From: Citrus sinensis
Taxonomy: Eukaryota; Streptophyta; Magnoliopsida; Sapindales; Rutaceae
Assembly (NCBI RefSeq): GCF_022201045.2
Contig: NC_068558.1
Span: forward strand, 47,967,501-48,031,500
DNA: 64,000 nt
Direction: 5' to 3'
Numbering within the stretch: position 1 is the first letter of the stretch; every line of letters starts with the position of its first letter. Of the stretch, positions 1-64,000 are shown piece after piece. The position numbers were made by a program, and so were the translations under genes. The notes below the pieces were generated by a model. It saw only the letters and a program-made list of their open reading frames with translations. It had not been told where the DNA came from and searched no databases.

Positions 1-1432
1 TTATAACTATGTAGTGATGTCTATGTACGATCGAATGCAATATATTTATCTATGTCAATTTTTTAGATATTTATCTTATGAATACAAAGTTCACAAACAT
101 CATAGTATTAAATTAATTCAATCACTAAGGGTATATAGGTCATTTTACTTGATTCATATTCTCAAAACATTAAACTTTATAATCACTTAGGACAAAATAG
201 TAAAATGATCAATAAAATAGTTAACAAAATTGTTATAACATAAGGGGTTCAAATGGATTTAAACACATGATAGGGTTCTAATTACTTTCCTTAGACAGGA
301 GAGGGTGTTTGGCATTTTTTTCATGCGAGAATGAGTTCAAGTTATAGTGGTTATATGTGGAATTCATTTTCTTTTTAGTATTTAAAAATAAATTTGGCTC
401 ATTCTTAAACACACACAAATTTTTGGTATCATAAATCAATTTACAATGCTGTAAAAATTAATTTACGATGTCATAAATCCATCCCAGGCTTTAATTCTAA
501 ATTAAAATTTTTGAATGAAATTTTAATATAATTTTCAATGTTTCTAAATTGCACCATCATAATATAATTTTTGAATGAAATAGTGATTTATTTATTTTGT
601 TTTACGTGCAGAGGACTGAGATTACCTGTTTCGAACAATGCATATAAATAAGGTAATAACACTAAAATTTCAAAATCTTAACTACGTTGGGCAGCGAATC
701 CCAAAATTCGGAAAGAGACAAGCTTCTGGCAATTTCTCTTTCTTATGGGCTCAGCCTCAGCCATCAACCGATCAAAGAATCCAAAACAAATAATAATAAT
801 AAGGACCTTTCTATGTTACAGAATCTGTAACATACAACCACCCAAAAACAAACCTCTAAGTGTTGCTATTCAAACAATTGAGGGGTTGTGTAAAATTTGT
901 TTTGGGTGAGCTGTAAGTTACAGAATCTGTAACTTAGCAGCACCCTAATAATAATAATAATAATAATAAAGAAAAAAAAAGTGGGGCAGGCTCTCATAGA
1001 GGAATGGGCAAAATATCCGATAAGGAACAAGATTTCAGCAACAGAAATAGGCTTAACTTTCATTACGCAAAAACAGTTAAAATCGATTGAATTTATTTAT
1101 GCATAACATCGTGGGTTTAATGTACATATCCAATGATGCCCAATTGCTATGAACCAGTGGCCCATGGCACATGTAAACGAGACAGCGACCGTGACGAACA
1201 GCCACGCTCAACATAACAAACTTGAGAAAAATATAGACATTGATATCATAAGCGCAGAGCCGCAAATGGCGAATTTATTGTAAAACCAGTGAGCTTTGAT
1301 ATGATGGCACAGCTAAACGCGGCCCACTAACAAATAACTAACACATACCAAGTAATTACAACGTACAAGATGGACCGGCCGGTTAAAAATATGTATACAA
1401 ACGTACACGCGTAACAAACCACAGCGTTCAAT
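1..1432. other. AT-rich spacer 3' of the ERF gene
   Basis: No coding potential that I can support. The stretch is AT-rich with short simple repeats, such as AAT runs near 791-802 and 946-969. The only structured part is the paired-palindrome element at 812-940, listed separately. The 3' UTR of the minus-strand ERF gene must lie in the right-hand end. Confidence 0.6.
812..940. repeat. MITE-like element with a near-perfect palindrome at each end
   Basis: Two near-palindromes sharing the core TTACAGAATCTGTAA lie at 812-834 and 914-936, each with 11-bp arms around one central base. Between them, inverted partners such as CACCCAAAA (near 838-847) and TTTTGGGTG (near 900-908) extend the symmetry. 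The layout suggests a short foldback or MITE-type element. No target-site duplication was identified. The same core occurs twice at 41863-41990. Confidence 0.5.
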
Positions 1433-2005
1433 CTACAAACATGCCATGGACGGCGGCTGCTGTTCCTGTGGCTGTGCATCTTCATCAATCCACGTGGACG
1501 TGGTATCACAGCTGAACGTCCATCCGCAAGAATTGCTGTACCACCCACCATTCATCAACTCAGGCAACTCAATCTCCCCCCAAAAGTCATCACCGTCCGA
1601 TTCCGAGACATCACTCTTTTCTGATGAAATGAGTCCGGCATGTGCTGCCTTAGCCGCTGCCTCCTGAATATCTCTAGCCGCACGCGTGGAAGGTCGTGGC
1701 AAGGCCTCAACCTTGTCAGGAAAATTTAGCTGAGCTTTTCGTCCCTTTAAGCAATACGCAGCAACGTCATAAGCCCTAGCTGCCATTTCCGGCACGGGGA
1801 ACGAACCCAGCCAAATGCGTGTCTTTTTGCGTGGCTCTCTAATTTCAGACACCCATTTGCCCCACCGTCTCTTCCGGACACCGCGATAGACAGGGTGTCG
1901 CGTGCCGCCTGTTTGTGAGCTGGATTTACGGTGAATTGCGGTGGCTGTAGCGGTGGCACTGTCAGTCAATTCATGTTCAGTGTATGTGTATGGTTGTTGC
2001 TCCAT
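1433..2005 (-). CDS. ERF023: AP2/ERF transcription factor, DREB subfamily (ERF023-like)
   Basis: Intronless gene for a 190-residue nuclear DNA-binding protein. One AP2 domain spans about residues 38-97, with the signature [19 protein letters not shown] followed by [14 protein letters not shown] and LNFP. Val52 and Glu57 occupy positions 14 and 19 of the domain, the DREB-type pair expected to favour DRE/CRT (CCGAC) elements. The residues after the domain (LPRPST...[11 protein letters not shown]) are typical of DREB group III, A-4-like factors. The acidic C-terminus ([12 protein letters not shown]) is a plausible activation region. The ATG at 2005 is the first in frame; a TATAAAT on the minus strand at 2063-2069 could serve as TATA box. 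Its place next to a bHLH13 gene matches At1g01250 (from memory), which supports the name. The class is secure, the exact orthologue less so. Confidence 0.88.
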
Positions 2006-4850
2006 TTACATTTTACATTTAAGAGCTGCTGGCTTTGAGTGCATGTCAAAGACTCAAAGACAATTTATATTGTACAATGACGTTGTAACGGTGACTGCAA
2101 TTACTATACTACCCATGTCTAATCTATCATTGTCAAAATTAAAAAAAAAAAAAAAACAAAAGAAGCATACAGGAGCCTAGCCTTAGCACATCTCACGCGC
2201 ACTTCTCTTCCACGTGGAGAATGTCTGGAAATAGTGCGGTGTTAAACAATAATAAAAAGAGCACCACTTGTGGAAAAAAAGTTGAAAGCGCGTGGAGGTG
2301 TAGAGGGGCTGAGGGGTTGTGTTTCCTACCAGGATTGGTGGAGCATTGACACATTGGCACAATAATGACCGAGCAACCTTTTCAAGAAAGCTCGCTATCC
2401 AACTTCTTAAGACGACTATAGCTTTTGGTCGAGTAGAGAGTTCACATGACTGAGGGTAACACGAGAATTTAGTGATTAACTTTTGTGTCTTTTTTTTTTT
2501 TTTTTTTTTTTTGTGTGTGATTTTTTTTCATGATATTTTATACATTTTGTAGCGAGGAAGCTGCCTTGATTATGATACAAATAAATGTGTAGAGACATCC
2601 ATTATTATTATTACATGTATAATATACGTCAACTAATTAATATTTTTGTCTTATTTCTTGGCCATACGAGACACCCTGTTTTCAAGGTCATGAACTTGCA
2701 TAGATAGTGACTTGATAGGGACCGTGTATGATTACAAAAGCTCTCCGGGATTTCTAATCAACTTCATTATGCACTAAGCATGCGTAATGGCACAAATCAG
2801 TATTGAACATTTTGGTCGGTATGCATGTTTTGTAATTTTGAAGCGACACGAGAGAAGTTGAACTAAATTAACCGGGAAAGTGAAGTAAGAGATAACTAAG
2901 CGTAGAGCAAGATATAGTTATAATGCTTTGAGTGCCTGATGATGAGTTAGGGCTAATGACCGATGAAATAGACTAACCCTTGATCCTTATATATATTCAA
3001 AATACAGCTGGCTTCCTGTGATTTTATAAGGCAGCAGCTTCACTGGTTAAGCAATAAAAGTGGTACTTTTGATTGGCTAACCAAAGAGCAGAAGATCAGA
3101 GAAGTAGCTGTGCGGGCTCGACCAAATAATGATTTAGTTTCTTCGTAAAGAAGAAAGGAAAATACGTACTAATAAAACCAAAGACCTTCAACCACACTAT
3201 TTACCCTAAAGAAAAGAACAGTAGATCTCGAATACGGAGTGAGAAATTCTCTTTTTCTGTTTCGGGAATGACCGCAATTTATATAATTTAATTTATCTTT
3301 TCCTCGTCAAAAATGGGCACCTACCATTCACCAATTGGAAGCTACCCACCAATAAAATCTTATCTTCTCTTCTCTTCTCTTCTCTGTAGAGATAATATGG
3401 CAATATCCTCACCTCACACTGAAGTCACATTTGCGTACATCCTTTATCCCTTTTCTTTAGTGTAATTGGGTAATTGCGTCCACTTCTTTTTGTCCTTAAT
3501 CAGAGGCACCTACTGACTTTGTTCGTAAAAATTTCTCTTTAAACACATGCCATTATATTATACAGACTGTGACAGCTTTTAAGCTTCGACCACCTGTAAC
3601 ATTAATGAGATTAAAAATTTGAACTTTACTATAAATATACTTGACTTATAATACTCTCAATAAGTTTGTGATTGTAAATATAATATACATATCAATTTTT
3701 AAAAAAACAAACCTTGGCAGTTGGCATGGCGGGGATGATTGCACTTTGCTGTCCCGCTAGTACAATAACTTTACTCCGAAGGTTGCCACGTAGTTGTTAA
3801 ATGTCTGCTTGGGATTGGCAGGGCGGGAATAATCCAACAACAAATGGGGTAGAGGACACTGTTAACGCGTTGTATAATTATTACAAAGAAAAAGACAGTA
3901 TTTCTCAGCTCTCAAGTGCTTGCCCTGATTTTCCATTTAACATAATGCACGCATTCTGGAAATGCCTCTCTATCTTAAAACACAAATTGCTTGGCGGTTG
4001 GTAGAGACTAAAGTATATGTATATTAGTTATTTTGACGTAGAAATTTCATCACCAGAACCCTATAGCTCCTGGTCCTGGCTTGCCTTACCTGCATGATAC
4101 AATTTCTTTCCTGATAAAGGATTTGTTTATTAGTCTTTGATAAGATTTATTAAGATTGATGATCGTTTGGGGTAGGGATTTCACCAAGCCACGCGTTATA
4201 AGGATTAACTCCCTCTCAATTGAAATAACAAATGAGGTTAGACTTGATTGAAAATTTGAATTTAGTAACCTACGATCTGCCTGATTCCATTATGTGATCT
4301 AAATAGTAAAATTCAAAAACATATTTAGGAGCTGATAAGGCCTATATAAGCTCCTATTGTAATTTTGACTATGACTATAGTTTAGTTGACTAGTAAATTT
4401 GGGTCTAAACAATAATGACACATGCTATGAACAATGGTGTGGGAGCATATTACACTACTAAATAATGAAGAGTCAATATTAATGTAGGATTATTATAGCC
4501 AAAAATATGTGATTAGGAAAAAAGTGAGAAACCAATATTATTGAAATTGTGTTTGGAAACTGTTAAAGAAAATGCTTCTCAAAATGAATTTGAAAATATT
4601 TTTTAGAAGAAATTTAAAAATATTTTCTTTGAAATTATTTTGGACAAAGTAATTAAAAAAAATGGTTTGAAAATGCTCTTAACTCTCTTCAATTCTCTCT
4701 TGGTTTTACTTGGCTCAGGGGAAAACAAAAAAATGAAGCCTTTGCTCTTCAATGCGAGCCTCTATTATATCCGAAATGCTGACTTCAATTTCAACAATTT
4801 CGGCTTATTGGAGAGCCAGACGGAGAAATAAATTCATTACTGCTGCGTTT
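2006..4850. other. Intergenic, ERF promoter side; no gene seen
   Basis: Includes the promoter of the minus-strand ERF gene. Contains an A-rich run near 2140-2160, a T run near 2491-2512 and a TCTTC repeat near 3363-3385. Short open stretches here, such as 3801-4004, match nothing I know and have no splice-consistent extension. Confidence 0.5.
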
Positions 4851-5625
4851 ACTTTTTGGATTGGAGTGAGAATCCTTGGATTAGGAGTGTGGAGTTGGAG
4901 TGGGAGTATGGTGTTTACTTAGACTAAATGATAGTATGGATTGTCAATCAGAATCTTAATTATTTGTTTACTTTGTCTTGGATTGAGAGTAAATTATTTT
5001 AAATTACTATTTTATCCTTATGTACATAATTATAATTTGTAATTAAAAAATTAATAAAAAATATATTTGGAAAATAAAATAAATATTTTATTATATTTAT
5101 AAATTAATAATAATTACTAATATTCTTAATTATGTAAATCATAATTTTTTTATTAATTTAAATTTAAATTATGTGAATAAAAATTATTAATAATAGCAAC
5201 ACAAATGAAATATTATTATTGATAATATAGTACAAAATTAATATTTTTTTAGAATAAAATATTTATTATTATTAATTAAATAATTAATTAATATTTTATT
5301 AAAATTAATGTTTAATATTATTAATTTAAATATAATATTTATTTATTTTTATTTTATTAAATTTAATAAAATAAATATGATATAATTATTATTTTTAATA
5401 AATATGATATTATTTATTTTATTAAATATGATATTATTTATTTATTCATTTTTATAAGGATAAAATGGGAAGAGGGGGGAGTGGGAATCCCACTCCCCAC
5501 TCCAAAATTGGGTGGGACCCACAGATTCCCACTCCCACTCCCTCATTTTTTAAGCTAAGTAAACACTGGAGTGGGAGGAATCCACACTCCACACTCCCAC
5601 TCCAGAAAGTAAACACTGCCTACAT
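4840..5625. mobile_element. Non-autonomous TIR element (MITE-like), copy 1
   Basis: The left end reads GCGTTTACTTTTTGGATTGG and then GAGTGAGAATCC-type sequence. The right end, near 5565-5620, reads as its inverted partner: GGAGTGGGAG... CCAGAAAGTAAACACTGC. The 600-bp middle is extremely AT-rich and has no gene. The GTTTACTTT termini suggest a PIF/Harbinger- or hAT-type MITE. I could not fix a target duplication, so the superfamily is open. Confidence 0.55.
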
Positions 5626-6184
5626 GCATTTATTTCCATTCGTGCTTGCATTAAATCTTACGCATACTTTTCCATACATTAAGTTCTTCAGTGAGCATGC
5701 ATTTAATAATGATACATGCTTATCAAAATGAGCCTCTTTAGCTTCTAATCCTTTATTTGTAGTTACTATATCCTTAAATTTTAATTAAAAATAAATAAAA
5801 TAAATATTCAATGTATGTGAATCAGTAATGTATGTATGCATATTAGGATTTAGTGTTTTAGACTCGACTCATCTTTTAGAATGATTGGTACTCTACTAAC
5901 TTGTTTCACAAAACATTGAATTGTTGGCTAAAGTCTCCTAAGTAGGCCTAGCTAGCTAAGAATTCAATGCAAATTGAGCCGTACTTTAGTGTATTTATAT
6001 TTTCTAAACCATAGTCCACAATGATTTTCCTAACACAATGGCTTGGGTCTACCATGAAATATGTTCCTTATTGGTTGATTGGACTTTTTGATTAATAAAT
6101 GTAATTTATAAAATAATATAATATTATTATTTAAATAAATATAATTTTATTTATTTTATTTAATTGAATATAATATAATATTAT

Positions 6185-7012
6185 TTATTTTATGTTATTA
6201 AATATAAGGGTAAAAAGTGAAGAGAGATGAGTGGATTCCCACTATGGATGGCAATGGGGTGGGGTGGGGGTAGGAAGACCTATCTCATTCCCCACCCCAT
6301 TTAAAATTTCGCCTCAATTCCTCACTTCATTACTCATTTATTTATTTTATAGTAGATATAGATTTATGATTTTAATAAACTAAAAATTAAAGACTCAAAT
6401 AAAATCATTTCTATATTATAAAGTATTTAAATTATTTTAAAAGAATCTCTAAATGTTTGAAATAATATTAAAATTGAAAAATGTTTATAGGAGAGCAGTA
6501 TTTTAAGAGAGAAAAGAAAACACAACAATGTTTTAGGTTGAATAAAAATTATATTATAATGTTTTCTTTTAGTTATAGCTCATTTATGTCAAGTAAAAAT
6601 AAAATAAAATCTATTAACTAACATTGTAATTCATAAAATAAAAATTATTAAATAAAAATTAAAAAAATATTTATATATAATGGAGATTGAGGTTGGGGTG
6701 TGGTGGAGAGTACAAAATCAATCCTCACCCCATTAAGAATTTGAAAATTATTTTTTCCATATCCCCCTCCTCATTCTCCAAAAATTATTTAAAATTCACC
6801 CCATTTGGGGTGGAGCCCCATAAGACCCCAAACCCATGGAGAATTTTGCCATCCCTAATTCTCACTCCCACCTCTCTCATGGGAGTGAGAATCCAACTCT
6901 CCACTCCAAAATTATGTGGGGTCCACGGAGTGAGATTCCCACTCTCTCCTTAAAATTTATAAGTAAATACCGGAATGTGAGGAATCCACACTTCATAAAG
7001 TAAACACAACAT
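6185..7012. mobile_element. Second MITE copy interrupted by a hAT-like insertion
   Basis: Sequence at 6215-6242 (agatgagtggattcccac) and 6858-7012 (ctcactcccac... aaagtaaacac) matches the right part of the copy-1 element at 5465-5620. It is split by about 615 bp that begins GGATGGCAATGGGGTGGGG (from 6245) and ends TTTTGCCATCCC (to about 6857). The insert has inverted ends and is flanked by TTCCCACT and TTCTCACT, an imperfect 8-bp duplication as expected for hAT. The left end of the outer copy is not clear. Confidence 0.55.
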
Positions 7013-7952
7013 TAATTAAATATAGGAGGTTGGAAAATTGCGCTTGCGTCCATGCATGATTTGTGAAACTACAAAAGTGCATGATTGATAAATGTTAATG
7101 TTTATTGCTCTTTTCAATTTATTATTCCAACTTCTTAATAATATATAATTAATTTACAAAAGAAATAATAATATGTATTAAGGCCTAAGATATATATAAA
7201 CTATAAAAAGTTTAAGATGAAATAAATTTATTTTTCTAAATTTGTTTAGAACAATAGTTTATTCTTTAAACTTTCAATAATAAAATAAATTTGTCAATAA
7301 TAATATGTACTTTTTGGTAATTTTAATGTACACCATATAATTAAGCATAATTTACCAAAACATGTATATCAAATTATTTGATAATGATTTCTTAAGAATT
7401 TAAATTTAGTAAACATATAATCAAATTATTAATCTATGTTAAAAGTGACTTTTTGGGAATATGAAGCAAACCCCAAAAATAGTCTAAACCAAGCTGCTAG
7501 TGTCGATACTGAAATTGCCAATTATTAATTAGAAGTATGAGCTGCATAAAGAGTTATCCTAGCATTTGAAGAAACATCAAAATTTTAAAATCAGAGTGTG
7601 GAGTAAAAACTTTTTTGCATCAATGACACAGTATTTCACACATTTGTATTCACATCTCAAATGTAACTAATTCAGAAGTTATAATAGGTGTGATTATTTG
7701 CAGTAATTTGCTTTTATTGAATATGAAATCAATAATTTGACTGCATAAACATTAGTGCAAATCGTATTAAGTTGGGTTTTGAAATTGATCCAATGATAAT
7801 AATCTTTTGTGATTAAAGTAGTTGAAGCAGTACCACAGATGATAAATGGCAATAAGCCTAAAAAATTCATCCTTAAACTACTAGCCATAAACGAATGGTG
7901 TCGATATATTACGAAGTACACCGCACACGTGTATGGAACGGTCAAGTTTCTT

Positions 7953-8056
7953 TAAGCTAAATGCTGCGAGAACAAAACTACGAGAGTTTTGTTACCTTAC
8001 ATAATAAGCTAAATGCTGCGAGAACAAAACTACGAGAGTTTTGTTACCTTACATAA
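7953..8056. repeat. 52-bp tandem duplication
   Basis: Two adjacent copies beginning TAAGCTAAATGCTGCGAGAA at 7953 and 8005, identical by eye. Not coding. Confidence 0.85.
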
Positions 8057-10790
8057 TAACTTACATAATAAAGTAACAAACATCAATAAATAACAAGCGT
8101 TAGATTTCAATCTAACGGCTATAAAAATATTAGGTAACAGTAATAAAAGTGACGAGGAAGTAGGAATGCTTGCCAAGTCTACGATGTTTGTTATCTTATA
8201 ATATAAGGTAATAACGGCCAAACTATAAATGCATCATCCATTTATGCTTCCTTCAAATATCACGAACAAAAAGGTGTGTAGTATTAATTTTTATTTATTT
8301 AATATTTAAAAAATTTGTATTGAACCTTCTCTTTAGGCGAATTAATCCATTCATCCTTCAAACAAGATCACAACAGAGAATCGCAGACTTGCACTGTTAA
8401 AACTCAAGGCCCAAATCCAATCCACAAAAACCTAATGGGCCTCTGGCACGAGTGGTTCGGCTTCTGGCATAAATTAGTAGTACGTGTGGATCTGTTCACA
8501 CCCCATTCAAGGTCTTAAAAAACTCCTTTATCTGCAAGATTTCTATTTTAACGTTGGTTTGGCTCTGACTGGATTAAAACTTTAAAAACGAAAGGAAAAA
8601 GAAGACGAAGAAGATGAATAAGAAGAGGAGAGGGTTGAGATTTATTGGAACTAATACACGACTTTCTCTTTACGGGAAACCTATCATTAATGGGGTTCAT
8701 TTAGAAGTTTGTTTATGGAACCTTAATAGTTATATTTAAAAAAAAAGGGGTTTCTTAAGATAAATTAAGGGGCAGCAACGCAACACCAGTCTCAAAGAAA
8801 AGATAAATTATTGTAGTTAATGATTGAGCATTTCTATTAATACTAAATTCTTATTTATACACACTAGTAGCCTCGTGAAGTTTAAAAGTCACTTTCATGC
8901 CACAGATAAAATCGTCAGCAGACGAATTCAAATGAGTATATTTATAATTAGAGAGCTATTGGGACCAATTATATCATTTTTTTTTTGTTATAGTGCAGCT
9001 CATAATTCTATTCTATGATTGACGTGTATCATGTTTTAATACCACAAGAGAAATACCAAGAGATTAGTTAAAAGGGTATAGACAATAAGATCGAGTTGAC
9101 TTAAAAATGTAACATGTGTCGTATGTCTCTTGAATTTGCTGGCTTTTGAATGGCTCAAAAGATAGAGCCGGGCGTAATACTTTAATCACAACTCCCTTAT
9201 TACAGCTAAAGCTTATAATTATTAATTTTTTTTTTTACACTTTAATTTTCTACAATCTCACTGAAAATAAGATAAAATCCCGAGAGACGAAAGTTATGTC
9301 TTTGGAACAATCGACAAATGTTTTGAAAACGAAACGACATCTCTTGACTCTTGCACACATGTGAACTAAAGGAAAAAGAAAAAAAAAAACACATGCTAAA
9401 CATAGCATAGTAGATAGAGATGGATCAACCAGATGCAAAGGTTGTTGTTTGTGGATGGAAGAAAAAACTTAGAAAAATAAATAAATAAATAAGAGAAAAT
9501 CCCTAACAATTGTTATTTTTTTGACTAATAATCAACGATTATTAAGTTATTTTACGGATAGCGAACGCCTTCCCAACCAACCCATTTCTTTAAGAATGCC
9601 ACAGCCCGTTTCTTTAAGAATGCTACAACACAAACAATAGGAATCTGAAATAATTCAAATAATGTTTTTTTAGTGCTCTTAAAAAGTGTACAAAGTTTAA
9701 ATAATGTGTGTACATAATTTTTTTTTATTAAAAAAAACTAATATAAATTGTAACACTGGGGTGTCCGTACACCACCCTCTTCTTTTTAATGCATGAAGTT
9801 TAGAGACCAAACGGCGGGTTGAGAGTAGAGACAAGTAAACCGAACAGAATTAGTATTTAAAATCATTTTATTTAATTATTGGAGCACAATTTGTTTAATG
9901 ATTCCTTGATTACGTCACAGATTTTATCACTTGACATTGTGGGAACCGACTTGACTGTGTCTGGTTGCTTTGAATTAAAATCGCTTCGAATCTTGTTGAC
10001 GGTGGCAAACCGTGTTGGACTATCGGACACCACACGGAACATGTTTTCAATTCTCAAATCGCAACCAGAATCACGCCGCCCGCGTGTAAAGCCTCAGAGA
10101 CCAGACAATAGCACGTGAATTTGTGGACTTCTCTCTATAATCTATTCTTTGCTCACACTGATCAAATCTTGCCCTTAAGTTTTGTCAATATTTTCGTTTT
10201 CAAAAGAAAAATAAATTTTGATGCCGTCATGAATACAAAGGCTTGAAACTCATAACGAAAAGTGTTGTAATGTGTACTCCCCCCGACTAATTAAAGGAGT
10301 GTTTTTTTTTTTCTACGGTCTGGTAAAAATCAGATTCTTGAATTTTCCACATTTTATTTAAATAAAAACCGGTCTTATTTAATTTATAATCTGCTCTCAG
10401 TGCTTCCTCAGTGAACCGTCCAGATTATTTTCATATATTGAACTTTGATGTCACAAATAGCACGCAGAAAGCCTCTCTGGTACGTTCTACGGACGGTTTC
10501 TAGCATGTGAGTGACAGCATGTTACGCTAATTTATGTACACCATTTCACTTGTGCTGTCAAAAATTTCAGTTTGCAGGTGCAGCACAGAACTCGTGTATG
10601 CTGAGATATAATGGTGCTTTTAATTTCACATTAGGAAATCGAAAATCCGACGTCATAATAATGAATAGCGTTTATTTGTCAAAACGTAGGTGCCAAAATG
10701 TGAGTGAAATATATACAATCTACAAGTTTTTAGGATTAAGAAAGATTAACGTAATTTTCATACGAATAGGGAATTAAACTTTCATTCCTT
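8057..10790. other. Intergenic; no gene seen
   Basis: AT-rich spacer with several short unsupported open stretches on both strands. A G-box CACGTG occurs at 10112-10117. No conserved domain or splice-consistent exon chain was recognised. Confidence 0.5.
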
Positions 10791-10829
10791 AAATTTTCTA
10801 TTTTATACTATCTAAATTTAATAATTTGT

Positions 10830-10975
10830 TGTTAATAATAACAACAACAACAACAACACCACCGCCGCCAACAACAATAACAATAATAATAATCTTATTA
10901 TTATTGTTATTAACAATAATTATTTTGAATAATAATAATAATTATAATAATTATAATAAATAATGATAATATTTA
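10830..10975. repeat. Compound AAC/ACC/CCG/AAT microsatellite
   Basis: Runs of AAC, then ACCACCGCCGCC, then AAC and long AAT/ATT stretches follow one another. The order is roughly self-complementary (AATAATAAT near 10885, ATTATTATT near 10898), so the stretch could fold as a hairpin. Confidence 0.8.
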
Positions 10976-11147
10976 GTAGCTTGAATCCCAAAATAACATA
11001 ATTACATCACTAGTAATACTGCTTATTCTAATTTTGATTTATACTCCGAAATAAACAATTTATTTCAATTACTCGCATCATAAATGTTATGCATTTCAAG
11101 AGGAAAAGGACAAAATGTGGGAGAACAAATCATCAGCTTCCACGTAA

Positions 11148-12185
11148 TACATTGAGGCAAAATTAACGTGGAAATATCAAATACAGGGCACACACCAAAC
11201 ACGTTACTCCCAAATTTTACGAAGCTCACTATTGAATGCTCATCACGTCCTTCTCAATTCTCATAACTCACCCTCGGTTCACGTTACTATCACGTGCTCT
11301 TCACGAGATGTAACAGTTGTCTTATTGTGGTGTTTACTTTTTTTTATGACTGTATTTTATTTTAGTAAGTTTATCGGTCGTTCGATTTGATCGAGGATGG
11401 ATTGGATTTGGATGGCGAAAACGTGTTAAAAGTTTACTGTGGTGGACACGTGGCCTCGATTACTGTAATAAACGTGTATCATTTGCAGAGGTGTGAAACA
11501 GCCGCCCAAAACGCGTGTCCAAGAGCTGGATCGCGTAATGATTCTCATTGGACGGTCGTATTCACGCCAGCATTACCACATGTAAGGCGTTTTTGATGTT
11601 AAATAAAAGTTCTACTTCAGGGACCATTGGAGGGTGCCTTACACGCGCCATTTACTGTTTGGGACTTTCAAAGATTTAATTTATGGATGTTTCACGTTGC
11701 ATCACGTTGATAATTTGTTTTACAATCTAAACCGTTAATCTCATGGTTAGTTTTGTCAATGCTCGGACCCACATCATTAATCAGAGGGAGGAAGATGTTA
11801 AATTATTTTATTTTACTTTTTTTTTTTAAATTATCATTTTATATTTTATAAATATATAATTTTTGTTATCACTTTCGATTTTTGTTTGCCTTAGATTCTA
11901 CTCAATCTGGGGACCACGTTGTTCTATTATATTGCATTATGGCTCCTCAAAAATAAGTAATAATAATAATAACTATTCGGATTATAATATTTGATTAGCT
12001 TTCTAACCTCAAGCTTATCAAAAGTAATTGTAATGTCGTAGGAATTCTTTTTGTTTTTTTTTTTAACTTTCAACATCTCATGATAAAAAATTTCAAAAAA
12101 AAAAAAATGATGATGATCAACGGATGGAACAAAATCGAATGGTTAATAATGCGTAATCGTGTTTCCTTTAATTAATCCAACGTGC
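11148..12185. promoter_or_regulatory. ACGT-core-rich stretch upstream of bHLH13
   Basis: By eye about thirteen ACGT cores fall here, including full G-boxes CACGTG near 11291 and 11446 and many CACGTT/AACGTG variants (11150, 11165, 11199, 11243, 11279, 11420, 11470, 11692, 11702, 11914, 12178). ACGT cores bind bZIP and bHLH factors. The cluster lies 1.9-2.9 kb before the bHLH13 start codon. Linking it to that gene is inference. Confidence 0.35.
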
Positions 12186-12767
12186 TTGGCTTATGGGTAG
12201 GACCCATTCTTGCTCTACTGAACCCTCGTTTTACCCTTTTTCCTTTTTTTTTTCGCATACCTCACAAATTTACCAACTAAATTTACAATCTAAAACACAC
12301 GATACATGGTACGATGGAATATGTAATAGGCTATTGGGTGGCTTGTATGTTAAGAAATAATTTGAAATTAAAAACGGATCCAATGCCCTATCAAACATTT
12401 CCATCAAACATGTATTTCATCTCTCATAAATTTTTTTTAATGTAATTCTTTCCAAGAAAAAAGGATTCTAAGAGTGGGTTTAGAATTGAGGTTGGTCAGT
12501 TGTATTTTAAAAGTTACAGCACTAGAATTATATTGATATGAATTTTTATAGTGAAAAATCTATTATATCTTTAATAATTTTATTAAAATTATTATTTAAA
12601 ATTTATATTTACTACATATTATTAATTTATATTTTATAATTATATATTTTTTATAATAATTGTACCTTAAAAATTACAGCACTTTAATTTTTTTAAAAAA
12701 ATCTAAATAAAAAATCAAACATGTCAGGAGGAGCATATTAGATTTAAGCAAAAATTGGAGTTGTGTT

Positions 12768-13129
12768 TAGTTTCGGGACATAACATTTATTACTATTTCA
12801 AATAGCCATCTGCACAACACCTTACCATATACCCCAACACAGTGTGCAGTGTGCAGCCTATTTAACACTCTTGGGTTATTTTTAATTTTTGGTTATAATC
12901 AAAGATCTATAATCACTTTTAATTAACTATTAAAGACATGTAATAGACACCAATAGTTTCGGGACATAACATTTATTACTATTTCAAATAGCCATCTGCA
13001 CAACACCTTACCATATACCCCAACACAGTGTGCAGTGTGCAGCCTATTTAACACTCTTGGGTTATTTTTAATTTTTGGTTATAATCAAAGATCTATAATC
13101 ACTTTTAATTAACTATTAAAGACATGTAA
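12768..13129. repeat. Recent 176-bp direct duplication
   Basis: Copies at 12768-12943 and 12954-13129 begin TAGTTTCGGGACATAACATT and end AAAGACATGTAA, with a 10-bp spacer. I saw no difference between them, so the event is recent. It lies about 1 kb upstream of the bHLH13 start and doubles any regulatory site it contains. Confidence 0.9.
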
Positions 13130-14091
13130 CGTATTAAATAAAATAAAAATAAGTGGAGTCACAAGGACTACGTGCATTCGAACTTAATGCGTGCCACTGT
13201 GAGACATGAGAATCACGCAAATTGATGATGGTCTTACTTTTCATTAAAATCATCAAATTTCTTATGGGAAAAAACAGTTGCTTTTAAAAGTCCCATGAAT
13301 ATGATAAGCGATCAAAGATGATGGGCAAGTGTAACGAACAGTGGACTCTCAAGCGTGTGAAAAAAGCCTCTTTTTTAAGTCATTAAAACATTTGAAAATC
13401 AACCAAAACAAAAACGTTGCCGACTGGTACCTCAACCTCCAACCATTGAGTTTGAGTTAACTCAAATGTCTTAACCATGGTTACTTTTTTAACTCTTTAG
13501 TCTACTTACTTAACCACGGTCCAATTATGCAGTGATGTAGAGAGAGCGAGCGAAAACAAAACAAAACAAAACGAAATCACCTGCATTTCTCTCTGGCACG
13601 CCCCTCTATTTCTCTCTCTTTCTGTTACCTTTTTCTTTTTCTTCATTTGGGAAAAAAATTCTTTAACCGATTGTGTGTTTGTTCTCCGGGAAAACTTGTT
13701 TCCGAAATTGAACTGTTAATTTTTTTCCGGGAAAATTTACAACTTCCTCAAGTCTCACCGCTCAGCTCTGCCTTTTGCTGTCTATCACTATCCCAAATTG
13801 CTTCCCTTGACCGGTGTGTATAAGCTTTTACTCTTTCGATTGATTTTAGTGTATTTCCTTATTTGGGTTTTATTTATTACTTAGCTCTTATATATAGCTT
13901 GTGAGATCTGAAATCATAGGGATATCCTCTCATGTAACAATAGCCATGTGGGGTTTTCTTATTTATTTGAATGTGTCAAATTTCAGTGTATAGGTATTGG
14001 TTTGTTGGGTTTTAGAGTAGATTTGATCTGGGTTTTTGAAAATTGTTTAGCATTAAATTGTTTTGGGGCCTTTTTTTTTTAAGGTTTAGAT

Positions 14092-15933
14092 ATGAAAATA
14101 GAGTTTAATATGGGAGGTAATTTGTGGAATGATGAGGATAAGGCTATGGGAGCAGCTGTTTTGGGAACAAGAGCTTTTGATTACTTACTGACGAGCTCAA
14201 TTTCGAATGAGAACCTTTTAATGGCTGTTGGCAGTGATGAAGATTTACAAAATAAGCTTTCTGATCTCGTGGACAGGCCTAACGCGTCAAATTTTAGCTG
14301 GAATTATGCTATCTTTTGGCAAATTTCGCGGTCTAAGTCAGGTGATTGGGTTTTAGGATGGGGAGATGGGTCTTGTAGAGAGCCTAAAGAAGGTGAAGAA
14401 TCAGAAGCTACGAGAATTCCTAATATCAGGCTTGAAGATGAAACTCAACAGAGGATGAGAAAAAGGGTTTTGCAGAAACTGCATACTTTATTTGGTGGAT
14501 CAGATGAGGATAATTATGCTTTGGGATTGGATAGGGTTACTGATACTGAGATGTTCTTTTTGGCATCTATGTATTTCTCCTTTCCTCGTGGAGAAGGTGG
14601 CCCAGGCAAGTGTTTTGCCTCTGGGAAGCATGTGTGGTTATTGGATGCCTTGAAGTTGAGTTCTGATTACTGCGTGAGGTCTTTTCTTGCAAAGTCTGCC
14701 AGAATTCAGACCATCGTTTTGATCTCGACTGATGCTGGGGTTGTTGAATTGGGCTCTGTCAGATCAGTACCAGAAAGCTTGGAATTGGTGCACTCAATTA
14801 GGGCTACCTTTTCTTCAAACTCTTCTTTAGCCAGGGTTAAGCCAATGGCTGTTGCATTACCAGTTACAAGTGAGAAGAAAGATGAGAATGGTCTGTTTCC
14901 TAATTTGGGCATTTTGGACAGAGTTGAAGGAGTTCCAAAGATTTTTGGTCAGGAATTGAACAACTCGGGCCATGTTCATACCCATTTTAGTAGGGAGAAA
15001 CTTGCTGTTAGAAAGATGGAAGAAAGGCCTTCATGGGAAGCTTACACAAATGGAAATAGGACTGCATTTCCGGGTATTCGAAATGGTGTTCATGGTTTTA
15101 GTTGGGGAAATGTTCAAGGAGTGAAACAAGGGATCGCAACTGAAATCTTTGGTTCGCAAACTAACAATTTGCAAGAGCTGGTTAATGGGGTTAGGGAAGA
15201 TTTTCGGATTAACCACTATCAGTCACAAAAGCCAATGCAAATGCAGATTGATTTCTCTGGGGCTACTTCGAGGCCTAATGTGATCGCCAGACCACTGAAT
15301 GCTGATTCTGAGCATTCTGACGTGGAAGCTTCTTGCAGGGATGAGCGTACAGGCACAGTTGAGGAGAGAAGGCCTCGGAAAAGAGGTAGAAAGCCCGCAA
15401 ATGGAAGAGAAGAGCCTCTCAACCACGTGGAGGCGGAGAGGCAACGGCGTGAGAAGCTAAACCAACGGTTCTATGCATTACGAGCTGTGGTACCTAACAT
15501 ATCCAAGATGGATAAAGCATCGTTGCTGGGAGATGCCATTGCTTACATCAATGAGCTTCAAGCAAAGCTAAAGGTCATGGAAGCAGAGAGGGAGAACCTA
15601 AGTGGCAACTCCAGAGACTTGTCTGCCTTTGAGTCGAATCCTAATGTGGAAAGTCAGAACCGAGCCCCTGATGTTGATATTCAAGCTGCCCATGATGAGG
15701 TGGTTGTAAGAGTGAGCTGTCCTCTTGATTCACATCCTGCATCAAGAGTCATCCAAGCTTTTAAAGACGCACAAATCACAGTTGTGGAGTCAAAACTTTC
15801 TACTGGAAATGATATGGTATTTCACACATTTGTAATCAAATCTCAGGGATCGGAGCAGTTGACAAAAGAGAAGTTGATTGCAGCATTTTCCTGCGAATCA
15901 AGCTCAATACAGCCATTATCATCAGTTGGGTAG
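14092..15933 (+). CDS. BHLH13: bHLH transcription factor, bHLH13/JAM2 type
   Basis: Single-exon 613-residue nuclear protein. Residues about 25-205 form a bHLH-MYC_N domain, with [30 protein letters not shown] recognisable in two halves, and [15 protein letters not shown] near 165-180; in the MYC family this region binds JAZ proteins and Mediator. The basic helix-loop-helix spans about 443-493 ([16 protein letters not shown]), with His445, Glu449 and Arg453 for G-box contact. An ACT-like region fills 535-610. In Arabidopsis the bHLH13/bHLH3/bHLH17 (JAM) group represses jasmonate responses by competing with MYC2. A second in-frame ATG at 14110 aligns better with my memory of the Arabidopsis start, so six N-terminal residues are uncertain. 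A 5' UTR intron is possible, with a GT near 13814 and an AG near 14083. Confidence 0.93.
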
Positions 15934-16987
15934 CGGCAGTAGCAGTAAGAATGGCATTTAACTTAGTGATAGCATAAAATGTAGAGAAGAACAATTCAAA
16001 AGTTTCTTCTTCGGTTTTGTTATACGGCAAAGGATTCTGAGTGGAAACAGCAGGTCCAGTTAGAATTAGAAAATAACTACTTATTGACATTTAGGGCAGC
16101 AATTTTTCTGTGAATGTTTATATTATACATATTTTGTCATAAGGAAGTTTTTTGCAAGATGAATTAAATTTGTAAGTTTAACCAACTCTATCATCGTTGG
16201 TTATTAAGAAACTGATATTACTATTATTGTTTTTTTTTTAATGCATATTGCTCCTGTATTTTGTTCTTTGCCAATTAATGTGCATTATCGGTAATTCATT
16301 GATGAATTTGATGTAATTTGAGTTCTGTTTTTCATCTAAGGATAAAGTGCTTTAGGATTTTTCACTAGTTTGCTTCAGTAATTGTCAGATTGAAGATGAT
16401 AAAATAATTGATACCTTTGGAAATATACAGTTATTGCGTTTGCCTTAAAAATCTTTTCTATCTATTCCCTATTGATTGACTCACCCACTAAATGGGTAAT
16501 TGGTTGCTGGCTTGTTCCAAATTTCGGATCATCAGCTTCATGATTTATTTGTTAAGTTTCCAGAAATGTATCAACAGTTGGAATCAACAGGAGAAAGCAA
16601 TTGGAGGGAGGCAAAAAATGGTGAGAAAGTTTTAGATATAGCGCATCTCTTGAACTGTACTTTCCAATGATGCGCGTCCCATGATTTTTTTTTTTTTTGG
16701 TTTGTGTAAGACGTCATTAGACATAAACTTGGGACTGTTTGGCACACTTACCAATGATTTCTCTTCTGAAATGTTGGTAACACAAATCTTTCCTAATGGA
16801 AAGGGATGGAGGTGCTTCATTTGATCATTTGACCTCAATAATGGAGCTAATTCATGCATGAAAATGGGTCATTGATTGTGCTTCGGGGTCGAATATTCTA
16901 TTTGGTTGTGAGGAATTGCTGGATCTTTATTTGATTCTCAAGAGATCGAAAACCCCCGTTGGATAAAAATGTATAAAAGTTTCTGGC

Positions 16988-17027
16988 AAACAAACAAACA
17001 AACAAACAAGCAAGCAAGCAAGCAATA
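16988..17027. repeat. Compound AAAC/AAGC tetranucleotide microsatellite
   Basis: About five CAAA units followed by four CAAG units. A simple slippage-prone repeat. Confidence 0.9.
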
Positions 17028-18149
17028 ATAGAGTAAGATTCTCAAATCAAGTTCTTTAGCTTTTTCTGTCTCAGTAACCAACGGAAAACGCCTTGAGAAT
17101 TTAGATGCACATGGAAATGCGAAGGGAACCATTTTGTTGTTAAAATCTAAGCCATCCCTTTAAATTTCTCCTTTCTATAAAGAGGATTTGAGGTATCTCC
17201 ACTCCAATCTCGGCAGAAAAAAAGATTGAAAGTAAAAGGTAAACGAATGAGAAAATCAGAGGGGAAAACCAAATGTGTCCGGAATAGCTTGTATAGCAAT
17301 CAATGATTATTGATTTGCATAAACAAAATTGAAAACACTAACGAACACAAAAATTATGGTGTGGTCCATTGATCTCCGCGTTGCGCCCGTGAAGATATTT
17401 AACCAATGAACTAGCATTGACAAAATGTCATGTGGTACATGTGCAGTCTTCCAGAAAAGCTCTCAAGTCAAAACTTTGAAGAACTACACCTAAATGGGAA
17501 CGCCATGTTGATTGGTAACCAAACCAAAACCCAAGAAGCCCGTGCCCGCTGCCATGCCACTCAAAAGTCATTGCATGATTATTTCTTTCCTTCCCATACC
17601 ACAGTTTTAGGATGAATCTTTATCCTCAGTTATTCAATTATAACCACAAACTACTTGTTTATAACCCACAGTCACAGCATGGAAAATGGACAAAGGCTGA
17701 TGAAAACATGCGGCCAAAACATGGCTCACAAAATTCCATATACTTTCATCTAATGTCCACCGACCCATTAAATCACATCTGGGTCCCCCTTATTTTTATT
17801 TTCTCTTCATTTATCTTGTTGAAATTTCTCTCTTTCCCTGAGACCCACATTGAGTTTCATGAGGATTACCAATGTGAGAAGTGAGAACGAGCACAAAGAG
17901 GCGCAAGAGCGTGCCATGTGATTGTTTAATTTGGCGCCTACGACTTTTAGTATAAATACAATTCTATCTCTATCCACGTCAAACCTTTAATTTAGTTGTG
18001 TGAACGCCTGTACCAGTTTGGTGTCATCTTGACAAATAAGATATTATGAATTTCAAATTTCATGATTATATTATGAATTTCAAATTTCATGATTCACACT
18101 TGAAAATATATAATTTATTTATAGCATTGATCATTGTTAGAGATAAGAA

Positions 18150-18645
18150 AATTTAACATGGCCCGATTGCCTAACATGAACGCAATACGAATAAAATATA
18201 ATTATTAAATGGATCGGGTCTGAATCAACAAGTTTTTTCATGTTAGGTTAAGGTTAAAGTTCTTATTCCATTTATCCGATTATTATCAATAACATGTTTA
18301 TATTTTCTATTCTAAATTAATTTAGAGATTTTTTTTATTAAAATTAAAAAAATTGTACATAATTCTCTCTTTTTGTTTTTATTTTTTTTGAGGATGAATA
18401 TATACGCAGTGTTCCATTTTTAAATTTTTATTTAGATTTAGAACTTCAATAATATAAATATGTAAATTTTGATAGATGTGTATAAATATTAAGCGGGTTA
18501 TTAGATAATTCACTTATTTTCCGTATTAGGTTAGAGTCCCAATATTTGGACACGATTACTAAATCGTTTGGATTGATATAAATTTGACACGATACAAAGC
18601 TAGCGCGACATGAACATGACCCAATGATCCATTTTGGCAGCTCAA
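18150..18645. mobile_element. Possible hAT-like transposon remnant
   Basis: The block is rimmed by GC-richer sequence: ATGGCCCGATTGCC near 18158 and GACATGAACATGACCC... TTTTGGCAGCTC near 18607-18642. The interior is AT-rich, a pattern common in short hAT-type elements. No clean terminal repeat or target duplication was found, so this is tentative. Confidence 0.25.
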
Positions 18646-19868
18646 GTTAGAGCGAGCTACCAGTATTTTAGTTTATACTAAATATTGTTAATGTCGAGAA
18701 TATTGAAGAATTTGATTATCTTCTTTTTTATGAGGAACAAGATTCACAAAGGAAACGTTCGGGGAGCACATTTCATTGTGGCAAAACAGATTTAATTTCT
18801 AATGTGAAAATCAGTTTGTTTGTGTAGGAATAATTCCAACACCAGGTTCCTCACCATGATAGGTAATATTAAATGTTTAGGCTGCAACTGTTTCTGGATT
18901 TTTCAATTTTTACTCCAACTTCAGTTTCAGCTTTGAATTGACCTCTCCATTAATCTCCCACTGAAGAGAAAAAGCGAGAGAGCTCTTTCTGTAAATGATA
19001 ACTTGATTTACCTGTACACAAGCCACGGAGAATTTGACTATTAAATATTATTTTAATAACTGAATTAAGAAACAAACGAAAAATGAATGTCCAGAAAAAA
19101 CTCACAGATTGCCGAACACATCTTGGGACCGTTCGGCACTTGACATACAGAAGGCAGAAACAGAGCGTGGACTTCATGGAACTGTTTTCTTTCTTTAATT
19201 ATAACTAATCATGTTGTTTTGTAACTCTGGTTTGAATATTTACAATAACAACAACAACAATAAAGTGTCGGTGGTAATGATCGGACTTTGGCTTAATTCC
19301 ATTAATCGGATACAAATGATCATTAAGGTTACATCATTGCATCTTAATCAAATATTCATTGAACTCAATTCTAGCCAGACTAGTTGAGGACGAGCGAGGG
19401 TATCAACAGGCAAAAAAAAAAAAAAAAAAATCATGAAAATTTACAAAAAAGACTACGTTAGGCCAGCCAGGGAACAAAGTCAAGAAACCAAGATCCTTAG
19501 CAAGAATGATCAAAGCTTGGATAAAGAACAAAAGTATGCAAACCCAAGCCGAATACAATTGACAAAGACCATCCAAGGCTGATAGCTTGTCAAGACAAAT
19601 AGGTTTGGCCATTGCAGTGGAATCTGCTATACAGTCTATTCATGTTCTTGGGTGAAAATTTTACAAGCAGCATTGCAGGATTTACATAAGATGAACACTT
19701 ACTGAAAACTAGGGCTCAGCAGTCCAGCAATCTTCCTGTGGAAAATTATCCTGCAAAGCTTTGTACTCCCAACTCTAAATGAAATCAAACAGCTACACTG
19801 AGTTGGTTTTAACCTGTTAGTGGAAATCAGCTATTCTCCTACTCTTATCAAACTTGTTAACCTTTGTA

Positions 19869-20733
19869 TCAGCAGGGGCAGTTGTCGTTAATTTCCTGGT
19901 GTAGCCTCTTATTGTGACAATGTTTGGCCACATGCCCCTTCTTCCGACAATTGTAGCAGACTACAGTCTTGCTATCCATCTCTGATTCTCGCCTCTTCTT
20001 GCTCATCTCTCTCATCCTTGGACCAAAATTTACAGCTGGAGATAACTCTACAAACTTGGAAGGCTCTTCTTGCTTGTTATGGCTACGAGATTCTTCCTCT
20101 GCCTTTATATGATCCATCAACATTGTGAAAGTAAGGTATTCCATTCGCATCAACTTAATGCAGAAGTCCTTCCAAGACAGGGGAAGCTTGGAAAGGATGA
20201 CGCTAACATGAAAATTCTCATAAATCATCATGCCAGCAGCAACAATGGAATCAGCAATCTTATTCAGTTCTAGAGCTTGCTCAAAGACTGATTTCTCATC
20301 AAACATCTGAAATTCAATGTACTTCTTAACTTGAGATCTCTTTGTTCCAAATTCCTCATCAAGGTAAACTAATTTCAGCTCTTCCCATAGTTCTTTGGCA
20401 CTACTGGTTCTTTTTGAGTACTGATAATAAAGGTGATCAGATAGAAAGTTTAAAATGTGGTGGCGACATATGTTGTTGTCATTCAACCACTTTCTTTCAG
20501 CAGCCTTGACTCTTGTTACTTCTTCAGAGCTAGCTTGAGGGCATAGAGTAACAATAGGGCATGGGTCAGTGAGGACATATGCAACCTTTAATTGCTTTAA
20601 AAGAAGTTCTATCTGTTGCGCCCAGACCCGGTAATTCTTCCCATTGAAACGGTGGAGCTCAGTGGGAAAAAGTTCAAGAGGTGAAGTCACTGAATTTGCC
20701 ACATCTTTGTTTTGTTCACCACTGGATTCAGAT
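19869..20733 (-). other. Copia Gag-like exon, apparently domesticated
   Basis: Open for 288 codons with no stop or frameshift. It carries FNGKNYRVWAQQIELLLKQL near its N-terminus, WEELKLVY, and a C-terminal zinc knuckle (CYNCRKKGHVAKHC), then stops eleven codons after KRLH. No protease, integrase or reverse transcriptase follows on either strand, and no LTRs were seen. Its first in-frame ATG comes well inside the domain; the reading frame opens directly from a TGTAG acceptor at 20734-20738, as an exon would. A free-standing element is therefore unlikely. Confidence 0.7.
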
Positions 20734-21986
20734 CTACAGTATATCGATTACATGGTTGAAGTCAGAATCATTTTGTTACCTGCTTTATAGGCAGAAAGTG
20801 ATTATAAAAAAAAAGCCTTTAAAATGAGGACATGCTCAAGTACATACTAGAACATCATTGTGTCCACTTGAATGTTTATTTCCATTTTAAAGCCAAGAAA
20901 ACCCGCATACTTGATATCAAAAAATGACTTCAAACATCAATGCAGTATCTCTCACCTTAACTTAGATTGCATCTTCACAACAGCTTCATCTATTGCAGGG
21001 AGACTTTTACTGAAGGCTCTCCATTGTTCACTAGTCAACGCAATTCCTAATGTAGAGGGAGGAAAAATGCTTTTAGAAGTAAAACGTTAGTGTGATTAAA
21101 AAAAAAAAAGGATAGTTGATGATAGGCCCCAATAACTTCAAAGTTTATGACAAAATTAATATTATAAAAGAACGTAAATTGTCGAAGAAATGTACTGTAT
21201 AGACAGCATACGGAAGGCCTCAAAACTTGAAAAGTATCATTGTAGCAAGGGTTCCAAGCCTGTGAGTGCAAGGTTAAATACAAGCTAACAAAATTTCTCA
21301 TTCATAACAGGTGACGGGTAATTCTTGGAATACTGAGTACTAGTGGTACGGAGATTGTTAAGGCACCTACATGACAAACTCATAAGCGCACACTTTAAAT
21401 ATAAATGCATCAATAAATTATTTCTCAATGTCGCAGAGTTGTTGCAATTAAATATAACAGGAAATGTATAGTTCACCTTTAGCTGTAGGAACCAGCTTTC
21501 CGTCTCTTCGAAAATATTCCCTAATTGATACAAAAGCTCTCCCTTTGAATTCTTGAATTGCAACGGTCCTCTTGTTTGAGAGCTAAAGAAAATTTAAAAG
21601 AACAGCATATCTCTAATATATATAAAGGGGGAAAAAGAACCCAAAAAAATTATAAAATATGTCAAATATTTTAATTTTATATATGTTTTGTTTACCTTGC
21701 AAATAATCGAATCGCCGTCATCGTTAATGCGTTTCCCGATCTGGGCTCGTTGCTCTTCAACTTCCAAATCCGGTTCTATACGATTGTCTGTGCTTTCGGT
21801 GGTGGAGAGCAAAAACGACTCAACAACTCCTCTGATAAACCTCTTGTGATTGGCGTCAGAGAGGTCTATTCCCAGTCGCTCAGAGGCCTCAACACGGACT
21901 TTGAACTCAGTCATCTCCTCCATGTCGGAATTTTTCAGTACTTCCATCACTGTTTGTCGGATTCTTCCTTCATTTACTGTTTCCAT
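19869..21986 (-). CDS. KELP: KELP transcriptional coactivator gene with optional in-frame Gag/zinc-knuckle exon
   Basis: Four predicted exons: 21696-21986, 21477-21582, 20956-21046 and 19869-20733, total 1353 nt, 450 residues. Residues 1-70 resemble a DEK_C domain (TEFKVRVEASERLGIDLS). Residues about 88-162 are the PC4/p15 single-strand DNA-binding domain (DDGDSIICK, then TVAIQEFKG and SIREYF), as in plant KELP, a nuclear RNA polymerase II coactivator. Exon 4 encodes a copia-type Gag (UBN2-like) domain at about 178-395 and a CCHC knuckle C422-X2-C425-X4-H430-X4-C435. If intron 3 is retained, TGA at 20952-20954 ends a normal 163-residue KELP. That TGA lies inside the donor AG|GTGAG, and an AATAAA on the minus strand at 20875-20880 could support the short form. 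Phases match at every junction. The KELP exons are firm; use of exon 4 is inference. Confidence 0.8.
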
Positions 21987-22039
21987 CTTCCAGCAAGCGA
22001 AACGAATAGCTAAAGTAATAGAATTCCTAGTTGTAATTA

Positions 22040-22125
22040 ATGTTTTGAAAGCAATTAGCAGCTAAAAGCAAAATATTAAAGCTAGGCCTGGGGTTTGAAT
22101 CCCCCCCAATTTTACTTGCTAGGCT
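22040..22125 (-). pseudogene. Degenerate copy of the tRNA flank and T-arm
   Basis: Sequence near 22035-22085 (AATTAATGTTTTGAAAG... CTAAAAGCAAAATA) repeats that at 22145-22192 next to the tRNA gene. It is followed by GGGGTTTGAATCCCC, which on the minus strand resembles a tRNA T-arm. No acceptor stem or anticodon arm remains. Probably a decayed duplicate of the tRNA 3' end. Confidence 0.35.
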
Positions 22126-22194
22126 GGTTTATCACCCCCATGCAATTAATGTCTTGACTTTTGAGAGTAATTAACATCTAAAAGCAAAATAATA

Positions 22195-22266
22195 AGGTTC
22201 CACCGAGATTTGAACTCGGGTTACTGGATTCAGAGTCCAATGTCCTAACCACTAGACCATGGAACC
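22195..22266 (-). tRNA. trnQ-CUG: tRNA-Gln (CUG)
   Basis: A 72-nt cloverleaf with no intron. The acceptor stem GGTTCCA pairs perfectly with TGGAACC. The D-arm carries the A-box-like TGGTCTAGTGGTTAGGA. The anticodon loop is CTCTGAA, giving anticodon CUG. The T-arm is CCGAG-TTCAAAT-CTCGG, and the discriminator base is T. This is the usual plant nuclear tRNA-Gln sequence. A tRNA-Gln also lies between bHLH13 and CYP703A2 in Arabidopsis (At1g01270, from memory). Confidence 0.97.
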
Positions 22267-22722
22267 GATTGTTGGTTAGGCTTTAAAATGTTTTTATCAA
22301 CTTCTTTCTTGGCCGGGTTAGGATTGCATTTCAAGCGGGCGGGGTCGCGGGGGTATCATGTACTTTGAACTAGGGGTGGGCATAAACATGCAAACGCCAT
22401 TTCTTTGAAGTTGGAGACCATTAAGTATCACCACTCATTGCATGTTCTACCAACCAATAAAATTTGAATCGATTTTTTACTTTTCTTCTTTTCTTTAATC
22501 AACCATTATCTATGGATAAAACACTGCATTTAAAGATTGTGGATGTTAATAATCTATATATATACAGACACTCACACAAACACACACACACACAGGAGCA
22601 AATATTTGAGATGAAAATTGTGACATCATGTTAGGCTTCTGACTGAAACACATTTTGCCAATAGATGAATGAACTAGACAAAAATATCTAGTTTTTATTA
22701 GCTCAATAAATCGGTAGTAGTC
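22267..22722. promoter_or_regulatory. CYP703A promoter region
   Basis: AT-rich spacer between tRNA-Gln and CYP703A. It holds a TATATATATAC stretch near 22556-22566 that could be the TATA box, followed by a CA repeat (22569-22595). Anther-specific elements cannot be judged by eye. Confidence 0.35.
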
Positions 22723-24523
22723 ATGGACTTCGCTACATTTGCATTAATTCTTCTATTTTCATCTATCATCGCCGACATTATACGCCGTTTCCAAAACCAG
22801 AAGTTCTTTCACCAGACGAAAAGGCTTCCTCCAGGCCCACCAAAATTGCCCATCGTTGGCAACCTTCTCCAGTTGAGCCAACTGCCACACAGAGATTTAG
22901 CTTCATTGTGTGACAAATATGGTCCATTGGTCTACCTTCGTCTAGGTAGCGTCGATGCCATCACCACTAACGACCCCGACATCATACGTGAAATACTTCT
23001 CCGGCAAGATGAAGTGTTTGCTTCCCGGCCACGGACACTTGCGGCCGTCCATCTCGCCTACGGCTGCGGAGATGTGGCCTTGGCCCCGTTAGGCCCGCAT
23101 TGGAAGAGGATGCGAAGAATTTGCATGGAGAACCTCTTAACAACCAAGAGACTGGAGTCGTTTGTGACACACCGGGCCGATGAAGCCAAACATCTTGTTC
23201 AAGATGTTTGGGGCCGGGCCCAGAGTGGGAAGCCCGTGAATTTGAGGGACGTGTTGGGTGCATTTTCTATGAATAATGTGACCAGAATGCTACTAGGGAA
23301 GCAATATTTTGGAGGCGGATCTGCCGGCCCAGAAGAAGCCATGGAGTTCATGCACATAACTCACGAGTTGTTTAGGCTTTTGGGAGTGATTTATTTGGGT
23401 GATTATTTGCCAATTTGGAGGTGGGTTGATCCTCATGGATGTGAAAAGAAAATGCGGGAAGTTGAAAAGAGAGTGGATGATTTTCACACCAAGATTATTG
23501 AAGAACATAGAAAGGCGAGAAAGGACAAGAGAAATTCAGTTAATGAAGAAGATGGTGAAGCGATGGATTTTGTGGACGTTTTGTTGTCTTTGCCCGGTGA
23601 AAATGGAAAAGAGCACATGGATGATGTCGAAATTAAAGCTCTAATTCAGGTCATTTATTTCTTACAACTTCTAATAATGTATATAATTGAGTGGCTTATA
23701 TATATATAGTCATGATTTTATGCGCACTATTACTTATAGTGTGCAATAAGATCCATGTCGAGAATTTAATAGTAGAATTGTGAGACCGATAAAATATCTC
23801 CTACTAATAAATTTTAACACCCATAGTGTATGTTGGCAGATATATATATTTTGAATTATATGTGTAATTGTGTGGCGTTTTTAGGATATGATAGCGGCCG
23901 CAACTGACACTTCAGCTGTGACGAATGAGTGGGCAATGGCAGAAGTGATCAAGCACCCACGTATTCTTCGCAAGATTCAGGAAGAGCTTGATTCTGTTGT
24001 AGGTCCAAATCGAATGGTCAATGAACAAGACTTGCCCCACCTTAATTACCTACGATGTGTAGTACGTGAAACATTCCGCATGCACCCTGCCGGTCCCTTT
24101 CTCATCCTCCACGAATCTTTACGCGCCACAACAATTAACGGCTATCACATTCCAGCTAAGACACGTGTCTTCATCAATACACACGGGCTGGGTCGAAACA
24201 CCAGGATATGGAACGACATTGAACAGTTTCGGCCCGAGAGGCACTGGTTGGCTGACGGGAGCCGAGTCGAGATAAGCCATGGAGCCGATTTCAAGATACT
24301 GCCATTTAGTGCTGGTAAGAGAAAGTGTCCGGGCGCGCCGCTTGGGATTACTTTGGTGCTAATGGCTTTGGCTCGGCTTTTTCACTGTTTTGATTGGACA
24401 CCCCCGGAGGGTTTGAGGCCTGAAGATATTGATACAAGTGAGGTTTATGGGATGACCATGCCAAAAGCCCAGCCATTATTGGCCCTTCCAAGGCCGCGTT
24501 TGGCAGATCACATGTACCACTGA
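22723..24523 (+). CDS. CYP703A2: Cytochrome P450 CYP703A, fatty acid in-chain hydroxylase
   Basis: Two exons, 22723-23649 and 23885-24523, encode 521 residues; the join is in phase (...ALIQ/DMIAAATDTS). An N-terminal membrane anchor (about 3-20) precedes the PPGPP hinge at 36-40. The I-helix shows AATDTS (314-319), the K-helix ETFR (371-374), the PERF region FRPER (424-428) and the haem loop FSAGKRKCPG with ligand Cys457. LPHRDLASLCDKYGPLVYLRLG and IWRWVDPHGCEKKMREVEKRV (each in parts) are hallmarks of CYP703. In Arabidopsis and rice CYP703A hydroxylates lauric acid in chain, in the ER of tapetal cells, giving monomers for sporopollenin and the anther cuticle. Length and single intron fit the family. 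The donor is GTCATT, a weak consensus, but the reading frame demands it. Confidence 0.96.
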
Positions 24524-26515
24524 TTGGTCCTCCAAATAAATAACACTAGACTTAAAAACCAGATTGGAGGCGATTTCACTTCTTTTGTTTTTTTAGGTCA
24601 CTGAAGCTCACTTTTGACTTGTAGTTAGATTGCATCGTTATTTCCCTCGAAATTTAAACAAATCAGGACTCAGGAGAGCTTTTCGCGCAAGTGAGTTAAA
24701 GGGTGTGTTTGCCAGACAACTCAGAATAATGTATTAGAACCATGTGTAATATATATATATATATATATATTATAATCTCACGTTCGGTTTCCATACACAT
24801 TGCATAAGTAAAAATTTAATGCAAACCCATATAATCTAAACGGGAATGGGGTCGGGTTTAGTAAAATCAGCATAAAAGTAAACATTTACATAGAAATTAT
24901 TAAAATGGACTAATGTTATTATTTTGTTACACTAAAAATAATTAGAATTCATTTTAAAGCCAATTATTCAATAAAGGAATAGTTTTATTTTATTTTTTTC
25001 AACTTTCTATTTGTATGTTCCATAAATCATTAGCATTAAATACCAATTAAAATTGTTAAGATTTTGTTTAACAGATAAAAGTAGAAAGTCATTGTTCTGT
25101 TGTCGTAATCAGTGCTCTTGCCAGTGATCACGCAAGTATATCATCGGATTGGAAATTTAATGATCTACCCAACGGGGTTCATTTCATCGGCATTGGATGG
25201 GTGATAGAGGAGCACAAGTCTCTTGAAGAGTACGTGAAACTGTCATTCAATCGTCAAACAGCAGCTGGCACGGTGCACAATTACAGGAGCATTGGTCATC
25301 GTTGGCCAATCTATCATAAGAATGTATTGCTGCATCCCAGTTTGCTTCGCCGGCGTTTTGGCGGCCACCAAACTTTGGAGGCGCATGCGTAGCCACTACT
25401 TCCCATTTGCCCCTCGTAAAATCATCATTTTGCTGGGCGAAACATTTGGAGTTTGATCATTTGGGGTGTGTCGCAATAAGAACAGTTCATCGGTTGTTGT
25501 CATTGCGCCGGAGACAGTGCCGGTTTCCGACGATAATTTTCTTTTCTTTTTTTTTATATTCTGGTTAAATTCAAAAATCAAAATATTACTAAATTTCCTT
25601 ATTTCAGTCCAGGGGTATATTTGAAAATATATTATTAAGTTGAGGATAATATTGGGATTATGCATTACAAAAATCAAATTGTTAAAAAGCCTAATTTCTA
25701 AAAGCAACTCCAATTAACTTTCAACATTTAGTACAAAAAGAGATTATTTGAGAATTAAATTTTTTATTATCTGATAATTTAAAACAATCTCAACCATGCT
25801 CTAACTTTGATTATATGAATAAAAATTAATAGAAGCACAGAGGTATGCTTCTCCCCCTCTCTCACTCTTTTTTTTTTTTTAATTAAAAAAAAATCTTTTA
25901 GAATATCACATTGTAATTATAATTTTCTTGCACCGGGGCGGGCATGGTTAGCAGCATAACAGCAAAACAAGAAAGGACTTGAAAGAAACATTAGGCTGCT
26001 GGCTGATGGTGGTGGAAGTGTGAGATAAAATCTCTCTTTTGTTTGGATGCTTCTTCCTAAATTCTCATGGTTCTGTCGTACGAAAAGTATTTCCTGTCTA
26101 TGAAACGGCGTCGTACTACTGATTATAATATAGTTGCTTAATTCTCCTCTTAGTTGCTTTGTTTGGTGATGGTGGAGGAATTACAATTTACACAGGTCCT
26201 CGAGTCTCAAGCCTTCATCAACCTTCAGCCTCATTGATCGTTTCTTTTATCGTAAAACATTTTTTATAATCGCAATCGAATAACGTTGTTTTTTGCTTTC
26301 TCGCTGTTCTTGTAATTTCGTAGGTTGAGCTCCTCGTTTCTGACTCAATGACCTTAAGGTGTTCGCGAAAACGCCTAAATGAAAGCAGAGTTTAAAATGA
26401 AAATCTAATTAATACAGCAGCGATTCATCTCTTTCTTTCTTCAAAGTTCGCAGTTGATAACAGAACTTTCTTCGAGAGTAATGATGTTTTTCTCAAATTG
26501 CTTGCAGTTGCCATC
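24524..26515. other. Intergenic between CYP703A and CNX3
   Basis: Holds a TA repeat near 24752-24770 and an unidentified open stretch at 25067-25392, listed separately. The right end should contain the CNX3 promoter and 5' UTR; a 5' UTR intron with an acceptor at CTTGCAG (26501-26507) is possible. Confidence 0.45.
25067..25392 (+). pseudogene. Unidentified open stretch, possible gene remnant
   Basis: After a TAA at 25069-25071 the frame stays open for about 106 codons (VESHCSVVVISALASDH..., then WKFNDLPNGVHFIGIGWV) and ends in LEAHA-stop. There is no clear ATG, the composition looks protein-like, and TTTAACAG just upstream resembles a splice acceptor. I do not recognise the family; GVHFIGIGWV faintly recalls BRCT repeats. 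It may be chance. Confidence 0.25.
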
Positions 26516-27609
26516 ATGATTCTTCGTCGACTTGCAGCTGCATTTCCTCACTCAAGAAGGTTCTTTAGTAGTAACAGTAACCATGATTTTGCAAGTGCAA
26601 TTGTGGATCTCAACAAGGTAAGGCACTGTTGTATATTTTATCGAAGTTGATTCACAAAGTTTATTCTCGTAGTTGTTGATATATAATTTGATAAAGGTCA
26701 TCACGTGCACACATCGCGCCAGCAACTTTGTCGCTGAATAAAAAGCATAATGAATCTTGAAGAGTTCCCTTGTGATTGATTTGAATGAATGATTGAAATA
26801 TAGGATCCGAGAACTCAATTTGAAAATTAGTTAGTTAGATCCATTTAAGATAACAATAATGTTGGGGATCCCAGCAGCTTTGTCCCAACTTGAGTTCCAA
26901 CTGTCATGTGTCAAGATTCTTCAAGTTATTATTTTCTTTTATGTATCTCGTTCAATTTCTGAGGTAGATTCTAATGTCAAGACTCTTTGAATTTATATGA
27001 TAACCGGGGCCTCAGGAGATGGAATCAATCTTTGGTGAACCTCCTACTTCAAATGGGTTTTCTGGTTCTGTAAGTAATGATTTCATGGCTCAAGAAGCTC
27101 AGTTGACATCTCAAAAGATTTGTGATAGCACACCTGGCCTGACCCACATTGGCCGGACAGGAGAAGCACAAATGGTGGATGTCTCTCCAAAAGAAAATAG
27201 TCAAAGAACTGCCATTGCTAATTGCAAGGTAATTCTGGGCAAAAAGGTGTTTGATCTGGTCTTAGCAAACCAATTGGCCAAGGGGGATGTCCTTAGTGTA
27301 GCAAAAATAGCAGGCATTAGTGGAGCAAAGCATACCAGCAGTCTCATCCCACTATGTCACAATATCACCTTAACTCATGTTCGCGTTGATCTTATGCTGA
27401 ACTCTAAGGATTTTAGTGTAGACATTGAAGGGGAAGCAGTGTCATCAGGGAAAACTGGGGTTGAAATGGAAGCTATGACGGCTGTAACTGTTGCCGGTCT
27501 AACAGTCTATGATATGTGCAAGGCTGCTTCAAAGGATATTCAGATTACAGATGTAAGGCTTGATAGAAAAACTGGTGGTAAAAGTGGGGATTGGTGCAGG
27601 GAGAAGTAA
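26516..27609 (+). CDS. CNX3: CNX3, molybdenum cofactor step 1 (MoaC family), mitochondrial
   Basis: Two exons, 26516-26617 and 27016-27609, give 231 residues. Exon 1 encodes MILRRLAAAFPHSRRFFSS, an Arg/Ser-rich, acid-poor mitochondrial targeting peptide. The MoaC fold follows: LTHIG (76-80), MVDVSPKE, SLIPLCHNI (143-151), SSGKTGVEMEA (177-187) and the C-terminal RKTGGKSG. With CNX2 (MoaA-like), CNX3 makes cyclic pyranopterin monophosphate from GTP in the mitochondrial matrix; the product is exported to the cytosol for molybdopterin synthesis, needed for nitrate reductase and aldehyde oxidases. The LCHN histidine and the Lys/Glu residues of KTGVEME are the conserved active-site set. The first exon is chosen because it is open from an ATG and ends in a consensus AAG|GTAAGG. 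Confidence 0.95.
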
Positions 27610-28234
27610 TGATATGTTTGGTGGAAGAATTCAATGTTAATACTGTCAAAAATCATGGATGCCCATACTTATATGAGCTTCTAGGCTTCAGAATCAGAAG
27701 TAACATGGTTTATTTTTAATGAACTTTCATGGCAGAATTCATGCTTGAAGTGAATATTTGTTACGGTCAATTTAGTTTCTTCACCTGAAGCAAATATGAA
27801 AATTAATGGATTGCCATCCTCTCATTTATGTATCTTAAACTGATCTGATCCATGCTTCAAGATAGGTTTTTCCCACTTGCTTCTCTTTTATACATGTGTT
27901 GCCTACACAAGGCATAAGTAAATGATTTATTTTAGCTGGGTTGTATTAATTGAGGTAGAAGGGACTTCATAGTGGTGTAGCTATGATTTGCTTGGGGACT
28001 GATGAGCCCCAAATTTGTTTGCTTGAGTATTAACCAATCTACTCCACATTTTACTTCGCTTTACGGTAGATATTGTCTTCTGGATTCTATAGCAGAGAAA
28101 ATGAGTTAGTTTCTTCCCGTGATAGATTTGTTTTTCAACCACCACATTAGCTTTTTTCTCTCCTATTTTTTTTAATTATATGAGACTAATGCTCATATTA
28201 CAACTCATATTACATGAAACTATTACTGAGTATA

Positions 28235-28378
28235 TTTACAATTATACAATTCCTGCGATTAGAGCTCAGGTTTTTACCGATTTACAATTAGACAATTCCT
28301 GGGCTCTAGAACCTATATTTTTTTACCCATTTACAATTAGATAATTCTTAAGCTCTAGAGTCTAAATTTTTACCCTTT
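28235..28378. repeat. Three diverged tandem units of about 48 bp
   Basis: Each unit starts TTTACAATTA near 28235, 28281 and 28330 and ends in a TTTTTACC-type run. The units differ at several positions, so the array is old. Confidence 0.7.
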
Positions 28379-28938
28379 AGTATTTAAGGGACGTTTACTC
28401 CACTTTCATTTTGAGAAGGAGAATATTGTTTTCATTCAAATTTTTTGAAAAAAATTTAGTCCCTACAATGCTTTTGTGAGGCTCGAACAACGACTCTAAC
28501 AATTGTGAGGACTCTGCCACTTGTCCAAAGGTCAAGTCGCTCACCACATTAGCTTTAATACTTAATTGAGGAGGAGTTCTGCTATTTGAACTCCGCGAAG
28601 ACAAAAGGATGACAGAAAAAATTACCACGTGAATCAACTGAGTTGTTTGCAACTGCTAGAGAGAGGACCTATTTATTTATTACGTTAATGGAAACCAAAA
28701 ATTGGCACGTGAATCAAGCAGCTTTTGTCCCTTTGTCTATTACTTTTTGAGTTTAAAAAATAAAATAATCAAAAGAAAGGAAAAACTTCTCAGGCACTTT
28801 TTGAGTTCTGTAGTCTCTCTCTATTTCTCTCATTTACTTGAGCTCTCTGCGTTCAGGAAGGAAAAACTCAAACGAGTTCTGTCTCTGCATCTCAGAAAAA
28901 AAAGGGGCTCGGCGAGAACAAGAAGCGGCCGTCGTCCA

Positions 28939-29074
28939 GGGGGAGTCCGGTAACGAAGCAAATGGAGGGGGAGTCTGGTAACGAACGAAGCAAATGGAGG
29001 GGAGTCTGGTAACGAACGAAGCAAACTCAATGGAGGGGAGTCTGGCAACGAAACAAACTCAATGGAGGGGGAGT
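28939..29074. repeat. GC-rich minisatellite, four units of 28-36 bp
   Basis: Units run from GGGGGAGTCYGGTAACGAA through AAGCAAA to ATGGA; lengths vary because GAAC and CTCA blocks are present or absent. Translation in some frames gives repetitive Ser/Pro-rich peptide, which explains the open frame on the minus strand. Confidence 0.8.
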
Positions 29075-30158
29075 AAAATGAGTGGTTGGGGAGAGGGCAG
29101 AAATGACCATCGTTTTCTCATTTTTTTTTAATTTCTTGTGGATCCACGCAATATTAAAAAAAGCAGAAATCAACGCTTGAAACGAGTGAAACGGCAATTC
29201 AAAGTTGCGTTTCTATCGTCCCTTTGTCTTCATTGAGTTCGTTTATCATTTTCTATTGATGAGAACGTATTACATGGCATCTTCTTCATTATATACATTC
29301 CCCAGCCCCCACTTCAAAGTCAAATATCTTTATCAATTTACCATTACAAGCTAGTGAGCAAAACTTCAAACTTTTTGAGTAACTCATTCTACTAATTGAT
29401 TATCCATGGTTTCTTAGAAGACTGAAAATGCAAGGTTAAACTGTTGAATTCCTTGCCTGATATTTTATGTAGGTACCAGAGATGCTGAGTTGGTTGACGT
29501 ATTAGGAGTGGTACTAAAATCATATTATATAATTCCGCAAAGCATCATTTAACTTTAAAGCTTTAATCTGGATAAAAGCTTGTTTACTTAGGCACATCTC
29601 TCTACTATTTTGTTTTAACTTAAAAGTAAGTCTCAACGCTCATGCTTATTTCTAATGCTCCTTCGGTTGGTGATTCATCTTTTTCTCTGTTGCTCTTTTT
29701 TGCTTTCGAGATTCGTTTACCCCACACGGTCGATGAAACAGGCTTCAATTATAATTTTGGTTAACAGGCAAGAAAGTGCACATCTCTTCTGCCAGCGGCC
29801 TTTGCGCTGAGCCCACCTTCCAAGGAGACCTCTGTTCTATGAAGTGGAGGCTTTACCCCGCATTTTAAATTTGCCTGTGAGCTTCTATTATCACCTGAAA
29901 AAAGAAAAAAAATTAATTCACCCAATTTTTATCTTTAGGGAGCGCTTATAGTGAAAGAATGGTGATGGATAAGGAGACCATGACCAATGGCAGTTCTATT
30001 ATTATATCCCACACATTTATGTACAACCTAACTCACCTAGAATGTTGGTAATAAATGCGATGGGCTGAGAGGATTATACCTGCAGTTTTGAAGAGTGGTG
30101 GTCTATATAAATGCATTGATGAGTAAACTTGCAGTAGATTTTGTGGCCTATTCGGCAT

Positions 30159-30621
30159 GAGAAATTTTACAGTACTTCCAAGTTATAATCTATTGTGGAA
30201 TCACCCACTAATGGCTGAGAGATATGTGGCACTGTATGTTAAAAAATTTAATATCAGATAAATGTAATATTTTCAGATTTCTAATGTAAAAGATGAGCAA
30301 TTAGTTAGTGTTCTCTCACTTCATTACTTTTGATTATATTCTTTATCTTTCTCTCAGTTTTCATCCAAATTCTTGCCCACTAATTAATTGCAGTAATGAA
30401 GTGAGAGAGCACTAATTAATTGCTTGTCTTTCACACTTAGAAATTTGAAATATTGCGCAAAAGAAAAGTGAGAAATTTAATTTAATTTGATTTAAATTTT
30501 TAACTATATTTAATTTGCTTTAAATTTTTTAACATATGCCGTCACATGTCTCTCAATTATTAGTTAGTAGTTCCACATTAGAATATGACATGAAACATCT
30601 AATATTCTGTAGAATTTCTTG
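30159..30621. mobile_element. Foldback element, about 460-bp inverted repeat
   Basis: The left arm begins GAGAAATTTTACAGTA and the right arm ends TTCTGTAGAATTTCTT. Matching inner segments include GAGAGATATGTGGCACTGTA (from 30217) with its partner at about 30534-30556, and CTCTCACTTCATTAC (30313-30327) with GTAATGAAGTGAGAG (30392-30406). A loop of about 65 nt separates the arms. Transcription would give a long imperfect hairpin. Confidence 0.7.
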
Positions 30622-30644
30622 TTTGGTTTTTACTTTCTTTCTCT

Positions 30645-30904
30645 TGAGAAATTTTATAATATGTCAAAGATAATCTAATCGACTAATGTATGTATGATGT
30701 GTGTAATTAAATTTAATAAAACTATCACTTGTATGGTTATTTTTTAAAATAAATGTACACATATTACAATATTATTTACTTACACTTACATGTATGATGT
30801 GTTTAATTAAATTTAATAAAACTACCACTTACATAATTATTTTTTAAAGTAAATACACATATTACAACGTCATAATACCTCATTTGTATCTTAAAATTTC
30901 TCAT
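30645..30904. mobile_element. Short TIR element beside the foldback
   Basis: The ends TGAGAAATTTTATAATATG (left) and CTTAAAATTTCTCA (right) are inverted. Inside, a segment of about 65 bp (TTAATTAAATTTAATAAAAC, TATTTTTTAAA, ACACATATTACAA) occurs twice, near 30704 and 30809. The termini resemble those of the neighbouring foldback. Confidence 0.5.
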
Positions 30905-31752
30905 CATTTCTCTTCTCCCTCGCCTATGCCTAACCAAATTATTTTATTGGGCAATGCAATTTAAACGTTGCCTGTTAACTCTTCCCTCTTGTATGACAGT
31001 ACGACATCAACATTTTTTTTTCATTACCTAATGTTTGATGTTTCTTGAATTGCATGCATCACTGACATTTACCTATTTGTCTCATTTATCTTGCTTTTTA
31101 AATCATCAACTCCTAACAATCTTCACCGATGCTTTAATGGTTAAACACATCAAACCAAATGGCGATGCCTGCATTTCCCGTACTTTTAATAATCATCGTG
31201 CTAGAAGATGAAAATAGTTGTTCAGATCCACGGTTCAATGCACAAATCAAGCTAGTTGGTTGGGTGAGTGGGTCATCCAATTAGCTATAGTCTCTTAATG
31301 ATGGGACCTACGAACATGTGCCTCGTGAGCTTTTCTGAAGCAAGGCATGACAAGCATGTGTCGCTTTCTAATGAAAGAAATTTTGACAAATTGGCCATCA
31401 TGTCATGTTCACAAACCTTATATATCCCTTGAACCATTTCGACGAATGTATTCTTCACGGTCCTTGCTGTACCTACAGCAACAAATATTAATTACCGTAT
31501 CACTCAACGGCCAGTCCAAAAGCAAAACCATTCTGGCAGTTGTGTGCTTTCTTTTAATGGAAAAGGAAAATAAAGAGTAAAGAAAATGAGGGGAGATTAC
31601 ACGACAGGAATCAGCGGAAGGTCAAGCCAGACCAGCTAGCTGGAGAGAGAGAATCACGAGGAAATTTCAATAATACACAAAGAAAGGCTTCGAAGAACAT
31701 GAAAAGCATGAAATTACATCTTGGTCTTTCATCGGTGGATCTTACTTTATTA

Positions 31753-32366
31753 GGGTAATTTTTAAAAACCTCCCCTGAGGTTTGGGCTTGTTGCAAGTAG
31801 ATGGCGATAATTGATTTATTTGTAAAAAACCCCCTACCGTCAGTTAAGTTTAACATTGACCGTTAGTTGACCATGCAAAGATAATATTACCCTTAACAAT
31901 AGTTTGTAAACGAAAATAACTAAAAAAAAACTAAAATTATTGGTGCAAAAAGCACAAACCTTATTTTTTGACAATTTTATCCTTGTCAATTCTAAAAATT
32001 TACAATATCATAGATAAAGATTATAACTATTTCATTTTTAAATTTTTAATTTTATCTTTCTTGTAGGAATTTTAAGGAAATATCAATAATTTAAAGATGA
32101 TTTTTTAATTTTTTAATTTTAACTTTTTTATAGGAACTTTAAGAAAATATCAATAATTTAAAAAGAGTAAAATAGCTAATAATTTTGGTTTTTTTTTAGT
32201 TATTTTCGTTTATAAACTATTGTTAAGGGTAATATTGTCTTTGCACGGTCAACTAACGGTCAATGTTAAACTTAACTGACGGTAGGGGGTTTTTTACAAA
32301 TAAATCAATTCTCACCATCTACTTGCAACAAGCCCAAACCTCAGGGGAGGTTTTTAAAAATTACCC
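31753..32366. mobile_element. Mutator-like MITE with 10-bp target duplication
   Basis: The termini GGGTAATTTTTAAAAACC and GGTTTTTAAAAATTACCC are the ends of inverted repeats at least 180 bp long. TACTTTATTA stands on both flanks (31743-31752 and 32367-32376). Long TIRs with a 9-10-bp duplication point to Mutator-like elements. The interior is AT-rich and non-coding. Confidence 0.8.
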
Positions 32367-32470
32367 TACTTTATTAATTAGAGTTCAATTATGTTGAAAC
32401 TCTTCCAAATAGGATTACTGTTGGATGATCCTATGATCATACAAACAAATATTAAATATTTATTATTATT

Positions 32471-32825
32471 GCAATCTAACGATCATTATCAATCAATTCT
32501 TTATGGTGAAACGAATCCACCATAGCTGCTACCTATTAATTCTTTTATTCTGTGAAGTCACTGCTATTATCATCAGTGGGAACATGGGAATGTCATTTTG
32601 CCATAAAGTAAAAACCAAGTGATGATAGATTAGGCGTTGAAACTTACTGTTACGATCTAACGATCATCATTAATCAATGTTTTACGGTGAAACAGCTCCA
32701 CCATAGTTACTGCCTATTAATTATTATATACTTTGAAGTCACTGCTATTATCATCAGTGGGAACATGGGAGTATGTTTTGCCATAAAGTCAAAACCAAGC
32801 GATGATATATTAGGCATTGAAACTT
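32471..32825. repeat. Diverged 175-bp tandem duplication
   Basis: Both halves contain CTAACGATCAT, ACTGCTATTATCATCAGTGG and TTGCCATAAAGT at matching offsets (copies near 32471-32645 and 32650-32825), with scattered substitutions. Confidence 0.75.
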
Positions 32826-35020
32826 ATGTGCATGTACTTGGCGTTTTAACACTTCTACACTAAGAATGTTATACTTACCTTTTATTCCAACTAATATTAC
32901 AAATGGTATATTACTATAAGATTAGTTCAAGTGATAGATAATTATTAAATCTTATTATTTTTAATTTAAATAGTAAATTTTTATTGGTAACACATCAATT
33001 GAGATACAAACTAAGTATCCTAATTAAGTAAGCATAGCCTTAATCTTCTACGCTACACTTACTAAGATTTCGTTTTCTTTGTTAAATAGCTAACAGTTAC
33101 GGGTGATCAAGGGCCATCAAATCATGTTTTATTGATAAAGATATTTTACAATTGTCCATGTGTATATTGTATACTATATGTTTTAGGTTTATATATCCGT
33201 GGATCTTACTCTAATACATAAATCATGCATTTCCCAATCAACAATCAAATTAGACTAGAATCATAATGAGTTAGAGTGATATATGTTGTATTACTATTGA
33301 TGTGTTTATTTTGTTTTGAAATCAGAATGGAATAGTTCAAGTTGTTAGAATGTCTTTAGTTAATTGTTGTTGTTGTTGTTATTAGTTTGTATTATGGTAA
33401 TTGTGATTATTATTGTTAAAAAACTATTGTTTACAATAATAATAACAATCACAATAACAGTAATGATAACGACAACAAATATTACAAAAAATAAAATATA
33501 TAACAAATTATCAATAATAACAAAACAAAAATGATGATGATGATTGTGATGATATGGCAATCTCCATGGCATGGGAGTCGGCAACAGTAGTAGCACGGGA
33601 TAGTCAACGACAATAGTGACGAATGGGCAATAGCAGCGATGTCTGCGACAAGTGGCATGTGACACTTACGGTGTGAGGTTAACAAGGTTGATGGCGTGCG
33701 ACATTCAACAATGTGCTGCACAACGACCTGTGATGCGAATCTGATGGTTTGACAAGATTAATGTTGCTGGTGGTGGTTAGAATTTCTAACGAAAGGAAAT
33801 TAGGGATTTTTTTATTTTCATTGTTTTTTGAATATTCAAATTCAAGACAAAAGTGGAATTAAAAAATTTTGGTGAGAGTAAAAGAGTTGATCCTAGGAAT
33901 GGAAACTTGATTCCTAACCCCTCATAGGAATCAAGTTCTCATTTGTCATTTCAATTTCACATGGGCCTTACAATTTCCATTCTACTCTCCTTTCAATTTT
34001 TGTAAGTAAATAACATGTATGATTATGATTTTGTTCACATTCCTTAAGTCTATAGGTAAACACACCCAAAGTTTCTAGATATAGTAATAATGGATGATGG
34101 AAAGAAGACAAGAGTAAAGACTCAAGAAAGAAAAATGAGTTTGTGATTAAGAGTACCTATAAGCATAATAAATGACTGTTGAACCAGAATGTCGAGAATA
34201 CTATGGACACATTACATAAATTAATAATCATATGAAATTTCTTGTTGCATGTGCTCGATAATACAAGATGATATAAGTCTAGTAAGCTAACCCACAGTCT
34301 TGTGCAAGATAATCACTCTGTAAAATCAAAATGAAACTAATGTTATGATAAAATAAGGAAATCATACTTAACCAGACATATTTTAACAAACGGAATGGAT
34401 CATTGCTTGCTCTATCCAAAATAGCAGCTAAGCTCAACTCCCCAAAATGTCCACTAGATTGTCTATTCAGATTCAGTATTCGCATAATAACAATACATTT
34501 GTATTAATTAACATCAATTAAAATTCAAATATCCAACATATTATTTAACCCTGTCTTTACTTTATTGCATTCGAAAGAATATTTTTGTCATCTCACCCTC
34601 TTTCTTTCTTTCACTTTATCCCCAATGAGTAAAATTTAGAAGGTTTAATTCAAATTATCCCATTATGAATTGATTATCTTTAAATTATTTCCTTACTTTT
34701 AGAAACTTCAATTTATCCCCTATTTAGTTAAGAAAAAAAAAAAATCAACACACCCTTATTTTTACCTTTAGCTTTTGAACAAAAATGGAGGTAATTTGTA
34801 ATTTTTAAAAGTAAAGGGGTTAATTTAAATGTAGTCAATTTACAATGAGAATAATCCAAAATTTACCAAATTTAGGGTAAGAACTTGCTAAACCCCGTCA
34901 CCCCCTACTAGGAAAAATAACCTCTCGTCATGTTGGAAGCTCTCATATGGCGGGAATATTTCCCCTTTTCCTTTCTTTTTGGCTTCCCTTGATTCCTCCT
35001 TCCTTAGAGAGGTTTCTCTC
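32826..35020. other. Gene-poor spacer with simple repeats
   Basis: Contains GTT/AAC and AAT/ATT microsatellite tracts at 33362-33545. GTGTTTATTTTG near 33301 and its inverse AGGTAAACACACCC near 34054-34069 could be the ends of another MITE. Open stretches here follow the repeats and are not genes. Confidence 0.4.
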
Positions 35021-35029
35021 TCTTCCCTA

Positions 35030-36104
35030 GGGATGTCAATGGTCCCCGCCTTGAACCCGATTTCGGAAGCCATCCCCAAACCTACCTCATACCCGAAAAA
35101 GTTATAATTAGACAATTCAGGTATGTCTCCCAAAATCTCCGAATTGAGTGGGGTTTAAAGTGGGGAAGCAATCGCCATTTATTTTTTTCCAACAAAATAT
35201 TAAGTATTGAATATTCGTCTCTTTTTCTCAAAAGAAGAAAAAAAATTAAATTTTAATATATAGATTTAAAAATTTAATTACAAATGATCAAATTTTAACA
35301 ACCTCCAAAAAGTGAGAATATAATAATTTTAAGTCTTCAATATAATTATAAATGATCAAATTTTACAAAACAAATCAAAATAATGCTATACCTTCAACAT
35401 AAACTTGCAGTAGCCTCTCAGTAATCATCACCGTTCATGCACATTCTAAAATTCTTCATAAACACACAACAAGATAAAAATAAATATAAATAAAAATATG
35501 TTTTAACAATTTTAACTTAACAAATACTTGATAAAATAATATAAATTAAAACGATATACCTTTACAACCTCTACATCTGTTTCATTTCAATTTTTAGATT
35601 TCCAAATAAATATAGACTTTTACAAATCATCATTTCAACAGTAGCCTCATGAATACAACCACACCCAAAATTAAGAAAATTTGACCTGCGCAATTAACAA
35701 AAAATTACTTTGATTGATCAAATGTCAGGGAAGGCCATGATGGGTGGTTGAGTCCAATGAGAAATGATAGTCCCAGTAAGAAAGGTTTAGCGGCTTACGG
35801 CAAGAGAGGAAAGTGACGTTCATAGCGAAGCTTGGTCTTTTTGCGTCAGACGTGACAGCCAGGAAAGGGAAGCTCTGTTGGAGACTTCGAGGTGGTGATG
35901 GGTAGAGAGCAGAGTTTTTGAGAGTAAGCTGAGAGTTTAAATCTAGGGTTTTGCTGTTTTGTTAAATTTTTGTAATTATTTAATTAAAATTGAAAATTTA
36001 TTTTGATTTAAGAAAAATAAAAATATTTTCGGGTCAAGTTTGGGGTCCGATAAAATCTCCGAACCCAAACCTAAAATTTATTTTGTATTTAGACTTAGAC
36101 CGAG
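35030..36104. mobile_element. hAT-like element, GGGATGTCAATGG end
   Basis: The left end is AGGGATGTCAATGGTCCCCG; the GC-rich rim (CCCGATTTCGGAAGCC, CATACCCGAA) is mirrored by GGGTCCGATAAAATCTCCG near 36042. It runs into a TTGGCACCCC motif shared with the next element. No target duplication was found, so the right boundary is uncertain. Confidence 0.4.
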
Positions 36105-36784
36105 ACTATTGGCACCCCTTTAAAATTTTAATGAAACTCCTCTTCTAAAAAAACCTCATTAATTAATTAGAAGAATTCATAATTTATAAGAATATATATG
36201 TTCTTCCAAAATTATCCCTAATTCAATCTTTTTCCATCTTCTTTCTTTATGAAAGATGTCTTTTTCAAAAAAGAAAAAAAGTAATGCTGCATTAACACAA
36301 AAAATATTACGAGAGAGAACTACAAATTGCATAAGCTCATCCCCTAGCCAAATACACGATTAGCTATCATTTCAAACACCCCAAATTTCTTATCAACCTT
36401 TTCCTTAACAAAAGCAATGAGATTAAGTATGTTTCCAGAAGTCGAGTCACCGACATCTACCGAGAAATTGGCATGAACATTTGAAATCTCCTCTAAAATC
36501 TTGATGAAATTGAGCATAGGTTGAAAAGATGACTCCCTAATTGGCTGGAGCATCCCCTTAGGAAAAATTTAGTTTTCTTATAATGTTCTTTTTATTTTTT
36601 TGATGAATTATTAATTAAAAAAAAGAATTTGTTCGCAAAGAGAAAGAATCGATTTACTGGAATTGATATAGGGGCAATTTTGAAAGAATATAGATATACT
36701 TATAAATAATGAATTTTTTCCATCAGTAATGGGGTTCGTTTAAAAGAGAGATTTTATTAGGACATTAGAGGGGTGCCAATAGTC
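36105..36784. mobile_element. TIR element carrying a MurB-like gene fragment
   Basis: The ends ACTATTGGCACCCC (36105) and GGGGTGCCAATAGT (to 36784) are inverted. Homology continues inward for about 130 bp, for example CATAATTTATAAGAATATAT against its counterpart on the other strand at 36684-36712. The interior holds the fragment at 36344-36553. No target duplication was identified, so the exact boundaries and the superfamily are open. Confidence 0.5.
36344..36553 (-). pseudogene. Fragment resembling the C-terminus of UDP-N-acetylmuramate dehydrogenase (MurB)
   Basis: The minus strand reads VHANFSVDVGDSTS, then ILNLIAFVKEKVDKKFGV. This matches the MurB C-terminal pattern HANF-(6)-G-(2)-T-(5)-LI-(2)-V-(2)-V-(3)-FG known from bacteria and from plastid-type plant homologues. 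The normal ending after KFGV is replaced, and the sequence before VHANF is not MurB that I recognise. A short open frame with an ATG remains, but no FAD-binding domain is present. I read it as a captured exon piece, not a working gene. Confidence 0.5.
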
Positions 36785-38235
36785 CAACTCTTAGACTTAT
36801 CCTCAAAATTGACCTATTTTTAATTTTAAAGTTTTTAAGGAGCTTATACCCTACACGAATTAATTAGGTCCCTACTCTTCTTAAGTGGAGGTTATCTTTT
36901 CCACCTATTTGGTGGTGGTGGTGCTAGGATTGGTGGGTTTTGATGGTGGTGGTGGACTTGAATCTTGGTGGCCTATGCAAATTTGGTTCACATCTAATTA
37001 TGGACACGAAAGGGCTCCTTGCTACTACCATTGTTCTTCCCACCCATGCAAGCGGTCGTTGTTCTTTTTTTTTTTTTATGTTGTTAGTGGAGGTGCCAGA
37101 TTGGTGGATGTGCTTGCAAAATCTTGGTGGATGTTGCAGCTTTGCTGGCGAAAAAGAAATTAGGGGTGAAAATAGTGTTGCTGCTAATCCTGTGACTAGG
37201 TGGGCTTGCTGCCCCTATTCTACCCCAGTTTTATTGCTCAACCGCCGTATTTGCTAGGTTTATTGGTGTGGGGGGAGTTGCTATTGCTGTTGTTTTTTGT
37301 TTAATATTATGTTGTTTGTGCAATTTTGTATTGTTATGTATAACTAGATATTTTGATTTCTTTTCCCGATTGGTAAGGGATTTCACATACAGTTGTCGGG
37401 GGTAAGTATAATTGACCAATTCCATAATTTTCTTCCACTTGATTTTAGTACATTTAATAGGTGCAATATTTCCTCTCTGTCGAAATTAGAAATTTTTAGT
37501 GTTTAGTGATTTTTTAATATTTTAATATTTTATTGTTTGAGGCTGCATTAAATTAAGCCAGTCTTAAGTGTTTTATCATATTTGTAGTACTTAAGTCGAA
37601 TGTAACCTTGTATTCATTGTGCAGTGACGTTTGTCTTGTGGCCTATTTTTATTTCACACCCTGTAGCATTAGTGCTGCCTGACTTTTGGCACCATATCAT
37701 TTGTGTGCACATTCAATATTACATTTATTAATGATTCATTGTCTCATGTAAGTTTTTCTTAAAATCAAAGAAAATGGACTCAATTTAAAGCGAAGATTCT
37801 TTTGCATTATTCTAAATTATATGATTGTTTGTACCATTCAAATACTATAATATTGACAATTATAAATCTATTATAATGTTCTAGATCAATTATTTGATGG
37901 CATAATTTGAATATTTCAATTCAAAATAAATCGGCCTATCGTTAAATTAATTCGTCCGATATAAATGAAACTCAAAATCTCTCTCTGGCCACCAATGCCA
38001 AGAGAAGAAAAGAAGACTTATTGTTCAGTTATGGTAAATATTCAAAGTAAAAACTTAACATTTAGTGTTTCCCAACTATTGGATTATACAAATCATCAAA
38101 TGAGAATTTATATCAAAATTTGAAGGAAAACTTTTAGATGCATGCTCCTCAAGCGTATATAAATACATGCTTCTCAAACATATGTAAGTACATGATCAGA
38201 CTTAGGCACTTAGCATTAGTTTTTTTTTGGTGGGA
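36785..38235. other. Spacer; no gene seen
   Basis: A GGTGGTGG-rich patch at 36900-36960 and a T-run at 37066-37078 create open frames without family resemblance. The remainder is AT-rich. Confidence 0.45.
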
Positions 38236-38660
38236 TAGAGGTAGTAAAAATATCCGCCCGGTCCGGACTCGAACCGTATCTGGGCGTTGTGGGTCAGGTA
38301 TTATCCAACCCGAGTATGAAACCGGATCGGTCTTGGACATCACTTGATAAACTCGGATCGTGTCAAAATAATATATATTATTTTAAATATTTATATTTAT
38401 TTGACTCATTTATTATACATATATAAAGTTTTAAACACTTAAAATTTATATTTTCATGTCAAATTTTATTGAAATAAATTTAAAACTTATAAAATTAGCA
38501 AAAAATAAAAAATATATACACATATAATATTAAAAAATATAAAATTCAGGTATCCAGATTAAAACCCAGCCCGAACCTGGACCTGGACCCAGACCGATTG
38601 CATCCGAGCAGGATCTAGTCATTGCAATACTCTAGACATGGCCCAAAGTTTTGCCATCCC
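38236..38660. mobile_element. hAT-like MITE, copy A
   Basis: GC-rich rims (CCGCCCGGTCCGGACTCG at the left, CCCGAACCTGGACCTGGACC at the right) enclose an AT-rich core. It ends TTTTGCCATCCC. It is similar along its length to copy B at 38859-39294. GGTGGGA before it and GGTGGGG after it may be a decayed 8-bp duplication. Confidence 0.65.
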
Positions 38661-38858
38661 GAGGTGGGGGGAGGGGAACAAGCTGAATTTCCATTAAATC
38701 AAAGAACGCACGAAACAATCGTGCATTGAGTACATTCATCATACTAGACCAAGTAGAAATAACTTATTACTAGAGATTTTAACGCTATTACGTATTTTAC
38801 AATAAGAAAAAGAGTCTACTGCTACATTTCCATCATTAATCCATTCTATCGTAAAGAG

Positions 38859-39294
38859 TAGAGTTAGTAAAAATACCCGCCCCGTCCGGACCCGGACCGT
38901 ACCCGGGCGTTGTGGGCCGGGTATTACTCGGTCCAGGTATGAAACTGAATCGGTCTTGGACATCACTTGATAAACTCGAAACCCGAATTTTATTAAAAAA
39001 ATATTATAAAATATATATTATTTTAAATATTTATATTTATTTGACTCATTTATTATGCATATATAAAGTTTTAAACACTTAAAATTTATATTTTCATGTT
39101 AAATTTTATTAAAATAAATTTAAAATTTATAAAATTACCAAAAAATAAAAATATATACACATATAATATTAAACAATATAAAATTTGGGTATTCAAATTA
39201 AAATCTGGTCCGAACTCGAATCCGGACTAGTTATATCCAGGCAGAATCCGATCATTGCAATATCCGGATCCGGCCCGGGATTTTACCATCCCCA
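38859..39294. mobile_element. hAT-like MITE, copy B, with 8-bp target duplication
   Basis: GTAAAGAG flanks it exactly (38851-38858 and 39295-39302). The termini TAGAGTTAGTAAAA and TTTTACCATCCCCA are imperfect inverted repeats. Same rim-and-core structure as copy A. The insertion stands only about 270 bp before the aspartyl protease start, inside its likely promoter. Confidence 0.75.
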
Positions 39295-39568
39295 GTAAAG
39301 AGAGGGCACCGCACATAATAAATCCAAATGTAAAAAAAAAAAAAAAAAGGTTATTGACCCAAACCCCACCAACGGCCAACGGCCCACCCCTCAAAACGTG
39401 ATAAGTGATAACGGGACTTTGAATCTTTGATTACCAGTATACCTCCTCCACCACTGTTTCTTTCAACAGTTATAAGTAACAATAATAATATTGTATCACC
39501 CTCATCAGTCTCTCTCGCACTCCAAAAGCAAAACACTCTGCTGTCCCTCAACTCTCCCTTCAATTTCA

Positions 39569-41011
39569 ATGGAAGGGAAAGCAAGAAACCATCTTCTCCT
39601 TCTCTTCTCCTTCTTCTTCACCGCCGCTGCCTCTCTCCAGTATCAAACCTTCGTCCTTAACTCTCTCCCTACCCAATCCACTCTCTCTTGGCCTGAATCC
39701 GTATCCGTTTCCGAATCCGAATCTTCACTCCCTCTACCAGCACCTGACGCAGAATCCTCGCTCTCCCTACGTTTACATCACGTAGACTCTCTGTCCTTCA
39801 ACAGAACTCCAGAGCACCTCTTCAACCTCCGCATCCAACGCGACGTCTTACGTGTCAAATCCTTAACCGCCTTCGCTGAATCTGCCGTTCGTGTTCCCCC
39901 GCGCAACCGCTCCCGCGGGCGTGCCAACGGAGGCTTTAGTAGCTCCGTCATATCAGGGCTCGCACAAGGCAGCGGCGAGTACTTCACGCGCCTCGGAGTT
40001 GGCACACCCCCTAGGTATGTCTACATGGTCTTAGACACCGGTAGCGACGTCGTTTGGATACAGTGCGCTCCGTGCAAGAAATGCTACTCTCAAACCGACC
40101 CTGTCTTCGACCCTGCCAAGTCCCGCTCGTTTGCTACCGTACCCTGTCGGTCCCCTTTGTGCCGCAAGCTCGACTCTTCTGGCTGTAACCGCAGGAACAC
40201 GTGTCTTTACCAAGTCTCCTACGGAGACGGTTCTATCACCGTCGGTGATTTTTCCACTGAAACGCTGACGTTTCGTGGCACCAGAGTTGCGCGCGTGGCC
40301 CTCGGTTGTGGACACGACAATGAGGGCCTCTTCGTTGCTGCTGCGGGCTTATTGGGGCTCGGTCGTGGGAGGTTGTCATTTCCAACTCAAACCGGTCGCC
40401 GGTTCAACCGTAAGTTTTCTTACTGTTTAGTGGACCGATCCACTTCTGCTAAACCTTCATCGATGGTATTCGGTGACTCGGCCGTTTCACGAACCGCCCG
40501 GTTCACTCCGTTACTCGCAAACCCTAAGCTCGACACATTCTACTATGTTGAACTAGTTGGAATCAGCGTCGGCGGTGCTCATGTCCGCGGCATCACTGCT
40601 TCTTTGTTCAAACTCGATCCGGCCGGTAACGGTGGGGTCATCATAGACTCGGGTACGTCCGTGACCCGTTTGACCCGACCCGCTTACATCGCATTGCGTG
40701 ATGCTTTCCGAGCTGGAGCATCCTCCTTGAAGCGTGCGCCAGACTTTTCGCTGTTTGATACGTGCTTCGATTTGTCGGGAAAGACGGAAGTGAAGGTGCC
40801 CACGGTGGTGTTGCATTTCAGAGGTGCAGATGTGTCGTTGCCGGCGACTAATTATCTAATACCCGTGGATAGTAGCGGAACATTTTGCTTTGCATTTGCA
40901 GGAACCATGAGCGGGTTGTCGATAATTGGAAATATTCAGCAACAGGGCTTCCGGGTTGTTTATGACTTGGCCGCTTCACGGATCGGGTTTGCTCCGCGCG
41001 GGTGCGCTTGA
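39569..41011 (+). CDS. Aspartyl protease, pepsin-like A1 family (At1g01300/APF2-like)
   Basis: Intronless gene for 480 residues. MEGKARNHLLLLFSFFFTAA is a signal peptide, so the enzyme is probably secreted or apoplastic. A propeptide (about 25-135) precedes the catalytic region: EYFTRLGVGTPP, then the first active-site motif DTGSD (Asp156), a Cys-rich stretch (CAPCKKCY, CRSPLCRKL, CLYQVSYGDGS) typical of plant nucellin-like proteases, and the second motif DSGTS (Asp360). There is no plant-specific saposin insert, so it is atypical or nucellin-like. The ATG at 39569 is chosen because it opens the signal peptide; the 26 codons before it look like 5' UTR. The coding sequence is far GC-richer than its flanks. 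By memory it matches At1g01300 and its duplicate At3g61820; substrates are unknown to me. Confidence 0.93.
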   Translation: MEGKARNHLLLLFSFFFTAAASLQYQTFVLNSLPTQSTLSWPESVSVSESESSLPLPAPDAESSLSLRLHHVDSLSFNRTPEHLFNLRIQRDVLRVKSLTAFAESAVRVPPRNRSRGRANGGFSSSVISGLAQGSGEYFTRLGVGTPPRYVYMVLDTGSDVVWIQCAPCKKCYSQTDPVFDPAKSRSFATVPCRSPLCRKLDSSGCNRRNTCLYQVSYGDGSITVGDFSTETLTFRGTRVARVALGCGHDNEGLFVAAAGLLGLGRGRLSFPTQTGRRFNRKFSYCLVDRSTSAKPSSMVFGDSAVSRTARFTPLLANPKLDTFYYVELVGISVGGAHVRGITASLFKLDPAGNGGVIIDSGTSVTRLTRPAYIALRDAFRAGASSLKRAPDFSLFDTCFDLSGKTEVKVPTVVLHFRGADVSLPATNYLIPVDSSGTFCFAFAGTMSGLSIIGNIQQQGFRVVYDLAASRIGFAPRGCA

Positions 41012-43800
41012 GGTTGCATTGCGCGTGGGTGTAGTTGTAAGGGAAAAACTCTCTTTTCCTGTTAATTATTCTGTCTCTGCGTGTTTTGTTTTATTTTATT
41101 TCTTTTTTTTTTGGGGAATATGAAAAAAATCTTTCCTGGATATGAGTCTGAGAAAGGAGATGGAGAAGAGAAGGGGGAAAAATGATAAAATAATCAGAGT
41201 GCAGGTGATCAGGTTTATAATTCACATATTTGTCTCTGTTAAATTATGAAATGCTTTTAATCAGTCTTCTAAAAGAAAAAAAAATCATAACTCTAGTACA
41301 AGGGTAAGATGGTTAATTTTAAAAAAAATTGTCAAATTGAACTTTTAATAATAAAATACTATTCACAGTTTTTTTTTTTTTTTTTCCTTTGCTTTGCTTT
41401 GATTTGGAAGTGTACACCGTTTATTTGCAATTTAACTGACGTCTAGTTCAGCAATCATCGGAGATTTAACTCCTGAGGATAGGCATTGATATTTGCTGCG
41501 TATGCTTTTAGGACGACCCACTACCCCCATTACACTATATATCATTTGGAGGGCAGTCGGTGGTGCCATCGCCACCCGGTCTGGCCGGTTAAATAAACGG
41601 CTGGAATGTCATTATATGTTTTCCTCCCCTCCCAGGAAGCAAATGAAATTAGTTGGTCCTTATTCACAGTTACATGGTGGCAAATTTCATTTGCTTTACA
41701 TGTTTTGAAGTTCATTTGGTTGTGAAGCCTCTGTAAAGGGCCACCGCCCTGTGTTGCCTTCTTAATGATCTATTCAAAATATCAACCAAATTTTGGCAGC
41801 CTGAGGAATCTAATGTTGATTTACCATAAACAAATAGCCTTACTGTTGTGGACCTGTCTATCGTACAGATTCTGTAACAAACATCTCCCGTTATCCCACC
41901 ATCCGATCTTCTATTGTTCAGTTTCTCACTCCACATCCAACCACATCCAACGGCTGATGCTGCAGTCTGTGGCTTACAGATTCTGTAAGCTAGTCAAGTC
42001 CTACTGTTGTTACCTGTTAGCCGCAGCCATACAGTTAATGGTCAGGCCGTGTCGGTGGTCCCTACAACTTTCGTTTGATTGTGTATTAATTTGTACTGGT
42101 ATCGTCCACTTGCTTTTACCTTCTTTAATGCCCAAAGACAAAGCATTTGAGTGCATGCAGATCCAAGGGCCACTGGCTGTGTAACAAAACAGTTTTCCTT
42201 CTTTTTTTTTTTACCTTGTTTTTTTCCTTCTTTATGGAAGCAATTGAACAAAATTCAAGTCACACAAGCATCACAATAAAGTATGAAAAACTAGTCCATA
42301 AATCACATGCCTTTGCCATTTGCCGCCTTAATGATTTTTCTTAGTGCCCATATGGAACTTCGCAGAAACAAAGTCAAAAGAAGTTAGCGTGCACCGAACT
42401 CTCACCTATGTGGCGTTAACAGATGTGATATTGTTAAATAATGTGTTTTTTTTCCCAATTTATGAGTGGTTTAATAATAAGCCTTATGATCAAAGACCGA
42501 AGTGGTGCTGCCTTTGGAAAGAGCTGTCGATTGCCCATGTTAGGCATAGTTGGACTCTTAGCTGGTGACCACGGTATAAAAGTGAATGTGAACTACACAG
42601 TCACTATAAGATAATGCCCTTCATGTGGCTGTAATTATTGCTGTTGAAGCAGCACTGCTTACAATGAGGTTTTGGATATCACTTTTGATGCGATTTTTCA
42701 AAAAATAATTTTCAATACTGTTATCATAATATATTTTGACCAAGTGCAAGTAATGGTAGCGTTTACGTAATTGTAAGCAGCATCAGATTTCATTGTGTTC
42801 CTGTTTTTTGGATCTAAATTCTGTAATTTAGCACTTAAATTATCATCGTCGCCAATAATAAAGAGGTTGGATTATTATTATTTAGCAGCTGGTTAGATGT
42901 ATTTAAATTTATTGAGAGGCTCAGATTTTCTCCAATTAACCTATTTTATTTATTATTTCTTATTTCTTTTTGTTTTTGTTACAAACTATTTGTGTATGTC
43001 ACATCTTGCATCAAAGTTGGGTTACGTTGGGTTACTATTCATAAAATCAACGCCTACTCTCTCTTTCCATAGTTTGGTTTTCAAAAAGTGAAAAAATGAT
43101 ATGATCATTGGAAACGAAGTCCATTGTTGGTAATTGGCTACTGGAAGAGAACGACGAAAAGGTGATGGCATCGCAATGAGAATCAAGCTGGAAAAAAATG
43201 GTTGGATTGATTCCATTGAATGGATGCCGTGCTGGAGAGATCTAAATTTGGTGATGGGAAAATGCAATGATTAAAGGCAGACGATAAGACTTTTGCTTTA
43301 AAAATTTTACCCTCAAGGGAAAGAGTATTATCTAAGGGAAAAGTGAACGATTCGATCTTCTAAAAAATAATTTTTAAATAATTTTATTCATAAATTATCT
43401 TTCTCTTTTTTAGACTTTGAGTTGTTATCATAATATATCTTTATAATGTAAAAGTAATACTATAGTTTTTAGATCAGTTTGGTAATTCTATAGTTTTTAA
43501 AATAATTGGTGTTATTTGTACCGTAGAAATAAATAAATTAAATATTTTGTAAAATTTATTTTTAAAAGTATTGTGAGTTTTAAAATTAATCGTATGTATT
43601 GGTAAATTTTATTGTTAAATTATTATAAAAATACAAATAATCGAGTTAGATATAATATTGAATAAAATTTATCTACCCATTTATAGATATGTATATAAAA
43701 AAATTTTATTGTGTATATAATAATAATAATAATAATAATAATTGATAATTAAAATAAATATTTTAAATTTTTATTTTTATTTTTTATTTTGTTGTTTCAA
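41012..43800. other. Spacer after the aspartyl protease gene
   Basis: 3' UTR, then AT-rich sequence. It contains the second paired-palindrome element at 41863-41990. No gene recognised; the open stretch at 41765-42184 has no family resemblance and spans that repeat. Confidence 0.5.
41863..41990. repeat. Second paired-palindrome element
   Basis: GTACAGATTCTGTAAC at 41863-41878 and GCTTACAGATTCTGTAAGC at 41972-41990 share the core found at 812-936 on the other strand. Their spacing, about 110 bp, is close to the 102 bp there. The sequence between differs, so this may be a diverged member of one MITE family. Confidence 0.5.
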
Positions 43801-44217
43801 GGGAAATTATCATTCATATACCCTATATTTATTCTGTTATAAAAAATACTACAATACTTTGAGGGTGTATCAATCGTCCACCCTTAGTTAACAAAATGTA
43901 TCAGTTGACCACCAAACTGTTAGTTGTCGTTTGAAAGTTAACGGAGTTACACTGAATTGACGATTTTACCCTTAAAAATTATCACTTGTATACCCTTAAA
44001 TTCTCTTTTTATCACTTATATACATTTAAATTATCACTTGTATCATATGAAAAGACCAAATTACCCTTCTGACGTCATCATACGTAAACGGCAACTAACG
44101 GTTTGGTGGTCAGCTGATATATTTTGTCAACTTAGGGTGGACGATTGATACACCCTCAAAGTGTTGTAGTATTTTTGATAATGGAGTAAACTAAGGGTAT
44201 ACAAATGATAATTTCCC
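43801..44217. mobile_element. Mutator-like MITE, 9-bp target duplication (member 1)
   Basis: The ends GGGAAATTATCATT and AATGATAATTTCCC are inverted. Inner TIR sequence (ATACCC, TTTGAGGGTGTATCAATCGT, ACAAAATGTATCAG) is mirrored at 44100-44200. TTGTTTCAA is repeated exactly at 43792-43800 and 44218-44226. 417 bp, non-coding. Confidence 0.85.
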
Positions 44218-44327
44218 TTGTTTCAATAAAATTGATAATAATGATAATTTTTTAAAGTTAATTATTTATTTTCTAATTAGTTTTAGATTTTTATAATGTA
44301 TATGAGATATAAATGGAATTGTATAAA

Positions 44328-45092
44328 GGGAAATTATCTGTCATATACCCTTAAATGACACTAGTATCAAATGTGCTACAACACTTTTCGCTTATATCAC
44401 TCGTATAACCTAAGTTGACAAAAGAGTTATGGCATCCACCTTTTCGTTTACTACCGTTAAGAACTTAACAGAATTTGAGCAAAATAACTATTTTACCCTT
44501 TAAACTCAAAATGAAGTAAAAATACAAATTTTCCTTGAAAATTAATATAAATTTTCAATACACAATTTTTTAATTTTGTTATTAACAATACATTTTTTTA
44601 TTAAAAAAATGAATTATTAATGGTACATATTATTAACAATTATCCATAAAAAATATTCATCTTATACCATAAAAAATTATTAACAACATATTATTTACAA
44701 TTATACATATTATACCATAAAAAATTCAAGTTAGAGCTTGGAGGAGTAGATCTTCAATAATTTAGATTAAATTTTGGAGGAATAGATTTGGTTGTAAAGT
44801 AGCCTTTTTTTTAGCAATTATTAACAATTATCCGATAAATGGGATGACATGTCATTTTTATCAAAATATATCATATGAAATGTCGTTTTTTACTAGGTAA
44901 ATGGGATGACATGTCTTTTTTTTTAAAAGAATAGATTACCCTTACGATATCAGTGCTCGCAAACGACAGTTAACGGATTGGTGGACGGCAGAAGTGTTTT
45001 GTCAACTTAGGGTATACGAGTGATACACTTAAAAAGTATTGTAGCACGTTTGATATTAGTGTCATTTAAGGGTATATAACTGATAATTTCCC
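44328..45092. mobile_element. Mutator-like MITE, 9-bp target duplication (member 2)
   Basis: The ends GGGAAATTATCTGTCATATA and TATAACTGATAATTTCCC belong to TIRs of roughly 150 bp related to member 1. TTGTATAAA is repeated exactly at 44319-44327 and 45093-45101. The 765-bp length comes from a longer AT-rich interior with no gene. Confidence 0.85.
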
Positions 45093-45101
45093 TTGTATAA
45101 A

Positions 45102-47269
45102 ATATAAATCAACACAAGATAAACACTGCAGTTCAACTGTCGGTGAGATAAACACAGCGAGAGGAGAGCGAGGCAATAATGCTATGATTAAATGATAGAT
45201 CACATGGGGATGAATAAGCACTTACGGAAAACATAAGAAAAGGCAAAGGCAAAAGATAATTAAAATGAAAAAAATAATAATAATCTGTGATTTAAACATA
45301 ACTCATGACTCGTTCAAGAGTGCTTGCGGAAAGCCAGAACAAAGGTCCAAAACAGAACACGGTTCCTTTTTGTAGTCAATGTTTATTATTTCTGTTCAGA
45401 TCGTCAAAACTTTGGAAACAAGCACATGATAAGAGTAAATGGCCTCAATCATCGAAATAGTTACTATTAATCAAGAAGCTTCTGAGTACTTGAAATTTTA
45501 TATATAAAATTATCAACTCACATGGCAGATTATTATTTTACTTCTCTATTGTATATATAACCCTTGGACAATGTTGAAATTTTCAAAGATTTGCAGCAAT
45601 ATTTTCTTTTGTTCTTGTGAAAAGTCAGACCAAGTGTAGCTTTGTTTGTTTTATTCATTGATCTCGGGTATTAGTGTTACCTACTCTCTCACATTTACAT
45701 AGGTATTATGTTGGGTATCCAAGGAAAAAAGTAACTCAGATAGAAAAAGAATAATTTTTTTAATACACCAACATTCATACATAGAAGGATTGGACTTTAT
45801 TCATCATAGTAAAGTGCGACATGGACTTAAGGTCGGTTTTAGATTATTTGGGGTCTTAAGATTTTTTTTTTCGGTTGAGCCTTTTTATACATTTAACAAC
45901 TTCAACACTTCAAGAAAAATAAAAGAGCTCAAAATTCATCACATCTATAATTATATTTTGAATTTTAACAATAATAAAAAAGATCTTAAAATTTTTTAAA
46001 ATATAAATGTTAAGAAGAGAGCAATAAATTTTTTGAAAATTGTCGATTCTTTGTCTACTAAATTTTTTCAAATTATGGGGTTTTGAATAAAAATTAAAAG
46101 GAAAGTAAAAGATTATAACATAAATAAGTATTTAAAAAAATGAAAAGGAAAAGCTTTTTTTTTTTTTTTTTGCATTTGAAAGACTAATGAGGAATGAATT
46201 AATGCTTAGAGAATATTATTAGTAATAGCTATTTAACATCAACGAATATACAATTTGTATGAAAAATAAATATTAATTGTATGATAATAATTTTTTATTT
46301 GAAAGTTGTTTAAAAATAAATTTTCCTAGTACCTTAATAAAAAACATAAAATATTATTAAAAAATAGGGTCTCTCTAAAATATGTGTCCTAGGCGACAAT
46401 CTTGTTCACATATACTTAAAAAATGTCCTAGGTTGGACCATTGACAACCATTTATTAATCTCATAAAGTCCTTATTTTATTGAAAATTGCATTTAAAGAA
46501 AATTACAAATAGAATTAACCCACTCTATTCGTTTTCTCTTCAATCTATTTTGCTTGCACTTTTTTTTTTCCTTTCTTCTTTCAATCTATATAATTATATA
46601 TTATATTGGTTTGTAATTTTGCACAAACTTAAAACATTAGTATTTCTTTTTTCTCTTTCTTTCTATTTTCGTATATATTATTTTTATCTTTGAAAAACCA
46701 TTTTTTTTTGTTTGTAGACAGAAAAAGTTCAAATAAATGGATAGAGATGTTAAAATTAAAAAAAGAAAAATATAAGAGTGAATTTAAAAAAAATTAAAGA
46801 TTCATAATTAAAAAGAGTGTTTATTAAAAAGATATTTTTAATATTGAATAAAATATAATTAAAAAATAAATTTTAAAATGATTCTGGAGAGACGCGGATA
46901 GTCCAACTCTTTTAGCATGGAAGAGATCCAACACACGGTGGGCTCAGAATTGGCGGAAGCCCATTCAAATAAATATTCAAGCGGTGAGGATGAAATAGAG
47001 GGAGCGGTGTTTGTATTGTCAGTATTGATCTATCAATCGGCAAGGGGATAAGATACTTTTAGGCTGTATGTATTCTCTTGCCGTCGTGTTCAATAGTGGC
47101 TCTTATGTAAATTGATGGTACTAGGAGGCTAGAACTTGAAGAAGAAAACACCCAACCGACATCGTCATCGTGACGCTGCGGTAGCGCGCGTTGACCTGAG
47201 ATTAGGGATTTGGATTTTGAAATTAAAATTAATATATCATGTTCGCGTTGGACTGATTGGCAAGCGAAA
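45102..47269. other. Spacer and UVSSA promoter side
   Basis: AT-rich, with a T-run near 46157-46171. GATAGTCCAACTCTT at 46898-46912 repeats the motif seen at 36780, suggesting another transposon end. No gene recognised before UVSSA. Confidence 0.45.
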
Positions 47270-49513
47270 ATGGAAGAGCAAGGAGGGAAGGTGAGGGCCT
47301 TGATAGACAAGGCGACGAACTCGACGGAACGAGAGGTGGACCCACGTCTCCTCAAGGCCATTAAATGGGTAGTTCGAAATTCGGATTCGGAGCTGCGACT
47401 CGCCGCTCAAACCCTCATGGACCTTATGAAACGCGACCATTCTCAGGTCCTTTAATTGTTTTCCTTTTATTATTTTCCTCCGTTTATTTATTAGTTTAAT
47501 TGAATGACTATTTTTTATTCAATTTGGTGTTGTCGTATCTATTAAAATCTCTGATTTCGGGTTCTCTATATTATTCTCTTTAATAGCTTTCCAATTGATA
47601 ATTTGCATAAAATTTAGTGTTTTTTTATTTTTTATTTTTTCACTTTCAATGATATACTAGGATTCTTATAAGGGGAACAAATTAGGGATTATTATGATTT
47701 TGTTTTGTGATTGGTCTTGCAGGTCCGATATCTCACACTTCTCATAATTGATGAACTCTTCATGCGATCAAAGCTTTTTAGGACCATTCTTGTTGAGAAC
47801 ATGGATCAGTTATTGAGTTTAAGTATTGGATTCAGAAGAAATTTACCACTTCCTGCGCCTCCAGCTATTGCATCTATTTTGCGATCAAAGGCTTTTGAAT
47901 TTTTGGAGAAATGGAATGCTTCTTTTGGGGTTCACTACAGACAAATTAGATTAGGCTTTGATTACCTTAAAAATACTCTCAGGCTCCAGTTTCCTAATTT
48001 ACAAGCAAATGCAGCTCGGATTCAGCGGGAGAGACGGGAAAGAGAGATGAGGACAAAAGAGATTTTACGAAACAAGTTTGAAATGCTGCGGCAAAATCTT
48101 TCTTCGATAAAGGAAGAAATACAGTCGACAATAGATGAGATTGGAGAGTGTTTAGACATCATTCGTGCCAAGGAAGAAATTATGCTGCTTGATCCCTTGG
48201 ATGATGAAGATTTTGAGGAGTTCCATTCTTCTGAATTGAGGCAGATTCGCCTTGATTCATTGAAAGAAGGGGAAAAGGTTCACGAGGATGAAGATAATAA
48301 AGTAGTTTTTGATGCACTGAGGGAGTTGTACAAGCTTCTAGTGACAAAGCATTTGGTTTTGGTCCAAGAATGGATTTCTGTTCTTATTAGGGTGGAAGTG
48401 TCAGACAATAGGTCTAGAGATAAAATGCTGAAGGAGTTCATTGATATTCAAAATCGCCTCCAATTGGTGAAGAAGAAATGTGAAGACTCTGGCTGTGGTC
48501 TTATAAACAATGTGAAACCTCTCATAGAAGATGAATTAGAGGAAGATTTTTGGGAAGAGGGTAAGATTGGGTCTAGTGAGAGTGGGAGTTCGAATGCATC
48601 TAGTAAGCACAATAGTAATCTGTCCATGGTATTGGCCTCCAGTGAGGTCATAGGTAAGGCTTCTGAAGTCCCCAAACAGAAGTCTGATGGGAATGATTCT
48701 CTGGATAATGAAGGTAGTAAAATTGATTCAACATTGCTCAGAAGTAAGCTTCTGGCAGAAGCTCCAGTGATTGTATGTGGTTCTTTCTCAGATAATTTGA
48801 AAAGGGATGTTTTGGTTAATCAAAGGGGCATGGAGTTTGACAATCACTGGGGTAGGGTAGACTATGATGCAGTTATTCCAGCGGAGAAGATAGCAGAATT
48901 GAACCTTAGGGCAACTCTTTACAAAGAAGAGCAAGTAGAAATCCAACCATGCCGTGCTCCTTTGAGGAAAGGAGGCCTTTGTCAGAGAAGGGATTTAGAA
49001 GTCTGCCCATTTCATGGACCCATCATTCCCCGAGATGACGAAGGAAATCCTATCAATCAGAGCACATCATCGATAGAAAAGAGCTCTTTAACGGATGAGA
49101 CTTTAACAGATTTGGGGTCTGATTTAGTGGAGCAATTAGCAAAACACGCTATAAAGAATGTAAGGGAGAGAGATAAAGAGGAAGCTAGGAAGAGGAAAAT
49201 TGATAAACAGTTGCTGAATCGAGCAAAACTTGCAAAAGTACGGGAACACAATGAAGCAGTTTTACGGGATGCTGCCTTGGCTTCAACTTCAAGGTCTGCA
49301 ACTGCAGGAGACGAGGCAGAAGATACAAATGGGAGGAGATCGTCATCAAGAAACAAGAAGCAAACTCTAGCTTCCATGCTGCGAAAGAAAGTAACTCCAA
49401 GAGATAGGTTAACTCGCAGACTTCTGAATACCCGAGCAAGGGATGCAACAATAAGACGGCTGAGAATGGGTGAGGATGCAATTTACAGAGAGTCCTTTCC
49501 AAATCAGTGGTAA
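47270..49513 (+). CDS. UVSSA: UV-stimulated scaffold protein A homologue
   Basis: Two exons, 47270-47446 and 47723-49513, encode 655 residues; the phase-0 join reads DHSQ/VRYLTLLIIDELFMRS. Residues about 1-140 form the VHS/ENTH-like helical region; a charged, Lys/Glu-rich coiled-coil part follows. The conserved C-terminal block holds a zinc-finger-like set, Cys469, Cys479, Cys487 and His490 (PCRAPLRKGGLC, VCPFHGPIIPRDDEG), and a basic tail. In animals UVSSA joins stalled RNA polymerase II with CSB, recruits USP7 and TFIIH, and promotes transcription-coupled repair; the plant homologue (At3g61800 by memory) is assumed to do the same in the nucleus. The start is the first ATG after upstream stops; an antisense open frame at 47059-47361 is a shadow. 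Confidence 0.9.
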
Positions 49514-49916
49514 ATGTTTTGTAGTAAGGCTCTGGGATTATGGCGTGCACTCAGCACTGTGTTGATGAATAGACAGTTTCATTTTTCATTTGTATAAAGG
49601 GGAACAAGAACCATTTCATGTTGATCTCTCAACAGATTGTGTGATTTTGAAGAGCATTGCTGTTATCCAAGAAGTTGGAAATCTTTTGGATGCTGTTAGG
49701 CGTCCCTAGATATAGAATGAATAAGGAGCTTGCTTGTTAGCAAATTTTGTAAAATATGCGGTTGCTAGTTATTCTTTAAATGTTGTCACAGGTCTCATTT
49801 ATTGGACATAAATAAAGATTTCAATTGCGTGGTAAAACCACGGCTTTACTCTGATATGTGAACTTGGTTTAACTTGCTCGTAGTGTATGTCAGACTCAAA
49901 TTGTGTACTAGATGGA

Positions 49917-50692
49917 TGGTGTTAAGGGGTGGGCAATTTTGGATTCGGATTTCGGATAATTCATACAGGAAAAAAATCCATCTGATTTCAATCTGAACTT
50001 CAAATCCGATTTGATCCGGATTATTTTGGATCGGATGAATATTTTGAATTTGGGATTTTTTTTTACAATTTTCACAAAAATTCATTAAATTTATAATTAA
50101 TGAAAACATAAAACACAAGTAAAACCACCAAAAAGCATGTGGGTGAGTAATGTAAACCCTACAATTGTTAGTTGCTCGTCTCAAAATTGTAATTGGTGGC
50201 GTGCACGAGTCGTCTAGAACTTCAATGGTGTGCAGCATGCAACTGGTTGGCTGGACGTTGACATCGATCAAGACACGGCTGGAATCGATGGCTTGGGTCT
50301 TCACGGCATCGTGGGTATGGAGGAGGTTAAATGTTGTGGCGACTGGACGTGGATCAAGATATGGTTGATTTTGTTTGGTTTGTGTAGTCGACGGTGTGGG
50401 TCACAGTAGTTTGTGCTGGTTTGTGGTTGCTGCTATGTTGGTTTAGGAAGAGATGGAATTAGAGATTTTGTGCTAGTTTAGGACGAGATGGAATTAGGGA
50501 TTTTGTGTTTTTTTTTAAAAGAATGACACAAATCTTATCCAAATCTGATCCGATCCGAATCAAATCCAATCGAATGACACAAATCTTATCCGATCAGATT
50601 TGAGGCCAAATTCAAATCTGATCTAAATTTATACAAATCAAATTGGATTGAATCAAATCTATCCAAATCCAATCCAATGTCTAGCCCTAGAT
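49917..50692. mobile_element. hAT-like element rich in GGATTCGGAT/ATCCGAAT motifs
   Basis: Starts TTAAGGGGTGGGCAA and ends AATGTCTAGCCCT. Near each end are many inverted ATCCGATC/GGATCGGAT words. Flanks GGATGGTG (left) and AGATGGTG (right) look like an 8-bp duplication with one change. Open frames inside have no transposase features. Confidence 0.5.
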
Positions 50693-50842
50693 GGTGCATT
50701 GCCTTACAACATGTTGCCTAACCATATAACTAATTTGGGCAATTGGCAAGCACAACTGATATTTTCAAAGTAATGCAAACTTAGATAAGATAAAAGTGTG
50801 AGACTGTCTTAGAATAAGAAACTCTTATCTTTGATGCCTTTA

Positions 50843-50978
50843 TGGTATGTTTATTAATTAGTAATCGAAATGAGAAATGAGAAACAAAATAAATTATTTA
50901 TTTTAGTTGTAGGAATCAGAATCGGAACAGACTGTTACAAGTTACTAAACTGATTTTAGTTGATTATTGTAATTATTT

Positions 50979-51033
<55 letters not shown>

Positions 51034-51248
51034 TAAGGAATGATAAAATGAGAATTTTAAGATTTAAGTAGAGAAAATGTAATCACTTTAAGGAATGAGA
51101 TTTATGTTCCCACCTCTTCCATGAGAATGGGAACTCTAGTACTCATTCTCAATTTTAGGTGAGAGCCACCACTTTCATCCCTATTCTACCTCTTATTTAA
51201 GTAAGTAAATATATCATTCATTCACATTCTCAATAAGTAAATATACCA
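50843..51248. mobile_element. Tourist/PIF-Harbinger-like MITE
   Basis: The terminal words TGGTATGTTTA and TAAATATACCA are inverted, and TTA stands on both sides (50840-50842 and 51249-51251), the expected TWA target duplication. It contains a TAA/AAT microsatellite of about 50 bp at 50981-51032. 406 bp, no gene. Confidence 0.65.
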
Positions 51249-53797
51249 TTAGATGTATGTATTTTGAATAGTAAGAACCAGATCCTAATCCATGTTATAG
51301 AAGAAATTAAGGTAAAATGAGACACAAGGCTGCGATTATAATAACAAATGAGGTGTAAAAATAGGACAAAATGCCAACATGTTATTAGCTGACAAATGAC
51401 ATGAAGAAAAAAGAATTGGCAACTCTTAGCGTTTGGAAAAAAGACATAAAACCTTTTAATATTTTAAAAAGATTTTTAACCTCTTTTCATTAATTAATTC
51501 CATTTATTTTAATTGAAAAAAGGATAATACTATATATTTATACAAAAATACATGAAAAAAATTGTTAACCTCTTAACATTTGAAAAAAATATATAAAACT
51601 CCATAATATTTTAAAAAAGACATGAAAGACTAACAAAATTTTGAAAAATTTTTAAATGCCAACAAAAAAATTTACAGGCCATAGTACACCGTAGCCTTGT
51701 CTTCCTCTTCGTCATTTTTTTTCTTTTGGTTGGAAATGCATAGCCTTATCTACTGTATTTGCCCAAAATTTCTCACCCATAAACGAAAATTGAAGTTGAA
51801 ATTCAAACTCTGAGTTAGCACCAGCATCAAACCTATTTTAACCCATCATCATTTGAGCTTCAAGACAATCATAGCTTAATAGACTCACCAATTTCTATTT
51901 TTCTAATTTTTTTTTCTGAATTTAAGTTTTTTTACCGCAAATAAACCCATACCAAATACTCAGGCACAAGCATGACCAACTATCAACAAACTCATTCTAC
52001 ATTTTTTTAGTAAAGGCAGCATAAATATACACTAAATGAACCCAAACAAGACTTGATTTTGATACTGACCTGTTATAATTGATTTCCCAAAAACATTTTG
52101 AAAGAAATAAAATATTATGCTTAAATTACCAAGCAAACAACTCAAACTAACTGAATAAGTTTTATAAATTTATACATCGCAGCTGTTGCTACTTTGAAAA
52201 TTAATAAGATTTGAGAATTTTACACGTCATTTCTTAAAAATGTAAGTTTTTTTTGTTCGTAAAGATAAAATATTATTTTTTCTCAGTTAAAATAAATAAA
52301 ATTGATTGACAGCAAGGAAGTTATATGTATTTTTTTTTAATTTTTTTTTACATTAAGTGAATTAATAGTCCTTTTTCCTAATATAAAACAACTAGAATCT
52401 GTTATCCTCTATTTGTTCGAGCAATCCAGAGATAGGTTCAGTTCTAATCAACCTCTTTTTGATTCGTTACTTACGGTACAACAAATGAATCCCAGCAGAT
52501 GAATCAAAGTCGTTATTATAGAGTGTGACATTCCTTCTTAAGCAAGGTTATAAAAGTAGTAAAATAGATGGTAAGATTCTTATGCACTAATAGCTTACAT
52601 TGAAGTAACGTCGAACTCAAGTTTTCTTTTATATATCATCATAAATCTTCCTTGTAATCTCGATGGCGATAAAATAAAGTAAAAGCCCCATCCCATATTC
52701 ATATTCCACAAACCACAAACACATTATCTTTTTGATAGCAACACTGATGATGATTTTATACCTGGACAGATCATCACATTAATAACCATGTGTCTAACTA
52801 CGCTAAGGTTTATTCTTTTGTACGAATAATTAACCTTTCTTATTTGGCATTTTGGGTAATTGGGTTGTGGCCTTAATTTTTTTTTTTAATTTTATTATAC
52901 ACAGTTATACATATGGAACATTGATCTTTTTAAGATTTGAGGAGTTTACTTAATTATTTGATAATTGAAACTAATTTTTGTAAGAGCTATCTTATGAAAA
53001 TTCGAATATTTGCTCTCACCAAAGTAAGTGTAGAAATTTTCTAATTGAACTAAAAGTTTATTGGTGTGGCCTGGACTTGAATAGGGACTAAATGCCCCGA
53101 ATAATGGAAACATCGTACAGTAAAATTGTACGGAGAAAACTGTAGTATGAAACCACAAAATGCTGCCAAGAATTGAAATGGGCAATTGGCTGCCCGATTG
53201 AGTTAATGTAATAATTAGGGATGGCATAAGAATGCGCTCAGCCCAGAATAAATGGGAACAAACTACAAAGAAAATAAAAATTAAGAAAAAAAATCTTGTC
53301 CTTTCTTTAATAATGCCTCGTGTAGACTAATAATGTACACCACAGTGCCACACACATCCGAGAAACATCCTAATGTCTCTCCCTTTCGGTCCCATCCGCA
53401 CCAATTAAAAAAAATAAAAAATTAAAGAAAAGGAAGGAAAAGGAAACAGTAACAGCTAACAACAACAACAACAACCAAGTGACCAACAGAAAGGATAGTT
53501 TAAATTAAAAAAGAGAAAAGAAAAAAAAATTATTACAGATATCCTTTTCATTATTCCACCTAATCACTTCTCAGTACATCAGAAACTTCGCTTATATTTT
53601 AAACTGAACCTCTTTTCCTGAAAACCGTTTGATGTTAATCAACTGACTCAAAACAATTTCAACGGTGCTTCGCTTTCTCTTTCTTCGAAACGATGAAGAA
53701 GAAAGGCACCTCTCTTAAATTAAACTCTTTCCTATATGCAGATTCAAATTGATCTTGTATCCTTTGTCTTCAAATTCTTTGTTTATTCTTCAATACA

Positions 53798-53826
53798 CCC
53801 CCCCCCCCCCCCCCCCAAAAAAAAAA
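53798..53826. repeat. Poly-C19/A10 tract in the SINAT 5' leader region
   Basis: Nineteen C residues followed by ten A, about 180 bp before the SINAT start codon. The opposite strand is G19, able to form a G-quadruplex. Exact length is prone to slippage and sequencing error. Confidence 0.85.
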
Positions 53827-54006
53827 GACTCATCATTCACTCGCAATTTTACATGTAACAATCATACCCATCAAGCAAAATTGCCCTCTTTGTTCATAAA
53901 TTCATCTTCGTCTGCGTTTTGTGCTTTCAACAGCCCCAATAGAATCATATCCTTGTACGAATTTGCCATAAACTTGGTGAATTTTGGTTCTCTTTCTGTT
54001 ATATGA

Positions 54007-56712
54007 ATGGAACTGCATAGCATTGAATGTGTGCCATCCTCAGATTTGACTGATGAGGATGAGATCCATCACCATCGCCCCCATCAGTTTCCTTCTATTT
54101 CAAAGCCTCACAATAACTGCAATAATAATAACACTAGTCTCGCTTCTGTTATTAATCCTGGCACCACCAGTGTCCATGAACTTCTTGAATGTCCAGTTTG
54201 TACTAATTCAATGTATCCTCCTATTCATCAGGTTTGTTCTTTTTCTGAAATTGGTTTGATGGGTTCCTTTACTTATTATTGTTTTTTTTTTCTCTTTCCG
54301 GATTTGTTATTATTTTCATGTTTTGTCTTTTTCCACCCTTTTTTGATGATACGGATGCATTTTTGGCGTTTCATAATTGGTATCTAGAATTAGGTAATTG
54401 TCGTTGACCTAGTTTTAGATTTTGGTGCTGAACCTGTTTTAGTAGTTAAACTATAAGAATTTGTCAGATAATTGTAGCTGGATTGCAGCTGGGGGATGCT
54501 AGTTTGGATTGTGTGTGTTTTGTTGCAGGAATTTTTGCAGTCATGAAGGTACATTTATTCTTGGAGGATATTAAGAATTATTGGTTGGTTCTAGCAAGAT
54601 TTATGAATTAGGATTTTTCGATGCATGAAATTTGGGTTTTTTTTGGCTTAATTTATGAATATTTGGTCACTCAGTTTTTAGTCATTGGAAAACAAGGATC
54701 AAATCAAAGCCTTGTATGAGTGAAGCAGGCTCTAATTTAGTAATTTATAGTGATAATGTCCGAAGTGGTAGAGGACCAACTGTAACACATTGTGTAACTG
54801 CAAGAAATCTAAACGAGCTTTCTTCAAGTGAAGTTCCCTTCATTGGTGATGAAAACAGCATCCTAACAGCAACCATTAAGAATTGTGAAAATGGTTACTC
54901 TAATATTTTTCCTATGTTCTTTATTACCACTCAATATTAACCATGTAATTATTGGTCTGTTTCATTTTGCCATGAAAAGTTCCATATTTACCTTGTGGTT
55001 GTGGATTGGTCATTTTCCATCTGTGAGTAATTATTTCATTTTTGCCTATTTTTGGAAAATTTGCTTGTGGTTGTTTATGCATTTTCTTAACCTCTTGCAT
55101 TGTCTTTATAGTTAGTAATCCTCTTTGGTCAATATGTTACAAGTTGGCTACTTGCTGATGGGATGCTTTTAAATTATTTTTACTTGGTATGAGAATGAGC
55201 AAAATTTCATATAAGTTTTGATATTTAAGAATTTTATCTTCACTTTTCAAATAAAAGTCTAAAGATTAGAGCTGATATTCCTTTTTCGCTGCAGTGCCAC
55301 AATGGGCATACGCTCTGTTCAACCTGTAAAACAAGAGTACATAATCGGTGCCCCACTTGTAGGCAGGAGCTTGGTGATATAAGGTGTCTAGCATTAGAGA
55401 AGGTGGCTGAATCACTTGAACTACCCTGCAAATACATGTCGCTTGGATGCCCAGAGATCTTCCCTTATTACAGCAAACTTAAGCATGAGGCTATATGTAA
55501 CTTCAGACCTTACAATTGTCCATATGCTGGATCAGAGTGCTCCATAGTTGGTGATATTCCCTTCCTTGTTGCTCATCTGAGGGATGATCACAAAGTAGAT
55601 ATGCATTCTGGGTGCACTTTCAACCATCGCTATGTCAAGTCTAATCCTCATGAAGTAGAAAATGCCACATGGATGTTAACTGTATGTACTCGTTTCTGTT
55701 ATCTAAATTCCTTTAGACTGGGGACAGCATCATATATAATTTAGCATGGAACTATGAAATTGAATCCTTCTGGTTTTTGGTAAGCTCATGCTAAGACATG
55801 GAACTCTGGCATCGCGTAAATCATATGTGGTGGCCTAAAGTTTATTAATTAACCACAAATATGAACCTCAACATAAAATGCTGTGAGAGGATGATGGCAT
55901 GGGTCAATGGTTAACCTTTGGTTTTATTATAACAACATTGTCACCAAAGGTCTTTCTTTCTTTTTCTCTTCTTTAACCTCTCTCTGTCGCACTTTATGTT
56001 TACTTTTGTTGTTACTAGTAACAGTTTACTAGTGTTCTGATGTTGTTGAAGTACATCTACAAATTTAGAATTGGAAATTATAGATGGTTGAGTAAATTAT
56101 CAGCAGTTATTGGATTTTTCCTGCATCTGGGCGGTTGATTGGTATGTGGTCTACATGAAGGTGGGATTTTATTAATCTCTTCGTAGACCATAGGAGTTGC
56201 TTACCACCTAACTCATGTAAAAGTTCACTTTTGTACAATACCCTGAACATATTATTCCTTCATCTCCCCATTCTTGCACACAATCGTGGTTCTCATGACT
56301 TCCAATTTTCAGAAATGCTGAATTGTTTCATTTTGATGATATTTCTTAGGTTTTCCACTGTTTTGGCCAGTACTTCTGCCTACATTTTGAAGCTTTCCAG
56401 CTGGGGATGGCTCCAGTGTACATGGCATTCCTCCGATTCATGGGTGATGAGACAGAAGCCAGGAATTACACCTACAGTCTAGAGGTTGGAGGAAATGGAC
56501 GGAAGCTTACTTGGGAAGGCACCCCACGGAGCATCAGAGACAGTCACAAGAAGGTTAGAGACAGTCATGATGGTCTAATTATACAGCGTAATATGGCTCT
56601 TTTTTTCTCTGGAGGGGACCGGAAAGAGTTGAAGCTGCGAGTTACCGGACGGATATGGAAAGAACAGCAGAGCCCAGAAGGCGGCGCCTGCATACCCAAC
56701 CTCTGTAGTTAG
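54007..56712 (+). CDS. SINAT3: SINAT-type RING E3 ubiquitin ligase (seven-in-absentia family)
   Basis: Three exons, 54007-54231, 55295-55681 and 56350-56712, all joined in phase 0, encode 324 residues, the usual SINAT length. A C3HC4 RING spans residues 62-97 (Cys62, Cys65, Cys76, His80, Cys83, Cys86, Cys94, Cys97) and is split by intron 1. SIAH-type zinc fingers follow (CKYMSLGCPEIF, HEAIC, CPYAGSEC, HLRDDH), then the SINA substrate-binding and dimerisation domain to the end (FGQYFCLHFEAFQLG, FLRFMGDE). Plant SINATs ubiquitinate regulators such as NAC1, autophagy proteins and ESCRT components. SINAT3 (At3g61790) is suggested by neighbours UVSSA and EMB1703; SINAT4 is close, so the number is tentative. 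Confidence 0.93.
54232..55294 (+). other. SINAT intron 1
   Basis: Large intron inside the RING finger, GTTTGT donor and CTGCAG acceptor. An internal open frame at 54716-54940 has no known resemblance. Nothing else recognised. Confidence 0.7.
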
Positions 56713-57725
56713 CGACCGTTGGATCTCATGCATGTCCAGGCCCACTTGCAGAATTTGTTGTAATATTATTAGCAGATGCAGAAATTACTGAGGATATCTG
56801 AAATATGTATGGATGCTGGAGGCTTAAAGCTGTTATAAATTGTGAATAAGCTTCCTTTTTCATTGCAGAAATTGGAGTTCTTCTGGCTATATGGCTTCAT
56901 CAGTGTTGGATGCTGCAGTCATGATCCTAGGCTATCATTTTTCTGACTAAGACCAACTTTTCTTGATGAGAAATTGCTCTGCTGGTTTCCAGTCAAACGT
57001 AATATAAAATGTTGGCAGGATTCCAAGCTGATAGCTAGCTTTAGTTAGTTTGTTTCAATCTATGATCCAAATAAATTTAGGTATTTTTGGAAGTCAAGAT
57101 GCTGGTGGAGCTTTGAAGTCAAGTGCTGCCCTGGTTTTGACATTCGAATACAATCCCTTCAGTTTTGCGAGGTTGAACCAAACAGATTACCTGACAACAT
57201 GAAGGGATTCAAATCATGGCTGAGCAAAAGACCTAGGTGGATGTTGAGTTCAATCTAAGTTTGTCACCTCAGTTTTTTGTGCATGGGCGAAGATTTCAGT
57301 TTTGAGTGTCAAATGCATTTCAATTTAGTTTAGAGCGAGGAAAATGATTTCCGTTGTTGAGAATACGAAGAGAGAAATGAAAAACATCAATATATGAGAT
57401 TTACACACTTTTTATTCTCGGTACAATAATTATTTATCGGCATGTTATAAAATTTTCATAGTAGTAACTAAATTAACCGGGATCTAGCTCATGCGATGGA
57501 AAAAATGGATGTAGTTGTGAACTCTAATAAAATTTTCCCTCAAGAGATTAAAAGGGGAGGAGGAAAAAAAAAAGAAAAAAAAGCCCACTTTATCAGTTTA
57601 CATCATGCTTTGTACTTGCTCAGTTGCTTGGTACTGACTACGGGAACGACGTCGTTTTACTTATCATTTCCAAATTATACGTCATTGATAAAACCCCACT
57701 AAAAACTCTCAAGTCTTCATCATCC
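56713..57725. other. SINAT 3' UTR and EMB1703 promoter
   Basis: No gene seen. An A/G-rich tract lies at 57547-57582, just ahead of EMB1703. Confidence 0.5.
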
Positions 57726-60700
57726 ATGGAGTTCCTCAATCCTCCAACGTTATCAACTGTCTCTCCCTTCACTCCCAAATTTTCTGCCAGAACCTGCAAC
57801 AGCAAAAACTCATACATATTCCGAATACCAACTTCCAAATTTCTTAAAACACGCCCATTTCCAAGCTATTTATTCTTCTCTAACACCAGGAGTACGCAAA
57901 TTTCCGCTCATTTTGGACGACCGACCCACCGCCGCAACTCGCTCAGAGAAAAGCTCGTTAATGATCAACAGGTGCATCCAAAAAATCCCATTTCTTTGAA
58001 CCCAAGTTCTAGTGAGAATTTAAATTATGATAGTGTAAGAGAGAGTGATCTTAATTATGGGTTTGTTAATGATAGTGTTGTTGAGACAAGTAGTAGCGTT
58101 GAGGAATCAAAGTTGAAACCCTTAGGTAAATCTGTTTTGTCGAGTAAATTAGAGAACTGGACTGATCAATACAAGAAGGATGTTGATTACTGGGGTATTG
58201 GGTCAGGTCCTATTTTTACAGTTTTTCAAGATTCAGAAGGGACTGTGAAGAAAGTTTTGGTTGATGAAAATGAAATTTTGAAAAGAACCCTAGTCAAGAG
58301 ACATGAATTTGAGGACTTGAGTAAAATCAATTCTAGAATTCTGTATGCTAAGAGTTTGGCCAGGGAGATGGAGAGTGGGGAAAATGTGATTCCGAGGAAT
58401 AGTTCAGTGGCTAAGTTTGTGGTTTCAGGCGAGGAGTCTGGTTTTGTTGACATTGTTCGTGGTGTTATTCCTGGCCCTGAGTTTGTTCCGAAACTCTCTA
58501 CACTTGGAAGGGTAGTGTTGTGTGGTTTGGTTGTATTTTGGGTGGGTAGGAAATTATTCTCTTTTAAAAAAAAGAGGGGGCATTACACTGAATTGGAGAA
58601 GGAAATGATGAGGAGGAAGATAAATTCAAGAAAGGAGAAGGAGATGTTGGAGAAGGGAAGTGTGCAAGTTGTTCAAGGAAATACAGAACCAGAAGGTGTA
58701 ACATTTGAAAAGCCTAAGATAAATGAGGAAGAACTTATGAAGAATATTATGGAAGCAAATGGTTCCGAGGATAGGTTAGCACTGGAGAATTCTTCTTGTT
58801 CACAAACAAGGGGATCCAAGGGTTTTGATGATAAAATCCTGGAAATTAGAGAAATGGCCAGGAGAGCCCGTGCAGTTGAGGCTGAAGAGCTATCCCAGGC
58901 TGATGTCGTTGAAGAAGAATGGGTGGCTGTGGATGATGAATTATCTGATGAGATTGAAGAGGTCAAACAGAAAAATGAAGAATATGCGAGTGTTTTGAGT
59001 AATCTTTCAACTGGAGGTCTAGAACAAGGAAGTGACACTGATGTAACCGTAGTGACAACATTTTTGGATGAAGCAAAAAGTTTAAATACTGAATCTTCCA
59101 ACAAGGTACCTTCTTCTAAGAAAGAGATCGTGCAAGCTTCCGGTGCGTCTAGTTTGGAAGTTTCAAGAGAATGGCCAAAAACCAACCTGGATAATGGGAG
59201 TACTTTAGGCTTAGCTGTCCAGTCTTCTGGTACTCTTCGAAGTGAATCATGTATGGCAGAGACTAATTATGAAAAAAGAAAACCAAAGGTGATAAGGTCA
59301 GTGAAAGAAGCTAGGGAGTTTCTTTCTAATATTCGTAACAAACCAGAATTTCATCAACCCCTAGTTAAAACTTTTTCAGAAAGTGGCAATGTTTTAACAC
59401 AACCAAATGATATAGATTGTGACAGAAATACAAGCCAGATATTGGATGTGGACAATGTTGGATCTACCACTTCTGGTGGAGCATCAGACTCTAAGCCTGC
59501 TCCAGATGCTAGTGAAGATTCAACTTGGAAGAATATGGAGCATGTTCCTATGAAGAAACATGATCCTGAATATGCTGATGAAGTGAATGGAGGGGTGGAT
59601 GATCAAAAGTCCCCAATTTCCTTTGATCATGAATTTATTAGTGGGAGTACAAAGACAGGACCATCTTTGAAGATGGAAAACTGGGTAGAAAAGAATTTTC
59701 ATGAAATTGAACCCATGGTTAAAAAGATAGGAGTTGGCTTCAGAGATAATTTCATGGCGGCAAGGGAGAAAGTAAATCAACATTTAGATACATGTGATGA
59801 TATTGCGCAGCTTATCTCTGGAGAAGATGATCGTGAATTCGAGTGGATGAAAGATGATAGGCTTAGAGAAATTGTTTTTCAAGTCCGTGATAATGAGTTG
59901 TCAGGGCGTGATCCATTTCATTTGATGGACGCTGAAGATAAACTTTCATTCTTCAAGGGCCTTGAGAAGAAAGTTGAGAAAGAGAATGAGAAATTATTAC
60001 AGTTGCATGAATATCTCCATTCAAACATTGAAAATCTTGATTATGGAGCAGGTAGGTCTTTATATCATAACTATAGCAAATGGTCTCTTCTGTTTTCTTT
60101 TTCTTTTTGGAAATTTACTCAGATAAATTTGATTTTTTAGCAGTGCCGCACAGCGATTTTCATGCTTGTTTATCCTAGCATGAGCTATTGAAAACTGATA
60201 ATTAGACTGGTTCAAAATGGACTGTTATCTGTCACCTGGTTAACTGCATAATGAATATATGCATCGGACAGAATTTCATATGTTTTACAACACAGATACT
60301 AATAGTGCTTTGCTTTTTCTGTAGATGGTATCAGCATCTATGATCCACCAGAGAAAATCATACCACGGTGGAAAGGGCCCCCTTTAGAAAAAAATCCTGA
60401 ATTCCTCGATGACTTCCTAAAGCAGCGGAAGGCACTTTTTGTTGGAAACACTGGTTCTTCATATCCTGTGAAGAAAGATGAGGAGAACTTTCTTCAAAAT
60501 CCAACAGAGTCCCCAACCCTTGAGAAAGATGCTACTTCCTTGGCAAGGAAAAAGGAAATACAAGATAATGATCCGAATCATTCCAAGACAGTTATAGACG
60601 GCAGTGATGGTTCTGTTAAGCCTGGTAAAAAGTATGGGAAGGAGTTTTGGCAGTACACAAAGAAATGGTCTCGTGGATTTTTGGAATCTTATAATGCCGA

Positions 60701-62210
60701 AACAGACCCAGAAGTTAAATCCGTCATGAAAGATATAGGAAAGGATTTGGATCGATGGATCACGGAAGAAGAAATACAGGAATCAGCTGATCTGATGACT
60801 AACCTACATGAGAGGAATAAGAGATTCATGGAAAAGAAGATCAACAAGCTCAAAAGAGAAATGGAATTGTTTGGGCCCCAAGCTGTTGTCAGCAAATACC
60901 GTGAATATGCAGAAGAGGAAGAAGAAGATTACCTATGGTGGTTAGATCTCCCTCATGTGCTAGTAAGTATGCAAGTATGCATGCTGTATTGACAATGATG
61001 CATAAAACACCCCTGGTTTCTGATGCTTGTTTTACTACTTAAAAATATAATTTCTGAAAATATTATGCTACATGTTAGTGCATTCTTAATAATATTGGTT
61101 TAAGAAAAAATTGATGGTCTTATATGATTACTAATATAAAATCTCATCATCTTATTTCATGAATTTCAGTCAGTGGAAAACATGTTCTCCTGTACAAGAA
61201 TGCAACTTTTTGCCATGTCAACTGCTAAAACAGACAGATCAATAAATAAATTGCCCTTTTCTTGTTTATATTCCAGTGCATCGAATTATACACAGTTGAC
61301 AAAGGAGAACAAAGAGTAGGATTCTATTCATTGGAGATGGCTACAGATCTTGAATTGGAACCAAAACCACATCATGTGATTGCTTTTGAGGATGCCAGTG
61401 ATTGCAAAAATCTTTGTTACATCATCCAGGCTCATTTGGAAATGCTTGGAACTGGTCAGGCCTTTGTTGTTCCAAGACCTCCTAAGGTAAGATTTTATTA
61501 TTTTTGGCTTTTTGCTAAATTTAAGTTACTTGGTAATTTATTAAGTTAAACAGAGGGGAAGTTCCATTAGGGGACTGGCGCTGACAAGGCCAGTAAGGAA
61601 CTGGTCAGGCCTTCAGATTTTGCATGACTCAGTTTACAATTTTTCTTATTGTTGAATGTTGACTGCTGGTCTGCTATACTTTTTCGTTCCATTTTTGTTT
61701 TCTCAGTTACTCTTTACTTATCATTCCTTGGGGTGCAAAAGCTCATTATTTCTGATAACTCTCATTTATTGCTACTAGGATGCTTTTCGGGAAGCCAAAG
61801 CAAGTGGCTTCAGTGTGACCGTCATCAGGCGAGCAGAGCTGCAGCTCAATGTGGACCAAACACTGGAAGAAGTGGAGGAACAAATCACACAGATTGGGAG
61901 TAAAATATACCATGATGCAATTATGGAGGAACGATCTGTGGATATAAGCTCTATAATGAAGGGTGTACTAGGTGGCGGCGGCAAACCCACAAGGAGGTAA
62001 TTTTGTTTAACTTTTGCAGACATTTTCTAAAAAAAATTGGCCTCAAAGATGAGAAAATCATAGTTTGGCTACATAATAGTAAAGGGCATTAGCAGAAAGA
62101 ATATGGATGAGAAATTGTGTTCATGTTATGTATTACTGAGTAAACACCTTGGCTGTTCTCTCTCCAGGAGAAGGGCAAAGCGAAAGCTGAAAAGGCCGGG
62201 CATGAAATGA
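57726..62210 (+). CDS. EMB1703: EMBRYO DEFECTIVE 1703-like chloroplast protein
   Basis: Five exons, 57726-60051, 60325-60962, 61277-61486, 61779-61996 and 62168-62210, total 3435 nt, 1144 residues, with all phases consistent. The N-terminus (MEFLNPPTLSTVSPFTPKFS, then Ser/Arg-rich, acid-poor) is a chloroplast transit peptide. One hydrophobic segment at about 262-280 (VVLCGLVVFWVGRKLF) precedes long charged, coiled-coil-prone sequence. C-terminal conserved parts include WWLDLPHVL/CIELYT, GFYSLEMATDLELEP and AFEDASDCKNLCYII. The very end is basic (RRRAKRKLKRPG). In Arabidopsis loss of At3g61780 arrests embryos; biochemical function is not known to me. The start is chosen at the ATG that opens the transit peptide, not at upstream non-ATG codons. 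The open frame at 62254-62709 is its 3' UTR. Confidence 0.9.
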
Positions 62211-63483
62211 AGGTGAGGCAGGCCTGCTTCCCTCACTGGGTGAAGCTGATGAAGTGACAACAATTGACAATATAAGAAGTCAAAACAGCCTTGTGGCCTT
62301 CAAAGATGGAAATGGTCCTCCTCAACATTCTTATCTGTTGATCTGGCAAATTGCCCCTGAAGACACTGTAGCAACAAGTGGAGAGCAATTCTTCTTGATA
62401 CATACTACCGACCTGCCATGTTCTATTCGACTCAAAATGCTGTCTGTTATGATATTTTTCTTTTGCTCCAGAGAAGGTTTTTGGGCGGAGGTAGCTCTAG
62501 TGCTCCTGCTAACTGCTGCATCCAAAATTATTTGTACAGCAGGCACTTGGTTGGGTTCTCTTCTGCTATTTGCCAGTGCACTCTACTTACACCTTAGAAC
62601 CAATCAGAAGAACAGGTCAAGGCTTTATGTCATGCTCAAAGGTGGTCTAGCTCAGGCCGGTGCCTGGCTTCTGCTTAAGCTCTGCGCTGTCCACAATTGT
62701 TTCTTCTGATCCGTGAGTACCGGATTATATTTTTACAGTGTATTTGTAAATAATGTGTCCGGCGAAGCGTGTCGTGGCAATTTCTGTGTCACCCAAATAG
62801 AAACACGTTATTAAATTTAGAGTAGTTATCATTATTAAATGCTCGCGTATTTGAGTATGATATAATGGAATTGAATTTCTGCTTCTTCTAGAGACCCTCT
62901 CTTCTTGGATTATTAATAACGTGAATCAAGATTTTCAGACCCTCCTTTTCTGTGGGCAAAATCTAACCTCAGATTGGAGATGGTAAATTTTCTTAGCAGA
63001 GCAAAAATCACAATACGGATGGAAAATTTGCGTGTTATTATGGATCTTGGTGCAAAAAACATCTGAGCTGACCCCTTCTGCTTATGCATAAGGTTTTCTC
63101 CGTATCTCTTCGTTTTTCCATCTGAATTGAAAGGGAATGAAATGATTTCACCTCTGCTGCCGAATATTGGAGACAAAAACAATGTCAGAAGATGCCGCGC
63201 TTCCAACTAAGAAATCAAATTATTTGTACATGCAGTAAGATACAAAAACTTGTTAAGCACATTGTTCATACTGTTTATATTTGATTTGAATTACTTTTAA
63301 GCATCACAGTAGGGTACCAAGAAATATGATTCCAGTTATGGAAACAAAAAAATTCTACCATTTTTTACTACAGTTTCAGGTCATTTATACTCAATAGGAT
63401 ACAATATAACTCAGCAGGGCATACAAAAGAGCAAAAGCAATTTGACCATGACATAAAAAATCTTGCAAAATATTGCCTGCTTG
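62211..63483. other. 3' UTRs of convergent EMB1703 and DUF212 genes
   Basis: No separate gene. Open frames here lack an ATG-led family match. Both flanking genes point inward, so their 3' ends meet in this stretch. Confidence 0.55.
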
Positions 63484-63645
63484 TTAGGTTGCAACTGAGC
63501 AACTCTGACAGCAGAAACAAGCCACTAGAATACCTAGCATAGCTCCAGCAAAGACCTGGGATGGGGTGTGGCCAAGAAGTTCCTTAAGTTTTCTTTGACT
63601 GATGGGATGACCCTGAAACAAGTCCTCAACAATCATATTAAGAAC
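63484..63645 (-). CDS. Last exon of a DUF212 (acid phosphatase/haloperoxidase-related) membrane protein, 5' part outside the window
   Basis: The exon follows a TTGCAG acceptor and reads VLNMIVEDLFQGHPISQRKL, then KELLGHTPSQVFAGAMLGIL and VACFCC, ending at TAA (63484-63486). GHTPSQV-AG with a following hydrophobic helix is the conserved C-terminus of plant DUF212 proteins, distant relatives of the PAP2/vanadium haloperoxidase fold, small multi-pass membrane proteins of unknown reaction. Only 53 codons lie here; the rest of the gene is beyond 64000. Its place after EMB1703 matches At3g61770 from memory. The remaining 63646-64000 looks like intron, with no second exon visible. Confidence 0.8.
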   Translation of the reverse strand, partial: VLNMIVEDLFQGHPISQRKLKELLGHTPSQVFAGAMLGILVACFCCQSCSVAT

Positions 63646-64000
63646 CTGCAACAAGATAGTAAAAGGAAATGATTCAGAAGACATTTCAAACGTGTAGATT
63701 ACTAGACACAAGTATCTAAAGAAAAATTCCATGCAGGCAAGGAAAAGAAACTATTGAGTAAAAACCAACAAAATTAAAACCAAAACCAACAGCTTTTCCG
63801 AGCCAATTTAGCTTGAATATGGCAGCTATGATCTCCTTGGAAGACTTTAGGGAACAAAAAGTTTTAATTTATTGCCCACAATGCAAACATAGCAAGGAAC
63901 TGGTCAGCTAATATGTTTGATCTCTTGTCAGCACAGTCAGTTTCCTTTTTATTTTGCAGAAAGTGTTCTAAGATTATTTGATATGATTACTTTTAGCTCA

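Follow-up and report, generated by a model that had tools for sequence, protein, structure and literature searches.

A probable KELP-Gag fusion gene in Citrus sinensis with a predicted splice donor at the homologous KELP stop codon

Fusions of the plant protein KELP with a transposon-derived Gag have already been published. The sunflower gene HadGAG2 combines the DEK_C and PC4 domains of KELP with a copia-type Gag domain (PF14223) and a zinc knuckle or knuckles in a multi-exon gene without LTRs, according to the available passages of a long-read study (PMC9784723). In the same passages, HadGAG2 is equated with Ctrg10 of Wang and Han (2021), homologues are reported from 24 plant families, the number of zinc knuckles is given as one, two, five or six, depending on the architecture, and a role of Ctrg10 against retroelements or viruses is proposed (PMC9784723). 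The Arabidopsis protein AT4G00980 is entered in Table 2 of PMC4759884 as a member of the zinc knuckle (CCHC-type) family with DUF4219, UBN2_2 Gag and zf-CCHC_4 domains, and as an interactor of the ATR1 effector group; in the accessible text of PMC3633942 and PMC2837038, it is merely listed. In the table of a review, KELP itself appears among the host factors that act against the movement of tomato mosaic virus (PMC6804339). AT4G00980 is probably the Arabidopsis form of the KELP-Gag fusion. We assume that it, too, carries a KELP part.

The window analysed here, a stretch of 64,000 nucleotides of Citrus sinensis DNA (NC_068558.1, positions 47,967,501 to 48,031,500), very probably contains a plant KELP-Gag fusion of the Ctrg10 (HadGAG2) kind, as judged from an open model of 450 codons with the domain set of these proteins. 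As in Ctrg10/HadGAG2, DEK_C and PC4 are located N-terminally, PF14223 is present, the gene is predicted to consist of multiple exons, and no LTR was found between positions 18000 and 23500. In comparison with these proteins, to which it is likened by architecture, the citrus gene has one knuckle motif, which scores below the Pfam cut-off. A preliminary description of this DNA, made from the letters alone, suggested that plant KELP-like proteins with a zinc knuckle may already be known, and the published passages on HadGAG2 and Ctrg10 bear this out (PMC9784723). The one fresh detail offered by the citrus locus is a predicted splice donor at the homologous KELP stop codon.

The gene runs on the minus strand from position 21986 to position 19869. 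Its four predicted exons (291 + 106 + 91 + 865 nt, together 1353 nt) form an uninterrupted frame of 450 codons plus a stop, and the introns are in phases 0, 1 and 2. Exon 1 (21986-21696, 291 nt) contains the start codon, the DEK_C domain, a linker and the first residues of PC4, and it ends at the phase 0 donor AAG/GTAAAC. The bulk of the PC4 single-strand DNA-binding domain is encoded by exon 2 (21582-21477, 106 nt), while exon 3 (21046-20956, 91 nt) specifies the end of the KELP part (...KMQSKL), which aligns with the end of a standalone KELP of the same genome (...KMQSRIM-stop). Intron 3 (20955-20734, 222 nt, phase 2) starts with GTGAGAGAT; its donor reads AAG/GTGAGAG and its acceptor, preceded by a weak pyrimidine tract, reads ACTGTAG/ATC. 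When the KELP frame is read through into this intron, it stops at KLR-TGA (TGA at 20954-20952) after 163 amino acids; an AATAAA follows at 20880-20875. Exon 4 (20733-19869, 865 nt) encodes a full-length copia-type Gag (capsid) and a CCHC motif. The 20956/20733 junction is a predicted one, its splicing being taken from the gene model. On the sequence, the coordinates, the exon structure, the length of 1353 nt, the KLR-TGA end, and the donor and acceptor of the preliminary description were all recovered.

In Pfam searches with the 450-residue product, DEK_C (E 2.5e-12) and PC4 (E 2.1e-18) were both found above the cut-off, and Retrotran_gag_2 (PF14223) was matched with an E value of 3.4e-22 and 79.2 bits against a cut-off of 27. 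The zf-CCHC match (PF00098; 16.1 bits, E 0.012) remained under the Pfam cut-off of 20.8, with the C-x2-C-x4-H-x4-C pattern intact, and a DUF4219 match in the product was also under the cut-off. In a phmmer search of the PDB, the N-terminal part matched MoSub1 and PC4 proteins, the Gag part matched the Copia VLP protein 8vvw (residues 242-442, E 5.9e-7), and the C-terminal end matched nucleocapsid knuckles (E 0.005 and weaker). AlphaFold, run on exon 4 without an alignment, gave no usable model (mean pLDDT 39.8). The Gag part would most likely contribute self-association and RNA binding to a nucleic-acid-binding regulator, and the whole protein perhaps acts against retroelements or viruses, by analogy with what was proposed for Ctrg10.

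The Gag exon was also used to search the genome from which the window derives (299.7 Mb, 11 contigs), and the best 136 of 2111 first-look candidates were scored, which makes all repeat counts minimum values. These 136 comprised the gene itself, one close copy, and otherwise sequences of at most 44 % identity. The best-scoring transposon group within the same best 136 of 2111 is about 38 % identical to exon 4, and some of its members have open frames of more than 1300 residues. Over its full length, exon 4 is 37-38 % identical to the Gags of 18 transposons of the nearest family; these 18, all the transposon loci retrieved, are on average 98 % identical to one another. The likeness to copia Gag, be it 8vvw or the genomic elements at about 38 % identity, extends over the full length and includes the CCHC motif. 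In 10 of the 18, the match starts at residue 10 of exon 4, with a methionine directly before it in the transposon. Exon 4 begins about nine residues before the start of the transposon Gag and ends just past the knuckle, whereas the transposon frames continue. One transposon open frame of 805 residues (L018), which extends past gag, matches the window over gag only. LTR-like direct repeats were absent from positions 18000-23500, where just three direct-repeat families of 25-37 nt were detected. The citrus gene differs from copia elements in that no LTR and no match past gag were found and in that the Gag is, by prediction, spliced to a host gene. A live copia retrotransposon was rejected as an explanation on the grounds that no LTR was found in 18000-23500, that no match to the related frame L018 extends beyond gag, and that the sequence is not repeated among the best 136 of 2111 matches. 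Exon 4 is not a live element: the scored matches include a single close copy of it, which is part of a recent duplication of about 80 kb, and it shares 38 % identity with the nearest transposons. The earlier reading of the exon as a domesticated Gag without pol and LTRs, and not as a live element, holds up on the full-length Gag homology, the single close copy among the scored matches, the LTR search of 18000-23500 and the gag-only match to L018.

When neutral decay of exon 4 to 38 % identity was simulated by substitutions only, none of 2000 frames stayed open (mean 9.8 stops). The exon 4 frame has therefore not been drifting through the whole time since the split, the simulated outcome being the same for constraint as a transposon before capture and as a host gene after it. 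The Gag part of the KELP-Gag gene may be under selection. None of seven pattern-matching stretches was confirmed as a relative when viral contigs were scanned with the Gag exon, and none of 49 when genome contigs were scanned with the PC4-plus-Gag part.

On the same contig, at a distance of 254 kb, the second KELP-Gag copy lies inside the duplication of about 80 kb. The duplicated sequence (G000:C3:47692865-47773666) is in the same orientation and could be aligned over 79 kb in nine pieces of 97.6-99.5 % identity, with pieces of less than 400 bases and one side match of 82 % left out. It spans positions 1-60263 of the window with small gaps and continues past the left edge of the aligned stretch. 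The sequence immediately to the right of the end of the first copy recurs at C3:47497706 with 99 % identity. The repeat reflects either a recent tandem duplication of approximately 250-275 kb or two haplotypes placed consecutively in the assembly. Over 4501 bases, the two gene copies differ in 16 alignment columns, two of them in exon 4, one in an intron and 13 outside the gene. The two coding differences (2/1353) are V178M and a silent change; both copies are intact, and the donor and acceptor are unchanged. At two coding differences, dN/dS between the copies is meaningless, and silent sites should be saturated in a comparison with the 38 %-identity transposons. In the duplicate, V178M turns the codon for residue 15 of exon 4, near the old Gag start, into ATG; in the window copy, no methionine precedes residue 143 of the exon. 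The previous statement that exon 4 has no ATG near its start is therefore correct for the window copy but not for the duplicate.

The standalone KELP gene (L006), so named by its DEK_C-PC4 likeness, is a paralogue of the fusion gene. Its modelled exons measure 294, 106 and 95 nt with the stop counted, and they encode 164 amino acids. The two genes are similar along the protein and share the length of exon 2 (106 nt), the phases of introns 1 and 2, a nearby tRNA-Gln gene and the stop; they differ in that the standalone KELP gene has no Gag exon. A further PC4 gene is present in the genome (L007), which resembles KIWI. The tRNA-Gln(CTG) gene is located at 22195-22266 of the window, on the minus strand and 208 bp upstream of the start codon of the fusion; its counterpart (7278-7349 of L006, minus strand) is located 2.1 kb upstream of the standalone KELP gene, in both cases on the same strand as the gene. 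A 96-base stretch containing the tRNA gene has seven matches in the genome, namely the two fusion-locus copies, the KELP locus and four others. At three of the seven, a KELP-family gene follows closely on the same strand, two of these three being the duplicated copies. The presence of tRNA-Gln at both loci supports the descent of KELP and the fusion from one duplicated stretch.

KELP would, according to such a descent, have been duplicated together with the linked tRNA-Gln gene, and a copia-type gag would have come to lie immediately downstream of one duplicate. Once the extreme end of the KELP frame was spliced to the sequence directly ahead of the gag start, a single protein would have resulted, with a single-strand DNA-binding coactivator module at its N-terminus and a capsid/zinc-knuckle module at its C-terminus. 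It might be argued that two separate genes are present, a KELP and a residual gag frame that is not spliced to it, as the gag frame is downstream on the same strand and the duplicate copy has an ATG for residue 15 of exon 4. In the window copy, however, no methionine stands ahead of residue 143 of exon 4, the acceptor of this exon continues the frame left by a consensus donor, and the literature describes the same architecture as that of a single protein whose homologues occur in 24 plant families (PMC9784723); two separate genes are extremely improbable. Within the favoured fusion gene, the stop codon in the donor of intron 3 had been suggested to act as a switch: retention of the intron or polyadenylation within it would give a KELP of 163 residues, splicing the fusion of 450 residues, in a regulated proportion. 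The unspliced frame does end as a complete KELP, 163 amino acids long against 164 for the standalone protein, and the AATAAA is present in intron 3 as described, while the 668 bases searched 3' of the exon 4 stop contain one AATGAA but no AATAAA. Yet the stop comes automatically with the splice site, since the first base of a phase-2 intron is the third of a codon and the next three bases of a GTRAG donor read TAA or TGA, and taken alone it was rejected as evidence. The AATAAA was likewise set aside, as 17 % of 2000 sequences made by shuffling the bases of the 222-nt intron contain one, about one in six. Moreover, the genome has a standalone KELP gene, so a short KELP need not derive from the fusion gene, and retention of intron 3 would put at least 1083 bases (218 of the intron and 865 of exon 4) behind the stop, making the transcript prone to decay. 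In plants, transcripts with 3' ends of this length tend to be degraded or retained in the nucleus. The switch is unsupported rather than refuted, and we consider it very unlikely.

The gene itself is more than chance; the stop in its donor is not, and becomes informative only beside the paralogue. The standalone KELP ends in ...KMQSRIM-TGA and the KELP frame of the fusion in ...KMQSKLR-TGA, at a homologous codon with an identical triplet, and the first nine bases of intron 3 are the stop context of the standalone gene, GTGAGAGAT, with a mismatch on each side. Over the exon 3 region up to the stop, 63 of 92 bases are identical between the two genes. Identity is 8/15 for the last 15 coding bases and 5/5 for the next five after the stop; it amounts to 11/20, 21/50 and 60/200 bases when counted further past the stop. 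These comparisons suggest that the donor of the fusion may be the ancestral KELP stop with its flanks (G-TGA-GAGAT), the stop having become the start of the intron and its donor-like shape having eased the capture, a reading that we hold tentatively, at close to an even prospect. It draws on one paralogue pair in one genome, in which both fusion copies count as one. Alternatively, the intron could have arisen independently of the old KELP stop, the common GTGAGAGAT being due to chance, an account that competes with this origin of the donor alone. The donor consensus by itself yields TGA, the comparison is that of a single paralogue pair, and beyond the first five post-stop bases the identity drops to 16/45 and then 39/150, against 27 % expected by chance. 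Such an accident has to explain, on the other hand, why intron 3 begins exactly at the homologous stop codon and why all five bases after it match, for which the probability, computed post hoc, is about 0.0015, or about 0.0004 with the preceding G. An accident is plausible, if somewhat short of even. A relation between stop and donor was not found in the available passages of the literature on the fusion (PMC9784723), the search on stop codons and donors having been narrow.

If the donor does derive from the old KELP stop, the gene would keep a built-in stop that could still be read when the intron is not removed. Should such an origin hold across plants, it would provide a simple route by which a protein gains a C-terminal transposon domain while the old stop is kept; frames ending in G-TGA-G or G-TAA-G already hold half a donor.

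Two neighbouring genes were noted in the window. A cytochrome P450 gene at 22702-24523 on the plus strand, identified with Pfam from its first open frame only, is positioned head to head with the fusion gene. It is presumably CYP703-like. An open frame of 616 residues at 14083-15933, also on the plus strand, contains bHLH-MYC_N and HLH domains and is apparently intronless.
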